From contig CAMAVS010000008.1 in NCBI GenBank assembly GCA_945861665.1, positions 1 through 64,000 on the forward strand: a stretch of DNA of 64,000 bases. The letters run 5' to 3'. Below, in pieces: positions 1 through 64,000 of the stretch (position 1 is its first letter; each line of letters opens with the position of its first letter). The translations under genes were made by a program, and so were the position numbers. Below the pieces are notes generated by a model that was given only the letters and a program-made list of their open reading frames with translations, was not told the origin of the DNA and did not search any database. The stretch is from Chitinophaga pinensis (GTDB lineage Bacteria; Bacteroidota; Bacteroidia; UBA4408).

Positions 1-62
1 CTAGCATAACAAAATATTTATACGACAAAGAAAAATAATACTTCTGACTTTGTGGACTTTTC

Positions 63-96
63 AAGCGGACGGACTTTAATATTAGACCGTTCGCTT
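63..96. other. GC-rich hairpin at left edge
   Basis: AAGCGGACGG (63-72) pairs with CCGTTCGCTT (87-96), with one G:T pair, around a 14-base AT-rich loop. It could be the terminator of a gene to the left, or part of another palindromic element; no strong T-run follows. Nothing else is recognisable in 1-132. Confidence 0.3.
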
Positions 97-132
97 ACTT
101 GATTTGCTTTTATTTGGCAGACAAGACAACCA

Positions 133-272
133 GCCCATAACAGCACCTACAAGAAATTGGCGGTTCAGTGGTTAAATGAAGCTTTGTGCTTCGTATCAAG
201 TTCAGTGGTGGCAGACAGTTTAGTGCTTCGAAATCGCCAACTTCTTGTAGCTGCCAACCGTAACGTTATAAC
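133..272 (+). repeat. attC-like long hairpin, site A
   Basis: The 140-bp element opens with GCCCATAAC and closes with GTTATAAC. Its arms are strongly complementary: the segment at 141-165 pairs with 232-253 through CAGC, CTACAAGAA and TTGGCG blocks, with a few bulged or mismatched bases. The interior repeats 'ttcagtgg' and 'gtgcttcg' motifs. The architecture (inverted R boxes, imperfect stem with unpaired bases, long variable loop) is that of integron attC recombination sites. It is the first of five or six similar elements flanking same-strand genes up to 8.75 kb. The 60-codon frame across it is not a gene. A palindromic repeat unrelated to integrons is the alternative. Confidence 0.55.
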
Positions 273-339
273 TAATAGGGCTAGAAAAATTAAAAACAGA
301 ATCATCTTGAATTTTTGGTGTCGAAATTTGTATCAATAA

Positions 340-374
340 TTTGGACTAAATTTCATTTATTTTTCGTATATTTA
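340..374 (+). promoter_or_regulatory. Bacteroidota-type promoter for the GNAT-like gene
   Basis: TTTG at 340-343 and TATATTTA at 367-374 are 23 bases apart. This approximates the Bacteroidota consensus TTTG-N(17-23)-TAnnTTTG, with the last base of the -7 box mismatched. The start codon at 379 follows at once, so the transcript would have almost no leader. It would give the gene its own promoter downstream of site A. Confidence 0.4.
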
Positions 375-378
375 TGCT

Positions 379-903
379 ATGAAAAAGAGTACACAAAAGC
401 CTTTAGACTTTATTATCGACAAGCTAACAAACTCAATCGAAAATACATCGACAGGAGAGATTTTTGATACAGCAGTTGTAATAATGACTTTGAAAAATTT
501 GACCGAAATTAAAAAATCTGATTGGAGATTTGAATGGGCAAAAGAAATCAAAGACAAAACAAAAGAGGTTTATAAACTAACAACAATTAATAACCCGACA
601 ATCATTCAAGGACTTGTAAGCTTAGAAGACAAGCAAGACCACATTTTTATGCACCTAATTGAAAGTGCAAAATTTAACAAGAATAAAGACAAAGTTTATT
701 TAGGCGTTCCAGGAAATCTTGTTGCTTATGCTTGCAAGGTTTCAGTAGACAAAGGATATCAAGGATTTCTTGCCTTTGACGCTAAAACAGCTTTAATTAA
801 ACATTATCAAGAATCACTTTATGCAACTCATTTTCGTGGACTGAGAATGTTCATTGAAACAGAAGCTGCATTAAGATTAATTTCACAATATTTTAAATCG
901 TAA
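379..903 (+). CDS. GNAT-fold-like protein of unknown function
   Basis: The 174-residue soluble protein has no signal peptide or membrane segment. Its C-terminal half (about 105-172) alternates short beta strands and helices. The stretch around KGYQGFLAF (125-133) followed by KTALIKHY resembles the acyl-CoA binding part of acetyltransferase folds, and the end around HFRGLRMFI looks like a final GNAT strand. A classical R/Q-x-x-G-x-G/A loop is not obvious, so activity is uncertain. It is followed after 3 bases by a 54-codon basic ORF, and the pair lies between attC-like sites A and B like a two-gene cassette. A toxin-antitoxin or modification role is possible but only inferred. Confidence 0.6.
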   Translation: MKKSTQKPLDFIIDKLTNSIENTSTGEIFDTAVVIMTLKNLTEIKKSDWRFEWAKEIKDKTKEVYKLTTINNPTIIQGLVSLEDKQDHIFMHLIESAKFNKNKDKVYLGVPGNLVAYACKVSVDKGYQGFLAFDAKTALIKHYQESLYATHFRGLRMFIETEAALRLISQYFKS

Positions 904-906
904 AAA

Positions 907-1071
907 ATGGGACTAATTAGAGAACCGAAAAATGTTGACTTTACTGTCCAATCAGAACCATGGACAGCACTTGAACTTCGTGATTTTAGGAAGCTAATGA
1001 ATGAAATTAAAGCAAAGAATTCTAAACCGAAATTGAAAGTATTGACTAAAAAGAAAAAAGTTGCTGCATAG
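907..1071 (+). CDS. Small basic protein paired with the GNAT-like gene
   Basis: ATG at 907 opens a 54-codon frame ending TAG at 1069-1071, three bases after the preceding stop. The product begins MGLIREPKNVDF, contains TALELRDFRKLMNEIKAKN and ends in a Lys-rich tail (LTKKKKVAA). The tight spacing implies translational coupling. The acidic or polar N-terminal half and very basic tail suit a small binding partner or nucleic-acid contacting peptide. I do not recognise a family. The pairing recalls a toxin-antitoxin or accessory-subunit module, but the sequence alone does not prove it. Confidence 0.6.
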   Translation: MGLIREPKNVDFTVQSEPWTALELRDFRKLMNEIKAKNSKPKLKVLTKKKKVAA

Positions 1072-1102
1072 TTTCTTCTGCAATTATTGATAACCACAGC
1101 AT

Positions 1103-1245
1103 GCCCTACTAGTTATAAAACGGGTTTGGCAAAAGTGGCGGTTCAGTGCTCCGAAGCCACATTTGTGGTTAATCAAAGTTTGGTTCTCCGCATCAACATT
1201 TGTGGTGAAAATCGCCACCTTCGACAAGCCCGAAAACGTTAGGGG
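1103..1245 (+). repeat. attC-like long hairpin, site B
   Basis: The arm ACGGGTTTGGCAAAAGTGGC (1120-1139) faces GCCACCTTCGACAAGCCCG (1214-1232), pairing with scattered mismatches and G:T pairs. The right end is GTTAGGG at 1238-1244, a close match to an attC R' box. The left box (GCCCTACTAGTTATAA) is degenerate. Inside are two near-palindromes built on the same core: CCACATTTGTGG at 1157-1168 and CATCAACATTTGTGGTG at 1191-1207. A 39-bp piece of the right arm (1190-1228) recurs with 36 of 39 identities at 4536-4574. Confidence 0.6.
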
Positions 1246-1284
1246 TCATTATAAATAAAAACAGCTAAATACTAAAATAAAAAA

Positions 1285-1869
1285 ATGAAAATAGTAATAA
1301 TCATACTTGTAGTAATCCTACTAGCATTTATCTTTGTCCAACTTTATTTTATACGTGCACAAAGAAATATTGAAACATACCCTTATAAAGTCAAAAAAAA
1401 ATATGACCTATTTGAAATAAGAAGTTATGAAGCTACTTTATTTACATCGGTAAAACTCTCCACAAAAGGATATAAAAATTCTTCAAGCAAAGGCTTCTCT
1501 ATTCTAGCGGGATATATTTTTGGAAATAATGACAGGAATGAAAAAATACCTATGACTTCCCCCGTCTCGATGTCATTAGAGGATTCGATGACTATGATGT
1601 TTATGGTTCCTAAGGAATTTAATAAAGACATGCTTCCTAAGCCTAATCAATCAGGTATAGAATTTAAGGAAGAACCTGCAAAAACCTTTGCTGCGATAAG
1701 GTTTAGCGGTTGGGCTAATGATACTAAAATAGAAAAGTATAAACAGAATTTAAAAGCGGCTTTAGATGCAGAAGGTATAAGTTATACGAATCGATTTTGT
1801 TTTTTTGGCTATAATGCACCTTATGAAGTTTTTAATCGAATAAATGAAGTTTTAGTTGAATTGCAATAA
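1285..1869 (+). CDS. SOUL-family heme-binding protein
   Basis: The 194-residue protein matches the SOUL/HBP family: an N-terminal membrane anchor (about 3-22) followed by one SOUL beta-barrel. Diagnostic motifs are EKIPMTSPVSM (about 88-98), a MMFMVPKEF strand near 105-113, and the C-terminal YNAPYEVFNRINEVLV. Known members bind heme or tetrapyrroles weakly; the bacterial role is not established. It is the first gene after site B and lies 45 bases ahead of the VWA gene, so it may be read with it. Length is normal for a bacterial membrane-anchored SOUL protein. Confidence 0.88.
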   Translation: MKIVIIILVVILLAFIFVQLYFIRAQRNIETYPYKVKKKYDLFEIRSYEATLFTSVKLSTKGYKNSSSKGFSILAGYIFGNNDRNEKIPMTSPVSMSLEDSMTMMFMVPKEFNKDMLPKPNQSGIEFKEEPAKTFAAIRFSGWANDTKIEKYKQNLKAALDAEGISYTNRFCFFGYNAPYEVFNRINEVLVELQ

Positions 1870-1914
1870 AATACGCTATACAAATAATAACAAACCAAGA
1901 AAATCATTATAGTA

Positions 1915-3033
1915 ATGGAATACAAGCATAAAAAAGGATTTGCGTTTAAAACCTATGAGGCTCCTTCTATTGCTCCGTTCGATAAACTATTCGATATATT
2001 TAAGGAGCTCATTGTAAATACCTCAGGTGATTTTGATGAAGCCATTGATTGGCTGCGCCTTCTGGATAAAGAATACAGACTCACTGATGAAAATTATACC
2101 ATAGACGATTTTATTGAGGACCTCAAACAAAAAGGGTATATAAAACAAAAAGTAAAACCTGATGGCACAGGAGGAATGGCTATTACCTCGAAAACCGAAC
2201 GAGCCATTCGCCAAGATGCCCTCGAACAAATTTTTGGAAAGTTAAAGCGATCAGGTAGCGGAAATCATAAAACTAAATACGCTGGTAATGGGGATGAGCA
2301 AACGGGTGAATTTAGAGCCTACCACTTTGGCGATTCGATAGAAAACATTTCGCTTACCGAAAGTTTGCGCAATGCTCAAATAAATAATGGCGTAGAAGAT
2401 TTTACACTTACGGAAAATGACCTAGTTGTGGAAGATGCCCAGTACAAAGCTCAAATGAGCACTGTACTTATGATAGACATTAGCCACAGCATGATCTTAT
2501 ATGGTGAAGATAGAATTACGCCTGCAAAAAAAGTAGCCATGGCATTGGCCGAACTAATTACCACACGTTACCCAAAAGATACCATCGATATTTTAGTATT
2601 TGGAAATGATGCCTGGTCTATCGCCATTAAAGATCTTCCCTATTTAACCGTTGGTCCTTATCATACCAATACGGTTGCCGGCTTACAATTGGCCATGGAT
2701 CTTTTGCGCAGAAAACGAAATACCAATAAACAAATTTTTATGATAACCGATGGAAAACCGAGTTGTGTGAGAGAAAAAGATGGTCGGTATTATATGAATA
2801 GCAACGGATTGGATCCATACATTGTAGAACAATGTTATAACCAAGCACAGCAAGCGCGTAAACTTCATATTCCAATTACCACGTTTATGATTGCACGTGA
2901 TGCCTACTTGCAGGAATTTGTAGATAATTTTACTGTGGCCAATCAGGGCAAGGCTTTTTATACCGGAATAAAAGGATTAGGTGAAATGATATTTGAAGAT
3001 TACGAAACCAACAGAAAAAAGAAATTAAAATAA
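1915..3033 (+). CDS. VWA domain protein partnered with MoxR-type AAA+ ATPase
   Basis: The 372-residue cytoplasmic protein has an N-terminal helical region (1-110) and a C-terminal von Willebrand factor A domain (about 182-360). The metal-ion-dependent adhesion site D188-I-S190-H-S192 is intact, and TDG appears later in the domain (MITDGKPS). Such proteins act with MoxR/RavA-like AAA+ ATPases as metal-inserting or remodelling chaperones. The next gene encodes such an ATPase and its start overlaps this stop (TAATG), showing translational coupling. The substrate is not identifiable. The gene lies in the stretch between sites B and C but looks like an ordinary chromosomal pair. Confidence 0.88.
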   Translation: MEYKHKKGFAFKTYEAPSIAPFDKLFDIFKELIVNTSGDFDEAIDWLRLLDKEYRLTDENYTIDDFIEDLKQKGYIKQKVKPDGTGGMAITSKTERAIRQDALEQIFGKLKRSGSGNHKTKYAGNGDEQTGEFRAYHFGDSIENISLTESLRNAQINNGVEDFTLTENDLVVEDAQYKAQMSTVLMIDISHSMILYGEDRITPAKKVAMALAELITTRYPKDTIDILVFGNDAWSIAIKDLPYLTVGPYHTNTVAGLQLAMDLLRRKRNTNKQIFMITDGKPSCVREKDGRYYMNSNGLDPYIVEQCYNQAQQARKLHIPITTFMIARDAYLQEFVDNFTVANQGKAFYTGIKGLGEMIFEDYETNRKKKLK

Positions 3034-4484
3034 TGTATATGAAAATTGAAAATATAAAAACCCTAGGTGACCTTAAAAAATCAGGTTATGTTTCGAAAAG
3101 CATCAAGGATGAATTAAGACATAATTTACGGGAGAAAATAAAATCTGGCAAACCTGTTTTCGAAGGGGTACATGGATTTGAAAATACCGTGATTCCGGAA
3201 TTGGAAAGAGCTATATTATCACGTCATAATATTAACCTGCTAGGCTTACGCGGACAAGCAAAAACTAGACTTGCACGAAAGATGATTGAATTGTTGGATG
3301 AATATATACCAATTGTAGAAGGCTCGGAAATAAACGATGATCCATTGAATCCAATTTCACGTTTTGCAAAAGAATTGATAGCCGAGAAAAAAGATAAAAC
3401 GCCTATAAGTTGGATACATAGAAACGATCGGTTTTTTGAAAAGCTGGCTACACCCGATGTAACCGTAGCTGACATTATAGGTGATGTTGACCCCATTAAA
3501 GCAGCTAACTTAAAATTATCGTATGCCGACGACAGGGTGATTCACTATGGAATGATACCCAGAGCTAACCGTTGCATTTTTGTGATCAACGAATTACCTG
3601 ACTTGCAGGCAAGGATACAAGTAGCCTTATTTAATATATTGCAGGAAGGTGATGTGCAAATAAGAGGTTATAAACTGAGACTACCTCTCGACATGCAATT
3701 TGTATTTACGGCAAACCCGGAAGATTATACCAATAGAGGAAGCATAGTTACTCCTTTAAAAGACAGAATAGGCTCACAAATACTTACACATTATCCAGAG
3801 ACGATAGAAATAGCTCGTATGATTACGGCCCAAGAGGCTAAGTTGAATGAAATACAAACCAATTCGGTATATGTTCCATCATTAGCAAAAGATATTTTAG
3901 AACAAATAAGTTTCGAAGCTCGTATAAGTGAATTTGTAGATAGCAAAAGTGGCGTAAGTGCCCGAATGAGCATTACAGCTTACGAAAATTTGATTAGTAC
4001 TGCTGAGCGAAGATCATTAAAATTAGGGATTGATAAAACGTCAATTCGATTGGCCGACTTCATGGGGATCATACCTGCCATTACAGGTAAGGTTGAATTG
4101 GTATATGAAGGTGAACAAGAGGGAGCAGCAAGCGTTGCACAAAAATTAATTTCTGATGCTATATTTACCCTATTCCCTGCATATTTCCCTAAAATAGAAA
4201 AGTTAGAAAAAGATCCTACTAAAAATGCATACGCTGGAATTATAGAATGGTTTGCCAATGAACCCGGATTAGAATTATTGGATGATGCTACCGATGAAGA
4301 CTATAAAAAAGAATTGGATTCAATAAAACCGTTAAAAGAATTAGTCAAAAAATACCAGCCAGATACAAGCAAAGAAGATACATACTTTTTAAAAGAGTTT
4401 GTGCTTTGGGCCTTGGTTGAATATAAAAAGTTAAGTAAAGATAGATTTGTAGAAGGATTTCAATTTAGTGATCTGTTTAAGTAA
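3033..4484 (+). CDS. MoxR/magnesium-chelatase-like AAA+ ATPase
   Basis: The 483-residue ATPase has Walker A GLRGQAKT (71-78) and a Walker B variant FVINELPD (183-190), where Asn replaces the usual Asp before Glu. Sensor-1 lies in FVFTANPEDYTNRG, followed by an arginine-containing segment (PLKDRIGSQ). Long insertions and a C-terminal helical lid resemble the magnesium-chelatase I subunit/MoxR clade. Together with the VWA gene it should form a chaperone-type pair. ATG at 3033 overlaps the upstream stop; a second ATG at 3039 is an equally possible start. No promoter was seen between the two genes. Confidence 0.85.
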   Translation: MYMKIENIKTLGDLKKSGYVSKSIKDELRHNLREKIKSGKPVFEGVHGFENTVIPELERAILSRHNINLLGLRGQAKTRLARKMIELLDEYIPIVEGSEINDDPLNPISRFAKELIAEKKDKTPISWIHRNDRFFEKLATPDVTVADIIGDVDPIKAANLKLSYADDRVIHYGMIPRANRCIFVINELPDLQARIQVALFNILQEGDVQIRGYKLRLPLDMQFVFTANPEDYTNRGSIVTPLKDRIGSQILTHYPETIEIARMITAQEAKLNEIQTNSVYVPSLAKDILEQISFEARISEFVDSKSGVSARMSITAYENLISTAERRSLKLGIDKTSIRLADFMGIIPAITGKVELVYEGEQEGAASVAQKLISDAIFTLFPAYFPKIEKLEKDPTKNAYAGIIEWFANEPGLELLDDATDEDYKKELDSIKPLKELVKKYQPDTSKEDTYFLKEFVLWALVEYKKLSKDRFVEGFQFSDLFK

Positions 4485-4535
4485 GAGGTAATGAAGTATT
4501 TACTAAAATAGTTGTAAAATAATTGAAGAACAATA

Positions 4536-4574
4536 GCATCAACATTTATGGTGAAAATCGCCACCTTTGCCAAG
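4536..4574 (+). repeat. Isolated right-half of an attC-like site
   Basis: The 39 bases match 36 of 39 positions of the right arm of site B (1190-1228), but no left arm precedes them and no GTTA box follows. Instead a small palindrome, TTTGCCA-AGCA-TGGCAAA (4566-4583), overlaps its end, and coding sequence of a beheaded photolyase begins. It marks a deletion or rearrangement junction. Confidence 0.6.
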
Positions 4575-4582
4575 CATGGCAA

Positions 4583-4744
4583 AATGTATGGGATGGATTA
4601 TTCTGGCGATTTATGCATACCCACAGGACTTTCTTTTTACAAAATCCAAGATTAGGAATGTTGGTTAGAACTTTTGATAAAATGCCTGATGAAAAGAAAA
4701 ATTTACATTTAAAAAATGCTGAAGAATTTTTATTAAAATTATGA
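4583..4744 (+). pseudogene. 3' remnant of a photolyase/cryptochrome-like gene
   Basis: The frame ending TGA at 4742-4744 encodes about 53 residues resembling the extreme C-terminus of FeS-type bacterial photolyase/cryptochromes (PhrB-like, DPRP family): WDGLFWRFMHTHRTFFLQNP, then RLGMLVRTFDKM and a final helix. Intact members are about 500 residues, so roughly 90% is missing. The upstream reading frame (from 4523) is attC-like repeat sequence and not protein. The following flavin reductase overlaps its stop by ATGA, suggesting the parent operon was photolyase plus flavin reductase. Family assignment rests on remembered C-terminal features and a short sequence. Confidence 0.6.
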
Positions 4745-5223
4745 TAAGAAAAAAACCCTGGAATCGTATTAATCTACCTGTTTATAGTATAAGCAGCCGG
4801 TTTGAAAATATCTATAATATGAATATCTGCACTTATACATCTGCAGTTAGTATGAAGCCAAAACAAATAATGGTAGCTATCTATAATGATACAAAAACCC
4901 TTGAAATTATAAATAATTCACCAAAATTTGTTTTGCAATTATTGGCAGCTAATCAATACCGAATGGTAGATTTGCTAGGTAAAAAAAGTGGCAAAAATAT
5001 TGATAAAATTAGTCGGTTAGAAAAAAGAGAATTGATTGCTGAATGGAATGGATATAAAATATTGAAAGACGCTTTAGCTCTGACTGAGTTAAAGATAGAG
5101 AATAAAATGCAAGCTGGAGACCATAAATTATTTTTATGCACTGTGATTGATTATAAAAACCTGAATGATGGAGAGGCATTAACCTTAGATGATTTAAGAG
5201 AGCATCGATTAATTCGTATCTGA
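4741..5223 (+). CDS. Flavin reductase-like FMN-binding split-barrel protein
   Basis: The 160-residue protein fits the flavin reductase domain. An N-terminal strand region contains the NICTYTSAVSMKPKQIMVAI segment. A central segment reads NNSPKFVLQLLAANQ, and the conserved end reads DHKLFLCTVIDYKNL then LREHRLIRI. Family members bind FMN and reduce it or a linked substrate with NAD(P)H. ATG at 4741 overlaps the TGA of the photolyase remnant, so it was once translationally coupled to it. It appears intact although its presumed partner is destroyed. Confidence 0.82.
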   Translation: MIRKKPWNRINLPVYSISSRFENIYNMNICTYTSAVSMKPKQIMVAIYNDTKTLEIINNSPKFVLQLLAANQYRMVDLLGKKSGKNIDKISRLEKRELIAEWNGYKILKDALALTELKIENKMQAGDHKLFLCTVIDYKNLNDGEALTLDDLREHRLIRI

Positions 5224-5427
5224 ATATATAAATAAAAGTTCGCGTTGATTTGCAAATGCAATAGAATCTTTTTAATGCTTTAAAAATAATATTATCACAA
5301 ACAACATTTGCTCCAGTAGTTTCATGAGGTTAATTATATTGGCATTCGGTTCTGCATTTACATAGATACGTATTTAAAGGAATAATTAATAAATTAGCTT
5401 AAAAAAAGTAGTGATTAGAAAAAAAAC

Positions 5428-5559
5428 CGCTAACAGCACATTTGTGGATATGGCGGGTTTAGTGGTAAATGAAACATTCTGCTTCTATTAAACATTGGAG
5501 GTAAAATGAAAGATAATACTGCTAAGTCGGCCACATCGGAAATCTGCAAACCGTTATAA
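5428..5559 (+). repeat. attC-like long hairpin, site C
   Basis: The left end CGCTAACAGCACATTTGTGG and right end GCAAACCGTTATAA are inverted. The arm ATTTGTGGATATGGCGGG pairs imperfectly with GTCGGCCACATCGGAAAT (about 5526-5543). Box order and inner motifs (GTTTAGTGG, AAATGAAAC) follow sites A and D. It separates the flavin reductase from the barrel protein gene. The rest of 5224-5598 is AT-rich with no gene or terminator that I can recognise. Confidence 0.5.
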
Positions 5560-5598
5560 AAAATTAAACAACACGGTTTAAAAAAATAAGAACTCAAT

Positions 5599-6378
5599 AT
5601 GCATCACTTTATTTCTAAGCTTGTTTTCCAGTCTAGATATTGGATTCTTTTTATTTGTTTGAATTCCAATTTGTCTACAAATGCTCAGACTTTCGTTAAT
5701 CTTGAATCAGGAGCATTCTTTACAGATATTAATGATATTCGCAACGGCAATAATGGAACGTTATTTTCTCTGAAAAATGATTTTCAGACTCAAGTAAGTC
5801 CATTTTTGAAGTTGCGCGTTGGCTACTTATCAAATGGAAAAAATCACTTTTCATTTCTTTTTGCTCCCTTAAAAATTGTAGAAACTGGAACAATAGAAAA
5901 GGATATACTATTTGATGGAAAAAACTTTAAAGCTAACATGCCAATAGAAGCTGTTTACAAGTTTAATTCTTATCGCCTTACCTATAATCGAAGAATAATA
6001 AGTAAAGACAATTTTAAATTTGGTCTTGGTTTGTCTGCAAAAATTAGAGATGCTGGAGTATCGTTGAAGAATAAAGAGCTTTTAAGTGAAAATTTTAGTA
6101 TTGGTTTCGTTCCTCTTATCAACCTATTAACCAATTGGGATATATCTCAAAAAATGGGTGTTGATTTCTTTGGAGAAGTTATAGCTGCAAGTAAAGGCAG
6201 AGCAATTGACCTTTCATTATCTGGAAGATATAGTTTCTCTAAAAACCTACAAGGAAACATTGGCTATAGACTGCTTGAAGGTGGAGCAAACGGAACGAAT
6301 CGATATAATTTTATTCAACTTCATTTTATCTTTGCTAGTTTAAACTACTCATTTAACAAAAACAATAAAGAGCAATAA
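5599..6378 (+). CDS. Putative outer-membrane beta-barrel protein
   Basis: The 259-residue protein has a likely signal peptide: a hydrophobic stretch near 12-22 with cleavage after NAQ at about 30. Thereafter it shows many alternating, aromatic-capped strands (FLKLRVGYLS, HFSFLFAPLK, YRLTYNRRII, FKFGLGLSAKI, LSLSGRYSF, QGNIGYRLL, IQLHFIFASLNYSF). This is the pattern of a small 8-10 stranded outer-membrane barrel. It ends in the aromatic-rich strand expected for barrel insertion plus a short polar tail. It sits alone between sites C and D, like a single-gene cassette. Function is unknown. Confidence 0.65.
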   Translation: MHHFISKLVFQSRYWILFICLNSNLSTNAQTFVNLESGAFFTDINDIRNGNNGTLFSLKNDFQTQVSPFLKLRVGYLSNGKNHFSFLFAPLKIVETGTIEKDILFDGKNFKANMPIEAVYKFNSYRLTYNRRIISKDNFKFGLGLSAKIRDAGVSLKNKELLSENFSIGFVPLINLLTNWDISQKMGVDFFGEVIAASKGRAIDLSLSGRYSFSKNLQGNIGYRLLEGGANGTNRYNFIQLHFIFASLNYSFNKNNKEQ

Positions 6379-6430
6379 GTACTGAATTTTAGTAGTTTAA
6401 TTTTTATTATTAATAATATTATTTAAAAGT

Positions 6431-6583
6431 TTTATAACAGCACCTACCCAAAAGGTGAGGTTTAGCTTCGCTGATTTTCAATTCGTGTTCCGAAGACATT
6501 TTGGTGGTTATTGAAACATTAGTTTTTCAAATCATGTTTTATGGTAAAAGTCCCGCCCTTCGTTTAGCCGCAAACCATTAGGC
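6431..6583 (+). repeat. attC-like long hairpin, site D
   Basis: The element starts TTTATAACAGCACCTACCC and ends CAAACCATTAGGC. The left arm pairs with TCCCGCCCTTCGTTTAGCCG (6551-6570), including G:T pairs. The right box is ATTAGGC, one base off the attC consensus GTTRRRY. The left arm shares CAGCACCTAC with site A. A 'cattttggtgg / ttttatggtaaaa' interior mimics site B. Confidence 0.5.
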
Positions 6584-6615
6584 GTAACTTTGGCTGACGA
6601 CCTCCGAAAAATAAA

Positions 6616-6647
6616 TTTGCAACTTGTTAACTTTATAGTTAACTTTG
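6616..6647 (+). promoter_or_regulatory. higBA promoter with tandem operator
   Basis: TTTG (6616-6619) and TAACTTTG (6640-6647) are 20 bases apart and match the Bacteroidota promoter consensus exactly. GTTAACTTT occurs twice at 12-bp spacing (6626-6634 and 6638-6646); each copy contains the palindrome GTTAAC, and the second overlaps the -7 box. This is where a HigA-type repressor would be expected to bind for autoregulation. The start codon at 6652 lies about where transcription should begin, implying a leaderless message. Confidence 0.6.
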
Positions 6648-6651
6648 TATC

Positions 6652-6993
6652 GTGAAAGCTCAACGACAAATTATTTTCCATAAGCACCATTTTGTTCAAT
6701 TCTATGCTGACCAGACAAAAGGGGTTCAGGAAAAAATCGACTATGTATTTACTGTTATTCGAACAGTTTACAAAGTACCTAGAAAATTTCTTGATCACAT
6801 GGAGGGAACGAACGGCATCTATGAAATACGAATTGAATATGGAAGCAACATATATAGAGTGTTTTGTTGCTTTGACAAAGGGAATTTGGTAGTCCTCTTT
6901 AATGGCTTCCAAAAGAAAACACAAAAGACACCTAAGCAAGAACTAGATATGGCAAACCGTTTAAAGAAAGAATATTTTAATACGAAAAAATAA
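6652..6993 (+). CDS. higB: HigB-like toxin (RelE/ParE superfamily)
   Basis: The 113-residue protein matches the Gp49/HigB family of type II toxins, which cleave mRNA on the ribosome. Typical features are the N-terminal REIIF-like strand (RQIIFHKHHF), KIDYVFTVI, then EIRIEYGSNIYRVFCCFDKGNLVVLFNGFQKKTQKTP, the most conserved strand-turn-strand with its basic loop. The start is GTG at 6652; no upstream in-frame ATG exists and the family begins at this point. The antitoxin follows after 5 bases. The toxin-first order is typical of higBA. The pair is bounded by sites D and E. Confidence 0.88.
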   Translation: MKAQRQIIFHKHHFVQFYADQTKGVQEKIDYVFTVIRTVYKVPRKFLDHMEGTNGIYEIRIEYGSNIYRVFCCFDKGNLVVLFNGFQKKTQKTPKQELDMANRLKKEYFNTKK

Positions 6994-6998
6994 TTGAC

Positions 6999-7304
6999 AT
7001 GAAAAAGAAAAGCATAAAAGACGCAAAAACATTTGATGAACTCTTAGACATCAAATACGGCTCTATTGGAACAACTAAGCGCGACACCTTTGAGGAAAAA
7101 GCTCAATATTTTGTAATTAGCACAATGCTAAAAGAAGCTCGTAAAGAAGCTCACATGACGCAAGACGAGTTAGCCGAAAAACTTGGGACAAAAAAAAGTT
7201 ATATCTCAAGACTTGAAAATGGAAAGTGTGACATTCAAATCTCGACCCTTTACCGAATTTTTGAATTCGGTCTCGGCAGACGCATTAACCTCCTTTTTGG
7301 ATAG
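6999..7304 (+). CDS. higA: HigA-like antitoxin, XRE-family regulator
   Basis: The 101-residue protein has an XRE helix-turn-helix in its C-terminal half: MLKEARKEAHMTQDELAEKL, then GTKKSYISRLENGKCDIQIS. The N-terminal part (1-45) includes FDELLDIKYGSIGTTKRDTF, a segment typical of antitoxins that wrap the HigB toxin. It should neutralise the upstream toxin and, with it, repress the promoter at 6616-6647. Five bases separate the two genes. Confidence 0.9.
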   Translation: MKKKSIKDAKTFDELLDIKYGSIGTTKRDTFEEKAQYFVISTMLKEARKEAHMTQDELAEKLGTKKSYISRLENGKCDIQISTLYRIFEFGLGRRINLLFG

Positions 7305-7320
7305 TTAGAATCAAAGCAAC

Positions 7321-7452
7321 GCCTAACACAGGTCTGGCGCCATTTGGGCACCTCGCTCCGCAAGACAAATTATATTAACTTTGAAAATCAGGCTTCGCAA
7401 TTAAAATTATAGAAAGAAACCCAAACGATCGCCTGCACGCGGAACGTTAGTG
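7321..7452 (+). repeat. attC-like long hairpin, site E (best boxes)
   Basis: This is the clearest site: GCCTAAC at 7321-7327 and GTTAGTG at 7446-7452 fit the attC R''/R' consensus (RYYYAAC and GTTRRRY). Inner arms GGCG (7336-7339) and TTTGGG (7343-7348) face CCCAAA (7420-7425) and CGCC (7430-7433), with 3-4 unpaired bases between blocks as attC sites have. The loop of about 70 bases is AT-rich. It lies immediately after higA and before the endonuclease. Confidence 0.6.
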
Positions 7453-7505
7453 GTAATGGCAGGACGACCACAAAAACGACAATGAAACCTAACAGACGAG
7501 ACGGA

Positions 7506-8525
7506 ATGAAAAAAATTATACTGACTTTATTCTCCCTTGTTGCAATCCAAGCATTTACTTTTGGACAGCAGGAAGTAAAAACAAATGACGGAAAAACTGT
7601 TTTGTTGCACGAAGACGGCACTTGGTTATACGCTGACAGCATTCAGTTATATAGCATTAAGGCAACAAGTATAACAAAATTAGAACTCCCAAAAACTAAT
7701 TCCAAAGACAAAATTATTACACACACAGGTTATTCATTTTTATATAATGAAACTCACGAACAAGCGAATTGGGTTGCCTACGAGCTTACCAAAGAAGAAA
7801 CAAATAAACTTTTTGAAAGGACGAATAAATTCATATCAGACCCAAAAGTGAAAACTGGAACTGCTTCTGATAAAGATTACGAAGGCTCTGGTTACGACAG
7901 AGGGCACTTAGCGCCCGCCTCTGATATGGGTTGGTCTTCTACCACAATGGCTGAATCTTTTTTCTATAGTAATATGAGTCCGCAGACACCAAGTTTCAAC
8001 AGAGGTATATGGAAAAAATTGGAGGAGCTCGTTCGTACTTGGGCAATTGAAAACAATACTGTTTACATTGTTACTGGACCAGTATTAACAAATGATCTTC
8101 AAACAATTGGACCCAATAAAGTTTCTGTTCCAAATTATTATTACAAAGTAGTTTTAGATTACAGCGAACCAAACATAAAAGGTATTGGTTTTATTCTTCC
8201 AAATATTGACTCAAAAATACAACTTCAATATTACGCTGTATCAATTGACAGTGTTGAAAAATTAACAGGGATAAACTTCTTCCCATTGTTACAAAGCGAA
8301 CAAGAAGAATTCATTGAAAAAACACTTTGTATCAAGTGCTGGTCTTGGAAGAACATTAAAACAACAAGTGAAAAGAACAAAAATAAAACAACAAAATCTG
8401 TTCAATGTAATGGAATAACAAAAGCTGGAGTAAGATGTAAAAATAAAACACTTAATTTTAGCGGAAATTGTTATCATCACGAAGGGCAAATTAATAGCAA
8501 TACTCCGAAAAACAATACCGAATAA
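7506..8525 (+). CDS. Secreted DNA/RNA non-specific endonuclease
   Basis: Starting at ATG 7506 gives 339 residues with a clean signal peptide (MKKIILTLFSLVAIQAFTFG, cut near 20). The upstream ATG at 7482 only adds a charged octapeptide before it. The NUC1 domain (about 70-270) has DRGH (131-134, catalytic His134), SNMSPQ (155-160) and FNRGIWKKLE (164-173, metal-binding Asn165), as in Serratia nuclease. A C-terminal extension holds a Cys/His cluster, CNGITKAGVRCKNKT then NCYHH (about 303-326), likely a zinc-binding appendix. It is the only gene between site E and candidate site F. It could be a nutritional or weapon-type nuclease; no immunity gene is evident. Confidence 0.88.
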   Translation: MKKIILTLFSLVAIQAFTFGQQEVKTNDGKTVLLHEDGTWLYADSIQLYSIKATSITKLELPKTNSKDKIITHTGYSFLYNETHEQANWVAYELTKEETNKLFERTNKFISDPKVKTGTASDKDYEGSGYDRGHLAPASDMGWSSTTMAESFFYSNMSPQTPSFNRGIWKKLEELVRTWAIENNTVYIVTGPVLTNDLQTIGPNKVSVPNYYYKVVLDYSEPNIKGIGFILPNIDSKIQLQYYAVSIDSVEKLTGINFFPLLQSEQEEFIEKTLCIKCWSWKNIKTTSEKNKNKTTKSVQCNGITKAGVRCKNKTLNFSGNCYHHEGQINSNTPKNNTE

Positions 8526-8656
8526 ATCAAGAGCGAATCGATTGAACTCACAAAAACGAATCAAATGACTGCAAATAATATTAGAATGTCTGCTTGTAAC
8601 AGCTGTTCTCCTGGCTGAATAAATATTAGTTAAATGTTGTTTTCTATTTTTGGCTG

Positions 8657-8751
8657 GCCTAACTTTGAGTAAGTTTATATTGGCTTGGTAGTTAATTTAT
8701 TACATTTACAATATAACAGCCAATACAATATAAATTTGGGAATAATTAGCG
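8657..8751 (+). repeat. Possible attC-like hairpin, site F
   Basis: GCCTAAC (8657-8663) faces ATTAGCG (8745-8751). Between them TTTATATTGGCT (8674-8685) pairs with AGCCAATACAATATAAA (8718-8734) if five bases bulge out. It would close the endonuclease cassette. The core lacks the GGCG/CGCC blocks of the other sites, so the call is weak. The rest of the 395-bp gap 8526-8920 holds no gene that I can support. Confidence 0.3.
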
Positions 8752-8920
8752 ACAAAAAATTTATGAGCAAATTAATAAAACAACACAAGATACCGCGAAC
8801 AAGAGAGCCGCCTATTTTATTTACAGTCATTCACGACTGACAATTTCGTATAGGCTTTTAAGACAGTCATTTAAAATCGAGAGACAACTTTTTAATTGAA
8901 ATTAAAAAATTAAAATCAAA

Positions 8921-9196
8921 ATGAAAAAAACAATTCTAAATCTCACAGCTATTGCATTTGTTTCTTTGTTGTTAACAAATTGCGGTGGAAACTCTATTGA
9001 AAGCGATGCAAAAAAATATGCAGAATTAATGTGCAAAGCACAAAAAATGGCCACAACAGGTGATGTGGCACAAAGCATACAATTAGCTACTGAAGCTGCT
9101 TCGCTTGGCACAGAAATGGCAGGCAAATACAAAGATGCAAGTGATATGGAATCTTTTCAAGCTGCATATTTAAAAGCATTTTCTGATTGCAAATAG
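8921..9196 (+). CDS. Small lipoprotein of unknown function
   Basis: The 91-residue protein has a lipoprotein signal: a charged MKK start, hydrophobic core, and a lipobox ending LLTNC with Cys21 followed by GGN. The mature part is helical and Ala-rich (KKYAELMCKAQKMATTGD... SLGTEMAGKYKDASDMES), ending in a Cys two residues from the C-terminus that may pair with Cys38. Such small helical lipoproteins are common in Bacteroidota and their function is unknown. It may be read together with the membrane protein 95 bases downstream. Confidence 0.75.
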   Translation: MKKTILNLTAIAFVSLLLTNCGGNSIESDAKKYAELMCKAQKMATTGDVAQSIQLATEAASLGTEMAGKYKDASDMESFQAAYLKAFSDCK

Positions 9197-9291
9197 ATTA
9201 AATCAAAAACAGCGGAGTCAAGCCACCGCTCAAAAAAACAGGGCATATTCCGAAAAGCCTAACGAGTAGGAAAACAAAATAAAATATAAAT

Positions 9292-9588
9292 ATGGAACAA
9301 AAACAAAAATTGCCAAACACCACAGCCGTTCTTGTATTGGGTATTTGCTCAATAGTATTCAGCTGTTTCTTTGTAGGTTTAATTTTAAGAATCATTGGAG
9401 TAGCTATGTCTGGCAATGGGCGAAAAATGCACAAGGAAGATTCAAATCTTTACGAAGGCTACGGAACACTAAATGCTGGTTTCATAATGTCAATAATAGG
9501 ATTAGTGTTAGGCGGACTTTATACTATCTATTGGGTTATTGCCGTTGCAATTTTAGGTGGTGTAGGGCTTTCACTTTTGAACGCGTAA
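9292..9588 (+). CDS. CCC-motif-type small membrane protein
   Basis: The 98-residue protein has two hydrophobic blocks (about 13-37 and 63-95) separated by a polar loop, SGNGRKMHKEDSNLYEGYGTL. The layout LGICSIVFSCFF... loop ...YGTLNAGFIMSIIGLVLGGLY is that of the Bacteroidota 'CCC motif membrane protein' family, although the triple Cys is reduced here to C-S/SCFF. Function is unknown; related proteins sit next to DUF2752 genes, as here. An alternative frame over 9345-9593 is a shadow. Confidence 0.7.
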   Translation: MEQKQKLPNTTAVLVLGICSIVFSCFFVGLILRIIGVAMSGNGRKMHKEDSNLYEGYGTLNAGFIMSIIGLVLGGLYTIYWVIAVAILGGVGLSLLNA

Positions 9589-9602
9589 CATAAATAAGTT
9601 TT

Positions 9603-9642
9603 AAACTGTGGACACATTGAAAAATGTTTCCACAGTTTTTTT
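9603..9642 (+). terminator. Rho-independent terminator or attenuator before DUF2752 gene
   Basis: AAACTGTGGA (9603-9612) pairs perfectly with TCCACAGTTT (9629-9638) around a 16-base loop and is followed by a T-run to 9642. It ends 3 bases before the next start codon (9646), so it must either stop most transcription or act as a leaky element controlling the downstream gene. Confidence 0.75.
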
Positions 9643-9645
9643 AAT

Positions 9646-9933
9646 ATGAAAAATTTGCTAGAATATTATTTATTGCCTTGTGCTTACAAAACTTTATTTG
9701 GAATTGACTGTCCTATGTGCGGTTTTCAAAGGGCATTGCTATTATTAGTTAAAGGCAATCTCATTGACAGTTTTAGAATATATCCACCTTTATTACCAAC
9801 ATTATTTCTAATAGTGTTTTTTACTTTGTATTTATTCAATAAAGAACTCGTTAAACGAAAATTTTTGATTTATTATTCATCAATAGTTTTGACAATCATT
9901 ACAGTCAATTATTTTATCAAATGGACAATATGA
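9646..9933 (+). CDS. DUF2752 membrane protein
   Basis: The 95-residue protein carries the DUF2752 signature: a Cys-containing CPMCGFQRA motif (about 22-30), followed by a short loop and two or three membrane segments (about 45-62, 72-93). The family is widespread in Bacteroidota and functionally undefined. The start codon lies 3 bases after the T-run of a strong hairpin terminator, leaving essentially no independent leader. Either the gene depends on read-through or it has a promoter overlapping the hairpin. Confidence 0.78.
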   Translation: MKNLLEYYLLPCAYKTLFGIDCPMCGFQRALLLLVKGNLIDSFRIYPPLLPTLFLIVFFTLYLFNKELVKRKFLIYYSSIVLTIITVNYFIKWTI

Positions 9934-9991
9934 TTCAGTATTTTATACTAATTTTAAACACTTTCAACCTTTATAACCTTTTGAAAATGCT

Positions 9992-9999
9992 TATATTTG
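9992..9999 (+). promoter_or_regulatory. Candidate -7 box upstream of deoC
   Basis: TATATTTG matches TAnnTTTG exactly, 7 bases before the deoC start. No TTTG lies at the ideal distance (the nearest is too close at 9980), so it is only a partial match. Confidence 0.3.
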
Positions 10000-10006
10000 A
10001 ACTGTA

Positions 10007-10918
10007 ATGAAAAGTATAATTTCTATTCCCGATTTCAGTAAAAGCCCTGCCATTGATCAGGTGGGTGTAGAAGAACGTGTAGCACGTTTTACCACACGTA
10101 GCATTAAAAAAGCCAGTAAAGTACAAGGTTTGAAAATGGCCTTAAATATGATTGACCTTACCACCTTGGAAGGAAAAGATACGGAGGGGAAAGTAAAACA
10201 AATGTGTTACAAAGCAGTGCACTTACACGATGCATTACCTGATTTACCAAGTGTTGCAGCGGTATGTGTATACCCAACAATGGTGCGCACTGCAAAGCAA
10301 GCATTACAAAATTCAGGGGTTAAAGTGGCTTCTGTTTCCACTGCATTCCCGAGCGGACAATCAACACGTAAAGTGAAATTATTGGATACGACATTTGCCG
10401 TTGAAAATGGTGCCGATGAAATTGATATGGTTATTTCGCGCGGAGAATTTTTAAAAGGTAATTACAATTTTATTTTTGATGAAATCGCAGCCATTAAAGA
10501 AGCCTGTGGAGCAGTACGCTTGAAAGTAATTTTTGAAACAGGTGAATTATCAACCTTGGACAATGTACGCAGAGCAAGCGATATAGCAATGTATGCAGGT
10601 GCCGATTTTATAAAAACCTCTACTGGGAAAATTTCTCCTGCAGCTACAATGCCGGTAAGTTTGGTAATGCTTGAAGCTATACGCGACTATTATTACAAAA
10701 CAGGCATTATGGTTGGGATGAAGCCTGCAGGAGGTATTTCAACCGCCAAATTAGCGTTGCATTATTTAGTGATGGTAAAAGAAACACTCGGTAATGGTTG
10801 GTTAAGCAATCATTGGTTCCGTTTTGGTGCGAGCAGTTTGGCTAACGATATTTTAATGCAACTTGCCAAAGAGGCTACCGGTGTATATCAGGGAGCTGAA
10901 TATTTTTCAAAAGACTAA
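10007..10918 (+). CDS. deoC: Deoxyribose-phosphate aldolase
   Basis: The 303-residue TIM-barrel aldolase cleaves 2-deoxyribose-5-phosphate to glyceraldehyde-3-phosphate and acetaldehyde. Schiff-base Lys203 lies in ADFIKTSTGK, and Lys239 lies in VGMKPAGGI. Asp140 lies in the ENGADEIDMVI strand. It is longer than the E. coli enzyme (259) through an N-terminal extension of about 40 residues, as in the longer-type DeoC common in Bacteroidota. The aldehyde dehydrogenase begins 4 bases later and could oxidise the acetaldehyde formed, so the two look like a two-gene operon for deoxynucleoside catabolism. Confidence 0.95.
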   Translation: MKSIISIPDFSKSPAIDQVGVEERVARFTTRSIKKASKVQGLKMALNMIDLTTLEGKDTEGKVKQMCYKAVHLHDALPDLPSVAAVCVYPTMVRTAKQALQNSGVKVASVSTAFPSGQSTRKVKLLDTTFAVENGADEIDMVISRGEFLKGNYNFIFDEIAAIKEACGAVRLKVIFETGELSTLDNVRRASDIAMYAGADFIKTSTGKISPAATMPVSLVMLEAIRDYYYKTGIMVGMKPAGGISTAKLALHYLVMVKETLGNGWLSNHWFRFGASSLANDILMQLAKEATGVYQGAEYFSKD

Positions 10919-10922
10919 TACT

Positions 10923-12389
10923 ATGAGAGAAAAAAAACAAAGTCTTGATTTCACCAGCAAGTGGTGCTATGAGCCTGCTCCCGAAAATTCCGATCATATT
11001 CAACTCAAAAAAAAGTACGAGCTTTTCATTGATGGTAAATTTGTAAAACCAACAAAAGGGAAATATTTTGACACTATTAATCCTGCTACAGAACAAAAAT
11101 TAGCGGAAATTGCTGAGGCTGATGAAAGCGATGTAAACAAAGCTGTTAAAGCCGCGCGTAACAGTTACGAAAATGTTTGGAGTAAAATGCCTGCTGCCGA
11201 AAGAGGAAAATATATTTTTCGCATTGCAAGAATGATACAAGAACGTGCGCGTGAATTTGCAGTAATTGAAACATTGGATGGCGGTAAACCCATTCGCGAA
11301 AGTCGTGACATTGATATTCCCTTAGCTGCTAATTATTTCTTTTATTATGCAGGGTGGGCAGATAAGTTAGCCTATGCTTTTCCAAATAGAAATCCTAAAC
11401 CGCTTGGAGTTGCTGGGCAAATAATACCATGGAACTTTCCATTGTTAATGGCAGCTTGGAAAATTGCCCCTGCCTTAGCAACTGGCAATACAGTAATTTT
11501 AAAACCTGCTGAAACAACTTCCTTAACTGCATTAAAACTGGCTGAAATAATTGCCGACAGCGGATTACCTCCGGGTGTGGTGAACATTATTACAGGCGGT
11601 GGAAAAACAGGTGCAGCCATTGTGAATCATAAGGACATAAATAAAATTGCTTTTACCGGCTCAACAGATGTGGGTAAATTGATACAACATTCGCTGGCAA
11701 ATACCAATAAAAAATTAACACTGGAATTGGGTGGGAAAGCGGCCAATATTATTTTTGACGATGCTCCACTCGATCAAGCAGTAGAAGGAATTGTGAATGG
11801 GATATTCTTTAACCAAGGTCACGTTTGTTGTGCTGGTTCGCGTTTATTCATACAAGAAAATGTTGCTAATATAGTGATACAAAAATTAAAAGATAGAATG
11901 GAAACACTTATTGTTGGCGACCCAATGGATAAGAATACTGACATAGGCGCTATTAATTCCAAACAACAATTGGAAACTATTCAGAAATACATTTCAATCG
12001 GTAAAAAAGAGGGTGCCGATTTTTATCAGTCCTCTTGTGCCTTGCCTAAAAAAGGATACTTCTGTAAGCCTACTCTATTCTTAAATACTTCACAATCACA
12101 CAGGATTGTTCAGGAAGAAATATTCGGACCTGTGCTAACCATTCAAACTTTTCGAACCGTTGAAGAAGTAATTGAAAAGGCAAATAACATTCCGTACGGA
12201 TTGTCGGCAGGTGTTTGGACGGACAAGGGTTCTCGTATTTTTAATATGACAAGCAAATTGCGTGCAGGTGTTGTGTGGGCAAATACCTATAATAAATTCG
12301 ATCCAACTTCCCCTTTTGGAGGATACAAGGAAAGTGGTTTTGGAAGAGAAGGAGGATTGCACGGATTGCAGCCCTATTTGAGTTTGTAG
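10923..12389 (+). CDS. NAD(P)+-dependent aldehyde dehydrogenase
   Basis: Starting at ATG 10923 gives 488 residues; the in-frame ATG at 10863 lies inside deoC and is rejected. All ALDH landmarks are present: IIPWNFP with Asn171, ILKPAE with Lys194, FTGSTDVG (244-251), LTLELGGK with general base Glu268, and catalytic Cys302 in NQGHVCCAG. The C-terminus has EEIFGPV and a FGGYKESGFGREGG signature. It probably oxidises acetaldehyde from the adjacent deoC reaction, but substrate specificity cannot be read from sequence. It converges with yqeY on the other strand. Confidence 0.93.
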   Translation: MREKKQSLDFTSKWCYEPAPENSDHIQLKKKYELFIDGKFVKPTKGKYFDTINPATEQKLAEIAEADESDVNKAVKAARNSYENVWSKMPAAERGKYIFRIARMIQERAREFAVIETLDGGKPIRESRDIDIPLAANYFFYYAGWADKLAYAFPNRNPKPLGVAGQIIPWNFPLLMAAWKIAPALATGNTVILKPAETTSLTALKLAEIIADSGLPPGVVNIITGGGKTGAAIVNHKDINKIAFTGSTDVGKLIQHSLANTNKKLTLELGGKAANIIFDDAPLDQAVEGIVNGIFFNQGHVCCAGSRLFIQENVANIVIQKLKDRMETLIVGDPMDKNTDIGAINSKQQLETIQKYISIGKKEGADFYQSSCALPKKGYFCKPTLFLNTSQSHRIVQEEIFGPVLTIQTFRTVEEVIEKANNIPYGLSAGVWTDKGSRIFNMTSKLRAGVVWANTYNKFDPTSPFGGYKESGFGREGGLHGLQPYLSL

Positions 12390-12534
12390 GTACGCAGAGA
12401 ATTGAAAACAAAATTGGGGATGGAAATAGTTAATTAATGCACAAACTGCATATTATAAAAAAACAACTAGAATATTAAGGATTGAATATTGGTTTTTAGT
12501 TATTTCCCAACAAGTATATCGTTTATTAAATACT

Positions 12535-12978
12535 CTATTTACCCAACAAGTCTTTTACTATTTGAGAAATAATTTTACCATCAGCTTTGCCAGCTAATTG
12601 CTTGGAGGCAACCCCCATAACTTTTCCCATATCGGCAGGAGAAGTTGCTCCCACAGAAGAAACAATTGCTTGTATGGCTGCTTTAATTTCTTCCTCAGCC
12701 ATTTGTTTAGGCAAATATGATTCAATAATGAAAGCTTGGGAGAGTTCTACTTCAGCTAGTTCAGGACGCCCCTGTGTAGTATATATTTCGGCCGTTTCTT
12801 TTCGTTGCTTCACCATTTTTTGCATTGCCTTTACACCCGATTCTTCGGTTAATCCTTCGGGCGATGTTTTCAATAATAGAACTGCCGATTTTATGGCTCT
12901 AAGTGCTTCTAACTTTTGTGCTTCTCTGGCAAGCATTGCTGATTTTATATCTGCATTTATTTTTTCTTCAAGTGTCAT
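12535..12978 (-). CDS. yqeY: GatB/YqeY domain protein
   Basis: The 147-residue protein is a stand-alone YqeY domain, homologous to the tRNA-binding tail of amidotransferase subunit GatB. Typical features are the N-terminal helical bundle (SAMLAREAQKLEALRAIKSA), a central KMVKQRKETAEIYTTQGRPELAEVE, a LPKQM/DMGKVMG linker and the C-terminal ADGKIISQIVKDLL. The role is unproven but probably tRNA-related. In Bacteroidota it often follows ftsZ, as here, though a terminator and 400 bases intervene. Confidence 0.92.
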   Translation of the reverse strand: MTLEEKINADIKSAMLAREAQKLEALRAIKSAVLLLKTSPEGLTEESGVKAMQKMVKQRKETAEIYTTQGRPELAEVELSQAFIIESYLPKQMAEEEIKAAIQAIVSSVGATSPADMGKVMGVASKQLAGKADGKIISQIVKDLLGK

Positions 12979-13090
12979 AGCTACAGCTTTAATTTTGTTG
13001 TTTTTATTTACAATACAATATTACAAAAAAAGCTGTGGCTATGAGAATTCAATTTATATTAATATGAGTTCGGGATAAGAATACTTCTTA

Positions 13091-13137
13091 TTTTATTAAT
13101 CTGTTCGCTCTGTTCCATTGGACATTTTCTTGTGTCT
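13091..13137 (+). repeat. 47-bp dispersed repeat, copy 1
   Basis: This stretch matches the reverse complement of 51221-51267 at 42 of 47 positions, including the core GGACATTTTCTT. It lies in the 406-bp gap between yqeY and ftsZ, which otherwise contains the ftsZ terminator, a short ATGG tandem repeat (about 13249-13260), and no gene. Confidence 0.6.
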
Positions 13138-13326
13138 TAATTCAAAGGAAACAAAAAATCAAAAGAAACTACTTTAACACTTGCTAACACAAGCTCGCAT
13201 TTTGTTCCAGCTTAACCGCCTTACTAAAATGATTTAAGAATTATTGTAGATGGATGGATGGTTATTCAGAGCTTGTCGAAGGCGTGTGTAATTAGCTGCT
13301 TTTGTTCTTGGGGGATACTTTGCGTC

Positions 13327-13364
13327 AAAACAAAATGCCCTCCCGAAAACCATCGAGAGGGCAT
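13327..13364 (-). terminator. ftsZ terminator
   Basis: On the minus strand ATGCCCTC and GAGGGCAT (13357-13364 and 13335-13342) form a strong stem with partly paired TCGA/TCGG inside. A TTTTGTTTT run follows at 13334-13327. It lies 20 bases past the ftsZ stop and closes the dcw transcript. Confidence 0.8.
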
Positions 13365-13384
13365 AAAAGAATATATTTAAATGC

Positions 13385-15001
13385 TTAATCTACGTTATCG
13401 TGCAAAAACGAATTGTTCGGCTTAATCTCCGCTTTGTTATCATCACCATCCGTTAAAGTATAACGAGATATATTCGACTCACTTGAATGAGGCACTAAAG
13501 ATAAATTCACATTTCTTCTAACATAAGCAGGCTCGCTTTCTAGATCCGACAAACCTTGTGGTGTTTTAATTTTAAAGCTCATTTGTTTCAACTTAGTAAT
13601 GCGCTCATTTGCTTTTTTCTGCTGCTCTTCAGCCGAGAAGGTTTTAAATGTTACCTCTTCGTTTGTTGAATCAAACGTCACTTCATTATCAAAATTATTT
13701 ACAATCGATAAAGTCATTTCATTTGTACTGCCCATGTATGAATTTGTTATCGGCTCAACAATGCCTGACGTTATGTCTAAGTCAATGCTGTCGCTTACCT
13801 CTACAGATGACTTTAAATATGGCTCTTCTGGAGCATTCGCTACAACATCATTTTTTACTGCATTGATAATTTCACTAGGAGTTTGAGCAACTTCTATTTT
13901 CAATTGAGGCTCTTCCACCAACGGACTAACTACTGCTTCTATCGGATCTACTATTTGTTCTTTAACAGGAGGAACATCATTGGTAAGCATATGACGTACA
14001 ACTTCCTTTTGCTTGTTAGCAGCCTGATAACCCAAATCTGCTTTGCTCGTAAAACCTGTAGCAATAATAGTAATACTTACTTTATCGCCCAAGCTATCGT
14101 CAATACCATATCCCTTTATAAGTTCGGCAGTTTGCCCTGCGGCATCTTGTATATAATCTGTTATCTCTCCTAATTCATCCATTGTAATCTCTTCCGAGCC
14201 ACAAGTAATATTTAACAACACATAACGTGCTCCGGAAATATTACTATCATTTAATAATGGTGACGACAATGCTTGTTCAACTGCTTTAATAGCACGATTT
14301 TCTCCGGTTGCCCAAGAAGAACCCATAATGGCTACTCCGCTATCTTTCATCACCGTTTGAATATCTGCAAAGTCGGTATTAATATGCAAAGTTGTTGTTA
14401 TGATATCGGCAATTCCTTTTGCAGCAGTTGTTAAAATATCGTCTGCATGACCAAATGCTTCGGTCAATTTTAAATTACCATATATCTCTCTTAATTTATC
14501 GTTGCTGATTATTAGCAAGGTATCAACGTGCTTTTTTAATTCTTCCAAACCTTGCTCGGCTTGTTGTCTTCTTTTTTTGCCTTCAAATCCAAAAGGAACT
14601 GTTACAATACCTACAGTGAGTATTCCCATATCTTTGGCAACACTTGCAATCACTGGCGCTGCACCTGTTCCGGTACCACCACCCATACCGGCAGTAATAA
14701 ATACCATTTTGGTACTGTTACCCAATATAGCTCTTAGTTCTTCAATATTTTCGATAGCGGCATTTTTTCCAACTTCTGGCATAGAACCGGCACCACGACC
14801 TTCTGTTAAAGTTTTCCCCAATGCTATTTTATAAGGAACAGGGCTTATATCGAGCGCTTGCTTGTCGGTATTACAAACAATAAAGTCAACTCCATTAATT
14901 CCTTGACGATACATATGGTTAACGGCATTACTTCCGCCTCCGCCCACACCAATTACTTTAATTATCGATGATTGGTCTGTTGGTAAATCGAATTTCATCA
15001 T
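13385..15001 (-). CDS. ftsZ: Cell division GTPase FtsZ
   Basis: The 538-residue tubulin homologue polymerises into the division ring. The GTPase domain (about 13-320) has GVGGGGSNAVNHM (18-30), tubulin signature GGGTGTG (107-113) and the synergy loop NTDFAD (208-213) with both catalytic Asp. A long acidic linker of about 190 residues follows. The protein ends FLHDNVD, the conserved tip of Bacteroidota FtsZ. At 538 residues it is longer than E. coli FtsZ (383), all in the linker. The gene is last in the dcw cluster, 50 bases after ftsA, and is followed by a strong terminator. Confidence 0.98.
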   Translation of the reverse strand: MMKFDLPTDQSSIIKVIGVGGGGSNAVNHMYRQGINGVDFIVCNTDKQALDISPVPYKIALGKTLTEGRGAGSMPEVGKNAAIENIEELRAILGNSTKMVFITAGMGGGTGTGAAPVIASVAKDMGILTVGIVTVPFGFEGKKRRQQAEQGLEELKKHVDTLLIISNDKLREIYGNLKLTEAFGHADDILTTAAKGIADIITTTLHINTDFADIQTVMKDSGVAIMGSSWATGENRAIKAVEQALSSPLLNDSNISGARYVLLNITCGSEEITMDELGEITDYIQDAAGQTAELIKGYGIDDSLGDKVSITIIATGFTSKADLGYQAANKQKEVVRHMLTNDVPPVKEQIVDPIEAVVSPLVEEPQLKIEVAQTPSEIINAVKNDVVANAPEEPYLKSSVEVSDSIDLDITSGIVEPITNSYMGSTNEMTLSIVNNFDNEVTFDSTNEEVTFKTFSAEEQQKKANERITKLKQMSFKIKTPQGLSDLESEPAYVRRNVNLSLVPHSSESNISRYTLTDGDDNKAEIKPNNSFLHDNVD

Positions 15002-15051
15002 ATTGTATTTATTTTAGTTGTTGTTTATAATATGTTTAATTTTAAAAATTC

Positions 15052-16371
15052 TCACTGAGGGTCTTCCTTGAACCAAGCTTCGCTTTTGCGAAGTAGAGTC
15101 TCAAACCAACTACCAATATTTTTTGTACTGTGCCCTTTTATCTCACCTTCATTTTCTCCTTTAACATCCGGCTCATCTAAAAAGGTTGGGCCTTCATTTA
15201 GAGGCTCCGCTTTTTTACTTTTAGTTTGTTCGAAAGAACGCAATACCAATCCCACCCCTGTTGCATACATTGGACTTGTAACATCTTCAACACCCTTGGT
15301 AAGATGCTCGTTTGGATATCCAACCCGTGTGTCCATTCCTGTAATGTATTCAATAAGTTGCGTAACGTGTTTCAATTGTGCCCCACCGCCCGTTACAACA
15401 ATTCCTGCAATTAATTTTTTCTCAAAACCCGAGCTTTTAATTTCATAATAAACGTGTTCTATAATTTCTTCCATTCTTGCTTCAACAATGTGAGCAAGAT
15501 TTTTTAACGATATTTCCTTTGGTTCACGCCCACGCAGCCCCGGAATAGTAACTCTTTCATTTTCCTGATTAAGACTTGCCAATGCCGAACCAAATTTTAT
15601 TTTTAATAATTCAGCTTGGGTTTTAATAATGGTACAACCCTCTTTTATATCTTCAGTAATAACATTTCCGCCAAAAGGAATTACAGCAGTATGTCGAATA
15701 ATTTTATCGTAGAAAACAGCAACATCCGTTGTCCCACCTCCAATGTCAACCAATGCAACACCTGCTTCTTTCTCTTCCAAACTAAGCACCGCATCTGCAG
15801 AAGCTAGGGGCTCAAGTGTAAGTCCGGCAACTTCAAGTCCAGCTTTACGCACACACTTAATCAAATTATTGATTGCAGCAATTTGTCCGGTGATGATATG
15901 AAAATTTGCTTCCAACCTAATTCCCGACATTCCTATTGGATCTTTAATTCCCACCTCGTTGTCTACAATATACTCTTGAGGAAGTACGTGAATAATTTCC
16001 TCTCCCGGATTCATCACCAACTTGTACATATTGTCTATTAGTTGGTCGATATCTTTCTGACTAATTTCTTCCTCTAAACTATTGCGTGTATGTATACCTC
16101 TGTGTTGAAGGCTGCGTATATGCTGACCCGCAATACCCACATTCACAACTTTTATATGTACACCTGCCTTACTTTCTGCTTCCTCCACTGCGAGTCGAAT
16201 AGATTGAACTGTTTTTTCAATATTCGAAACAACACCTCGAACAACACCCAAGGAGTCAGTCTTCCCTAATCCCAATATCTCTATTTTACCAAATTCATTC
16301 TTGCGACCTACCATCGCTACAATTTTGGTGGTTCCAATATCTAAACCTACTACTATTTCATCTGACGTCAT
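15052..16371 (-). CDS. ftsA: Cell division protein FtsA
   Basis: The 439-residue actin-like ATPase anchors FtsZ to the membrane. It starts with the phosphate-1 motif VGLDIGTTKIVAMVG (8-22). The phosphate-2 motif VALVDIGGGTTDVAVF lies near 200 and the adenosine motif GIVVTGGGAQLKHV near 325. The SHS2/1C region lies between about 85 and 165. The C-terminal helix contains TLLRKSEAWF, suitable as a membrane-targeting amphipathic helix. The gene is 1 base from ftsQ and 50 from ftsZ. Confidence 0.97.
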   Translation of the reverse strand: MTSDEIVVGLDIGTTKIVAMVGRKNEFGKIEILGLGKTDSLGVVRGVVSNIEKTVQSIRLAVEEAESKAGVHIKVVNVGIAGQHIRSLQHRGIHTRNSLEEEISQKDIDQLIDNMYKLVMNPGEEIIHVLPQEYIVDNEVGIKDPIGMSGIRLEANFHIITGQIAAINNLIKCVRKAGLEVAGLTLEPLASADAVLSLEEKEAGVALVDIGGGTTDVAVFYDKIIRHTAVIPFGGNVITEDIKEGCTIIKTQAELLKIKFGSALASLNQENERVTIPGLRGREPKEISLKNLAHIVEARMEEIIEHVYYEIKSSGFEKKLIAGIVVTGGGAQLKHVTQLIEYITGMDTRVGYPNEHLTKGVEDVTSPMYATGVGLVLRSFEQTKSKKAEPLNEGPTFLDEPDVKGENEGEIKGHSTKNIGSWFETLLRKSEAWFKEDPQ

Positions 16372-16372
16372 C

Positions 16373-17173
16373 TTATTGCTGTGCTTTTGTACAAACTACT
16401 TGATTCTTATATTTTAGGTTTATTTTTGTATAAACGTTCCATCCTGTTTTATTAAGTCCTTCAATATAAAACACCAATAGTTTATTAAACTTATCCCTTA
16501 AATTGGTTGCATCACCTAGTAATATACGGTGATTTCCAAATACAGGTATTAATTCTATTTCTCTATCTGCGTTAATATAAATCTGTGCTATTTGCGCTTT
16601 CCAAAATTCGCTTTCATTAATATATTTAGCAAGTAAATAAAGGTCATCTATGATGAATTTTGTTAACAGGGTATCGTTAATATCTCTGCTGAGGAGGTCG
16701 AGTGAGTAGGTATTTGCATACGACTCAATAATGAAACCAGTGGCTACCAGAACCCTTGCTGTATATGACTCAGATAGTGGCATTAAGTTTCCTTCAATGT
16801 CAATATAATAGCTATCATTCTTATAATTAATAATTCTCAACACAGGGGTTCTTTGCTTCACGTATATTTTAATCTCACCGTCTATGCTTTCTGAAACTTG
16901 AGCCTTTTCGATGGATGGATTTTGAAGGTATGTCATTTCAAGTCCTTTAATATCAATTGACTTAAGGGGTTGCCCAATCAATGAATCGCCTTTATCATAA
17001 GCCGTTTGAAGAATATCGTTACGATTGATGAAATTTGCATCATCGTTCTCTTCGATTACAATATCCACTTTATTGCATGGCATTTTGTCGTGCTGATTTT
17101 TTACAAAACCAAGCAATACAATAATACAAATGCTCAACAGTACCCACGATGTTATACGAATTACTTTTTTCAT
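16373..17173 (-). CDS. ftsQ: Cell division protein FtsQ/DivIB
   Basis: The 266-residue bitopic protein has a membrane helix at about 7-25. A POTRA-like domain follows (about 38-115), including FINRNDILQTAYDKGDSLIG and a beta-rich KIYVKQRTPVLRI. The C-terminal beta domain ends near INLKYKNQVVC. Sequence similarity is low, as usual for FtsQ. Identification rests on topology and position between murC (4-base overlap) and ftsA. It links the divisome to septal peptidoglycan synthesis. Confidence 0.88.
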   Translation of the reverse strand: MKKVIRITSWVLLSICIIVLLGFVKNQHDKMPCNKVDIVIEENDDANFINRNDILQTAYDKGDSLIGQPLKSIDIKGLEMTYLQNPSIEKAQVSESIDGEIKIYVKQRTPVLRIINYKNDSYYIDIEGNLMPLSESYTARVLVATGFIIESYANTYSLDLLSRDINDTLLTKFIIDDLYLLAKYINESEFWKAQIAQIYINADREIELIPVFGNHRILLGDATNLRDKFNKLLVFYIEGLNKTGWNVYTKINLKYKNQVVCTKAQQ

Positions 17174-18591
17174 TGAGCTATCAACCTTTTTCTAATGGGT
17201 TCAACAAATGTCTCTATATCACCTGCCCCAAGTGTTAGTAATACTTGCAATTCACGGTTGCACACTTCGTCAACAAGTTCTGCTTTTTGTAAAATAACCT
17301 TATGCCTCGATTTCATTTTGTCTAGGAGCATTTGAGAGCTCACACCATCAATAGGTAACTCTCTTGCCGGATAAACTTCCATCAATATTGTTTCGTCAAG
17401 CAAATCAAGACTTTTGGCAAAATCATCTGCAAAGTCGCGCGTTCGAGAATATAAGTGAGGCTGAAAAACTCCTGTTACTTTTTTGTTTGGGTACATTTCT
17501 TTAACGGAATTAATGCAAGCCTTTAGCTCTTCGGGATGATGCGCATAATCATCAATAAAAATTAGTTGAGGTGTTTTAATCTGATAATCGAAACGTCTTT
17601 TTACACCACTAAAAGTAAACAAGGCCTTTCGTATGTCCTCCTCCTTTATATTTAATACACAAGCGACAGCAATGGCTGAAACAGAATTCTCAACATTGTG
17701 AAATCCCGGTAGCCCTAAAATAAAGTTTTTTAAAACACCCTTGGGTGTATGCACATCATAATGGTATTGTCCGTGCTGAATAAGAATGTTACTCGCAAAA
17801 TAATCGGCAGAAGAGTCATTCACTGAATAAGTAATCGGTTTCTTCTCTGCTCCAATATTTTTTTCAATACTCTTTTTTACAATCAGGGTTGATTTAACTT
17901 GTAGGGCGAATACAGAATAGGACTCCTCCATAAATTTTTTATCACCGTATATATCCAAATGATCCGCATCTACAGATGTAATAACAGCTATTTCGGGGTG
18001 TAGTGTTAAAAATGATCGATCGTATTCATCGGCCTCTACCACAATAAGTTGCTGAAGACTATTGGAAAAAGATGTTGCACACTGGACCTTTAAACTCTCG
18101 CTCAATAACAAATTTGTATTGTAATTTTGAGTAATACCTCCTAAAAACGCAGAGCAATCAAGATTGGCTGTTTTTAAAATGTGGGCAATTAAAGAAGATG
18201 TTGTTGTTTTACCATGCGTTCCTGCTACAGCGATAGTATGTGATTGTTCTGTAATTAATCCAAGAACCTCAGATCGTTTTTTAATGTGAAACCCGTTTAA
18301 ATTAAAAAACACATACTCGCTATGGTCTTTAGGAACAGCAGGCGTAAAAACTATTAAATGCTTAGACTTGGATTCGCGACTCAAGTCTTTAAAATTTTCA
18401 GGAAGTAAGTTAATATTGTCTTCGAAATGTATTTTAATTCCCTCGGCAATTAATTCATCAGTTAACTTAGTTGGTGTTTTATCGTAACCGCTTACACTTT
18501 TCCCCATTGCATTAAAGTACCTTGCAAGAGCACTCATACCGATACCTCCAACACCCAAAAAGTAAACACTTTGTATGTTCTCTAACTTCAT
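17170..18591 (-). CDS. murC: UDP-N-acetylmuramate--L-alanine ligase
   Basis: The 473-residue Mur ligase adds L-Ala to UDP-MurNAc. The N-terminal Rossmann domain begins with FLGVGGIGMSALA (11-23). The ATP loop GTHGKTT spans 124-130. The central domain has EADEYDRSFL, and the C-terminal domain has FDYAHHPEE-type DDYAHHPEELKA and GVFQPHLYSRTRDF. Length is normal. It overlaps murG and ftsQ by 4 bases each, showing tight translational coupling. Confidence 0.98.
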   Translation of the reverse strand: MKLENIQSVYFLGVGGIGMSALARYFNAMGKSVSGYDKTPTKLTDELIAEGIKIHFEDNINLLPENFKDLSRESKSKHLIVFTPAVPKDHSEYVFFNLNGFHIKKRSEVLGLITEQSHTIAVAGTHGKTTTSSLIAHILKTANLDCSAFLGGITQNYNTNLLLSESLKVQCATSFSNSLQQLIVVEADEYDRSFLTLHPEIAVITSVDADHLDIYGDKKFMEESYSVFALQVKSTLIVKKSIEKNIGAEKKPITYSVNDSSADYFASNILIQHGQYHYDVHTPKGVLKNFILGLPGFHNVENSVSAIAVACVLNIKEEDIRKALFTFSGVKRRFDYQIKTPQLIFIDDYAHHPEELKACINSVKEMYPNKKVTGVFQPHLYSRTRDFADDFAKSLDLLDETILMEVYPARELPIDGVSSQMLLDKMKSRHKVILQKAELVDEVCNRELQVLLTLGAGDIETFVEPIRKRLIAQ

Positions 18592-19736
18592 TTTTGTTCC
18601 ACCAATTTTAATATTTCATTTGCAATAACTGCTGCTGATTCTTTAAAAGCAAGTTTTGCAATGTTATCGCCCAACATTTTACATTGATTCGCATTATTGA
18701 TAAGCTCGATTGCTATTGAACATAATTTATCCTTCGCTTCACTATCTTTTATAAATATTGCAGCATTAATGTTTACAAGCGCCATTGCATTTTTTGTTTG
18801 ATGGTCTTCGGCCACATTGGGCGAAGGAATAAGAATACTAGGCTTTTGTACCAAACATAATTCCGAAATCGAACTTGCTCCTGCGCGTGATATAACGATA
18901 TCGGCAGCAGCATAGGCCAAATTCATTGTTGAAATAAAATCAAATGCTTTTATTCCTTTGTCGGAATAGGTTGCAACAGACTGTTGTGCTTGAGGATAAA
19001 ATGATTTTCCTGTTTGCCAAATGAGCTGGATGTTACTTTTTTGAAAAGTTTCGATACAATTTTGGATACTCTCATTGATTGCTCTAGCACCCAAGCTGCC
19101 ACCTATTACTAAAATTGTTTTCTTTCCTGAATTTAATCCGAAATGAGTAAGTGCTATTTCTCTCTTACCATCTATCTCTAAAATATCTTGCCTTACCGGA
19201 TTTCCAGTAAGTATAATTTTTTCTTTTGGAAAATATTTTTCCATGCCAGTATAAGCAACACAAATTTTATTTACCTTTTTTGAAAGTATCCTGTTTGTGA
19301 TACCTGGATATGAATTTTGCTCCTGAATAAGTGTAGGAATTCCTCTTCCTGAAGCTACCTGTAAAGTTGGACCACTTGCAAAACCTCCTGTACCAATTGC
19401 AATATCTGGCTTAAAATTTTTTATAATTTTTTTAGCTTTTAACAAACTTGAAAGAACTTTGAAAGGGAAAAATAAATTTGAAAGGGTTAATTTCCTTTGC
19501 AAACCACTAATCCAAAGGCCCTCTATCTTGTAACCTGCAGCAGGAACTTTTTCCATCTCCATTCTGCCTTCAGCACCTACAAATAAAAACTCTGTATTAG
19601 GACGCAATATTTTAAATGCATTTGCGATGGCTATAGCCGGGAATATGTGCCCTCCTGTTCCACCTCCGCTAATAATTATTTTAATCGGCTTCAATTGCCC
19701 CCCTTTCCTTTTCTTGTTCTGTTTCACGACTAACAC
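18588..19736 (-). CDS. murG: UDP-GlcNAc:lipid I transferase MurG
   Basis: This GT-B glycosyltransferase converts lipid I to lipid II at the inner membrane face. GGGTGGHIFP lies at 24-33, GTGGFASGPT near 115, and the UDP-binding region near 270-310 includes SRAGASSISEL and EDHQTKNA. The longest frame starts at ATG 19736, overlapping ftsW by 56 bases. A TTG at 19694-19692, preceded by a GGAAAGGGGGG purine run, would start the protein just before the glycine-rich loop (368 residues) and is a good alternative. It overlaps murC by 4 bases. Confidence 0.97.
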   Translation of the reverse strand: MLVVKQNKKRKGGQLKPIKIIISGGGTGGHIFPAIAIANAFKILRPNTEFLFVGAEGRMEMEKVPAAGYKIEGLWISGLQRKLTLSNLFFPFKVLSSLLKAKKIIKNFKPDIAIGTGGFASGPTLQVASGRGIPTLIQEQNSYPGITNRILSKKVNKICVAYTGMEKYFPKEKIILTGNPVRQDILEIDGKREIALTHFGLNSGKKTILVIGGSLGARAINESIQNCIETFQKSNIQLIWQTGKSFYPQAQQSVATYSDKGIKAFDFISTMNLAYAAADIVISRAGASSISELCLVQKPSILIPSPNVAEDHQTKNAMALVNINAAIFIKDSEAKDKLCSIAIELINNANQCKMLGDNIAKLAFKESAAVIANEILKLVEQK

Positions 19737-20835
19737 TCAAAATTATCCCTATAGAAATACTCGTAAACCAAATAGATGTACCACCCATACTTATCAATGG
19801 AAGAGGCTGACCTGTTACCGGAAATAAATTAGTAGCTACTGCCATATTTATCATCGCTTGAAAAACCAAACTAAATGTGAGTCCTATGGCCAATAAACTT
19901 CCAAATGTTTTTTCGCTTTTATTCGCAATACGAATACCTCTAAATAATATAATGATGTATAGAAAGACAACAAGCACACCCAATATCATCCCTCCTTCTT
20001 CAATCATAATGGCATAAATAAAGTCGGAAGATGCTTGTGGAAGAAAATTTCGTTGCGTACTTTTTCCCGGACCTTTTCCTGTAACACCACCTATTGCAAT
20101 TGCGATTTTTGCTTGCTCTGCTTGAAAATTGGTTTCACTATCTCCACTTGTAAAATTCTCTATTCGAGCTTTCCAAGTTGCTCCACGCGGGATAGCATTG
20201 GGGAAATTAAATATGAGTAAAACAATAAATGCAATTGCCAATACTCCTATTGCTAAAAGTGAAAGCAGGTGTTTAATGTTTATTCTTCCAATAAACATTA
20301 GTACAAAACAGGTTGCAAAAAGTAAGGCCGATGTTGAAAAATTTGCAGGTAAAATTAATCCGCAAATAATTACTATAGGAATAACTATCGGTAAAAAAGC
20401 CGTCTTAAAATCTTTTATGTGATCCTGTTTTATTGAAAGCACCCTTGCCACATAAACAATAAGTACCAACTTAGCAAAATCGGATGTTTGAAAAGTAAGT
20501 GCTGTTCCCGGAATGGACAACCAACGGTTTGCCTCTCCAGAACCAACGCCTTTTATCAATGTATACAATAAGAGTGGAATAGCTATGAAAATAGCAATTT
20601 GAGAAATTCGCGAGTAATAGGTGTATTTTGTTTTGTGAATAAAGTACATCAACACCAAACCCATCAATAAAATTGAGCCATGCTTAAATAAAAAAAACTC
20701 GGTATTCCCTCCTTTGTATTTATAAGCAAGCGCACCCGAAGAGCTATAAACAACAAGCAACGAAATAATAGACATAATGAAAACCACGAGCCATATTACC
20801 TTGTCCCCCCTTAATTTGTTGATTATATTTACCAC
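19681..20835 (-). CDS. ftsW: SEDS peptidoglycan glycosyltransferase FtsW
   Basis: The 384-residue polytopic protein (about 10 membrane helices) polymerises lipid II at the septum together with FtsI. SEDS landmarks include EANRWLSIPG and FQTSDFAKL. The long loop reads GKGPGKSTQRNFLPQASSDF followed by IYAIMIEEGG, with the catalytic Asp in SSDF. The last membrane region reads LPLISMGGTS. It lies between the orphan MurD C-terminal domain gene and murG, whose start it overlaps. Confidence 0.96.
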   Translation of the reverse strand: MVNIINKLRGDKVIWLVVFIMSIISLLVVYSSSGALAYKYKGGNTEFFLFKHGSILLMGLVLMYFIHKTKYTYYSRISQIAIFIAIPLLLYTLIKGVGSGEANRWLSIPGTALTFQTSDFAKLVLIVYVARVLSIKQDHIKDFKTAFLPIVIPIVIICGLILPANFSTSALLFATCFVLMFIGRINIKHLLSLLAIGVLAIAFIVLLIFNFPNAIPRGATWKARIENFTSGDSETNFQAEQAKIAIAIGGVTGKGPGKSTQRNFLPQASSDFIYAIMIEEGGMILGVLVVFLYIIILFRGIRIANKSEKTFGSLLAIGLTFSLVFQAMINMAVATNLFPVTGQPLPLISMGGTSIWFTSISIGIILSVSRETEQEKERGAIEAD

Positions 20836-20845
20836 CTATTCTTAC

Positions 20846-21376
20846 TTATTTTATTAATTGTACTGCATTGCGAAATTGTTCTCCTCTATCTTCATAACTT
20901 TCAAACATCTCATAACTTGCACAAGCAGGAGATAACAAGACCACATCTCCTGATTTAGCAGCAACGTTAGAAAGCTGAACAGCTTCCGCCATCGAATCCG
21001 CATCGATAATCATCATTGGAACTTCGAACTGAAAGGCAGAAAAGAGTTTATTGTTTTCTTTACCTAAACATACAATTGCTTTTACTCTATCTTTTACAAG
21101 ATCAAGCAATAAGGAATAATCATTTCCTTTATCAACTCCCCCTACAATCCAGACAATTGGTTTCGTCATTTTTTCAAGTGCAAACCAAGTTGAGTCTACG
21201 TCAGATGATTTAGAATCATTGATATATGAAATTCCATTTTTTTCAGCGACTAGTTCCAAACGGTGCTCTACATTTAAATTGTCCGAAAGAGATTCTCTAA
21301 CAAGCTCTCTCCTTATTTGCAGCATTTTTTTTTCTTCTTGTGCGAGTGAAGATTTTAATTTATCTATATTTTCCAT
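20846..21376 (-). CDS. Stand-alone MurD C-terminal domain paralogue
   Basis: The 176-residue protein aligns over about 152 residues (from residue 22 to the end) with residues about 293-445 of the full MurD encoded just upstream, at roughly 60% identity counted by eye. It retains INDSKSSD (52-59; MurD has NDSKATN), IVWIVGGVDKGNDY (74-87) and LLSPACASYEMFESYEDRG (147-165). It lacks the UDP-binding Rossmann domain and the ATP-loop domain, so it cannot act as a ligase alone. Divergence with motif retention indicates an old tandem duplication kept under selection. The start is ATG 21376, 27 bases after the murD stop. A regulatory or subunit role, or slow decay, are all possible. Confidence 0.85.
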   Translation of the reverse strand: MENIDKLKSSLAQEEKKMLQIRRELVRESLSDNLNVEHRLELVAEKNGISYINDSKSSDVDSTWFALEKMTKPIVWIVGGVDKGNDYSLLLDLVKDRVKAIVCLGKENNKLFSAFQFEVPMMIIDADSMAEAVQLSNVAAKSGDVVLLSPACASYEMFESYEDRGEQFRNAVQLIK

Positions 21377-21403
21377 TCTGTTGGTTTTAGGTTAATAAAT
21401 TAT

Positions 21404-22741
21404 TTATAATGAACGTACTGCTTTTTTAAATTGTCTACCGCGATCTTCAAAATTCTCAAACATATCAAAACTTGCACAAGCCGGAGATAACAATACAACG
21501 TCTCCATTTTTTGCTAATTGATACGAGCGCTTAACGGCTTCATCGGCAGTAGAGGCATCCACAATAGAAGGAACAATACCCGAAAATGCTTTGTGAATTT
21601 TTTCGTTCTCTGTTCCTAAACAAATAATTGCCTTTACTTTTTCTTTTACCAAGTCCTTGAGTATATTATAATCATTGCCCTTGTCGATACCACCAACTAT
21701 CCATACAACAGGGCTATTCATACTTTCCAATGCATACCAAGTAGAATTAACGTTGGTTGCTTTTGAGTCGTTAATAAAATCAATTCCGTGAACTTTGGTT
21801 ACAAATTCCAAACGGTGTTCAATGTTTTCAAAATCCGATAAACTATCACGAATGATATCTTTTCTGATTTCAAGTACCTTAGCTGCAATTCCTGCTGCCA
21901 TTGAATTGTAAATATTATGCTTGCCTTGTAGGGCTAAGTCGTGTATTGACATAGAAATGGGGTTATTGTTTATATTAATTATTAATTCACTTTCATTTTC
22001 AAGGAATGCGCCTTCTTCAACGGTTTCCTTTATTGAAAAAGGAATAAGCTTGGCTTCACTTATATTTAAGTTGATATATTTGTTTGTTATCTCATCGTCC
22101 TTACAATAAATAAATACATCATTGCTCGTTTGGTTTTGTGCTATGCGAAATTTGGATCGAATATAATTTTCAAATTCATACTCGTAACGATCGAGATGAT
22201 CGGGAGTTATATTAAGCAATACCGCAATATTCAAACGTGTTTTAAACATTCCGTCCAATTGAAAACTACTCAATTCCAATACATAATAATCGTAATTGTT
22301 TTCTGCAACTTGTAAGGCAAAACTTTTTCCAATATTTCCTCCAAGCCCAACATTCAACCCTGCATTTTTAAGTATGTGATACGTAAGTGAAGTAGCTGTT
22401 GTTTTTCCATTTGTCCCGGTAATACCTATTATTTTTGCATTTGTGTACCTTGAAGCAAATTCAATTTCTGAAATAATTGGAATCCCCTTTTTTAAAGCAA
22501 CCTTTATAATACTAGATTTATCATTAATTCCTGGACTTTTTACAATTTCATCGGCATTCAAAATAAGTTCCTCTGTGTGCTTTTCCTCTTCAAATTTTAT
22601 TTTATTCAAGCTTAACATTGACTTATAATCATCTTTTATTTTTCCTTTATCAGATACAAAAACATCGAACCCATTTTTCTTTGCAAGCACAGCTGCACCT
22701 ATTCCACTTTCTGCTCCGCCTAATACCACTAATCTGTTCAT
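21404..22741 (-). CDS. murD: UDP-MurNAc-L-Ala--D-glutamate ligase
   Basis: The 445-residue Mur ligase is complete: the N-terminal domain begins VVLGGAESGIGAA, the ATP loop GTNGKTT is at 109-115, the metal/carbamate region includes LELSSFQLD and NITPDHLDRY, and GKHNIYN is at 273-279. The C-terminal domain contains NDSKATN (324-330) and SPACASFDMFENFEDRG. It adds D-Glu to UDP-MurNAc-L-Ala. It lies 7 bases after mraY and is followed by a separate copy of its own C-terminal domain. Confidence 0.98.
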   Translation of the reverse strand: MNRLVVLGGAESGIGAAVLAKKNGFDVFVSDKGKIKDDYKSMLSLNKIKFEEEKHTEELILNADEIVKSPGINDKSSIIKVALKKGIPIISEIEFASRYTNAKIIGITGTNGKTTATSLTYHILKNAGLNVGLGGNIGKSFALQVAENNYDYYVLELSSFQLDGMFKTRLNIAVLLNITPDHLDRYEYEFENYIRSKFRIAQNQTSNDVFIYCKDDEITNKYINLNISEAKLIPFSIKETVEEGAFLENESELIININNNPISMSIHDLALQGKHNIYNSMAAGIAAKVLEIRKDIIRDSLSDFENIEHRLEFVTKVHGIDFINDSKATNVNSTWYALESMNSPVVWIVGGIDKGNDYNILKDLVKEKVKAIICLGTENEKIHKAFSGIVPSIVDASTADEAVKRSYQLAKNGDVVLLSPACASFDMFENFEDRGRQFKKAVRSL

Positions 22742-22748
22742 ATAAATA

Positions 22749-24017
22749 CTAGCGTAGTTTTAATGTTACAAAAGTTAATATGGCAAGCATAACACCTATA
22801 ATCCAAAACCGTGTTACAATTTTGGATTCGTGAAATCCCATTTTTTGGTAGTGATGGTGCAAAGGAGCCATTTTAAATAAACGGTTCTCACGTGCATACT
22901 CTATTCCGTGTTTTTGTTTCATACGCTTGAAATAAGCAACCTGCATCATTACCGATAAATTTTCAATTAGAAATATTCCACAAAGGATGGGTATCAACAA
23001 TTCCTTACGAATTGCTAATGCAAACACTGCTATTATTCCTCCTAAGGATAAGCTCCCCGTATCTCCCATAAATATTTGAGCAGGGAACGAATTATACCAC
23101 ATAAAGCCAACGCAAGCTCCAATGAAAGCGCCAATAAAAATAACCAACTCCCCCGAATTTGGAATATATAAAATGTTTAAATAATTCGCAAAAACAGTGT
23201 TACCCGAGACATATGCAAATACAGCCAATGTGACACCAATAATGGCAGATGTGCCTGCAGCAAGCCCATCTATTCCATCTGTAATATTAGCCCCATTAGA
23301 GACGGCAGTAATAATAAAAATAACTATGGGAATGTAAATTAACCAGGCCCATTTCTCGTATCCATCGCCAATAAATTTTAAAATAGTAGCGTAATCAAAT
23401 TCATTATTCTTAACAAATGGAATAGTTGTTTTAAGTGATTTAGTTTTATCCTTGGAGTAATGCGGTAAATTATTGGGATTGATATTTTCTTCAAAAATTT
23501 CATTTTCCAATGCAACTTCCTGGGAGTTGTATATTTTTTCCTTTATCACAACATGATCATTAAAATAAAGTGTAACTCCAACTATTAAACCTAATCCAAC
23601 TTGACCAATTACTTTAAATTTACCTTTCAGTCCATCTTTATTTTTCTTAAACACTTTTATATAATCATCTATAAAACCAATTGTGCCTAACCAAATGGTA
23701 GAAACCAACATAAGTATTATGTATACATTGTGAATTTTTGCAAACAACAAGGTTGGAATAATTATAGATGCGAGTATAATAAGCCCTCCCATTGTAGGAG
23801 TTCCTTGTTTTTGGATTTGCCCATCCAAGCCTAAATCCCTAACAGTTTCTCCAATTTGTTTTTTGCGTATGTAATTAATTATACTTTTTCCAAACACAAG
23901 CGAAATAAGCAATGATAAAATTATCGCCAATGCCGTTCGGAATGATATATATCTAAATACACCTGCACCTGGGAAGTTAATGTACTTATCTAAATAGTCG
24001 AATAAATAGTAAAACAT
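22749..24017 (-). CDS. mraY: Phospho-MurNAc-pentapeptide translocase MraY
   Basis: The 422-residue integral membrane enzyme forms lipid I. Active-site motifs are [35 protein letters not shown] and [13 protein letters not shown] near the C-terminus. A polar insertion of about 60 residues after the DDYIK region ([10 protein letters not shown]... NNEFDYA) makes it longer than the 360-residue E. coli protein. Comparable insertions occur in Bacteroidota MraY. It lies 6 bases after murE and 7 before murD. Confidence 0.97.
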
Positions 24018-24023
24018 ATATTG

Positions 24024-25487
24024 TTATTTAAACATTAATTCAAAGTTTTTTTTCAATTCTTCTAAATCATCAAAAGGGTACTTCACTCCCTTTATTTCTT
24101 GATATTTCTCGTGCCCCTTCCCTGCTATTAATATTATATCGCCCGGATTAGCCAAAGTACAAGCTGTTTTAATTGCTTCTTTTCTATCCGTAATACTTAA
24201 TACTTTTTTAAAATACACTCCATCTATTCCTTGCTTCATTTGGTTGATAATATCTTCTGGATTTTCGTTACGAGGATTATCGGAAGTAATAATTACTCTA
24301 TCACTATGCTCACAAGCAATCTTAGCCATTATTGGACGCTTAAATGGATCGCGGTCCCCACCACAACCAACCAAACTTATCACTTGTTCGTTTCCTGTTC
24401 TTATCTCTTTAATTGTTTTAAGAACATTGCTTAGTGCGTCAGGAGTATGAGCATAGTCCACAATTCCAATAATACCATTAACAGAACGTATGTATTCAAA
24501 TCTGCCTTCAACAGAATTTAAATTACTTAACGCAGTAAGAATATTTGTTTTGTCTTCTTTAAGCATACTAGCTACTGCATAAGCCAAAGTAACATTGTAA
24601 GCATTAAATGCTCCAATCAATTTTATCCATAATTCTTGTCCATCAATATTGAGTAATATCCCCGAAAGTTGACTCTCCATTATTTTACACTTAAAATCAG
24701 CAGCCGTTTTTAATGCATATGTTTTACAAATTGCACGTGTATTTTGCAACATTAACTCTCCATTCCTATCATCCTTGTTCACGATTGCAAATGCATTATC
24801 ACTCAACTTATCAAAAAACTCTTTTTTTGCAGCTATATAATTATCAAATGTTTTATGATAATCTAAGTGATCGTGTGTTATGTTGGTAAAAGCTGCACCC
24901 GTAAAGTGAATTCCGGCAATTCTATTTTGCACTATTGCATGAGAACTTACTTCCATAAAACAGTAGGTACAAGACGCCTCTACCATTTTTCCGAGCAACG
25001 CATTCAAGGAAACAGGATCAGGAGTAGTATGCGTAGCAGCAACCTCTTCCCCATTAATCAAATTTCTAACTGTAGAAAGCAACCCTACTTTATACCCTAA
25101 TGCCTTAAATAAATTGTATAACAAGGTTACTGTAGTAGTTTTCCCATTGGTGCCTGTGACACCCACCAGTTTTATTTTTTCAGATGGATTATCATAAAAA
25201 TTTGCCGCCATAATACCTAGTGCAAGGCTTGTATCACTTACTTGCACATAGGTTATTTTTTCATTCAACAGTTCGGGTAAAATTTCACAAACAATTGCAA
25301 TAGCACCTGCTTTTATTGATTGTTCAATAAAATTATGTCCATCCACTGAAACTCCTCTAATAGCAACAAATAAGCTAAACTTATCTACCTTACGAGAATC
25401 AAAACAAATTGAATCGATAGCTACATTAGTGCTGCCAATTACATTTTCAATGCCCGCTTTATATAATATGTCGCGTAATAATTTCAT
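24024..25487 (-). CDS. murE: UDP-MurNAc-tripeptide synthetase MurE
   Basis: The 487-residue ligase has ATP loop GTNGKTT in LVGVTGTNGKTTTVTLL, central HTTPDPVSLN and ITHDHLDYHKTF, and C-terminal DYAHTPDAL plus GCGGDRDPFKRP. The motif SDNPRNENPEDI carries the DNPR signature that selects meso-diaminopimelate, so the third peptide residue is predicted to be meso-DAP and not lysine. The start overlaps the ftsI stop by one base (TAATG). Confidence 0.97.
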   Translation of the reverse strand: MKLLRDILYKAGIENVIGSTNVAIDSICFDSRKVDKFSLFVAIRGVSVDGHNFIEQSIKAGAIAIVCEILPELLNEKITYVQVSDTSLALGIMAANFYDNPSEKIKLVGVTGTNGKTTTVTLLYNLFKALGYKVGLLSTVRNLINGEEVAATHTTPDPVSLNALLGKMVEASCTYCFMEVSSHAIVQNRIAGIHFTGAAFTNITHDHLDYHKTFDNYIAAKKEFFDKLSDNAFAIVNKDDRNGELMLQNTRAICKTYALKTAADFKCKIMESQLSGILLNIDGQELWIKLIGAFNAYNVTLAYAVASMLKEDKTNILTALSNLNSVEGRFEYIRSVNGIIGIVDYAHTPDALSNVLKTIKEIRTGNEQVISLVGCGGDRDPFKRPIMAKIACEHSDRVIITSDNPRNENPEDIINQMKQGIDGVYFKKVLSITDRKEAIKTACTLANPGDIILIAGKGHEKYQEIKGVKYPFDDLEELKKNFELMFK

Positions 25488-27607
25488 TATGCTAATTCTA
25501 ATAATATTACAGCCCCCTTATCTATAGGTTTGCCTACTGCAATGGATTGTTTTACAATTTTTCCGCTACCAATTACTTTCACTTGAACACCACTATTTTC
25601 AAGTATATAAATGGCATCCTTTAATCCCATTCCTATTACGTTAGGAACCTTCCTTTCACTTATTTTATTAGAAGTAAGTGTTACATTATTCTTATCGGGA
25701 TTGGTAATTATCCATTCAGAATTGGCAGTATAATTTGTTATTATTTTTACTCCTAAAATACTTGCCAAGGACTCGATATCTTTCCTATTGCCACTTTTTA
25801 CAAAAGGCGTCCTTACACCTTTGTAGCTTGTGTCGGGCTCAATTGATTTATGCATATCTAAACTGGTAGAATATACTTTATCGGCAATTTCTTTAAAAAT
25901 TGGACCCGCTACAACATTGCCATAAAACACTCCGTTTGATGGAGCACTTACCAATACCATACAAGAATATCTTGGATTTTCTGCAGGAAAATAACCAACA
26001 AAAGATGCATTGTATACAACTTTTGAATCCCCATTTTTATATTTACCTCCAACTGCTATTTGAGCGGTTCCTGTTTTTCCGGCAATTTTATAACTAGCTG
26101 CTTTTAAATTTTTTGCCGTTCCATTTTCCACTACTCCCTCCATCATTTTTTTTACTTTTTCTATGGTTTGTTCAGAACAAATGGAAGGATTAATAACTTG
26201 CGTACCATATATTTTTAAAGGCTTTCCATTCTTCCTAACCTCATTTACGAAAAGCGGCTTTACCATTTTTCCACCATTAGCAACAGCATTATAAAAAGTA
26301 AGTATTTGTAAAGGAGTCATCAATAATTCATAACCTCTCGACATAGAAGGCAAGGTTGTTCCGTACCAATCTTTATCCGAAGTTTTTTTAATCTTAGGAA
26401 CACCTTCTCCACTTATTTCAAGTCCCAATGGGCTATTTAAGTTCATCGTATAGAGCCTATCGATAAACTTTTGTGGATTTTTTGAGTAATATTTATAAAT
26501 CACTTTAGCGACAGCAACATTAGATGATTGCTCAAATGCTTGCTTAATAGTGATTTTTCGTTTTGCCGGTTCGTGTGAATCTTTAATGACTAAATCGAGA
26601 AATTTGTGCGTTCCATTTTCAATATCAACAGTATCGTCAATATCAATAAATCCATCTTCAATTGCAGCAATGTATGAAGCCAATTTAAAGGTAGACCCGG
26701 GTTCAATAGCAGACCCTATTGCATAATTATAATTCTCCCTATATACATTTGTATCTTTTCGGGAAAGATTCGCAATTGCTTTTATTTGACCTGTTTTTAC
26801 TTCCATTAAAATAACGCATCCGTAACCTGCATTGTTTTTCATTAACTGCGACATCAAGGCATGCTCTGCCACATCTTGTATATTTACATCTATGGTTGTT
26901 ATTATATCGCAACCATCATTCGGCTCCACGTCAATATCATTACTAATAGGCATCCATACGCCACCAGCAATTTTTTGCATCAATCGTTTCCCACTTACAC
27001 CTGTTAGCTGATTATCATACGAACCTTCTATTCCAACAGGCTGAACATCTTCTCGCACATAACCGATGGTTCTTGCAGCAAGTTCCCTAAATGGCAACTC
27101 CCTTCTGCTTTTTTGTATAGAAATTAAACCTCCCTTATATTTTCCCAATCGAAACATTGGAAACTTCCTCATTGCTTTTAAATCGGAATAACGCACATTA
27201 TCTTTAATAAAATGATAGCGCTCTCCATTTTTTCGTGCTTTTTTTATTTGAATTTTGTATTGACTAGCCAATTTATCCTTAAACATATTAGCCAAATATA
27301 TAGACAGCGAATCAATATTATCATTGAATACCTTATCTGTTAAAGGGTCGGCATTTACATCCATGCGGATTTCGTAAATTGGCACTGAGGTGGCGAGTAA
27401 ACTTCCATCACTTGAATAAATACTTCCACGTGAAGCGTCAATGTTTATATAAGAAGTAGTAAGAGATTTTGATTTTTCTCTCCACATATCTCCTTCCACA
27501 AATTGAAGTTTAACAATTCGAAAGACAATAGCAAAACCGAAGATGCAAATAAAGACATACAACAAATAAATTCTCCACAGTATGTCTTTGCGTGCGTCTA
27601 ATGCCAT
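25487..27607 (-). CDS. ftsI: Septal transpeptidase FtsI (PBP3) with PASTA domain
   Basis: The 706-residue class B penicillin-binding protein crosslinks septal peptidoglycan. It has one membrane helix (about 13-33), a PBP dimerisation domain (50-230), and transpeptidase motifs STFK (305-308), SSN (361-363) and KTGTA (511-515). A single PASTA domain ends the protein (about 645-706, starting VPNVIGMGLKDAIYILENSG). The C-terminal PASTA is typical for Bacteroidota and absent from E. coli FtsI. It lies 4 bases after the FtsL-like gene and 1-base overlapping murE. Confidence 0.97.
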   Translation of the reverse strand: MALDARKDILWRIYLLYVFICIFGFAIVFRIVKLQFVEGDMWREKSKSLTTSYINIDASRGSIYSSDGSLLATSVPIYEIRMDVNADPLTDKVFNDNIDSLSIYLANMFKDKLASQYKIQIKKARKNGERYHFIKDNVRYSDLKAMRKFPMFRLGKYKGGLISIQKSRRELPFRELAARTIGYVREDVQPVGIEGSYDNQLTGVSGKRLMQKIAGGVWMPISNDIDVEPNDGCDIITTIDVNIQDVAEHALMSQLMKNNAGYGCVILMEVKTGQIKAIANLSRKDTNVYRENYNYAIGSAIEPGSTFKLASYIAAIEDGFIDIDDTVDIENGTHKFLDLVIKDSHEPAKRKITIKQAFEQSSNVAVAKVIYKYYSKNPQKFIDRLYTMNLNSPLGLEISGEGVPKIKKTSDKDWYGTTLPSMSRGYELLMTPLQILTFYNAVANGGKMVKPLFVNEVRKNGKPLKIYGTQVINPSICSEQTIEKVKKMMEGVVENGTAKNLKAASYKIAGKTGTAQIAVGGKYKNGDSKVVYNASFVGYFPAENPRYSCMVLVSAPSNGVFYGNVVAGPIFKEIADKVYSTSLDMHKSIEPDTSYKGVRTPFVKSGNRKDIESLASILGVKIITNYTANSEWIITNPDKNNVTLTSNKISERKVPNVIGMGLKDAIYILENSGVQVKVIGSGKIVKQSIAVGKPIDKGAVILLELA

Positions 27608-27611
27608 TGTC

Positions 27612-28028
27612 TTAATTACCTATTACGATTTTTTTTGGTGGAACAACAGATTCTTTAATCCCATAAATTAAAGCAGCCTTTGCAACCTCCGATTGCTTGC
27701 TAATAAACATCAAGTCTGATTTAGTAGTTATGTATTCTGATCTCAATTCTTTTAATTCGTTTGTGACATTATTTATTCTTCTAACCGTTTTTTCGGCATA
27801 GTATGTATTAGATATATATAGAATAGCTATTAGTGTGAGAAAAAAAACAAAGGGGAGCTGCTGAATTGTAAAGTCCTTCGTTAGGAAGTTTCCATTCACC
27901 ACATCAAGAATTGTTTTACCCGCCTTGCTTCTCTCCTTCCTTACAATTGGTTCCGAATCGATAGAGGCTTCGTTTACCTCTTCTATTTCCGGCTCTACTT
28001 CTTTTACTTTAAATTCGTTTTTACTCAT
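27612..28028 (-). CDS. FtsL-like divisome protein
   Basis: The 138-residue bitopic protein has an acidic cytoplasmic head (1-55), a single membrane helix (about 58-75) and a coiled-coil periplasmic part (about 78-115, VRRINNVTNELKELRSEYI). It has no sequence signature, but size, topology and position between rsmH (4-base overlap) and ftsI match the FtsL-like protein of Bacteroidota dcw clusters. It should bridge FtsQ with FtsW/FtsI. Confidence 0.85.
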   Translation of the reverse strand: MSKNEFKVKEVEPEIEEVNEASIDSEPIVRKERSKAGKTILDVVNGNFLTKDFTIQQLPFVFFLTLIAILYISNTYYAEKTVRRINNVTNELKELRSEYITTKSDLMFISKQSEVAKAALIYGIKESVVPPKKIVIGN

Positions 28029-28924
28029 ACTGTTTTTTGCGCTATTCTTAATTTTGCACTACGAGCTCTGTTGTTTTCAACTATTTCTTGTTCATCTGGC
28101 ACTATTGGCTTCTTATTAATCAATTCAAATGGAGCATTTACATTACCATATATGTCCTTATCAAGTTCTCCTTCAAACTTCCCCTTTTTCATAAAATTCT
28201 TCACCAGTCTATCCTCTAAAGAGTGGTATGAAATAACCACTAACCGCCCACCCTTTACTAATACATCTTCACTTTGTATCAGCATTTTTTTCAACGACTC
28301 CAACTCATTGTTTACCTCTATTCTTAATGCTTGAAAAACCTGTGCTAAATATTGATTTTCCTTTTTCGGTGGAATGCATCTGTTTATCACTAATTTCAAA
28401 TCGCTTACAGTTTCAATTGTTTTTGCTTTTCTATTTGTTACGATAGTAAATGCAAGTCTTTTTGAATTTTCAACTTCTCCATAATTTGAAAAAATATTCA
28501 CCAATTGTTTTTCTTCGTATTTATTTAAAATGCAGGATGCCGTTAGCGATGAACCTGTATCCATACGCATATCCAAATTTGCGTCAAATCGAATTGAAAA
28601 CCCTCTGCTCGCTTCATTAAATTGGTGCGAGGAAACTCCCAAATCGGCTAATATTCCATTCACTTCAATTATACCATTTTCGTTCAACGCTTCTTTTAGA
28701 TTGCTAAAATTGTTTCGAATAAACAAGAGTTTATCATTTTCAACTTTGTTTTTAAAAGCATCAGCGTCCTGATCAAAAACAACCAACCTGCCCCTTTTTA
28801 ACAATTTTAAAATCTCGGCTGAATGACCTCCTCCTCCATAGGTTACATCAACATAAACTCCATCGGGATGAATGTTAAGCGCATTTATACAAGTATGTAA
28901 AAGAACTGGAGTATGATACAGCAT
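28025..28924 (-). CDS. rsmH: 16S rRNA (cytosine-1402-N4)-methyltransferase RsmH
   Basis: The 299-residue enzyme (formerly MraW) methylates C1402 of 16S rRNA using S-adenosylmethionine. The SAM motif VDVTYGGGGHSAEILK lies at about 25-40. ADLGVSSHQF, the RFDANLDMRMD stretch and the C-terminal VVISYHSLEDRLVKNFMK are diagnostic. It lies 3 bases after mraZ and overlaps the ftsL-like start by 4. Confidence 0.97.
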   Translation of the reverse strand: MLYHTPVLLHTCINALNIHPDGVYVDVTYGGGGHSAEILKLLKRGRLVVFDQDADAFKNKVENDKLLFIRNNFSNLKEALNENGIIEVNGILADLGVSSHQFNEASRGFSIRFDANLDMRMDTGSSLTASCILNKYEEKQLVNIFSNYGEVENSKRLAFTIVTNRKAKTIETVSDLKLVINRCIPPKKENQYLAQVFQALRIEVNNELESLKKMLIQSEDVLVKGGRLVVISYHSLEDRLVKNFMKKGKFEGELDKDIYGNVNAPFELINKKPIVPDEQEIVENNRARSAKLRIAQKTV

Positions 28925-28927
28925 TTG

Positions 28928-29398
28928 CTATTCACCAATACTCTTATTGCCCATCACCTCTTCCGCCAATTTTTCAAAATCACCTGCACCTGCTTTAATA
29001 TTTTTCTCGTATGTTTTTTTATCCCATATTTCTATCAAATTTCCAGATGCACTCATTACGATATCCTTTTTGATTCCCGCAAAAACAATCAACTCTTTAG
29101 GAATGAGTAAGCGCGATGTATTGTCAAGCTCAAGAGACTTTACACCATAATTGAACATTCGAATAAATTCTACATTTTTCTTCACGAAACGATTTAGTTT
29201 ATTCACATCCTTCACTAAATCATTCCAAGTTGACATCGGATACAACTCTAGCGACTTACTAAAAATACTTTGCTTGATTACAAAGCCACCTTTAATAGAT
29301 GCAAAAATTTGCTTCTTAAACGCATTAGGCAACAGAACTCGCCCTTTCGCATCAGCAGTTGCTTCGTAAACTCCAAATATGGTAGTGTTTAATTGCAT
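28928..29398 (-). CDS. mraZ: Transcriptional regulator MraZ
   Basis: The 156-residue protein contains two AbrB-like SpoVT domains: an N-terminal ATADAKGRVLLPNAFKKQ (13-30) and a second DNTSRLLIPKELIVFAG near 92-108. MraZ forms ring-shaped oligomers that bind tandem short repeats and regulate the dcw cluster. Three exact repeats lie upstream (29424-29452). It is the first gene of the minus-strand cluster, diverging from the acyltransferase gene. Confidence 0.96.
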   Translation of the reverse strand: MQLNTTIFGVYEATADAKGRVLLPNAFKKQIFASIKGGFVIKQSIFSKSLELYPMSTWNDLVKDVNKLNRFVKKNVEFIRMFNYGVKSLELDNTSRLLIPKELIVFAGIKKDIVMSASGNLIEIWDKKTYEKNIKAGAGDFEKLAEEVMGNKSIGE

Positions 29399-29423
29399 TG
29401 TTTAAGGTGTAAAAATAAATCTT

Positions 29424-29452
29424 TTTTACCACCTTTTACCACTTTTTACCAC
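29424..29452 (-). promoter_or_regulatory. MraZ operator: three GTGGTAAAA repeats
   Basis: Read on the minus strand, GTGGTAAAA occurs three times at exactly 10-bp spacing (29452-29444, 29442-29434, 29432-29424), starting 26 bases upstream of the mraZ start. A degenerate inverted copy (GGTGTAAAA on the + strand) lies at 29406-29414. Tandem GTGG/TGGG-type boxes at one-turn spacing are the known form of MraZ binding sites, so autoregulation is expected. Confidence 0.8.
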
Positions 29453-29562
29453 TTTTGTTAATAACTTTTAAATTATTTCAAAAAAATGTTCTTTGATTAT
29501 TTATCTATCAGGCTTATTTAAAAGAACATGAGGGGGCGCTTAACGCTATGCAATAAGTGGAA

Positions 29563-29594
29563 TTGGCAAAACAAAAGTTAAAATTGTATTTTTG
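29563..29594 (+). promoter_or_regulatory. Promoter of the acyltransferase operon
   Basis: TTGG (29563-29566) and TATTTTTG (29587-29594) are 20 bases apart. The -7 box fits TAnnTTTG fully and the -33 box three of four positions. The start codon is 19 bases downstream. Confidence 0.5.
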
Positions 29595-29612
29595 CATTAT
29601 TAAAAAAATTAT

Positions 29613-30458
29613 ATGATTAAAAACGAAAATGAAAAAACTGTTGATATTGAAAACATAATTCGAAAAAAGAACCCAAAGCTGCTTCGGGTGCTTCCTCGTT
29701 TTTTATTAAACTACGTAAAAAAAATTATTCACGAAAATGATATTAACTCCTTTATTAAAGAACACGGAGAGAAAAGGGAATTTGAATTCATTGATGCTGC
29801 TATCAATGAATTTGGCGCTAAAGTAAAAGTATACGGGCTTGAAAACTTACCTCAAACAGAGGGCTGTATTATTGCGTCAAATCATCCTATGGGTGGACTA
29901 GATGGCTTAACGCTTATTCGAGAAATATCAAAAAAAAGAACCGATTTGCGATTTATTGTGAACGATATTTTATTAGGAGTTGAAAACATAAAAAGGCTTT
30001 TTATCCCTGTTAACAAGCACGGAAAAAACACTATGAATATGCTCGAGGAGATTAACAATCAATACGCATCAAATGCTGTTACGCTAATATTTCCAGCAGG
30101 TTTGGTGTCACGAAAACAAGAAGGCGTAGTGCAAGATTTGGAATGGAAAAAAAGTTTTGTGACCAAAGCTCGTCAGCATAAAAAGAATATTATTCCTGTA
30201 TTTATTGATGGCAACAATTCTCCCTTCTTTTACAACCTTTCAATGTGGAGAAAAAGACTTGGTGTTAAAGCAAATATCGAAATGCTCTATTTGGTAGATG
30301 AGATGTACACACAAAGGAATAAAACAATAAGCATTGTTTTTGGTAAACCCATCCCCTACGAATCCTTAACAATAGACAAAAGAGATATTGTATGGGCAAA
30401 GGAAATAAAAAAAATGGTATATAAAATAGGTGATGACTTTTTGAAAAACCAAAAATAA
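29613..30458 (+). CDS. PlsC-type O-acyltransferase (GlsA-like)
   Basis: The 281-residue protein belongs to the lysophospholipid acyltransferase superfamily. The catalytic box is NHPMGGLDG (90-98; His91 to Asp97 is HX5D, one residue longer than the usual HX4D). The substrate motif is TLIFPAGLVSR near 158. The next gene, 2 bases on, encodes an OlsB-type N-acyltransferase. In Bacteroides the equivalent pair (GlsA/GlsB) makes glycine lipids, so this enzyme probably adds the second, ester-linked acyl chain. Specificity for glycine and not ornithine is inferred only. Confidence 0.8.
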   Translation: MIKNENEKTVDIENIIRKKNPKLLRVLPRFLLNYVKKIIHENDINSFIKEHGEKREFEFIDAAINEFGAKVKVYGLENLPQTEGCIIASNHPMGGLDGLTLIREISKKRTDLRFIVNDILLGVENIKRLFIPVNKHGKNTMNMLEEINNQYASNAVTLIFPAGLVSRKQEGVVQDLEWKKSFVTKARQHKKNIIPVFIDGNNSPFFYNLSMWRKRLGVKANIEMLYLVDEMYTQRNKTISIVFGKPIPYESLTIDKRDIVWAKEIKKMVYKIGDDFLKNQK

Positions 30459-30460
30459 GT

Positions 30461-31387
30461 ATGATTACAGTAATTAACCCAATTGATAAAGAGCCAATCA
30501 AAGCTGAGCTAACAAAAGGCCGATTTGTACGAGAAAGCAACAAAGGAAATAATCAAATATACATTTTAAACCATTTCAATAGTCCGAATGTGATGCAAGA
30601 AATTGCGCGATTGCGTGAAATCACTTTTCGATTAGCAGGCGGTGGTACCGGAAAAGAAATTGACATAGACGAATTTGACACCTGCGAAACACCTTACGAG
30701 CAGCTAATTGTATGGGACCCTCGAGAAGAAGAAATAATTGGAGGGTATCGTTATATCCGCTGTGCAGATGCAAAAAAAGATGAAAGTGGAATTCCCCATC
30801 TTTCAACTACCGAAATATTACATTTTTCGCAAACATTTATTAATAAATATTTGCCCTACACCATTGAATTGGGCAGGTCGTTTGTGCAACCCAAATACCA
30901 ACCAAGTAACGAAAACAGAAAAGGGTTGTTTTCATTGGACAACCTTTGGGACGGACTGGGAGCATTGATAATTGACAACCCAGATGTGAATTATTTTACA
31001 GGAAAAGTAACAATGTATCCCAACTACAATATTGCTGCAAGAGACTTGATACTTACTTTTATGCATTATTATTTTCCGGATAATGAAAATTTAGTTACAC
31101 CTATTAAACCATTAAAACTAGTAGGAGACAAAGAAAAAATGGAAGCGCTATTTAAAGGTCTTGATTATAAGGAAGGCCATAAAGTATTGCACCAAGAAGT
31201 TAAAGCTCTTGGAGAAAATATTCCTCCTCTTATTAACTCTTATATGAGTCTTTCGGCAACAATGAAAACTTTTGGAACAGCTATTAACGAGCACTTTGGC
31301 GATGTGGAAGAAACCGGTATCATTGTTACGATAGCCGACATCTTCCCTTCCAAAAAAGAAAGACACGTAAATACATACAAAAAATAA
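30461..31387 (+). CDS. OlsB/GlsB-like N-acyltransferase (GNAT fold)
   Basis: The 308-residue protein matches the hemolysin/OlsB acyltransferase family that transfers a 3-hydroxyacyl chain from ACP to an amino acid. The segment VWDPREEEIIGGYRYI (about 87-102), the TIELGRSFVQPKYQ strand and the FTGKVTMYPNY region form the conserved core. Members of this clade are about 300 residues. It is 2 bases downstream of the PlsC-type gene, making a complete aminolipid synthesis pair. Confidence 0.82.
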   Translation: MITVINPIDKEPIKAELTKGRFVRESNKGNNQIYILNHFNSPNVMQEIARLREITFRLAGGGTGKEIDIDEFDTCETPYEQLIVWDPREEEIIGGYRYIRCADAKKDESGIPHLSTTEILHFSQTFINKYLPYTIELGRSFVQPKYQPSNENRKGLFSLDNLWDGLGALIIDNPDVNYFTGKVTMYPNYNIAARDLILTFMHYYFPDNENLVTPIKPLKLVGDKEKMEALFKGLDYKEGHKVLHQEVKALGENIPPLINSYMSLSATMKTFGTAINEHFGDVEETGIIVTIADIFPSKKERHVNTYKK

Positions 31388-31411
31388 GCTTATAATAAAT
31401 TACTCTTAAAA

Positions 31412-32026
31412 ATGAAAATAACTTCGGCACAATTTGTATGTAGCAATACCGAATATAAAAAATGTCCTGAAAAAAAAATACACGAATATGCATTTATAGG
31501 GCGCTCTAATGTGGGCAAATCATCGCTCATAAATTTATTAACTGCACAAAAAGATTTAGCAAAAACATCGTCTAAACCAGGAAAAACTCAGCTTATAAAT
31601 CATTTTATTATTAATGAACTAACAAATCCTTGGTACTTAGTGGATCTTCCCGGATACGGTTATGCAAAAGTTGCAAGATCAATAAAAAATACCTGGCAAA
31701 AATTTATTACCGATTATATTTCATACCGAAGTAATTTACTTTGTTTATTTGTATTGATTGATTCACGCCACGAACCACAAAAAATAGATTTAGAGTTTAT
31801 GGATTGGTTAGGAAACAATGAAATTCCTTTTGTAATAGCATTTACAAAATCCGACAAAATGACTCCTAGGGTCTTAACAGAAAATATAAATAAATACCTC
31901 TTTATTCTACGTAAAACCTGGGATGAAATTCCTAATTATTTTATAACTTCTGTTACTCTCAAAACAGGGAAAGAGGAAATTTTATCTTTCATTGAGCAAA
32001 CAAACAACAGTGTGAAACTTGTTTAA
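31412..32026 (+). CDS. engB: Ribosome biogenesis GTPase EngB/YsxC
   Basis: The 204-residue TRAFAC GTPase has G1 GRSNVGKSS (about 30-38), switch motif TSSKPGKTQLINHF, G3 DLPGYGYAK and G4 FTKSDKM. It acts in maturation of the large ribosomal subunit and is usually essential. The length is normal and the start, 24 bases after the acyltransferase stop, is the first ATG. Confidence 0.96.
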   Translation: MKITSAQFVCSNTEYKKCPEKKIHEYAFIGRSNVGKSSLINLLTAQKDLAKTSSKPGKTQLINHFIINELTNPWYLVDLPGYGYAKVARSIKNTWQKFITDYISYRSNLLCLFVLIDSRHEPQKIDLEFMDWLGNNEIPFVIAFTKSDKMTPRVLTENINKYLFILRKTWDEIPNYFITSVTLKTGKEEILSFIEQTNNSVKLV

Positions 32027-32091
32027 AAAAAACAGCTTTATTTTACACTTTTTATATTTTTCATTTGTATCTTTACTTAGTATAAAACACT

Positions 32092-32547
32092 ATGGAAACA
32101 ATTTTGTACAACGATGATTATTTTATGCGTGAAGCATTAAAAGAGGCACAAAAAGCATTTGATGCCGATGAAGTACCTGTTGGGGCAGTAATTGTTTGTA
32201 AAAACAAAATAATTGCACGAGCACATAATTATACACAACGATTAGATGATGTTACCGCACACGCTGAAATGCAGGCCTATACATCTGCTGCTGAACACCT
32301 CGGAGGGAAGTATTTAAACGAATGTGCCTTATACGTAACACTCGAACCGTGTATAATGTGCGCAGGTGCAAGCTACTGGACTAAAATCAATAAAATTGTT
32401 TACGGTGCCTCTGATCCGTCACGAGGATTTCAACGAATCGACTACCCCGTACTTCATCCGAAAACAGTTATTTATGGCGACATATTAAAGGAAGAATGTA
32501 GAAATTTATTACATACATTTTTTCAATTAAAACGCACAAAAAAATAA
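32092..32547 (+). CDS. tadA: tRNA adenosine(34) deaminase TadA
   Basis: The 151-residue zinc deaminase has HAE at 57-59 (zinc ligand and catalytic Glu) and PCIMC at 86-90 (two Cys ligands). EVPVGAVIV precedes the active site. It converts A34 to inosine in tRNA-Arg. The C-terminal region lacks a long basic helix but is otherwise standard. The next gene starts 1 base after its stop. Confidence 0.93.
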   Translation: METILYNDDYFMREALKEAQKAFDADEVPVGAVIVCKNKIIARAHNYTQRLDDVTAHAEMQAYTSAAEHLGGKYLNECALYVTLEPCIMCAGASYWTKINKIVYGASDPSRGFQRIDYPVLHPKTVIYGDILKEECRNLLHTFFQLKRTKK

Positions 32548-32548
32548 A

Positions 32549-34444
32549 ATGCTGCGCATAACATCTATCGAAGAATATCATAGTGAATACAAAAAAAGTA
32601 TTGATAATCCTGAGCAGTTTTGGGCCGAAAAAGCCGAGCAATTTTATTGGCAAAAAAAATGGGACGAAGTCCTTCGATGGAATTTTGATGAACCAAAAAT
32701 TGAATGGTTTGTTGGTGGCAAATTAAACATTACAGAAAACTGTTTGGATCGGCATCTACCAACACGCGCCAATCAAATTGCCTATTATTGGGAACCCAAC
32801 AACCCAAACGAAAAGGCGATTGAACTTACCTATCAACAACTATACGAACAAGTTTGCAAGTTTTCAAACGTATTAAAAAATAACGATGCAAAAAAGGGCG
32901 ATCGCATTTGCATTTATATGCCAATGATTCCTGAATTAACAATTGCTGTTTTAGCTTGTGCAAGAATTGGGGCTATACATTCGGTTGTGTTCGGAGGGTT
33001 TTCGGCAACATCTCTTTCCGGACGAATACAGGATTGCGATTGCAACATTGTTATAACAAGTGATGGAGGTTATAGAGGCGCGAAAGACATACCGATGAAA
33101 CAAGTAGTTGACGAGGCATTGGAATTGTGTCCATCGGTAAAAAAAGTGGTGGTCGTTGAAAGAACAAAAACTCCAATTACAATGTTAGAAGGGCGTGATA
33201 TTTTTTGGAGCAATGAAATGCAAAATGCATCCGTCAACTGTCCTGCCGAAATAATGGATGCCGAGGATTTTCTATTTATACTTTACACATCCGGATCAAC
33301 CGGAAAGCCGAAAGGAGTTGTGCATACTTGCGGAGGATATATGGTGTACACACATTATTCTTTTCAAAATGTTTTTCAGTATAACGAAGGCGAAGTGTAT
33401 TGGTGTACTGCCGATATTGGTTGGATAACAGGGCACTCTTACATTGTATATGCTCCCTTACTTGCGGGTGCAACTTCAGTTATTTTTGAAGGAGTACCTA
33501 CCTACCCAAATGCAGGAAGGTTTTGGGAAATAATTGACAAATACAATGTAAATATTTTTTACACAGCCCCTACAGCAATAAGAGCACTGGAAGCAGCGGG
33601 GGTTGATTTTGTTAAGCCCTATAAATTAAATTCTTTGCGCATATTGGGTAGTGTTGGTGAACCCATTAATGAAGAAGCTTGGAATTGGTACAATGAACAT
33701 ATTGGAAAATACAATTGCCCAATTGTAGACACTTGGTGGCAAACAGAAACGGGTGGCATTTTAATTTCACCTTTAGCGGGTATCACTAAAACAAAACCAT
33801 GTTTTGCAACCCTTCCTTTACCAGGAATACAACCTGTTTTGGTTGACGAAAAGGGCAATGAAATAAAAGGCAATGGGGTTGAAGGAAACCTTTGTGTTAA
33901 ATTCCCTTGGCCATCTATAATTCGTACCACATATGGCGACAATGAACGTTGTAAACAAAACTATTTCGCTACCTACCCTAACTTGTATTTTACCGGTGAT
34001 GGATGCAAACGTGACGATGATGGTTATTATAGGATAACAGGAAGGGTTGATGATGTAATGAATATAAGCGGTCACCGAATTGGTACCGCAGAAGTCGAAA
34101 GTGCCATCAATATGCACATTGATATTGTAGAATCGGCAGTAGTTGGCTATCAACACGATATAAAAGGACAAGGCATTTATGCTTATGTTATCTGTGTAAA
34201 CAAACAAAAAGATGTTGAAATGCTTCGAAAAGAAATTTTAGCCGAAGTAACAAAAACAATTGGAGCCATTGCTAAGCCCGATAAAATACAAATAGTAAGC
34301 GGACTCCCAAAAACACGTAGTGGAAAAATAATGCGTAGAATTTTACGAAAAGTGGCAGAAGGGGAACTCCATAACTTAGGTGATATATCTACTCTTTTAG
34401 ACCCTAGTGTTGTAGAAGAAATAAAATTGGGTGTGATAAAGTGA
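32549..34444 (+). CDS. acs: Acetyl-CoA synthetase
   Basis: The 631-residue ANL-family ligase activates acetate. It has the acetyl-CoA synthetase N-terminus (EQFWAEKAEQFYWQKKWDEV), the P-loop YTSGSTGKPKGVVH, WWQTETGG, the TGDGCKRDDDGYYRITGRVDDV hinge and the C-terminal KTRSGKIMRRILR with the catalytic, acetylation-regulated Lys. It starts 1 base after tadA. Length is close to the family's usual 650. Confidence 0.96.
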   Translation: MLRITSIEEYHSEYKKSIDNPEQFWAEKAEQFYWQKKWDEVLRWNFDEPKIEWFVGGKLNITENCLDRHLPTRANQIAYYWEPNNPNEKAIELTYQQLYEQVCKFSNVLKNNDAKKGDRICIYMPMIPELTIAVLACARIGAIHSVVFGGFSATSLSGRIQDCDCNIVITSDGGYRGAKDIPMKQVVDEALELCPSVKKVVVVERTKTPITMLEGRDIFWSNEMQNASVNCPAEIMDAEDFLFILYTSGSTGKPKGVVHTCGGYMVYTHYSFQNVFQYNEGEVYWCTADIGWITGHSYIVYAPLLAGATSVIFEGVPTYPNAGRFWEIIDKYNVNIFYTAPTAIRALEAAGVDFVKPYKLNSLRILGSVGEPINEEAWNWYNEHIGKYNCPIVDTWWQTETGGILISPLAGITKTKPCFATLPLPGIQPVLVDEKGNEIKGNGVEGNLCVKFPWPSIIRTTYGDNERCKQNYFATYPNLYFTGDGCKRDDDGYYRITGRVDDVMNISGHRIGTAEVESAINMHIDIVESAVVGYQHDIKGQGIYAYVICVNKQKDVEMLRKEILAEVTKTIGAIAKPDKIQIVSGLPKTRSGKIMRRILRKVAEGELHNLGDISTLLDPSVVEEIKLGVIK

Positions 34445-34609
34445 TAGAAAGATTAGCACTGTTTTTGTTTCGCTTTTTGTACCTTATTGTATTATTCTAA
34501 TAATTCAATGTATTTGTTTCCATAATACAAAACTTCTTCAGATTCTATTTTTGGGATTTTTGTTGTTTTTGATAATACCTAAACATCCATATAGTTCAAA
34601 AAATCACAG

Positions 34610-34740
34610 TTAATAATATCGCCACTCTGAACCAGCGTGTCTTGGTCTAACAACTTTATTTTCGACTAGTTTGTAAATAGTTGGACGAGTTAAACCTCTT
34701 TTTTAAAAAATATCAAGCAAGTCCTTGCACCACTTTTTTA
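34610..34740 (-). pseudogene. Decayed helix-turn-helix (MerR/AlpA-like) gene
   Basis: On the minus strand a stop at 34612-34610 ends a frame reading LTRPTIYKLVENKVVRPRHA then GSEWRYY, the pattern of a short DNA-binding excisionase or MerR-like domain. Upstream the frame reads KKWCKDLLDIF followed by a stop inside a poly-A/T tract, and no start remains. It is the only recognisable item in the 482-bp gap 34445-34926 apart from a heptamer repeat at its end. The gene probably entered with a mobile element and decayed. Confidence 0.45.
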
Positions 34741-34878
34741 ACAAATTCAAACTAAAACTACTTAACCCACAGGTACTTATGTAAAACATGACAAATAATT
34801 ATGCAAATTATTTAAGTGTATTATATTTTTATTATAAAAAAATTAAATTTATATTAAATTAATAATTGTATATTAGCT

Positions 34879-34920
34879 AAATATTAAATATTAAATATAA
34901 AATTATAAATTATAAATTAT
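34879..34920 (+). repeat. Heptanucleotide tandem repeat before a surface-protein gene
   Basis: Six 7-bp units run without a break: AAATATT, AAATATT, AAATATA, AAATTAT, AAATTAT, AAATTAT. The array ends 6 bases before the ATG at 34927, so it lies in the promoter or leader. Slipped-strand changes in unit number could shift promoter spacing or leader structure. Confidence 0.7.
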
Positions 34921-34926
34921 AACAAA

Positions 34927-37440
34927 ATGAAAAAAAATTACTTCAAAAAAACGGTGCTGCTATTCGGTTTACTTACCTTTTATACTGTATATGCGATTGC
35001 GCAATGTGGAATAAGTGGCATAGCTGCAACATATCCTGGCTGTGATACCAATAAATATACGCTTGTTGGCACACCTCCAGGTGGAGCGTTTAGTGGGCCA
35101 GGTGTTTTAAATGGCAAGTTTTGCCCTGCAAATGCAGGCCCGGGGACACATACAGTTAGTTATTCAAATACATCGTCCTACACTTACTCTCAAGTTGGAG
35201 TTTTTAGCCCTGTTGGAGGAGCGGGCACTCTTGTTTCTTTAAGCGATGACCAAGTTTCGTCAGCTCTGCCAATTGGATTCTCTTTTAATTTTTACAACGC
35301 CAATTATACCCAATTTTATATTTCATCAAATGGATTTATTGGCTTTTCTGCCGGTATGGCTCATGGATGCTGTGGTGGCGTATTTATTCCAAATGCAGGT
35401 TCGCCTAACAACTACATAGCTCCAGCTTGGGATGATCTTTACCCTCCAGGAGGCGGCACTATAAATTATTTCACTACAGGTGTAGCCCCAAATAGGCAAC
35501 TTGTGGTAAACTTTCTTAATTTACCTTGGTGCTGCGGTGGCGCTGCTCAAGTAACAACTCAAATTGTATTAAATGAGAGCAGTTTAGTAATTGAAATACA
35601 TACAACAAGGGCAAATGTTTCCCCTGGAGTAATGGGTGTTGAAAACTCTACCGGTACGGTAGGAACAGCTGCAACTGGAAGAAATGCTAGTTCTTGGAAT
35701 ATCTCAAATGACTATTCGAAATTTGTTCCTGCTTGTATTGCTTCACAGATAGTAACTGTAAGACCACTCCCAATCGTTACGTTAGCCCCATTTAACAATA
35801 CACCTTGTGCACAAGGCCAGCCAGTAGTTTTAACCGGAGGGCTTCCTCTTGGTGGCATTTATTCCGGACAGGGGGTATTAAATGGAATTCTTAATCCAAT
35901 AATTGCTGGGGCAGGCACACATACAATTACTTACACTTACACAGATAACGATGGTTGTAAAGGTACAGCTACACAATTGCTAACCATTTTACCTGCACCC
36001 ACTGTAACGTTTATGGCAATGGCAAATGCATGTAAAAGCGCTACACCATTCGCTCTTTTTGGTGGAGTACCTGTTGGCGGAACTTATTCGGGTCCAGGTG
36101 TAAATGCGGGTATATTTAACCCAGTTGCAGCAGGTGTCGGAACACATACTATTACCTACTCTTATGTTGGTTTAAATGGTTGTACTGGTTACTCAAGTCA
36201 AACAATTACAGTAACAACACCTGTTGTTACATTTAATGCAATTACTCCAATGTGTTTAAGCAGTCCATCAATAGTATTAATTCAAGGGACACCAAACGGT
36301 GGCTCATACTCAGGAACAGGGGTTGTAAATTCATTTACTTTCGACCCTATGGTTTCGGGAGCAGGGACATTTAATGTTTTATATACATATACTAACAACA
36401 CAGGATGTATCGACACTGTATCACAATTTATTAAAGTAAACCCACTTCCTGTTGTAACATATATACCACAAGTAGGAATTTGTAAAAATGCCCCTCCTTT
36501 TACCCTAACTGGTGGTAGTCCAATAGGTGGTGTTTATTCAGGCATAGGTGTTTCAAACGGAATGTTTAATCCTCAAGTAGTGGGTGCTGGTCAAGTAACC
36601 TACACTCACACAGACGGTTTAACAGGATGCTCAAATAGTAATACGCAAACAATTATTATTACTCCGGTACCGGGTGTAGCTGGAACAATTTCAGGAACTG
36701 CCACAGTTTGCCAAGGACAACAGAGTGTGACGTATTCTATTCCAGCAGTAGTAGGAGCAAACAGTTACAACTGGGTGCTTCCTCCGGGATCCTCTATTGT
36801 TGCAGGCAATAATACAGATATCATTACTGTAGATTTTGCAAACAACTCAATTACAGGACTTATTACTGTTTCAGTAAATACAGCTTGTGGAAACGGTGCA
36901 ATTTCACCAAGTTATTCGGTAACAGTTAACCCTTTACCAATTGCAAATTACACATACACTACTAATGCGGGTGTTGGAACATTTAGTAATACATCACAAA
37001 ACGCAACTAGTTTTGTTTGGAATTTTGGTGATGGAAGCCCTAATAGTATTGCTGTTTCTCCGTTGCACGTTTTCGCAGGAAACGCTATTTATACTGTTAT
37101 TTTAACTGCAACAAACAGTTGTGGAAGCGATTCTACTTCTCAACCAGTTGTTTCGGTAAGTGGTGTAGGAATTGCAGAACAGTCTGAAGAACAAAAAATA
37201 GCTGTATATCCAAATCCAACAAATGGCTTATTAACTATTTTGTTTGAAAATAAAAACAGCAAAACACTTGATGTTAAATTAGTAAGCGCAGATGGGAAAT
37301 TAATTTTTGCTGAACACAACAATACCTTTACTGGAACTTACAGCAAAAATCTTAACTTAAATAATAACGCAAAGGGCATTTATTTCATTCAATTTGTTTC
37401 CGACAAAGAAGTATCTGTTCAAAAGATAATTCTTGAATAG
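34927..37440 (+). CDS. Type IX-secreted repeat protein with PKD domain (paralogue 1)
   Basis: The 837-residue extracellular protein has a signal peptide (1-26, cut after AIAQ). One repeat unit at 48-80 is followed by a beta-rich Cys-containing domain (about 82-270). About four more units follow (about 285-580) of the form GG-x-YSG-x-GV-x(3)-F-x-P ... GAGTHTITYTYT-x(3)-GC. A PKD-like domain, a PKD domain with WNFGDGSP, and a type A sorting domain (from VYPNPTNG near 760 to the end) complete it. The sorting domain directs secretion by the type IX system. The next gene is a paralogue. Function is unknown; surface adhesion is plausible. Confidence 0.85.
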   Translation: MKKNYFKKTVLLFGLLTFYTVYAIAQCGISGIAATYPGCDTNKYTLVGTPPGGAFSGPGVLNGKFCPANAGPGTHTVSYSNTSSYTYSQVGVFSPVGGAGTLVSLSDDQVSSALPIGFSFNFYNANYTQFYISSNGFIGFSAGMAHGCCGGVFIPNAGSPNNYIAPAWDDLYPPGGGTINYFTTGVAPNRQLVVNFLNLPWCCGGAAQVTTQIVLNESSLVIEIHTTRANVSPGVMGVENSTGTVGTAATGRNASSWNISNDYSKFVPACIASQIVTVRPLPIVTLAPFNNTPCAQGQPVVLTGGLPLGGIYSGQGVLNGILNPIIAGAGTHTITYTYTDNDGCKGTATQLLTILPAPTVTFMAMANACKSATPFALFGGVPVGGTYSGPGVNAGIFNPVAAGVGTHTITYSYVGLNGCTGYSSQTITVTTPVVTFNAITPMCLSSPSIVLIQGTPNGGSYSGTGVVNSFTFDPMVSGAGTFNVLYTYTNNTGCIDTVSQFIKVNPLPVVTYIPQVGICKNAPPFTLTGGSPIGGVYSGIGVSNGMFNPQVVGAGQVTYTHTDGLTGCSNSNTQTIIITPVPGVAGTISGTATVCQGQQSVTYSIPAVVGANSYNWVLPPGSSIVAGNNTDIITVDFANNSITGLITVSVNTACGNGAISPSYSVTVNPLPIANYTYTTNAGVGTFSNTSQNATSFVWNFGDGSPNSIAVSPLHVFAGNAIYTVILTATNSCGSDSTSQPVVSVSGVGIAEQSEEQKIAVYPNPTNGLLTILFENKNSKTLDVKLVSADGKLIFAEHNNTFTGTYSKNLNLNNNAKGIYFIQFVSDKEVSVQKIILE

Positions 37441-37456
37441 AATTATTTGTAAATTT

Positions 37457-37492
37457 TAAAAAAGGCGAAACTAACAACTTCGCTTTTTTTTT
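37457..37492 (+). terminator. Terminator of paralogue 1
   Basis: A GGCGAA ... TTCGC stem flanked by an A-run on the left and nine T on the right lies 17 bases past the stop. The A and T runs extend the stem. It separates the two paralogues transcriptionally. Confidence 0.7.
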
Positions 37493-37537
37493 AAATTATT
37501 TTTGTATCATTGCATATTAAAACTAAATATCAATTTT

Positions 37538-39934
37538 ATGAAAACAAACACTTTACACAAAATTTTAGTTGCTATTACATTTGTATTTTTTAGTCAAATG
37601 TCAAATGGTCAAATATACACGGCAACCTTTACACAAGGGCAAGCAGCGCTGGCTGCTGATGTAACCGCTTGGACAAATTTCCGGGCATCTCTTGTTGCAG
37701 GAACCTATACTAGAATGGAACTTTTCAGTAACCTAAATCCGGGAAAAATTTGTAATGATCCTGCAACCTGCTTAATAATTGCAGTAGCTCTCCGTAACGG
37801 CACAAACACAACTGCCTCCTTTGGTGGAATTACTTGGCGTACAAGCACAGGTTGTGGTGCCGATATTGAATTTAGTGCCGATGGTTCTTTTTGTAACTGT
37901 TTAAATCCTGGTTATACTTTACGTCCAGGTATAGGAAACTCAAATTGGGGTGGAATTGGTAGTGCAACTTGTTCAGGAATAACGCAAACAATAACAGTGC
38001 GCTTTACATCTGTTCCTCCAGTAATAGTAAAAATAGTTACAACAGATACGATAGTTTGTGCGGGCGCTTTTGGAAGATATAAGGTCGCAAAGGACCCTGG
38101 AACCGTTTTCAATTGGACCGTTCCTGTTGGCTGGACAGTCCTTTCAGGACTTGGAACCGACTCCATTTATGTTCAATATGCTAATAATTCAGGTACTGTT
38201 TCGGTTAATGGCACTAATGGTGCAGGTACCGGTAACACCGTTACCAAAGCTATTACTGTTATTCCATATACTATAATTACATTTAATACTGTTCCTCAAA
38301 CCTGTACAAGCAGTGCAAATAATATACTTATCGCTATTCCTGCCGGTGGTGTTTTCTCAGGACCAGGTGTGAGCAATGGAATTTTTTATCCCGGAATAGC
38401 AGGTGTAGGAACGCATACTCTTAAATATACCTATACAAATAATTCGGGATGTGTGACTATTTCGACTCAGCAAGTTGCTGTTTTACCTGGACCAACAGTT
38501 ACTCAAAGCCCATTTGCTAATATTTGTGAAAGTGGTTCTCCTCTAACACTTTTCGGAGGAAATCCTGTAGGTGGAACATATAGTGGGCCAGGTGTTAATG
38601 CTGGTATATTTGACCCAGCTGTAGCAGGTGCCGGAACGCATAACATCATTTACGCTTATACCGGATTTAATGGTTGTATTGGAAAAGATACGATTACCAT
38701 TACAGTGACTACACCTACTGTTGGGTTTAATGCAATAGGACCTTTTTGCTCCAGTACGCCATTAATGGCATTATCTGCAGGTACCCCTAACGGAGGATCC
38801 TATTCTGGGAATGGAGTTATTAATTCATATGACTTTGATGCTGCAACTGCTGGTGTTGGCTCTCATTTGCTTACATATACATATATGGACAACAATGGCT
38901 GTATAAATACAGATACACAAACTGTTGTTGTAAATGCTTTATCAACGGTAACGTTTACACCACCTGTTGGAGCTTGCAATAATGCGGGTGCTTTTGCTTT
39001 AACAGGAGGAATGCCAATTGGTGGAATATATTCAGGTGTTGGTGTTTCAAACGGAATGTTTAACCCACAGGTGGTAGGTGCCGGACAGGTAACTTATACC
39101 TACACAAACCCAATTACGGGATGCCCTAACAGCGATACTCAAACAATTACTATTGATGCTGTGCCGGCTACAGCAGGTACCATTACCGGCCCGCCTAATA
39201 CCATTTGTCAAGGTCAATTAGGAGTTAACTTTATGATTACAAGTATTCCAACTGCTACAGGATACAACTGGGCAGTACCTCCTGGGGCCAACATTGTGGC
39301 GGGTATGAATACAAATAGTATTACTATTGATTTTTCTAATATTGCAATTTCTGGAACAATAGCTGTCTCTGCATCTAATGCTTGTGGTAATGGATCTGTA
39401 TCGCCTAGCTTTGGAATTACTGTTGACCCATTGCCTATAGCTAATTTCACATTTGTTTCAAATCAGGGTGTTGCTACATTTACTAATACTTCGCAATATG
39501 CTACTAACGTCCTTTGGAATTTTGGTGATGGAAGCCCTACTAGTGTTTCTATTAATCCATTGCACATTTTTCCTGCTAACAACACTTATTCTGTTTCATT
39601 AACGGCTACCAATAGTTGTGGTTCGGATACTTTTGTACAACAAATTGTGTCTAGTGGTGTTGGTATTGAGGAGGAAATTGAAGGCCAACGTGTTTCTATT
39701 TATCCAAATCCTACTAAAGATAACTTAAATATCAAACTAGAAGGATCGTCATTGAATTCGTTGGAAATTAAATTGATGAGCGCCAATGGTCAATTAGTAT
39801 ACCACGAAAATGTTTCTAAAATAAATGGAGCTTATATTAAAACTATTGACTTAAGTAAAAATGCTAAAGGGATTTACTTTATTCAGTTTATTTCAAACAA
39901 GCAAGTTATTACCAGAAAAGTTGTAATCGAATAA
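37538..39934 (+). CDS. Type IX-secreted repeat protein with PKD domain (paralogue 2)
   Basis: The signal peptide begins at the second in-frame ATG (37538; MKTNTLHKILVAITFVFFSQ), giving 798 residues; the earlier ATG at 37502 is inside the leader. The N-terminal domain (about 25-165) differs from paralogue 1 and has its own Cys pattern. A PKD-like domain, then four GG-x-YSG repeat units, another PKD-like segment, PKD (WNFGDGSPTSVS) and a type IX sorting domain (YPNPTKDN to end) follow in nearly the same order as paralogue 1. The C-terminal half is clearly homologous at the protein level but diverged at synonymous sites, implying an old duplication. Confidence 0.85.
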   Translation: MKTNTLHKILVAITFVFFSQMSNGQIYTATFTQGQAALAADVTAWTNFRASLVAGTYTRMELFSNLNPGKICNDPATCLIIAVALRNGTNTTASFGGITWRTSTGCGADIEFSADGSFCNCLNPGYTLRPGIGNSNWGGIGSATCSGITQTITVRFTSVPPVIVKIVTTDTIVCAGAFGRYKVAKDPGTVFNWTVPVGWTVLSGLGTDSIYVQYANNSGTVSVNGTNGAGTGNTVTKAITVIPYTIITFNTVPQTCTSSANNILIAIPAGGVFSGPGVSNGIFYPGIAGVGTHTLKYTYTNNSGCVTISTQQVAVLPGPTVTQSPFANICESGSPLTLFGGNPVGGTYSGPGVNAGIFDPAVAGAGTHNIIYAYTGFNGCIGKDTITITVTTPTVGFNAIGPFCSSTPLMALSAGTPNGGSYSGNGVINSYDFDAATAGVGSHLLTYTYMDNNGCINTDTQTVVVNALSTVTFTPPVGACNNAGAFALTGGMPIGGIYSGVGVSNGMFNPQVVGAGQVTYTYTNPITGCPNSDTQTITIDAVPATAGTITGPPNTICQGQLGVNFMITSIPTATGYNWAVPPGANIVAGMNTNSITIDFSNIAISGTIAVSASNACGNGSVSPSFGITVDPLPIANFTFVSNQGVATFTNTSQYATNVLWNFGDGSPTSVSINPLHIFPANNTYSVSLTATNSCGSDTFVQQIVSSGVGIEEEIEGQRVSIYPNPTKDNLNIKLEGSSLNSLEIKLMSANGQLVYHENVSKINGAYIKTIDLSKNAKGIYFIQFISNKQVITRKVVIE

Positions 39935-39953
39935 CTCTTTTCAATAATTCATT

Positions 39954-39983
39954 AAAAGGGTTGAAAAATTTCAACCCTTTTTT
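39954..39983 (+). terminator. Terminator of paralogue 2
   Basis: AAAAGGGTTGAAA (39954-39966) and TTTCAACCCTTTT (39969-39981) form a perfect 13-bp stem followed by further T. It is one of the strongest hairpins in the window. Confidence 0.9.
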
Positions 39984-40027
39984 GTTTCATATAACTACAT
40001 TTGTTGTTCATTAAATATATTGTTTTT

Positions 40028-41035
40028 ATGAGCGAACAAATAAAAATAGCAATTAATGGATTTGGAAGAATTGGTAGAGCTCTGCTCAGAATACTTCAAT
40101 CATATCCGAACATTCAAGTAGTTGCAATTAATGATGTAACGGATACAAAAACCTTAGGACATTTGTTCAAATACGATTCTGTTCATGGCAAATACAAAGG
40201 GAGTGTAAGCGTCAACAATAATAATCTTATAGTAGATGGCAAATACATACAAATAACAAACGAGAAAGCTCCTTCTAATTTACCTTGGCGTAATTTAAAC
40301 ATTGATATTGTTATAGAATGTACCGGTAAGTATTTGGATTATGATAGTGCTTTTAAACACATAGAAGCGGGTGCTAAAAAAGTAATATTATCGGCACCGC
40401 CTACCGATAAAAAAATAAAAGCAATATGTTTAGGCATCAACGAACAGACTTTAACGGCAAATGATTTGATTATTTCAAACGCATCATGTACAACCAACTC
40501 AGCAGCCCCTATGATAAAAGTATTGAATGAGATGTGGGGCGTTTCGGAAGCATACATTACAACAGTACATTCTTACACAGGCGACCAACGCTTGCACGAT
40601 GCTCCACATAAAGATTTAAGAAGGGGGCGTGCCGCAGCATTGTCAATTATACCTACGTCTACAGGAGCTGCAAAAGCAATTACAAAAATATTTCCTGAAC
40701 TAGAAGGGAAAATTGGCGGTTGCGGAATGCGTGTTCCTGTTCCAGATGGTTCTTTAACCGACATAACCTGCGTACTCAAAAAAAAGCCAACAGTAGAAGA
40801 AATAAATAAAGCATTCAAAGTTGCAGCAGAAACTTATTTGAAAGGAATAATTGAATACACGGAAGACCCCATTGTTTCCATTGATATAGTAGGCAATTCA
40901 CACTCATGTATTTTTGATGCAGAGTTCACCTCAATTGTAGGAAATATGGTAAAAGTGCTTGGGTGGTATGATAATGAAATTGGGTACAGTAACCGTCTTG
41001 CTGAACTTATTGTAAAAACAGCCGAACTAAAATAG
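40028..41035 (+). CDS. gap: Glyceraldehyde-3-phosphate dehydrogenase, type I
   Basis: Starting at ATG 40028 gives 335 residues, the normal family length; the TTG-initiated frame from 40001 adds a non-conserved octapeptide. NAD-binding INGFGRIGR is at 9-17 and Asp36 in INDVTD predicts NAD preference. Catalytic Cys154 lies in SNASCTTNSAAP, and His181 in TTVHSYTGDQ. The C-terminal WYDNEIGYSNR is intact. It catalyses the oxidative phosphorylation step of glycolysis. It is transcribed alone and converges with clpX. Confidence 0.97.
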   Translation: MSEQIKIAINGFGRIGRALLRILQSYPNIQVVAINDVTDTKTLGHLFKYDSVHGKYKGSVSVNNNNLIVDGKYIQITNEKAPSNLPWRNLNIDIVIECTGKYLDYDSAFKHIEAGAKKVILSAPPTDKKIKAICLGINEQTLTANDLIISNASCTTNSAAPMIKVLNEMWGVSEAYITTVHSYTGDQRLHDAPHKDLRRGRAAALSIIPTSTGAAKAITKIFPELEGKIGGCGMRVPVPDGSLTDITCVLKKKPTVEEINKAFKVAAETYLKGIIEYTEDPIVSIDIVGNSHSCIFDAEFTSIVGNMVKVLGWYDNEIGYSNRLAELIVKTAELK

Positions 41036-41040
41036 TGCGC

Positions 41041-42279
41041 TTAAGCAACCTTTAATTTTTTTAATACTGATTTTTTTAATTTATCTGCTGCGTAGGTGGC
41101 GGTGATTTTTATATCTTTATCAGCCTTGTTTGTAGGTGTTTCAAACATTGCATCAATCATTATTGCTTCGCAAATGGAGCGCAACCCCCTTGCACCCAAT
41201 TTAAATTCTAATGCCTTTTCAACAATAAGATCTAGAACAGCTTTATCGAAACTTAAATCAATACCATCAATTTCAAACAACTTTACATACTGCTTTACAA
41301 GTGAATTTTTGGGCTCCGTGAGTATTCTACGCAATGCACTTTTATCAAGCGGATTAAGGTACGTCAGCACAGGTAAGCGCCCTATAAGCTCGGGTATAAG
41401 TCCAAAACTTTTTAAATCTTGGGGAGATACGTATTGAAGGATATTATCCTTATCCATTTCTTCTTCCCTCTTTGTTTTATAACCTATTGCCTGTGAATTC
41501 ATCCTTCTCTCTATCTTTTTATCGATACCATCAAAAGCTCCACCACAAATGAATAAGATGTTTTTAGTATTGATAGCAACCAACTTTTGTTCAGGATGTT
41601 TACGTCCACCTTGTGGTGGAACATTCACTATCGAACCTTCCAATAATTTTAACAATCCCTGTTGAACACCTTCACCCGATACATCTCTAGTTATAGATGG
41701 ATTATCTCCTTTACGTGCAATCTTATCTAATTCATCAATAAAAACGATTCCTTTTTCAGCAGCAGCAACATCGTAATCGGCAGCTTGCAAGAGCCTTACC
41801 AAGACACTCTCAACATCTTCACCTACATAACCCGCTTCGGTTAGAACAGTTGCATCGGCTATACAAAAAGGAACATTTAAAATTTTCGCAATAGTTCGTG
41901 CCATCAGGGTTTTTCCGGTACCTGTTTCCCCTACCATTATCACATTCGATTTTTCAATTTCAATCTCTTCAATCCCTTTAACCTGTTTTTGGTTAATGCG
42001 TTTGTAATGATTGTAAACAGCTACACTCAATACTTTTTTTGCTTCGTCCTGACCAATCACATATTCATCAATATGCTTTTTAATTTCAATAGGCTTCAAC
42101 AATTTCATTGTGTTGAATTTTGCATTCGCTCCAGAGGATGCCGCATTTTCTGTTTTCACTAACTGAAATGCCTGCTCAATACAAAAATTACATATATGGC
42201 CCGTAATGCCTGCTATCATTACACTAACTTCTTTTTTGTCACGATTACAAAAAGAACACTTTATGTTTTTATTCTCCAT
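41041..42279 (-). CDS. clpX: ClpX unfoldase subunit
   Basis: The 412-residue AAA+ unfoldase delivers substrates to ClpP. The N-terminal zinc domain has Cys8, Cys11, Cys30 and Cys33. Walker A is GETGTGKT, Walker B VFIDELDKIARK. Pore-loop and sensor motifs include AGYVGEDVE (pore-1 GYVG) and LGARGLRSICE (sensor 2). The C-terminal small domain is complete. The gene lies 56 bases after clpP on the same strand. Confidence 0.97.
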   Translation of the reverse strand: MENKNIKCSFCNRDKKEVSVMIAGITGHICNFCIEQAFQLVKTENAASSGANAKFNTMKLLKPIEIKKHIDEYVIGQDEAKKVLSVAVYNHYKRINQKQVKGIEEIEIEKSNVIMVGETGTGKTLMARTIAKILNVPFCIADATVLTEAGYVGEDVESVLVRLLQAADYDVAAAEKGIVFIDELDKIARKGDNPSITRDVSGEGVQQGLLKLLEGSIVNVPPQGGRKHPEQKLVAINTKNILFICGGAFDGIDKKIERRMNSQAIGYKTKREEEMDKDNILQYVSPQDLKSFGLIPELIGRLPVLTYLNPLDKSALRRILTEPKNSLVKQYVKLFEIDGIDLSFDKAVLDLIVEKALEFKLGARGLRSICEAIMIDAMFETPTNKADKDIKITATYAADKLKKSVLKKLKVA

Positions 42280-42335
42280 TTATATTTAATAAAAACCTCT
42301 TTTACTTGAAGCCATTAAAATTATTTAAAATTGAA

Positions 42336-43013
42336 TTAAAGCTTTGAGGATGTTAAAATTTCATCTATCATTCCATAATCCTTTGCTTCTTCAGCCGTCA
42401 TCCAATAATCACGATCACTGTCTTTCCATACCCTTTCGTATGTTTGACCACTATGGTTTGCAATAATATCGTATAATTCTTTTTTCAATTTTTGAATTTC
42501 ACGTGCAGTAATTTCAATGTCTGATGCTTGACCATCGGCACCACCAAGAGGTTGATGAATCATTACGCGAGAGTGCTTTAATGCAGCTCTTTTACCTTTT
42601 TGTCCTGCACACATTAATACTGCACCCATCGAAGCTGCTATTCCAGTACAGATAGTTGCTACATCAGGTGTTATATATTGCATTGTATCATAAATTCCTA
42701 AGCCGGCATAAACGGAACCTCCCGGACTGTTCAAATAAATTTGAATATCCTTTTTTGCATCTACCGACTGTAAAAACAACAATTGTGCTTGTATTATATT
42801 AGCAACTTGGTCGTCAATTCCGGTGCCAAGAAATATAATGCGATCCATCATCAAACGTGAAAACACGTCCATTTGAGCTACATTCAACTGCCGTTCTTCA
42901 ATAATGTAAGGAGTTACATTTGAGATATTGTGCTTTGTATATGAATCAAATGTATTTCCGTTGATTCCTTTATGCTTTATAGCATACTTTCTAAATTCAT
43001 CGTTTGGGTACAT
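42336..43013 (-). CDS. clpP: ClpP protease subunit
   Basis: The 225-residue serine peptidase has Ser128 in GIAASMGAVL and His153 in SRVMIHQPLGG; the Asp lies in the DSDRDYWMTAEEA stretch near 202. LNSPGGSVYAGLGIYDTM is the conserved substrate region. An N-terminal extension of about 30 residues before VTPYIIEERQ probably serves as a propeptide. It pairs with the ClpX encoded next. Confidence 0.97.
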   Translation of the reverse strand: MYPNDEFRKYAIKHKGINGNTFDSYTKHNISNVTPYIIEERQLNVAQMDVFSRLMMDRIIFLGTGIDDQVANIIQAQLLFLQSVDAKKDIQIYLNSPGGSVYAGLGIYDTMQYITPDVATICTGIAASMGAVLMCAGQKGKRAALKHSRVMIHQPLGGADGQASDIEITAREIQKLKKELYDIIANHSGQTYERVWKDSDRDYWMTAEEAKDYGMIDEILTSSKL

Positions 43014-43053
43014 AGTGTTTTATTTTTTATGTAAAGTTACGTTTTGTGCTGAA

Positions 43054-44403
43054 CTATTCAGCAGACAATTTATAAAAATCTTCTTCGCTAATTTCTTTAT
43101 CCACTAAAGTAAAAGAAGCTTTGAACAATGTTATCAATTTTTCATCGAACAATTTTTCGAACAACCTGCGTGATTCTTTCTCATCACCTAATACTCTTTG
43201 TGCTGTATTGCTCAACTCTTGCTCGTTCATTTCATTTTGATTAAAGCGAGCAAATTGCTTTCTGATAAGCGTTTTTGTATAGTCAACAACCTCCTCGTTG
43301 CTTACATTAATTTGATTCGCTCGCGAAATTTTATTCTCTATCAGTTGCCAACGCAATGCTTGCGAATAATTGTTATATTCACTGCTAACTTGCTCTAATG
43401 TAATAGGTTTTTCATTCGCAGCAACTAGCCAGCGTTTTAAAAAAGCATCGGGTAAATTTAGATTTAAGTTTTTTACCAACCTTAGCACCACATCATTTTT
43501 GAACTTTCGCTCACTTTCGGCAACATACATATTGTTCAATTCTTCATTCACACGTTCTCTAAAATGCTCTACAGTGTTTACCTCATCACCATATACCTTT
43601 TTAAAGAAATCGATGTTTAACTCAGCCGGTTCCATACGGCTTATGTTTGTAATTGTAAACTTCACCTGATTATTCAATTGCTGTGCTACATCTTGTGTAA
43701 CACCTAGCAAAGATGCCATATCCGGAGAATTTTCGGCTATTTTATTGGGGTCAATAATTACAGCGGCCCCTTTTGAAATACCAACAAATTGTTTTTTTAT
43801 TTCTTCGTCCTTAATAATATCCAATGCCAAAGTAGAAGTTTTACTAATACCTCCTTCTACATTTTGTCCACTAGCATCCACTTCCTGGAAATCACCGAAA
43901 AGCAAATCTCCTGATTCGGAAACTTCAGGGTTAATCAACTTTCCATAACGCTTAGCAATATCATTCACATACTTATCCGTAAGCTTATCTTCTACTTTTA
44001 CTAAGTAGTAATTAAATTTTTCTTTGGGAGACAAATCCACTTCAAATTTTGGAGAAAGTCCTAAATCGTATGCGAATTCAAATTCTTTTTGATTTTCCCA
44101 ATCAATCGTGGAATCATCTGCTACGCGTGGTAATGGTTGGCCAAGCACCTCTAATTTATTCTCCTGAATATAGTCTGAAATTTTTTGGTTTAACAATTTA
44201 TTTATTTCCTCCACCAAAACGGGTTTGTAATACATTTTTTTTATCATTCCCGCGGGTACTTTTCCTGGACGAAAGCCTGGCATATTAGCCTTTTTCTGAT
44301 AGCCCTTCAGTATTTTTTCTACTGTACTTGCATAATCATCTTCCTGCACTTTTACTTTTACTATTGCATTTAAATCATCTACTTGCTGTTTTGTAAAATT
44401 CAT
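43054..44403 (-). CDS. tig: Trigger factor chaperone
   Basis: The 449-residue ribosome-associated chaperone has the N-terminal domain with the signature GFRPGKVPAGMIKKMY, containing the ribosome-docking loop. A diverged middle PPIase-like region (about 150-240) and a long helical C-terminal domain follow. The order tig-clpP-clpX on one strand matches the common bacterial quality control operon. A TonB-domain gene lies 8 bases upstream and is probably co-transcribed. Confidence 0.93.
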   Translation of the reverse strand: MNFTKQQVDDLNAIVKVKVQEDDYASTVEKILKGYQKKANMPGFRPGKVPAGMIKKMYYKPVLVEEINKLLNQKISDYIQENKLEVLGQPLPRVADDSTIDWENQKEFEFAYDLGLSPKFEVDLSPKEKFNYYLVKVEDKLTDKYVNDIAKRYGKLINPEVSESGDLLFGDFQEVDASGQNVEGGISKTSTLALDIIKDEEIKKQFVGISKGAAVIIDPNKIAENSPDMASLLGVTQDVAQQLNNQVKFTITNISRMEPAELNIDFFKKVYGDEVNTVEHFRERVNEELNNMYVAESERKFKNDVVLRLVKNLNLNLPDAFLKRWLVAANEKPITLEQVSSEYNNYSQALRWQLIENKISRANQINVSNEEVVDYTKTLIRKQFARFNQNEMNEQELSNTAQRVLGDEKESRRLFEKLFDEKLITLFKASFTLVDKEISEEDFYKLSAE

Positions 44404-44411
44404 TGTTGTAT

Positions 44412-44855
44412 TTATTTTGAGTTATTGTTTTTTAATACAAAGTTTATTGGTAAAACCATTTGAACGGACAGGGCTCTGCCATTTTGCTTTCCGGGTTTAT
44501 GAATTGGAAATGCATTAACAACTCTTACAACTTCCTTTTCAAGTTCACTAACTCCTGTTATACCTCTAATCACATTCACATCGTTCACCTTTCCTTCATT
44601 ATTTACCACATAGGAAACATAAACTTTCCCTTGAATTCCATTCTCCTTAGCATTATCAGGATATTTTAAATTACCCTTAATACATTTCACCATTGCTTCA
44701 TTGCCCCCAGAGAACTCAGGCATCTCTTCCACTACGATAAATACTTCTTCCTCTTGCTTTGCTTCTTGCTTAATAATAATACCCTCTTGCCGTCCAAATC
44801 CATTAGCAATAGAAATATATAAAATTAAGCTTAATAAAGCTATATATTTAGTCAT
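44412..44855 (-). CDS. Secreted TonB C-terminal domain protein
   Basis: The 147-residue protein has a signal peptide (about 1-20) and a TonB C-terminal domain (about 65-143). Its motifs are GGNEAMVKCIKGNLKYPDNA, GKVYVSYVVNNEGKVNDVNVI and a final VQMVLPINF strand. It lacks the membrane anchor and proline-rich spacer of a true TonB, so it is periplasmic and probably does not energise transport. Such free domains are common in Bacteroidota with unknown roles. It lies 8 bases upstream of tig. Confidence 0.85.
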   Translation of the reverse strand: MTKYIALLSLILYISIANGFGRQEGIIIKQEAKQEEEVFIVVEEMPEFSGGNEAMVKCIKGNLKYPDNAKENGIQGKVYVSYVVNNEGKVNDVNVIRGITGVSELEKEVVRVVNAFPIHKPGKQNGRALSVQMVLPINFVLKNNNSK

Positions 44856-45007
44856 TTGCCATTTTTAAAGGAACGTAAAGATACAAAATAGTTTGAAAAA
44901 AATATATCACAATCATTATGGGATTAGAAAACTTGAGCTCCAAAAACAATAGGGGAAATGAAACTGTAAAATAATAATAGGGTTTATCTTAGAATATCTA
45001 TTGAAAA

Positions 45008-45886
45008 TTAGCTTACTATTTTTGTTCGAAGTGCTGAAATTTTTGCATACAAATTGGTAATTTCTTCATCCGAAATACTTATCTCAAATGATTTACTTTG
45101 ACTATTTTGTTTTGTAATTCCATCAATCGTTTCGAAATGTTCTTTGAGGCTTTTAAAATCATTTGTTAACGATACAATATCAATGTCCGTTTTATTCACA
45201 CCGGATATTAAGGAAACCAGCTTATCAAGGGTGTCTTTTTGCTTTCCAATTAAACTGATGATTCCTTTATTCTTTTCATTTTGTACAATATTCGAAGCTA
45301 TATATATACTCTCAAGCCACACCCCAGCAAATATGATGATAGCTTGTGTCTTTTTATCTCCTTCATTAATAAATAAACTTGATTCACTTTCTAAATCTCT
45401 CATAATGGCTTCGAGTGAATCTGGATTATTTATATTTTGCTGAAAGTGCGATAAGGTTGCTGAAGTTTCGTAAACACTTGTTAAGCCAATACCCAAAGAA
45501 AGTTGTTTTGCCGTTTTAAAATATTTTAATGCCGCTTGTGTTTGGTAATTTAATATGCAATAGGCCAAGTCGGCAGCATATATACCCAAGTTTAATGTTT
45601 TACTAAATGTGGAAACATATTTTGTTGAATTTGATACATCGTTGGTAACGTTTGGAATAAATTTTAATCCCGCTTTTTGATACGTTTCACCTATTTGTAT
45701 AGGTGTTGGTAAGGACAAGAGCGAAGCTTGACTTACTATATCTTCATTTTGAGCAGCCAGACTACTATCATTTAAGGATGTTCCATCGTTATTGTTATGC
45801 GTATTATTATTGCAAGAAGCAATACAGACCACAACTAATACTGTGCAAAGCCTATAGTATAAATTTTGTTGGATTATCATTTTCAA
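45008..45886 (-). CDS. Lipoprotein of unknown function
   Basis: The 292-residue lipoprotein has a signal peptide ending in lipobox CIASC (Cys25), followed by an Asn/Asp-rich linker (25-48). The mature part is mostly helical, with stretches such as KTLNLGIYAADLAYCILNYQ, ALKYFKTAKQLSLGIGLTSV and AIIIFAGVWLESIYIASNI. The pattern recalls Bacteroidota lipoproteins of unknown function. The gene lies just downstream of guaB (21-base gap) on the same strand and may share its transcript. Confidence 0.75.
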   Translation of the reverse strand: MKMIIQQNLYYRLCTVLVVVCIASCNNNTHNNNDGTSLNDSSLAAQNEDIVSQASLLSLPTPIQIGETYQKAGLKFIPNVTNDVSNSTKYVSTFSKTLNLGIYAADLAYCILNYQTQAALKYFKTAKQLSLGIGLTSVYETSATLSHFQQNINNPDSLEAIMRDLESESSLFINEGDKKTQAIIIFAGVWLESIYIASNIVQNEKNKGIISLIGKQKDTLDKLVSLISGVNKTDIDIVSLTNDFKSLKEHFETIDGITKQNSQSKSFEISISDEEITNLYAKISALRTKIVS

Positions 45887-45907
45887 TTTTTACGAATGTA
45901 CAAAAAA

Positions 45908-47374
45908 CTATCGGCTATAATTTGGAGCTTCTCTTGTAATGATTACATCGTGTGGGTGGCTCTCCCTTACCCCTGCAGCTGTAATCCGAATAAACTTTGC
46001 TTGTTGAAGCGATTTTACATTGTCAGCACCGCAGTATCCCATACCAGCACGTAACCCTCCAATTATCTGATACATTATTTCGGCTAGGCTTCCTTTGAAA
46101 GGAACTCTTCCTGAAATTCCTTCAGGAACCAATTTTTTTATATCATCCTCCGCATCTTGAAAATACCTGTCTTTTGAACCTTGCTGCATTGCCTCAATAG
46201 ACCCCATACCTCTATATGATTTAAATTTACGTCCTTCATAAATAATGGTTTCGCCCGGTGACTCTTCAACACCTGCAAACATTGAACCTGCCATAATAGT
46301 AGCTGCCCCTGCAGCAATTGCTTTTACAATATCTCCAGTAAAACGAATACCGCCATCAGCAATGAGTGGAACGCCTGTCCCTTCTAATGCTTTTGCTACT
46401 TCTATAATTGCCGTTAACTGTGGTACGCCTACCCCTGCAATGACTCGTGTAGTGCAAATTGAACCAGGACCAATCCCCACTTTTACAGCATCAGCACCTG
46501 CTTTTACCAATGCCTTTGCAGCATCGGCAGTAGCAATATTCCCTACAACTATTTGTAAGGAAGGGAATTTCTTTTTTACCTTTTTAAGTGTTTCAATTAC
46601 ACCTTTTGAATGACCGTGAGCAGTATCAATAATTATGGCATCTACTCCTGCATTCACCAATGCTGTTATTCTTTCCATAACATCAATAGTTACACCAACA
46701 GCTGCTGCAACACGCAATCTGCCCAGTTCATCCTTACACGCATTCGGCCGGATTTTAGTCTTTAAAATATCCTTGTAGGTTATTAATCCTATTAGTTTAT
46801 TGGCCTTATCAACTACTGGAAGCTTTTCAATTTTATTTATCTGTAAAATATTTTCGGCCTCCGCTAAATTCTTTCCATTGTTTGTGGTAATTATCTTATT
46901 AGAAGTCATCACTTCTTTAATAGGGCGACTCATATCTTTTTCAAAACGTAAATCTCTATTTGTAACAATACCAACCAATGTTCTGTTTTCAGAAATTACC
47001 GGAATGCCGCCAATTTTATTCTCTTTCATTAAATTCAAAGCATCAATCACCAATGCATTCTCAATCAAGGTGATGGGATCTTGAATCATTCCGCTTTCAG
47101 AACGCTTAACCTTTCGAACTTGATCGGCTTGGGCTTGTATGCTCATATTTTTATGCAATACACCAATACCACCTTCTTGCGCTATGGCAATAGCTAATTG
47201 ATGCTCTGTTACTGTATCCATAGCAGCACTTACTATGGGAGTTTTTACTTTTATTTTTCGAGTAAAATAAGATGTTATGTCAACTTCACGCGGCAATACC
47301 TCAGAATAGGCGGGAACCAACAGCACATCATCGTAAGTTAAACCTTCACCGATGAATTTATCACTTTTAGACAT
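45908..47374 (-). CDS. guaB: IMP dehydrogenase
   Basis: The 488-residue enzyme oxidises IMP to XMP, the first step of GMP synthesis. It contains two CBS domains (about 95-210) inserted in the TIM barrel. Catalytic Cys307 lies in [11 protein letters not shown], and [15 protein letters not shown] and MGSMFAG lie in the nucleotide site. The mobile flap region reads [11 protein letters not shown]. Length is normal. It is transcribed ahead of the lipoprotein gene. Confidence 0.97.
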
Positions 47375-47462
47375 TGTAATTTTATATAGGGTTAGTTAAA
47401 ATTACGCACAAAAGTAGTAAAAATAGCCGAATATTGGCTATTAACGGCTAGTTAATTTATTA

Positions 47463-49532
47463 CTAATTTGACTTTACTAACTTCTTAAAGTAAACATCAC
47501 CACCCATTGAAAGCCTAATGGTATAAATCCCATTAGGTAGCCCATGCAATTCATTGATATCTGAACTATGCTCTCCGCTTGATTGCTCTCCTAAACTTAT
47601 CGGTTTCACATTCATACCAAGCGCATTCACAATATCAATTTTTATAATCGCATTTTTCACCAATTTATATTTTATGGTAAAATCGCCTTGGGTTGGATTC
47701 GGGTAAATGTTTAATTCGTAACTATTTACCGCCATTTGCTCATTTAAACCAACACTGTAACAAGTGCCGGGTAAATTAGCATCTATCCACATAAAGCGAT
47801 CGGACATCCAAGTCTTCAGATTTTCTACCTCACCTTGATAAGTTGTAGGTATTGGGCTAGGGTTAGGCCAAGTATAAACACCCAACAAAGGCCATTGAAC
47901 AAAATTCCTTACTTGTGCTTCATTTAGCAAAGTAGCCATTGAGTCTATCTTGTAATTTACATAGTCCAAATCAAGGGTTTTGGTGCGTAACCAAGTCCAA
48001 CGGCATTTAAACTGATTTTTAAACGCGGTATCCTGCATCAATCTTTCAAACCAGAATAATTTCCCATTACAGCTAGTTGCATTATACACCCAACCTGTTG
48101 GATCGTCAGCCCCACAAAAATTACCATTCCAATATCCCAAATTATAATCCCAAGCAGGTCCTGCTACTAACTTTCCGCCATTACTTAACTTGTCTTTATG
48201 AAAAAATGTACTGGCGCGATAACCATCCAAATTTTTACTTATCTCATTGATAATCATAAAATCGATGAAGGAATTTGTCTTAATCCATTTTCTATACCCA
48301 AACAATGAATCTCCAAAGGTTGGCGCAACCATAGCATTTTCAAAACTATCAACCCATGCTTTTATATATGCTTTTTGTTGTACCGTCAAATCTATATTGC
48401 TTGGATCGTGATAAAGAAAATCGGACTTGCTTGCTCCGTTCCAAATATTGTATTGTGAAATCCAACCTCCACCCGGATCACCGGCAGTCCAATCTGCTTT
48501 AAAAATGTAACCACCTGTTAAACTATCACCAGCATTATCATCTGAATCGAGCTTGGCAATATCTACGCGATTCTTGTCTCTTTTTATTCTTTCCTGAAAA
48601 ACATAAATACCCTTATACTGATCATTTACCATAACTTCACAGAATCTGTTACGCGAAGCATAATGTCCCATCTCTCTTGATGATTCGTAGGTAAAAACGT
48701 TACGCATTTGTGATTTATCCGTATAAGGAGCATATAATATCCAAGAATGCTCAGCAGGCATACCTAACATAATGGTATCATTCAAGGAATCATTTGTCAT
48801 AAGCGTGTGAAAATTGTAGGATTTTTGAGGGAAATTTTGCGAACTTGCTCCCCTAGTTTCTATCGCTATTTTATTATTGTATGCATTAAATGGGTCGGTT
48901 AAATAATTTCTCACACCCGGACCATTATCAATAATACCCATACGGCCCTTTATTTTTGGGTCATTTGGAATGCCCTGATTTGTAGTAATAACAACAATTG
49001 GCAAATTAGAAGATTTGAAAACCAAATTTGGTTTAGCAGGATTATTACCAAAAGTAACAGTCCAACTGATTAAATTACCTACGTCTTGAGGACCATTATC
49101 AATAAAAATAAGTTGCCAAGTACCGTTGCCCACCTGATTATTATTTATCAATGAAAGATCTCCTTGTGGCTTAAAAGTACCTGTAAATGGTGCCGCTGCA
49201 TTTACAATATTAGTCCCAGCATTATTATTGAAACAGCAATTGGTATATCCCTGTCCGTTTCCTCCATTTCCCATCGAAAGATCTACAAGAATTCCACTAG
49301 GTGATTTTAATTGAATATCAATATCTCCGTCATAGGTATGTGTTAGATTAATACAAACAGTTTCTAAACCAAAAACTGTATCAATATTTGCAGGATTTAA
49401 ACCTGCAACAGTCAAATTAAAGACAGTGGTATTCGGATAATCAGGAATGGCGCCACCCCCACCTGTGAACGTTTGTGAGTAGCTAATGATTGAAGTGAAT
49501 AATAATGCGACAGAAAGTAAATATTTTTTCAT
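47463..49532 (-). CDS. Type IX-secreted CotH-family protein with P domain
   Basis: The 689-residue secreted protein has a signal peptide (1-19, cut after SYS). A proprotein-convertase P domain follows (about 35-160: INLTHTYDGDIDIQLKSPSG ... GTWQLIFIDNGPQDVGNLISWTVTFG). A CotH kinase-like domain spans about 205-545, including RGASSQNFPQKSYNF, GIYVFQERIKRDKNRV and AWDYNLGYWNG. The sorting domain starts at IYPNPTQGDF. CotH proteins are atypical kinases of spore coats; Bacteroidota members are secreted and uncharacterised. Putting a P domain in front of CotH is notable. Confidence 0.85.
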   Translation of the reverse strand: MKKYLLSVALLFTSIISYSQTFTGGGGAIPDYPNTTVFNLTVAGLNPANIDTVFGLETVCINLTHTYDGDIDIQLKSPSGILVDLSMGNGGNGQGYTNCCFNNNAGTNIVNAAAPFTGTFKPQGDLSLINNNQVGNGTWQLIFIDNGPQDVGNLISWTVTFGNNPAKPNLVFKSSNLPIVVITTNQGIPNDPKIKGRMGIIDNGPGVRNYLTDPFNAYNNKIAIETRGASSQNFPQKSYNFHTLMTNDSLNDTIMLGMPAEHSWILYAPYTDKSQMRNVFTYESSREMGHYASRNRFCEVMVNDQYKGIYVFQERIKRDKNRVDIAKLDSDDNAGDSLTGGYIFKADWTAGDPGGGWISQYNIWNGASKSDFLYHDPSNIDLTVQQKAYIKAWVDSFENAMVAPTFGDSLFGYRKWIKTNSFIDFMIINEISKNLDGYRASTFFHKDKLSNGGKLVAGPAWDYNLGYWNGNFCGADDPTGWVYNATSCNGKLFWFERLMQDTAFKNQFKCRWTWLRTKTLDLDYVNYKIDSMATLLNEAQVRNFVQWPLLGVYTWPNPSPIPTTYQGEVENLKTWMSDRFMWIDANLPGTCYSVGLNEQMAVNSYELNIYPNPTQGDFTIKYKLVKNAIIKIDIVNALGMNVKPISLGEQSSGEHSSDINELHGLPNGIYTIRLSMGGDVYFKKLVKSN

Positions 49533-49623
49533 CAGAAAAAACTTATTTTTTTACTAAGATACGCGTTAAAATTGATAAAATGATAACATTTTGGCAACAA
49601 AGGTGCAATAGATAAATTTTAGC

Positions 49624-49631
49624 TACTTTTG
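49624..49631 (+). promoter_or_regulatory. Candidate -7 box of purB
   Basis: TACTTTTG matches TAnnTTTG and ends 16 bases before the purB start. A TTTG at 49590-49593 is 30 bases upstream, too far for a normal -33 box, so only the -7 element is supported. Confidence 0.35.
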
Positions 49632-49647
49632 TGTTTTAGTATGCATT

Positions 49648-50991
49648 ATGAAACTAACACAATTAACTGCGATATCTCCCATAGATGGTCGTTATGGAAA
49701 AACCACCGAACTGCTTTCTGATTATTTTTCGGAATATGCCTTAATAAAATACCGTGTAAGAGTTGAAGTAGAATATTTTATTGCCTTGTGCGAATTTCCG
49801 CTACCTCAACTAAAAAATACCGATAAAACAATTGTTCAATCCTTACGAAAAATTTATTCCGATTTTTCAATTGATGATGCTCAACGAATTAAAGATATTG
49901 AAGCTACTACCAATCACGATGTGAAAGCGGTAGAATATTTTTTAAAAGAAAAAATGGAGCAGCTCGGCTTAAAGGAGCAATTGGAATTTATTCATTTTGG
50001 ACTTACCTCACAAGACATTAATAATACTGCCATACCATTATCATTGAAAGAATGTTTGCAGACAGTAATCTTTACTGAATTCAAAACAATTGTTAGTACA
50101 TTAAAATCCTTGGCTGAAGAATGGAAAACCATTCCTATGTTGGCACATACACACGGACAACCAGCGTCCCCTACCCGATTGGGAAAAGAAATAATGGTGT
50201 ATGTTGAGCGTTTAGAAAACCAATTAAATACACTTACAAATTTACCTTACGCTGCAAAATTTGGTGGGGCAACCGGTAATTTAAATGCCCATCATGTGGC
50301 ATATCCGAAAATTAATTGGGTCGACTTTGCCAACAATTTTATTAATAACACACTTGGCTTAAAACGTTCACAATACACTACCCAAATTGAACACTACGAT
50401 AATCTAGCTGAGATATTTGATACGCTAAAACGTATTAATACTATTTTAACTGATTTGAGTCGTGATATATGGATGTACGTATCGATGAATTATTTTAAAC
50501 AAAAAATCAAAGAAGGTGAAATTGGATCTTCCGCTATGCCACACAAAATAAATCCTATTGATTTTGAAAATGCAGAAGGGAATTTAGGGATTGCAAATGC
50601 TCTTTTTGAACACTTGTCTGCTAAACTTCCTATATCCAGATTGCAGCGAGACCTAACAGATTCAACCGTTTTACGAAACATTGGAGTACCCATTGCTCAT
50701 ACCTTAATATCGATAAAATCAATAAATAAAGGACTTGAAAAATTAGTATTGAACAAGACAGCAATTGAAAAACATTTAGAAGAAAACTGGGCTGTAGTTG
50801 CCGAAGCGCTTCAAACCATTTTGCGTAGAGAAAGCTACCCTAAACCTTACGAAATACTGAAAGATTTAACACGCAACAATTCTAAAATAACCAAAGAAAG
50901 TATAGCTTCTTTCATTCAATCACTAAATGTTAGCGATAGTATAAAAAAGGAACTGCTTGCAGTTAGTCCTTCAAATTATACAGGGGTTTAA
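49648..50991 (+). CDS. purB: Adenylosuccinate lyase
   Basis: The 447-residue enzyme of the fumarase/aspartase superfamily cleaves SAICAR and adenylosuccinate in purine synthesis. The N-terminus SPIDGRYG is typical, THGQPASPTRLGKE carries the catalytic His, and the signature loop SSAMPHKINPIDFENAEG (about 292-309) contains the catalytic Ser. It converges with rsmA downstream. Length is normal for the E. coli-like clade. Confidence 0.97.
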   Translation: MKLTQLTAISPIDGRYGKTTELLSDYFSEYALIKYRVRVEVEYFIALCEFPLPQLKNTDKTIVQSLRKIYSDFSIDDAQRIKDIEATTNHDVKAVEYFLKEKMEQLGLKEQLEFIHFGLTSQDINNTAIPLSLKECLQTVIFTEFKTIVSTLKSLAEEWKTIPMLAHTHGQPASPTRLGKEIMVYVERLENQLNTLTNLPYAAKFGGATGNLNAHHVAYPKINWVDFANNFINNTLGLKRSQYTTQIEHYDNLAEIFDTLKRINTILTDLSRDIWMYVSMNYFKQKIKEGEIGSSAMPHKINPIDFENAEGNLGIANALFEHLSAKLPISRLQRDLTDSTVLRNIGVPIAHTLISIKSINKGLEKLVLNKTAIEKHLEENWAVVAEALQTILRRESYPKPYEILKDLTRNNSKITKESIASFIQSLNVSDSIKKELLAVSPSNYTGV

Positions 50992-51070
50992 TTTTAAGAT
51001 ATGTTCGGGCTAAATTTCAAATTGAAATTCAATTAAGATATTTATTTGTGCGGCTTTGCCTCACACTCCA

Positions 51071-51098
51071 ATTACTTTTTTCTTGATAAAAAAGTAAT
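51071..51098. terminator. Bidirectional hairpin between purB and rsmA
   Basis: ATTACTTTTTT (51071-51081) and AAAAAAGTAAT (51088-51098) form a perfect 11-bp stem with a 6-base loop, giving U-rich ends in both directions between convergent genes. It lies within the 294-bp gap 50992-51285, which otherwise holds the dispersed repeat at 51221. The 98-codon frame over 51046-51342 is not a gene. Confidence 0.5.
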
Positions 51099-51220
51099 CA
51101 AAAAATCAAGAGCAAAGGCCATTTTCAGGTCTTCGTTTTGTCGCACAAGCCATTGCTATCTATTTCCACGAAACCTGAAATTCGCACCGTTTGCTCATTT
51201 GCTACCCGCGTTACTAACAA

Positions 51221-51267
51221 AGACAAAAGAAAATGTCCAGCGGCACAGAGCGAATAGATTAATAAAA
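51221..51267 (-). repeat. 47-bp dispersed repeat, copy 2 (inverted)
   Basis: The reverse complement matches 13091-13137 at 42 of 47 positions. It ends 18 bases from the rsmA stop. Together with the adjacent TTACTTTTTT hairpin it probably belongs to a dispersed intergenic element family. Confidence 0.6.
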
Positions 51268-51285
51268 TTATATGGGAATATAATT

Positions 51286-52068
51286 TTACTTTTCCGTGGG
51301 ATACAACAAACTTGTAAGCTGTATAAATTCTTCCACGTCTAATTCTTCTGCTCGTTGTGTAAGAAATCTTTGAGCAGGTACTAAATCAACCCCAAGTGGT
51401 TTAAGTGCATTTCCCAACATTTTTCTGCGTTGATTGAATCCTGTTTTAACCACTTTAAAAAATAAATTTTCATCCACAGGTAATTTCACTCTTTCATTTC
51501 TTGTAACACGTATAACTGCCGATTTTACTTTTGGAGGTGGTGAAAAAACATTCTCGTGCACAGTAAACAAATACTCAATGTTATAGAATGTTTGAAGCAA
51601 AACCGTTAATATTCCATATGCTTTTGTTCGCGGTTTTCCTGCTAATCTTTCCGCTACTTCTTTTTGAAACATTCCTACCAATTCAGGCACCGCATTTCTA
51701 TTTTCCAATACTTTAAAAAGTATCTGAGATGAAATATTGTAAGGGAAATTTCCAATTACTGCAAAAGGCTCTGTTGTGTATTCTTCAAAATTATATTTGA
51801 GAAAATCGCCTTCAATTATTCTGTCCTTTATTTCAGGATAGTTTGTTTTTAGATAAGCAATTGAATCGTAGTCGATATCAATTACTGTTGTTTCATAGCC
51901 CGTTTGTTGCAATAGGTATTTTGTTAAAACACCCATACCAGGGCCAATTTCCAGCACCTTCTTATACTTATCAGTATGCTTTAATGACTCAACTATTGCA
52001 ACTGCAATTTTTTCATCTGTTAAAAAATGCTGACCTAAATGTTTTTTTGCTCTTACTAGTTCTGCCAT
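51286..52068 (-). CDS. rsmA: 16S rRNA dimethyladenosine transferase RsmA (KsgA)
   Basis: The 260-residue SAM-dependent enzyme dimethylates A1518 and A1519. It starts KKHLGQHFLTDEKIA. Motif I is VLEIGPGMGVLTKYLL (about 39-54), and catalytic motif IV is GNFPYNIS, with PPPKVKSAVIR and FNQRRKMLGNAL toward the C-terminus. It lies 3 bases downstream of the M1 peptidase gene on the same strand. Confidence 0.97.
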   Translation of the reverse strand: MAELVRAKKHLGQHFLTDEKIAVAIVESLKHTDKYKKVLEIGPGMGVLTKYLLQQTGYETTVIDIDYDSIAYLKTNYPEIKDRIIEGDFLKYNFEEYTTEPFAVIGNFPYNISSQILFKVLENRNAVPELVGMFQKEVAERLAGKPRTKAYGILTVLLQTFYNIEYLFTVHENVFSPPPKVKSAVIRVTRNERVKLPVDENLFFKVVKTGFNQRRKMLGNALKPLGVDLVPAQRFLTQRAEELDVEEFIQLTSLLYPTEK

Positions 52069-52071
52069 ACA

Positions 52072-54006
52072 TTACATTTTTGTCCATTTTTTTATTACTT
52101 CGTCCTTTGCTCTTTTAATTTTTATGGCGTACATCCCTGCTCTAAAATCTTTTACATTTACAAACAATTTATTTTGTGGTAAATAACTTTCTACTATTAT
52201 TTTTTTTACTATTTGTCCCGACATATCAATCAACTGAATCTCCTTAATGGGATTGGAAACGAGACCTCCCATAACATACAATTCCGACTGAGCAGGATTG
52301 GGATAAATAAGCACTTTATCGTTGATAGAATCCATTAAATTGTGAATGGAATTTCCTTTTGAAAGTATGTGCAATTCGGGATCAAAAAATGCGCTGTCGG
52401 CTTTAAAGCCCAATTTAATTTCGAACTGCTGATCGGAAAAAGTATTATCTAATACAACAATAGTATCTTTTGCTCCCCCTTTAAACATAATAGGAACAGG
52501 CATTTCGTAAAAAGAAACGGAACTATGTGATTGTGTTTGACCAATGTTTAGTTGAACAACATTATCTGCATCCTGACTCCAAAGAACCTTGTAAGAAGGA
52601 TGGCCTTCTCCAAAATACCAATCGTTAAAAAAATAGCTTAAATTTTTTGCTGAAGTGTTTTCTAAATGCGATTTGAGTAATGAAGTTAGTGCAAATCCAA
52701 AATTACATTGAGAGTCGTTTAAATAATTATTTACTCCTTTAAAAAAAGCCGTGTCGCCAATTACCCAACGAAGCATATGCAATACATAAGCACCTTTTGC
52801 ATAAGTTAAGCGTGCACTAAACAAACGTGAAACAGTTGCTGTATCTGCAACGTACACCGAACCATCCAACTCTTTCGTAATCTCCTTAATTTGATTGTTT
52901 TTCCAAATGGGCCAATAAATACCAACATACATTTTTTCAAATGTTATTCCAGTAAGGTAAGTTGCAAAACCTTCATTGAGCCACAAGTCGCTCCACGAAG
53001 CACTGGTAACTTTATTTCCAAACCATTGATGTGCCAATTCGTGTGCCATCAAATCGTGTACAAACGCACCAACAAAACTCATTGTTTGATGCTCCATTCC
53101 ACCACCCCAACCAAATTCAGCATGACCATATTTTTCCGCAGCAAAGGGATATTTACCAAACAACGAAGAGAATAGTTGCATTACCCCAACAATGTCCTTT
53201 GTTTTTTGCTGTGTTTCAAATGCTGTTTCAGGATAAACATAATTAAGTACCATAACGGTGTCGTTACCTAAAGGAACAGTATCGTTATATGCAAAGTAAT
53301 TTGTACAGGCTATGCCAATTAAATAGGTAGCAATCGGGAAACGGTGTTTCCAATGGAAACGGGTATTCCCTCCCAATTGCAAAGAATCTTTTAACAAGCC
53401 GTTGGTAGCCACTTTATTGCCGGTAGGACAAGTAACAAAAATATCAATTGAATCAATTTTATCGGTAAGGCCTTGCTTACAAGGCCACCAATCCTTTGAG
53501 CCATAAGGTTCGGATAAAGTCCAAACAATTGAAACCCCTTCGTGTATCCCTTGTCCGAATGAACCAAAGCCTGAATTGGATGGAATGCCTTGATAATAAA
53601 CCGTTACAGAATCGAGTTGTTGTTGCAATAAAGGCGAAGCTAAGGTAATGCTTAACATATCGGAACTATGCAAAAAAACGAGCATCAAATTATTGCTTTT
53701 TACGGAATCAACGGTAAGGGAGGAAGATAAATCAAAATAAATTTGAGAAAAATTATTGACAAGTGGTTTAAACCAAGTAGTCACAGAACCCTTTATAAAT
53801 AAGTTATTGGGGTTAATTTGCCAATTGAGTTGATGGTATACAATATTGTAATTATCGCTTAATGCTGATGCCGTTGCATTCATTTTTGAAGTCGCTGCTT
53901 TTGCTTCCGAATTTGCAATATCATCCAAACTAGCTACATTAAATTTTTGCGCAAACAAACTCGCAGAAAATGATAAAAAAAGGAATAGATAGCGCAGTAT
54001 TCTCAT
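52072..54006 (-). CDS. Secreted M1-family aminopeptidase with type IX sorting domain
   Basis: The start at ATG 54006 begins with a signal peptide (MRILRYLFLFLSFSASLFAQ) and gives 644 residues. The longer frame from 54048 begins upstream of a likely promoter box (54024-54031). The peptidase core has GGGMEHQTM in place of GAMEN, HELAHQWFG with zinc ligands, and NEGFATY with the third ligand Glu. A C-terminal sorting domain starts at IYPNPAQSEL. It should hydrolyse peptides outside the cell or on the surface. rsmA follows after 3 bases. Confidence 0.9.
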   Translation of the reverse strand: MRILRYLFLFLSFSASLFAQKFNVASLDDIANSEAKAATSKMNATASALSDNYNIVYHQLNWQINPNNLFIKGSVTTWFKPLVNNFSQIYFDLSSSLTVDSVKSNNLMLVFLHSSDMLSITLASPLLQQQLDSVTVYYQGIPSNSGFGSFGQGIHEGVSIVWTLSEPYGSKDWWPCKQGLTDKIDSIDIFVTCPTGNKVATNGLLKDSLQLGGNTRFHWKHRFPIATYLIGIACTNYFAYNDTVPLGNDTVMVLNYVYPETAFETQQKTKDIVGVMQLFSSLFGKYPFAAEKYGHAEFGWGGGMEHQTMSFVGAFVHDLMAHELAHQWFGNKVTSASWSDLWLNEGFATYLTGITFEKMYVGIYWPIWKNNQIKEITKELDGSVYVADTATVSRLFSARLTYAKGAYVLHMLRWVIGDTAFFKGVNNYLNDSQCNFGFALTSLLKSHLENTSAKNLSYFFNDWYFGEGHPSYKVLWSQDADNVVQLNIGQTQSHSSVSFYEMPVPIMFKGGAKDTIVVLDNTFSDQQFEIKLGFKADSAFFDPELHILSKGNSIHNLMDSINDKVLIYPNPAQSELYVMGGLVSNPIKEIQLIDMSGQIVKKIIVESYLPQNKLFVNVKDFRAGMYAIKIKRAKDEVIKKWTKM

Positions 54007-54023
54007 AAATGAGGTCAATTTAC

Positions 54024-54031
54024 CAAAGCTA
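54024..54031 (-). promoter_or_regulatory. -7 box for the M1 peptidase gene
   Basis: On the minus strand TAGCTTTG fits TAnnTTTG and lies 17 bases before the chosen ATG (54006). It overlaps the extra residues of the longer frame, supporting the shorter start. Confidence 0.4.
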
Positions 54032-54077
54032 CGAATTTGTATTTGCATAGAATCTTTTTTATTGCGTTAACATTGAT

Positions 54078-54085
54078 TAATTTTG
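54078..54085 (+). promoter_or_regulatory. -7 box for the surE operon
   Basis: TAATTTTG fits TAnnTTTG and ends 7 bases before the surE ATG at 54093, implying a very short leader. A convincing -33 element is not visible. Confidence 0.4.
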
Positions 54086-54092
54086 CAATCTT

Positions 54093-54863
54093 ATGGAAAA
54101 GCGTCCTTTAATATTGGTGACCAACGATGATGGCATTTCGTCACCTGGAATAAAAGCCTTAGTGGAAGTAGTAGAAAAGTTTGGAGATGTTGTGGTGCTT
54201 GCTCCCGACAAGCCCCAATCGGGAATGGGACACGCCATTACCATCAATTCTACCCTACGCATCAACAAAGAAAAAGTACACAATGTAACTGAGCAATACA
54301 GCTGCAGCGGAACACCGGTTGATTGTGTAAAAATTGCCATCAATAAAATTTTACCGCGCAAACCCGATTTAATCGTTTCAGGTATCAATCATGGCTCCAA
54401 TATGTCAATCAATGTTATTTATTCGGGAACAATGTCGGCCGCTGTTGAAGGCGCTTTGGAAGAAGTTCCTTCTATAGGATTTTCACTTTGTGATTATTCA
54501 ATTGATGCTGATTTCAGTGCAGCGAAAGCAATTGTAGAAAAAATATGCAAAACAGTTTTGGTACATAAAATGGCATACGGTATCTGCTTGAATGTAAATA
54601 TCCCAAAAGGAAAATTCGATGAAATTAAAGGAATAAAAATTTGTCGTCAGGCAAAAGCAAATTGGATTGAAGAACTCGATGAACGCTTTGACCCCAGTGG
54701 AAAACCTTATTATTGGCTTACCGGCAAGTTCGTAAATTTTGAAGAAGGATGCACAGATACCGATGTGTGGGCATTGGACAATAATTATGTTTCGGTTGTA
54801 CCTGTTCAATTTGATATGACTGCACACCATACGATTGATGCCTTAAAAAGTTGGAACTTATGA
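54093..54863 (+). CDS. surE: 5'/3'-nucleotidase SurE
   Basis: The 256-residue metal-dependent phosphatase dephosphorylates nucleoside monophosphates. ILVTNDDGISSPGI (7-20) holds the acidic pair Asp12-Asp13; PQSGMGHAIT and SGINHGSNMS supply Ser and Asn ligands. YSGTMSAAVEG is also conserved. It is the first gene of a four-gene + strand run (surE, small membrane protein, lpxB, spoIID-like), with overlapping starts. Confidence 0.96.
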   Translation: MEKRPLILVTNDDGISSPGIKALVEVVEKFGDVVVLAPDKPQSGMGHAITINSTLRINKEKVHNVTEQYSCSGTPVDCVKIAINKILPRKPDLIVSGINHGSNMSINVIYSGTMSAAVEGALEEVPSIGFSLCDYSIDADFSAAKAIVEKICKTVLVHKMAYGICLNVNIPKGKFDEIKGIKICRQAKANWIEELDERFDPSGKPYYWLTGKFVNFEEGCTDTDVWALDNNYVSVVPVQFDMTAHHTIDALKSWNL

Positions 54864-55156
54864 TGCATAAATACAATAAACTGTGGGTAGGATTAGTGAT
54901 GGGTATATTGGTACCATTAATCACCTTATTTATTTATTATAAGATTAATTATTCTTTTTTACACCTTCAAACTTTTTTATTCAAAATGTTTGTGAGCAAT
55001 ATTTTCACACCTTTATTAAGCCTTAGTGTAGTCGTAAATTTGGGTTTGTTTTTTATTTTTATCAATAAAAATTTTTATTATGCTGCACGCGGAGTAATAT
55101 TTTCCACTATAATTTATGCCATCATTGTGTTTGCACTAAAACTAGGATTAGAATGA
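54860..55156 (+). CDS. Small membrane protein between surE and lpxB
   Basis: The ATG at 54860 overlaps the surE stop (ATGA); a second ATG follows at 54863. The product of 98 residues has three hydrophobic segments (about 9-28, 44-64, 73-93 counted from 54860) with short polar loops. I do not recognise a named family, but such small proteins recur between surE and lpxB in Bacteroidota as I recall. It overlaps lpxB by 4 bases, so it is co-translated with it. Confidence 0.75.
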   Translation: MMHKYNKLWVGLVMGILVPLITLFIYYKINYSFLHLQTFLFKMFVSNIFTPLLSLSVVVNLGLFFIFINKNFYYAARGVIFSTIIYAIIVFALKLGLE

Positions 55157-56286
55157 AATATTATGTAATTGCCGGAGAGCCATCGGGCGACTTACACGGG
55201 TCCAATTTAATAAAGGAACTGCGTAAGCTCGACCACAATGCCGAATTCAGGTGTTGGGGTGGCGATTTAATGGAAAAACAGGGTGGTATGATTATCAAAC
55301 ATATCCGCGATTTGGCATTTATGGGTTTCATTGAAGTGGTGATGAATTTACGCACCATACTCATCAATATTAAATTTTGTAAAAGTGACATCGCATCGTA
55401 CAAACCCGATGCTATTATTTTAATTGATTACCCTGGATTTAATTTGCGCATTGCACAATACGCTAAGTCAATCGGCATTACAGTATACTATTATATCTCG
55501 CCACAAATATGGGCTTGGAAAGAGAAGCGTGTTGAAATTATTAAAGCAAATGTTGACAGACTTTTTTCCATACTTCCTTTTGAAAAAGCATTCTATAAAA
55601 AACACAATTACAATGTTGATTTTGTTGGTCACCCGCTGATGGATGCCATCGGAAGTGAAGGTGATATTTCTTGCAGCTTTGATGAGTTTATTGAAAAAAA
55701 CGGACTATCCGGAAAGCCTATTATTGCCTTATTACCCGGCAGTAGAAAACAAGAAATAACAGCCATACTGCCCATTATGGTGAGTGTGAAGGATGATTTC
55801 CCGAATTACCAATTTGTGATTGCAGCATCATCGGCATTGCCTCTGAGCTTCTTTCAACCCTTTGTACGCTCATCGGCAACAGTAAAAATTGTGTACAAAC
55901 AAACCTACCAATTATTACAACACGCATCGGCAGCCTTGGTTACTTCGGGGACGGCAACCTTGGAAACAGGATTGTTTAATGTACCTGAAGTGGTTTGTTA
56001 CAAGGGAAGTTTTATTTCCTACGAAATAGCAAAACGATTGATTAAAGTGGAATATATTTCCCTTGTGAACCTGATTATGGACAGAGAAATTGTAAAAGAA
56101 TTAATACAAAATAAACTTACATTAAAAAGTTTACGCAAAGAACTTGATTCACTTTTGAACGACAACCACAGGCGTACACAATTACTGAGTGAGTATAAAA
56201 AATTACGCCAAGTATTGGGTGGACCGGGGGCATCAAAACGTACCGCTGAAATAATTGTAAGTGACTTAAAAAAGACATATTCATAA
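55153..56286 (+). CDS. lpxB: Lipid-A-disaccharide synthase
   Basis: The 377-residue GT-B enzyme joins UDP-diacylglucosamine and lipid X in lipid A synthesis, implying an LPS-type outer membrane. It starts YYVIAGEPSGDLHGSNLIKE, with WGGDLMEKQGG, YYISPQIWAWKEKR, VGHPLMDAI and LLPGSRKQEI in order; the C-terminal GTATLETGLFNVPEVVCYKG completes the sugar-nucleotide site. It overlaps both neighbours (ATGA and 1-base overlap). Confidence 0.97.
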   Translation: MKYYVIAGEPSGDLHGSNLIKELRKLDHNAEFRCWGGDLMEKQGGMIIKHIRDLAFMGFIEVVMNLRTILINIKFCKSDIASYKPDAIILIDYPGFNLRIAQYAKSIGITVYYYISPQIWAWKEKRVEIIKANVDRLFSILPFEKAFYKKHNYNVDFVGHPLMDAIGSEGDISCSFDEFIEKNGLSGKPIIALLPGSRKQEITAILPIMVSVKDDFPNYQFVIAASSALPLSFFQPFVRSSATVKIVYKQTYQLLQHASAALVTSGTATLETGLFNVPEVVCYKGSFISYEIAKRLIKVEYISLVNLIMDREIVKELIQNKLTLKSLRKELDSLLNDNHRRTQLLSEYKKLRQVLGGPGASKRTAEIIVSDLKKTYS

Positions 56287-57437
56287 TGTTCAGAAAATCT
56301 GTTTTTCTGTTTGCCTTTTTCGCTGCTGTAATTTCTTTATCACTTAATGCCTCCAACATAAAAATTGCACTTTACAACGAGTCGAAAATAACTTCGCTGA
56401 TGGTTACCAGCGAAATGGGAAGGTATACTCTCATAACTTCCGACTCCTTGCATCCCTTACTATTAGACAATACTACGCTGTTACAGATTACTGTAGTAAA
56501 TGATTCTATACAGGTGAATACCTTCGAAAAAAAAATAGGGACTTACACTTTTTTGAAAATCATTTCGGACAGCTCCTTGCTAAAATTAAAAGCAATACAA
56601 CCTGCTTTGAAAGAAAAAATTTGCAGAGGCATTTTTGACATTAACATACTAAAAGGCAGCTTGAATGTTATCAATACATTAAGCGTAGAGGATTATGTTG
56701 CAGGTGTTGTAGAAGCAGAAGTGGGAAGTAAACTACCCGCTGAATTTTACAAAGCACAATGCATTATTACACGCACCTATGCACTCAGCCATTTAAGGCG
56801 ACACGAAGCCGAAAATTTTAATTTGTGCGACAAGGTACATTGCCAAGCTTATAACGGAGTAGGCAAAAGAAATCCCTTTATTGTAATAGCTGCACAACAA
56901 ACAAAAGATGTGGTGTTGGTTGACTCTTCTTCCGAACTTATAACAGCCGCTTTTTTCTCGAACTGTGGTGGCACAACCGCCAACTCGGAAGACGTATGGA
57001 ACAAAAAACTTTCCTACTTACGCTCCGTAAACGATACCTTTTGTTTAAAGCAGCGCAATGCTGTTTGGAAAAAAGAAATAGATAAAACAGACTGGCTGAA
57101 TTATATGAAAAAAAATTGTAAAGCCACCATTAGTGATAGCATAATATGCAATGCCGTACAAGCAAACAGAGCTGTTTATTTCATTGATAAAAGTTCGGGA
57201 ATAAAAAATACAAGTATCCGTTTGGACTTAAATTTAAAATCGGCATTTTTTACGGTGAGCGATATGGGAGATAAAGTACTATTGAGAGGAAGAGGCTACG
57301 GACACGGTGTGGGACTTTGCCAAGAAGGGGCTATACAAATGGCAAGAAAAGGATATAGCTATACCAACATCTTGCATTTTTACTTTCAGCAAGTAAACAT
57401 CATTAACCTTTCGCAAAAGGAATTTTTTAAGGAGTGA
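56286..57437 (+). CDS. SpoIID/LytB-domain protein
   Basis: The 383-residue protein has a signal peptide (about 1-22, LNASN) and a SpoIID/LytB domain (about 125-375). Motifs are LSVEDYVAGVVEAEVGSKLP, YKAQCIITRTYAL, FFSNCGGTTANSEDVW and the C-terminal GRGYGHGVGLCQEGAIQMA. SpoIID in Bacillus is a lytic transglycosylase of denuded glycan; in non-sporing Bacteroidota the role is probably envelope peptidoglycan trimming. Whether the catalytic Glu sits in VEAEVGS is inferred from the family. It starts 1 base overlapping the lpxB stop. Confidence 0.9.
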   Translation: MFRKSVFLFAFFAAVISLSLNASNIKIALYNESKITSLMVTSEMGRYTLITSDSLHPLLLDNTTLLQITVVNDSIQVNTFEKKIGTYTFLKIISDSSLLKLKAIQPALKEKICRGIFDINILKGSLNVINTLSVEDYVAGVVEAEVGSKLPAEFYKAQCIITRTYALSHLRRHEAENFNLCDKVHCQAYNGVGKRNPFIVIAAQQTKDVVLVDSSSELITAAFFSNCGGTTANSEDVWNKKLSYLRSVNDTFCLKQRNAVWKKEIDKTDWLNYMKKNCKATISDSIICNAVQANRAVYFIDKSSGIKNTSIRLDLNLKSAFFTVSDMGDKVLLRGRGYGHGVGLCQEGAIQMARKGYSYTNILHFYFQQVNIINLSQKEFFKE

Positions 57438-57469
57438 GTATTTATTTTATTGATAGGCAAGAAGAGCTT

Positions 57470-57505
57470 TTAAAATTAAAACCCCACGAAGCAGAGCTTC
57501 GCGGG
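57470..57505 (-). terminator. Terminator of the M4 peptidase gene
   Basis: CCCACGAAGC (57483-57492) and GCTTCGCGGG (57496-57505) form a stem with a 3-base loop and one mismatch. On the minus strand it is followed by GTTTTAATTTT. It lies about 30 bases past the M4 stop, between convergent genes. Confidence 0.55.
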
Positions 57506-57533
57506 TACGTGTTAGTTTCATTATTTTTAAAAA

Positions 57534-59762
57534 TTATTTATCAATATTAATTTTAATATTTTGAATTCCATTGATACTAATTACTTTCAGAAAATAAATA
57601 CCTGAGGACTGGTTTGTCAAATCAATTTCAAAAGTGTTATTAGAGTTCAGCTGATTTTCATTAACCCATATCTTATCACCCAGCAAATTATATACCTCAA
57701 ACGAATAGTTGATTATAGGGCTGCTTGAACTTAACTGAATTGTAAATTTCCCATCCGAAGGATTAGGGAAAACAGATATTAAACCCTCTTGATTAAATTC
57801 ATTTATTCCGGCACAAGTATTTACAGTGATATACCCACTCGTTGTTTTACTATTACTACCACCCGCATTTGTTGCAGTAAGGGTTACATTGTAAGTACCT
57901 GCATTATTATAACAAATATTACTTGGGTTTTGATTTATAGAAGAGGAAGGTGTGCCACCAGGAAAACTCCAACTCCAACTTGTAGGGTTGTTTGTAGAAT
58001 TATCAGTAAAAGAAATACAGGCATCCTTACAAATGTTTGTTGTATTAGCAAAGAAAGAGGCTGCAGGGGCAACAGCACAGGGACCTACCCCAACAGCACA
58101 CCAAGCTTGCCTAACACTAATTTCCTGTTGTGAACCTGCACCAAATAAATCAATGGCTGAAGCAATACTTCCATTCATAGCATCATTGTAATTTGAACTC
58201 TGTGAAAGGTAAACGCTCAAATTTCTATAGGCAATATTTAGAGCATCGTTAATACCTATACCAGTAACAGAATAATTTGAGTTATTATCATTTATTCCGC
58301 TACCACCTACTGATAATAAATAGAACCAATAATTTTGAACACCACTATTTGTATGAACACCACCATCATCTGGGTCTTGCGCTCCTGTTGGTGCCCAATT
58401 AATACCACCATATGTGTCAGGCTGGCTTCCAGGTAATGCTTTAGGATTACTCATAGAGCGTAAATACGGATCAGTTACCATAATATCTTCACCTATAGTC
58501 CAGTTAAAATTATTGATTCCCAAGGTGTATGCTTCAATACAAGTACCTAATACATCACTAAATGACTCATTTAAAGCCCCCGATTCGCCTTGATAAATAA
58601 GGCCTGCAGTATATTCAGTAATTGCGTGACTAAATTCGTGTCCCGCCACATCTAAGCCTACCAAGGCATTCATAAAAGCACCATCACCATCACCATAAGC
58701 CATTATTGTGTCATAACCATTCCAAAAAGCATTATTATATGCGTTATCGTAGTGAACAAGATTTAATATATACGTACCATTATCATCAAAACTATTTCTT
58801 CCTAGTAAATTATAAAAATCATAAGCCTGTTCTATTCCCCAATGAACATTAGATGCAGCCGGGTCATTTGAAAATGTAGTTGTTAAACTACCTAGTCGTT
58901 GAAAATTATTCCAATTAGGGAGCACATCTTGGTTTGCAGTCCAAGTATAAATCTGTTGATTTGAAAATGGACCTCTTTGATATTCTTCCAAAAGATAATA
59001 ACCAGAATTTTGATCAAATACACATTTAATACTTTGACTCCCATTATAAAGTGTCTGTCCTGTCCCAACAACGTCATTAGCAATTAATGAAGTTTTATTA
59101 ACCAAATTCCCATTCTTCGCATCAATGAAAACTGTCCAAGCTTTATCCAAAGCCGTTCCTGCAATATTGAATTTCCAACACAAATAAAATACTCCATTTT
59201 TTATATCTCCGTTTTGGGCAGCTAATACTAGGTCTGGTTTAGGATAGTGCGATGCATTCTGATTTTTGCTTCTCTTTTTAATACTTTCCTCTGCTTTAGG
59301 GTCTTCCCATCTATATTTTTTTAACCCTATCAATTTCATTGCAGATTTAATCGCATCATCTTTATTTAATTGAGGCTCTGTAGAAACATTCAAGCTTGGG
59401 ACATATTGCCCATTTGCCGAAGATGCAATTCCGTTTTTTTCGTGAATATTATATTGAATTCCAAAAACTAAAATCCCCTTATACGTTTGATTATATTTAT
59501 AATGTACAAATCCCTTTTTATCGGCTGATGTTTTAAGTAATTCGAATTTATCTTCGGTTCTAAATCCAAACTCACTATTAAGGCTTTCATAAAAATTATC
59601 GTGAGTAATATTTATGTTATCACTAAACCTAATAAAAGTTGGGATGCTCTTTCCGTCTCGTTGAATAACTTCATAACCTTTATCATTTTTTGTAGCACTT
59701 TGTGCCACTACACAATAGTTTCCAAAGAATACCATTATAAAGTAGAAAAATTGTTTTCTCAT
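57534..59762 (-). CDS. Secreted M4 (thermolysin-like) metallopeptidase
   Basis: The 742-residue secreted protease has a signal peptide (1-20, VVAQ). Prosequence FTP and PepSY parts follow (about 45-225: GFRTEDKFELL, NKDDAIKSAMKLIG). The catalytic domain (about 230-565) has zinc motif HEFSH (375-379) and Glu399 in NESFSD, with GGVHTNSGVQNYWFYLLS containing the catalytic His. A PKD domain (about 570-650, ITFTDNSTNN-like, SWSWSFPGG) and a sorting domain from VFPNPSDGKF follow. It is an extracellular endopeptidase matured by prosequence removal. Confidence 0.93.
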   Translation of the reverse strand: MRKQFFYFIMVFFGNYCVVAQSATKNDKGYEVIQRDGKSIPTFIRFSDNINITHDNFYESLNSEFGFRTEDKFELLKTSADKKGFVHYKYNQTYKGILVFGIQYNIHEKNGIASSANGQYVPSLNVSTEPQLNKDDAIKSAMKLIGLKKYRWEDPKAEESIKKRSKNQNASHYPKPDLVLAAQNGDIKNGVFYLCWKFNIAGTALDKAWTVFIDAKNGNLVNKTSLIANDVVGTGQTLYNGSQSIKCVFDQNSGYYLLEEYQRGPFSNQQIYTWTANQDVLPNWNNFQRLGSLTTTFSNDPAASNVHWGIEQAYDFYNLLGRNSFDDNGTYILNLVHYDNAYNNAFWNGYDTIMAYGDGDGAFMNALVGLDVAGHEFSHAITEYTAGLIYQGESGALNESFSDVLGTCIEAYTLGINNFNWTIGEDIMVTDPYLRSMSNPKALPGSQPDTYGGINWAPTGAQDPDDGGVHTNSGVQNYWFYLLSVGGSGINDNNSNYSVTGIGINDALNIAYRNLSVYLSQSSNYNDAMNGSIASAIDLFGAGSQQEISVRQAWCAVGVGPCAVAPAASFFANTTNICKDACISFTDNSTNNPTSWSWSFPGGTPSSSINQNPSNICYNNAGTYNVTLTATNAGGSNSKTTSGYITVNTCAGINEFNQEGLISVFPNPSDGKFTIQLSSSSPIINYSFEVYNLLGDKIWVNENQLNSNNTFEIDLTNQSSGIYFLKVISINGIQNIKINIDK

Positions 59763-59841
59763 ATTTTTAAAATTATATTATTAATAATTAGAATCTGCTA
59801 TTATTTTTATAAATAACACCCCTCTTAACATTACACCCCAG

Positions 59842-59941
59842 TATGCGCTATGCTGACGCAGAGATTGTGAAAAGGGGCTTAGTGCAAATATACTAAAAAA
59901 AACTAGCGCCAACAAAAAGCTAGACTTCCGCTTAGCGCATA
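59842..59941. other. Inverted repeat in the 300-bp intergenic gap
   Basis: TATGCGCTA (59842-59850) and TAGCGCATA (59933-59941) are perfect 9-bp inverted arms 82 bases apart, between divergent genes. The right arm lies in CTAGACTTCCGCTTAGCGCA (59920-59939), which recurs in altered form at 61503. The gap 59763-60062 has no gene. Confidence 0.45.
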
Positions 59942-60026
59942 ATTTAGCCTATTACTTATAAGTAACCTAACTTATACCTTTTGACTAAATGCACTGATAG
60001 AAAGGCACTTATTCATTTCTTTTACT

Positions 60027-60034
60027 TATGTTTG
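60027..60034 (+). promoter_or_regulatory. -7 box for the Ycf48-like gene
   Basis: TATGTTTG fits TAnnTTTG, 28 bases before the start at 60063, leaving a leader of about 20 bases. No clear TTTG -33 box was found. Confidence 0.4.
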
Positions 60035-60062
60035 CAGTATTGACAATTAAAACTATATATCT

Positions 60063-61364
60063 ATGAAAAAAACACTTACTTTTTTAACCGCCTTAATTCT
60101 TGTTTGCAATTCTGGTTATTCCCAATGGACTTCTAAGGACTTTGGCGCGAAATTATCATACTGCTGGGATATACTTTTTATTGATGCTCATACAGGATTC
60201 ATTGTTGGAGATTATACAGATCCAAACACCCAGGTCGACTATTCAAGGATATATAGGACAACAAATGACGGAACAACTTGGACAAAGGTCTTTGAAGTAG
60301 CGGATGGAGTGGATTATTATAATTTGTCTTCCATTTATTTTACCACATCTTCTATTGGCTTTGTTGTAGGAAAAAAGAACCAAATTGTTTTTATTTGTAA
60401 AACAACAGATGGTGGTGCAACCTGGACCTCAACAACTGAGGCCGCTGTATTCAACGCATCCACGGTATTTTTTCCAAGTGCAAGTGTTGGCTATGTTGCC
60501 GGTGATTTCTCATCAACTAATATGGGCATAATCAAGACCACTGACGGTGGCGCTACCTGGACCAATATCTCACAAGCAGCAGCGGCTATTATGAACGGAG
60601 CAATACTCGATATTCATTTTTTAGACAACAATACCGGTTTCGCAGTAACCGTAGCTTCTTTTGGAAATCCTGGTGGTATCTATAAGACAACTGATGGAGG
60701 AACAACTTGGACGCAAAAATTTTTGGCAGGAAATACCGCTAGTATTAACTCCATACACTTTATTGATGCTACAAACGGATTTGCCTGCGGTACCACTGGC
60801 GATGTTTTTAAAACCACTGATGGTGGAAATAATTGGACAAACATATCCCTTCAAATTAGTGATGATGTACATGATGTTTACTTTTTCACTTCTCAGCTTG
60901 GTTATGTGGCCAGTGGAGGAGCTGGTGCAGGAGGGCTTTATGGAGGGGTTTATAAAACTACTAACGGTGGCACTTCTTGGACGCTAGATTGTGATGGAAG
61001 CCCTAATGTATATTTAACTTGTTATGCTTTATCATTTGCGGTTGGAATAGGATATACATCAGGTATAAGCGGATATGCAAGAGCGATAAATGCTCCTATG
61101 GATATCAATGAAACTCCTCAAACATATACTAATCTTGTGATTTACCCAAATCCAAGTGAAGGTCATTACAAGATCGAGCTGGAAGGTCAAAACAATTGTA
61201 ATGTTGAGGTTTACGATGTAATCGGCAATCTCGTTTTGCAAAATAAATATAACGATATGCGAACCATTGAATTTGACCTGACATTCCAATCCTCAGGTAT
61301 TTATTATTTAAAGTTAACAACTGAAAATGGAAATGTTGTTACTTCTAAAATTTCCAAGAACTAG
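60063..61364 (+). CDS. Ycf48/BNR-like beta-propeller protein, type IX secreted
   Basis: The 433-residue secreted protein has a signal peptide (about 1-19, NSGYSQ). Six or so propeller blades follow, each carrying a KTTDGGATWT-like Asp-box (for example TTNDGTTWT, TTDGGATWT twice, TTDGGTTWT, TTDGGNNWT, TTNGGTSWT). The blade phrase GFVVG / GYVAG / GFACG precedes each. The last 75 residues are a type IX sorting domain (VIYPNPSEGHYKI...). The fold is that of the Ycf48/sialidase-like group; binding partner and substrate are unknown. A strong terminator follows. Confidence 0.88.
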   Translation: MKKTLTFLTALILVCNSGYSQWTSKDFGAKLSYCWDILFIDAHTGFIVGDYTDPNTQVDYSRIYRTTNDGTTWTKVFEVADGVDYYNLSSIYFTTSSIGFVVGKKNQIVFICKTTDGGATWTSTTEAAVFNASTVFFPSASVGYVAGDFSSTNMGIIKTTDGGATWTNISQAAAAIMNGAILDIHFLDNNTGFAVTVASFGNPGGIYKTTDGGTTWTQKFLAGNTASINSIHFIDATNGFACGTTGDVFKTTDGGNNWTNISLQISDDVHDVYFFTSQLGYVASGGAGAGGLYGGVYKTTNGGTSWTLDCDGSPNVYLTCYALSFAVGIGYTSGISGYARAINAPMDINETPQTYTNLVIYPNPSEGHYKIELEGQNNCNVEVYDVIGNLVLQNKYNDMRTIEFDLTFQSSGIYYLKLTTENGNVVTSKISKN

Positions 61365-61381
61365 GTCTTTTCAAAATAATT

Positions 61382-61424
61382 AAAAATAAAAAGCCGTGGG
61401 TTTAACCTGTGGCTTTTTATTTTT
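61382..61424 (+). terminator. Terminator of the Ycf48-like gene
   Basis: AAAAATAAAAAGCC (61382-61395) and GGCTTTTTATTTTT (61411-61424) form a perfect 14-bp stem, with an inner GGGTTTAACC palindrome (61398-61407) in the loop. It starts 18 bases after the stop. Confidence 0.85.
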
Positions 61425-61502
61425 AATCATTTCAAAACTTTCAGTTCTTCACTAACCTTGTTATAAAAACTATATTCCACTTTCTCACCTAAACAAAAAA
61501 GA

Positions 61503-61524
61503 CTAGACTTCAGTTTAGTGCGTG
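61503..61524 (+). repeat. Copy of the CTAGACTTC intergenic motif
   Basis: CTAGACTTCAGTTTAGTGCG matches 59920-59941 with 5 differences in 22 bases; both follow an A-rich AACAAAAA stretch. It lies 29 bases upstream of the DUF523 gene. Confidence 0.4.
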
Positions 61525-61552
61525 CTTTACAGATTTTTATTATCTTAGCTGT

Positions 61553-62173
61553 ATGTCAGATAAAGCCTATTTAAAACAACTTAGAGTACCAACAAAAGAG
61601 AATCCCTTAAGGGTATTGGTGAGTGCCTGCTTAACAGGAATAATGTGTGGTGTAAACGGAGATTGCAATGGTGAATATCCAAGTGTTCTTAAATTATTAA
61701 AATACGATACACTTAAAATTGTTACGTTTTGTCCCGAAGATTTCAGTTTTGGAACACCCAGAGAAATGTGCGATATATATGGTGGAATAGGATTGGATGT
61801 GTTGAACGGAAAAGCAAAAGTATTAACGAGCAGCGGAATCGATTGGACAGATGGAATGATTAAAGCATCTGAAAAAATGCTGGAAATAGCACAAAAAAAC
61901 AAGATAGAATTGGCTGTTATGATGGACATAAGTGCGGCTTGTGGAAGTCAGGTTATTTATGACGGCAATCGTTATGCTGAAGAAAAAAAGTACCAAATAG
62001 GAATGGGTGTTTGTGGAGCACAACTTACAAGAGCAGGTTTTAAGGTAATTAGTCAAAGGGATTTTGCAAGCTTGGAAATGCTCTATTCAAAAGTAGATGG
62101 CACACACACCATTGATACAAAAGCAAAAGACCATAATGAAGGTGATTGGTATAAGGAGTATTTCAAAAAATAA
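61553..62173 (+). CDS. DUF523-family protein
   Basis: The 206-residue protein has the DUF523 pattern: VLVSACLTGIMCGVNGDCNG (about 21-40) with Cys residues that could bind a cluster. FCPEDFSFGTPREMCDIYGG and then DISAACGSQVIYDG give the second Cys set. Some DUF523 proteins (TudS) are iron-sulfur desulfurases acting on thiouracil; the three conserved Cys positions (in SACL, FCPE and AACGS) look retained, so a similar activity is possible but unproven. It is longer than the 150-residue short form because of an N-terminal extension and a C-terminal tail. Confidence 0.82.
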   Translation: MSDKAYLKQLRVPTKENPLRVLVSACLTGIMCGVNGDCNGEYPSVLKLLKYDTLKIVTFCPEDFSFGTPREMCDIYGGIGLDVLNGKAKVLTSSGIDWTDGMIKASEKMLEIAQKNKIELAVMMDISAACGSQVIYDGNRYAEEKKYQIGMGVCGAQLTRAGFKVISQRDFASLEMLYSKVDGTHTIDTKAKDHNEGDWYKEYFKK

Positions 62174-62187
62174 GATTTTACTTATTC

Positions 62188-62985
62188 CTACTCTATCAAA
62201 TAAGTAACAACAGCACTTTCTGTTTGTAAGTAAAGTTTATTCTTCTCTACTCTAAAATTTTTTACTCCTGTTTCAGGAAGTACAATTTCCTCGGTAGTAA
62301 TTGTTTTTAAATTGTATGCAAACAATTTATTGCTTTGTAAATAATACAAATTATCACCGCCCACTTGAAAATACATTGCATCCTTTACGGGAATAGTTTT
62401 TACAAAAGCACCGTATAAATCAAAGACCAAAATACCGCTTAAAGGGTTGGATAAATAAATATCATTCGTGTATTGTAATAGATAAGAAGGGTTTATTGCT
62501 TGGTGTGTTAGTTGAGTTATATTGCCGGTTTTAAAAGTGCTCTCCAGCTTTTCGTCCAAACGCAACAATTCAAAATCGCGGGTATTGTACACTATTATTC
62601 CGTTGTTGTGCGAACTGCAAGCAAGTGTTGTTTGCTGTAAATTAATATCTTGAAATAAAATAGGACTGCCTGTTATACCCAATCGATTATCCAAAAACAC
62701 CACTTGCGAAAAATCTTTGTAATACAATAAAAGCTTCATTGAATTCGATGCATCCACATAAGTGATATTGCCACTATTTTTAGTGCTGTAACTCTCAAAC
62801 GAATTATCGGCAGGATTGTATTTTCGGAGTTCGTCCTTTTTTACAACATATATATAACCCAAATTGTCGGTAGTTATGTAATCGGCTGTAACGTATATCG
62901 TAGCTATCTTTTTAAGCCCCCCAACAGGTTTTGAAATTACAGGGGATGCGATTAATAAAACTAAAAAGAGGATAACTTTCTTCAT
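62188..62985 (-). CDS. Secreted beta-propeller-like protein
   Basis: The 265-residue protein has a signal peptide (1-18, ASPVIS) and a series of short beta-rich repeats: NLGYIYVVKKDELRKYNP, SMKLLLYYKDFSQVVFLD, NGIIVYNTRDFELLRLD, NDIYLSNPLSGILVFDLYG, DNLYYLQSNKLFAYNL. This suggests a small beta-propeller. No family is named with confidence. Its ATG overlaps the GH3-family stop (ATGA), so they are translated together. Confidence 0.75.
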   Translation of the reverse strand: MKKVILFLVLLIASPVISKPVGGLKKIATIYVTADYITTDNLGYIYVVKKDELRKYNPADNSFESYSTKNSGNITYVDASNSMKLLLYYKDFSQVVFLDNRLGITGSPILFQDINLQQTTLACSSHNNGIIVYNTRDFELLRLDEKLESTFKTGNITQLTHQAINPSYLLQYTNDIYLSNPLSGILVFDLYGAFVKTIPVKDAMYFQVGGDNLYYLQSNKLFAYNLKTITTEEIVLPETGVKNFRVEKNKLYLQTESAVVTYLIE

Positions 62986-64000
62986 TGTATCAAAGATAAC
63001 ATTTCTTCTACTATAATTCTATCGTTGCATAAACGTGGCACTTTGTATTGTCCGCCTAACTTGTTCTTTGACTTAAGCCATTTGTAAAATGTCTCCGGGG
63101 GGGCTGCGTGTACTAACGGAAATTTAAGCACCATATTTTGGTAACGCTTGGCTTCATAATCCGAGTTAACAGACTTTAATGCATTATCAAATACTTCCGA
63201 AAAATATTCCAAGTTGTCGGGAGGGGTCTCAAACTCAATAATCCATTCGTGTGCTCCGCTTCCAGTCTCGCTAAAATAAACAGGAGCAGCTGTATAATCT
63301 TTGATACTGCAATTTGTTTTTTCACAGGCAATGCTCAAGGCCTTTTCGGCATTGTCAACAATTACTTCTTCACCGAATGCATTAATGAACGATTTTGTGC
63401 GCCCTGTTATTTTAAAACGAAAAGGTGACAGCGAAGTGAATTGGATAGTATCACCAATTTTATAACGCCACAAACCGGCATTAGTTGAGATAACAAGTGC
63501 ATAGTTTTTGTACAACTCTACTTCATCCAAGGACAATGTTTTCGCATCTGTATTCTCTCCATTCTCAATCGGCAAAAATTCGTAATAAATTCCATAATCG
63601 AGCATCAACAATAATTCTTCGGAATCATTCTGATCCTGAATTCCAAAAAAACCTTCGGAGGCATTATACAATTCCAAAAAATTGACTTTTGACGAACCAA
63701 ACAACTCTTTATATTGTTCGCGATAAGGAGAAAAATTTACACCACCGTGAAAATACACTTCCAAATTTGGCCATACTTCAATGATACTTTTCTTGCCTTT
63801 TAGTTCCAGTATTCTTTTTAACAATACCAGCATCCAGGAAGGCACACCGGCAATGCTGGTAAGGTTTTCATCCATCGTTGCAGTCGCCATTTTTTCGAGC
63901 TTCTCTTCCCATTCATTCATCAATGCAATTTCTCGGCTTGGCAATCGCATATATTCTGCCCAGGCAGGTAAATCTTGCAATATGATTGCCGAGACATCTC
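62982..64000 (-). CDS. GH3-family acyl-acid-amide synthetase (partial)
   Basis: The frame runs off the right end of the window: the codons before the TTG at 63980 are open and continue the alignment (DVSAII then LQDLPAWAEYM), so the gene starts outside. The visible 339 codons or so contain the GH3 ATP/AMP-binding core (TSIAGVPSWMLVLLKRILE; YNASEGFFGIQD; GLWRYKIGDTIQF; FKITGRTKSFINAFGEEV). Family members are about 500 residues and in plants adenylate jasmonate or auxin; the bacterial substrate is unknown. The C-terminal HxxPP region (HAAPPETFYKWLK) is intact. It is coupled to the propeller-like gene. Confidence 0.85.
   Translation of the reverse strand, partial: DVSAIILQDLPAWAEYMRLPSREIALMNEWEEKLEKMATATMDENLTSIAGVPSWMLVLLKRILELKGKKSIIEVWPNLEVYFHGGVNFSPYREQYKELFGSSKVNFLELYNASEGFFGIQDQNDSEELLLMLDYGIYYEFLPIENGENTDAKTLSLDEVELYKNYALVISTNAGLWRYKIGDTIQFTSLSPFRFKITGRTKSFINAFGEEVIVDNAEKALSIACEKTNCSIKDYTAAPVYFSETGSGAHEWIIEFETPPDNLEYFSEVFDNALKSVNSDYEAKRYQNMVLKFPLVHAAPPETFYKWLKSKNKLGGQYKVPRLCNDRIIVEEMLSLIQ

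Follow-up and report, generated by a model that had tools for sequence, protein, structure and literature searches.

MurD, an essential enzyme and drug target familiar from textbooks, is regarded as having a single job. MurG and MreB act as scaffolds for Mur enzymes, and T. maritima MurG is a binding partner of MurD (PMC6420597). In mycobacteria, a fragment-complementation assay showed interaction of FtsW with the Mur synthetases (PMC3605390). Within MurD, roles in binding D-Glu mimics have been assigned to Lys348, Thr321, Ser415 and Phe422 (PMC3527612). An alternative, the MurD2/MurL pathway, is known from Xanthomonas (PMC8788868), and a review lists it for Proteobacteria and Actinobacteria only. 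Although the Mur ligase C domain itself is known, a search of open PMC papers found no description of a free MurD C domain as a conserved, largely non-catalytic component of the dcw cluster.

The window, a stretch of 64,000 nucleotides from Chitinophaga pinensis, carries a division cluster in the order mraY-murD-X-ftsW-murG-murC-ftsQ-ftsA, where X encodes a free-standing MurD C-terminal domain (Table 1). The original prediction placed an intact ORF of 176 residues between murD and ftsW and equated it with the last third of MurD, about 60% identical to the neighbouring copy. Both statements hold: the ORF starts with ATG, runs for 176 codons with zero internal stops at the coordinates tabulated, and its product is 59% identical to the adjoining MurD locally and 57% over 174 codons. 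Differences from the paralogue and from orthologues fall mainly at third codon positions. The gene is separated from murD by 27 nt and from ftsW by 10 nt.

Table 1. Features of the window's cluster and of the cut-down murD genomes
Feature	Position	Strand	Remarks
Free-standing MurD C-terminal domain gene (orphan), 176 aa	20846..21376	-	Profile matches, AlphaFold2 model, Foldseek
murD, full-length ligase, 445 aa	21404..22741	-	Source paralogue; every active-site residue present
ftsW	19681..20835	-	Directly downstream of the C-domain gene; starts 10 nt past its stop
mraY	22749..24017	-	Upstream of murD; in another order directly 5' of the free C domain
murG	18588..19736	-	Same cluster, downstream of ftsW
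Free C domain of G518, between mraY and ftsW	L230 2489-3061	+	
Cut-down murD genomes			G296, G504, G506, G508, G518, G532, G534, G539, G545, G546, G547

The 176-aa protein matches Pfam Mur_ligase_C (PF02875) at 46.2 bits, above the cut-off of 28.4, and the NCBIfam murD model (TIGR01087) over positions 287-440 of 441 at 163.1 bits, below that model's 211.95-bit cut-off. In profile searches of the same protein there was no match to the MurD N-terminal domain model, nor to Mur_ligase_M, the central ATP-binding (P-loop) domain, which is present in the neighbouring MurD; the predicted absence of the ATP-loop domain is thus confirmed. Lacking the N-terminal and central domains, the protein has neither a P-loop nor a site for the nucleotide substrate, and ligase activity by the C-domain protein alone, without an ATP domain, is implausible. 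An AlphaFold2 model built from 50 sequences (pLDDT 91.8, pTM 0.85) predicts an N-terminal helix at residues 2-31 followed by a Rossmann-like Mur-ligase C domain at 38-176. In the model the initial 30 residues make up a free helix, whose counterpart in MurD closes the central domain. All 33 of the best PDB matches that Foldseek found with this model are MurD, the top one being 7ti7 (E 3.5e-15). The protein therefore resembles the MurD C-terminal domain in both sequence (57-59%) and fold but has neither of the other two domains, and what PF02875 describes as one domain of a ligase is here the whole protein.

A second short MurD-C match occurs in seven of the eight genomes of the window's family, directly 3' of murD and before ftsW. 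The eighth member, G001, is without the C-domain gene, and two other genes fill its murD-ftsW slot; judged by eye, these resemble a membrane O-acyltransferase and a partner (L036 950-3691, minus strand). In an even sample of the class, second matches were found in ~80 of 395 genomes and ~20 of 78 families, the genome count including a few apparent contig-end splits of MurD (e.g. G243, G337). The order murD-(C-domain)-ftsW is nearly constant across the ~50 bearing genomes whose neighbourhoods were read, with a median gap of ~10 nt to ftsW and often an overlap or less than 20 nt. The cluster of G048 is split, and there ftsW has kept the free domain beside it while murD is still next to mraY. The identical arrangement in independent genomes rules out an assembly artefact. 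About 80% of the sampled class genomes, many well-assembled families among them, have no recognisable copy, so the task of the free domain is not universal; among ~110 genomes of other classes in the phylum no second short copy was found, bar one contig-edge fragment.

Within genera, orphan dN/dS (Nei-Gojobori) lies mostly at 0.03-0.3 and, where dS is unsaturated, commonly exceeds that of MurD or FtsW. Genus g13 is an exception at 0.3-0.55, and MurD is raised there too. Orphan branches are longer than MurD branches, with mean pairwise distances of 1.34 and 0.54, respectively. In family f12 the orphan is 91-94% identical, as against 67-68% for MurD and 73-80% for FtsW; the MurD and FtsW flanking the free domain there (L056-L059) are unusually diverged and were perhaps replaced by transfer. 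The C-domain gene is thus under purifying selection, its fold being kept while substrate residues decay. The suggestion that an in-frame duplicate in this cluster is under selection is accordingly upheld by conservation at one locus and by the dN/dS values, and the combination of absence in relatives with a dN/dS near 1 was not observed. High divergence from MurD and rapid evolution might be expected if a recent tandem duplication had left behind a transient or neutral copy, but the same gene occurs in seven of eight family members and ~20 families, dN/dS is far below 1 and frames are intact throughout; on conservation across relatives and dN/dS this explanation is rejected as very improbable.

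By descent the orphan is an ancient paralogue of the last (3') third of murD and has been passed on at a single site ahead of ftsW. Nearly every orphan branches apart from all MurDs in a tree built from 131 C domains. With IQ-TREE, the orphan and MurD labels need two changes on a tree of 108 rows; on one of 43 rows a single branch parts orphans from MurDs (support 84/87, 82% of bootstraps), and a larger set of rows places 17 orphans in one clade (93/94). G303 (family f43) owes its orphan to a separate duplication event. For the shared history of the orphans a single old duplication is preferred, but it is unproven because a duplication private to the window's family is not rejected by the AU test (p-AU 0.69).

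Catalytic motifs were predicted to be kept. This is true of the window copy, in which NDSK and SPACASYEMFESYEDRG are found, but not of orthologues in the same family, where the motifs are mostly lost. Seven C-domain residues, those tabulated for ATP, phosphate and D-Glu, were scored (His301, Arg302, Asp317, Lys319, Thr321, Lys348 and Ser415, in E. coli numbering assigned by motif). All seven are invariant in 70 of 70 MurDs. The window copy retains nearly all of them, whereas most orthologues do not: of the seven orphans found in the window's family, one (the window copy) has Lys319, two have Arg302, three have Asp317 and three have Lys348. In other orphan clades Lys348 is mostly changed, f12 excepted, and Lys319, Arg302, Thr321, Lys348 and Ser415 are gone in many. 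Thus, unlike in MurD, the substrate residues decay across the family of the free domain, and from its sequence the C-domain protein would no longer function within a ligase. The loss in most orphans of the ADP- and D-Glu-binding residues, invariant in MurDs, leaves competition for these ligands, one of the roles originally proposed, unsupported as a conserved function. A related explanation is that the cleft serves as a ligand sensor, binding ADP, D-Glu or UDP-MurNAc peptide and either reporting precursor supply or competing for the ligand. The f12 orphans and the window copy, with nearly all cleft residues retained, speak for it, as does the wider conservation in orphans of His301, Asn316, Ser318 and the SP and RG pairs; it is nevertheless improbable given the loss of the five residues in many clades and the strong constraint on the f20 proteins described below, which are without any motif.

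A second route to the same product is seen in the order of G296, where the pre-ftsW murD slot of 11 genomes (Table 1) holds nothing more of MurD than its C domain, 177-190 aa long, with mraY in front wherever the contig reaches. Most of these copies begin with MxxEKLAxQG or near it, which is the end of the MurD central domain; murD was therefore shortened in place. Of the 11, 10 also encode MurL and a MurD-type ligase, in most cases side by side or as one fused protein. Family f81 contains both states: genus g253 has full murD together with MurL/MurD2, and its sister genus g218 has the C domain only, again with MurL/MurD2. The cut-down copies also lose cleft residues, and their dN/dS is 0.13-0.21 where dS is measurable. 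Thus, in this order, with a second ligase available from MurL/MurD2, murD was reduced in place to its C domain, which was then kept. In one of the 11, G518, a 98% complete assembly, no MurD or MurD2 was found anywhere.

The MurD2/MurL pathway described from Xanthomonas (PMC8788868) thus occurs in the order with the cut-down murD, the ligase lying next to MurL or fused with it; MurD2 is a full ligase, however, and the free domain is not part of it. In an order of uncultured Bacteroidia MurL adjoins a MurD2-type ligase (L094 2267-4501, minus strand; L222-L229), and in G296 the two are one fused protein. MurL gave zero matches in 59 sampled genomes outside the order of G296; the window's genome (G000) is among them, and a MurL/MurD2 link is rejected for the lineage of the window. 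A free MurD C domain beside ftsW, with the fold kept and the cleft lost, was reached by duplication in one case and by truncation in the other.

A strongly diverged form occupies the slot in family f20, whose MurD is nearest to records named Crocinitomicaceae. Its protein has 150-160 aa, none of the MurD motifs and no Pfam or NCBIfam match, but is present in 62 of 120 f20 genomes, occupies the murD-ftsW interval at all 30 loci read and has a dN/dS of 0.03-0.15. Its structural model (pLDDT 88.7) matches 3mvn best in the PDB (E 2.9e-4), followed by MurC, MurF and MurD; profile-profile comparison with the MurD C domain gives P 1.4e-4 and a probability of 52%, which is weak alone. With both the murD-X-ftsW position and a modelled Mur-ligase C-domain fold, the f20 protein appears to belong to the same gene family. 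ORFs of ~100-123 aa lie between murD and ftsW in family f33 (L012 1983-2354, L124 1715-2077, L121 2026-2472); they have weak similarity to the C domain (profile-profile P 1.3e-5) and may be a further form of the C-domain gene.

These diverged forms bear on the idea that the gene acts in cis, ftsW needing upstream translation or an internal promoter while the protein itself does little. The tight spacing to ftsW would be explained in this way, as would the fact that truncation of murD retains exactly its ftsW-proximal part. Purifying selection acts at the protein level, however, the fold is kept after the sequence has diverged beyond recognition, and second copies are dispersed far from ftsW in three families; a cis role alone has a slim chance of being correct.

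A piece of MurD, encoded just ahead of ftsW in many uncultured Bacteroidia, that selection has kept after the loss of catalytic residues, and even of murD, probably has a second, unrecognised job. The favoured proposal, with about an even chance of being right, is that the free MurD C domain serves the lipid II/septal machinery as a non-catalytic adaptor. The Bacteroidia MurD C domain would have had a second, non-catalytic task that predates both the duplication and the truncation. The free domain would most likely dock on a partner in the membrane or septum that its own operon encodes (FtsW, MraY or MurG), with its long free N-terminal helix as a likely contact surface, and docking would keep the synthesis of precursors where the cell divides. 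The window's lineage may have divided this task between the complete enzyme and the free domain; lineages in which MurD2 took over from MurD would have retained the free domain alone. The broader form of this proposal, that Bacteroidia MurD has two functions, its C domain being also a structural part of the septal lipid II machinery that was separated at least twice, by duplication and by deletion after MurL/MurD2, is tentative and falls somewhat short of an even chance. The proposed way of working is that of the MurG and MreB scaffolds (PMC6420597), cytoplasmic precursor enzymes being held at the membrane machinery, but the free domain is an unrelated protein and its scaffolding is conjectural. 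Context in favour of the adaptor comes from the FtsW and MurG interactions cited above (PMC3605390, PMC6420597) and from G048 with its split cluster; against it stand the ~80% of sampled class genomes with no recognisable copy, the AU result, and G518, which has the free domain although neither MurD nor MurD2 was found there.

The choice of partner was approached by rate covariation, which indicated no specific partner once the outlying family f12 was left out and did not single out MurD or FtsW. A signal for MurG and MraY was driven by f12, with its diverged MurD and FtsW, and faded without that family. The original prediction had the short protein scaffolding MurD to FtsW, an idea weakened both by this result and because free C domains persist beside ftsW where the cluster has lost its MurD ligase. 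It had also suggested binding to MurD. The free domain might pair with full-length MurD or MurD2 and tune its activity, for example by mimicking or displacing the ligase's own C domain; it lies directly 3' of murD in window-type clusters, and every bearing genome except G518 has a MurD-type ligase somewhere. Such pairing is unlikely, however, since the free domain stays after the cluster's MurD ligase is lost, stays with ftsW where murD has moved away (L078/L079) and shows no excess rate covariation with MurD.

The adaptor reading has a wider bearing, in that a conserved free C domain beside ftsW, outlasting both catalysis and enzyme replacement, suggests that a Mur ligase domain plays a separable part in division. 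It also offers a small, testable protein with which to probe a possible physical link between the septal synthase and the making of precursors in the cytoplasm, and the nature of that link; so far the question has been addressed by interaction assays only.

Additional copies were seen in a few genomes. A tandem pair of free MurD C domains lies between murD and ftsW at L092 (2264-3341, plus strand). An extra, strongly diverged free MurD C domain occurs outside the division cluster in families f4 (L044, L046 and L047), f46 (L084) and f42 (L080), additional to the pre-ftsW copy where that copy exists.
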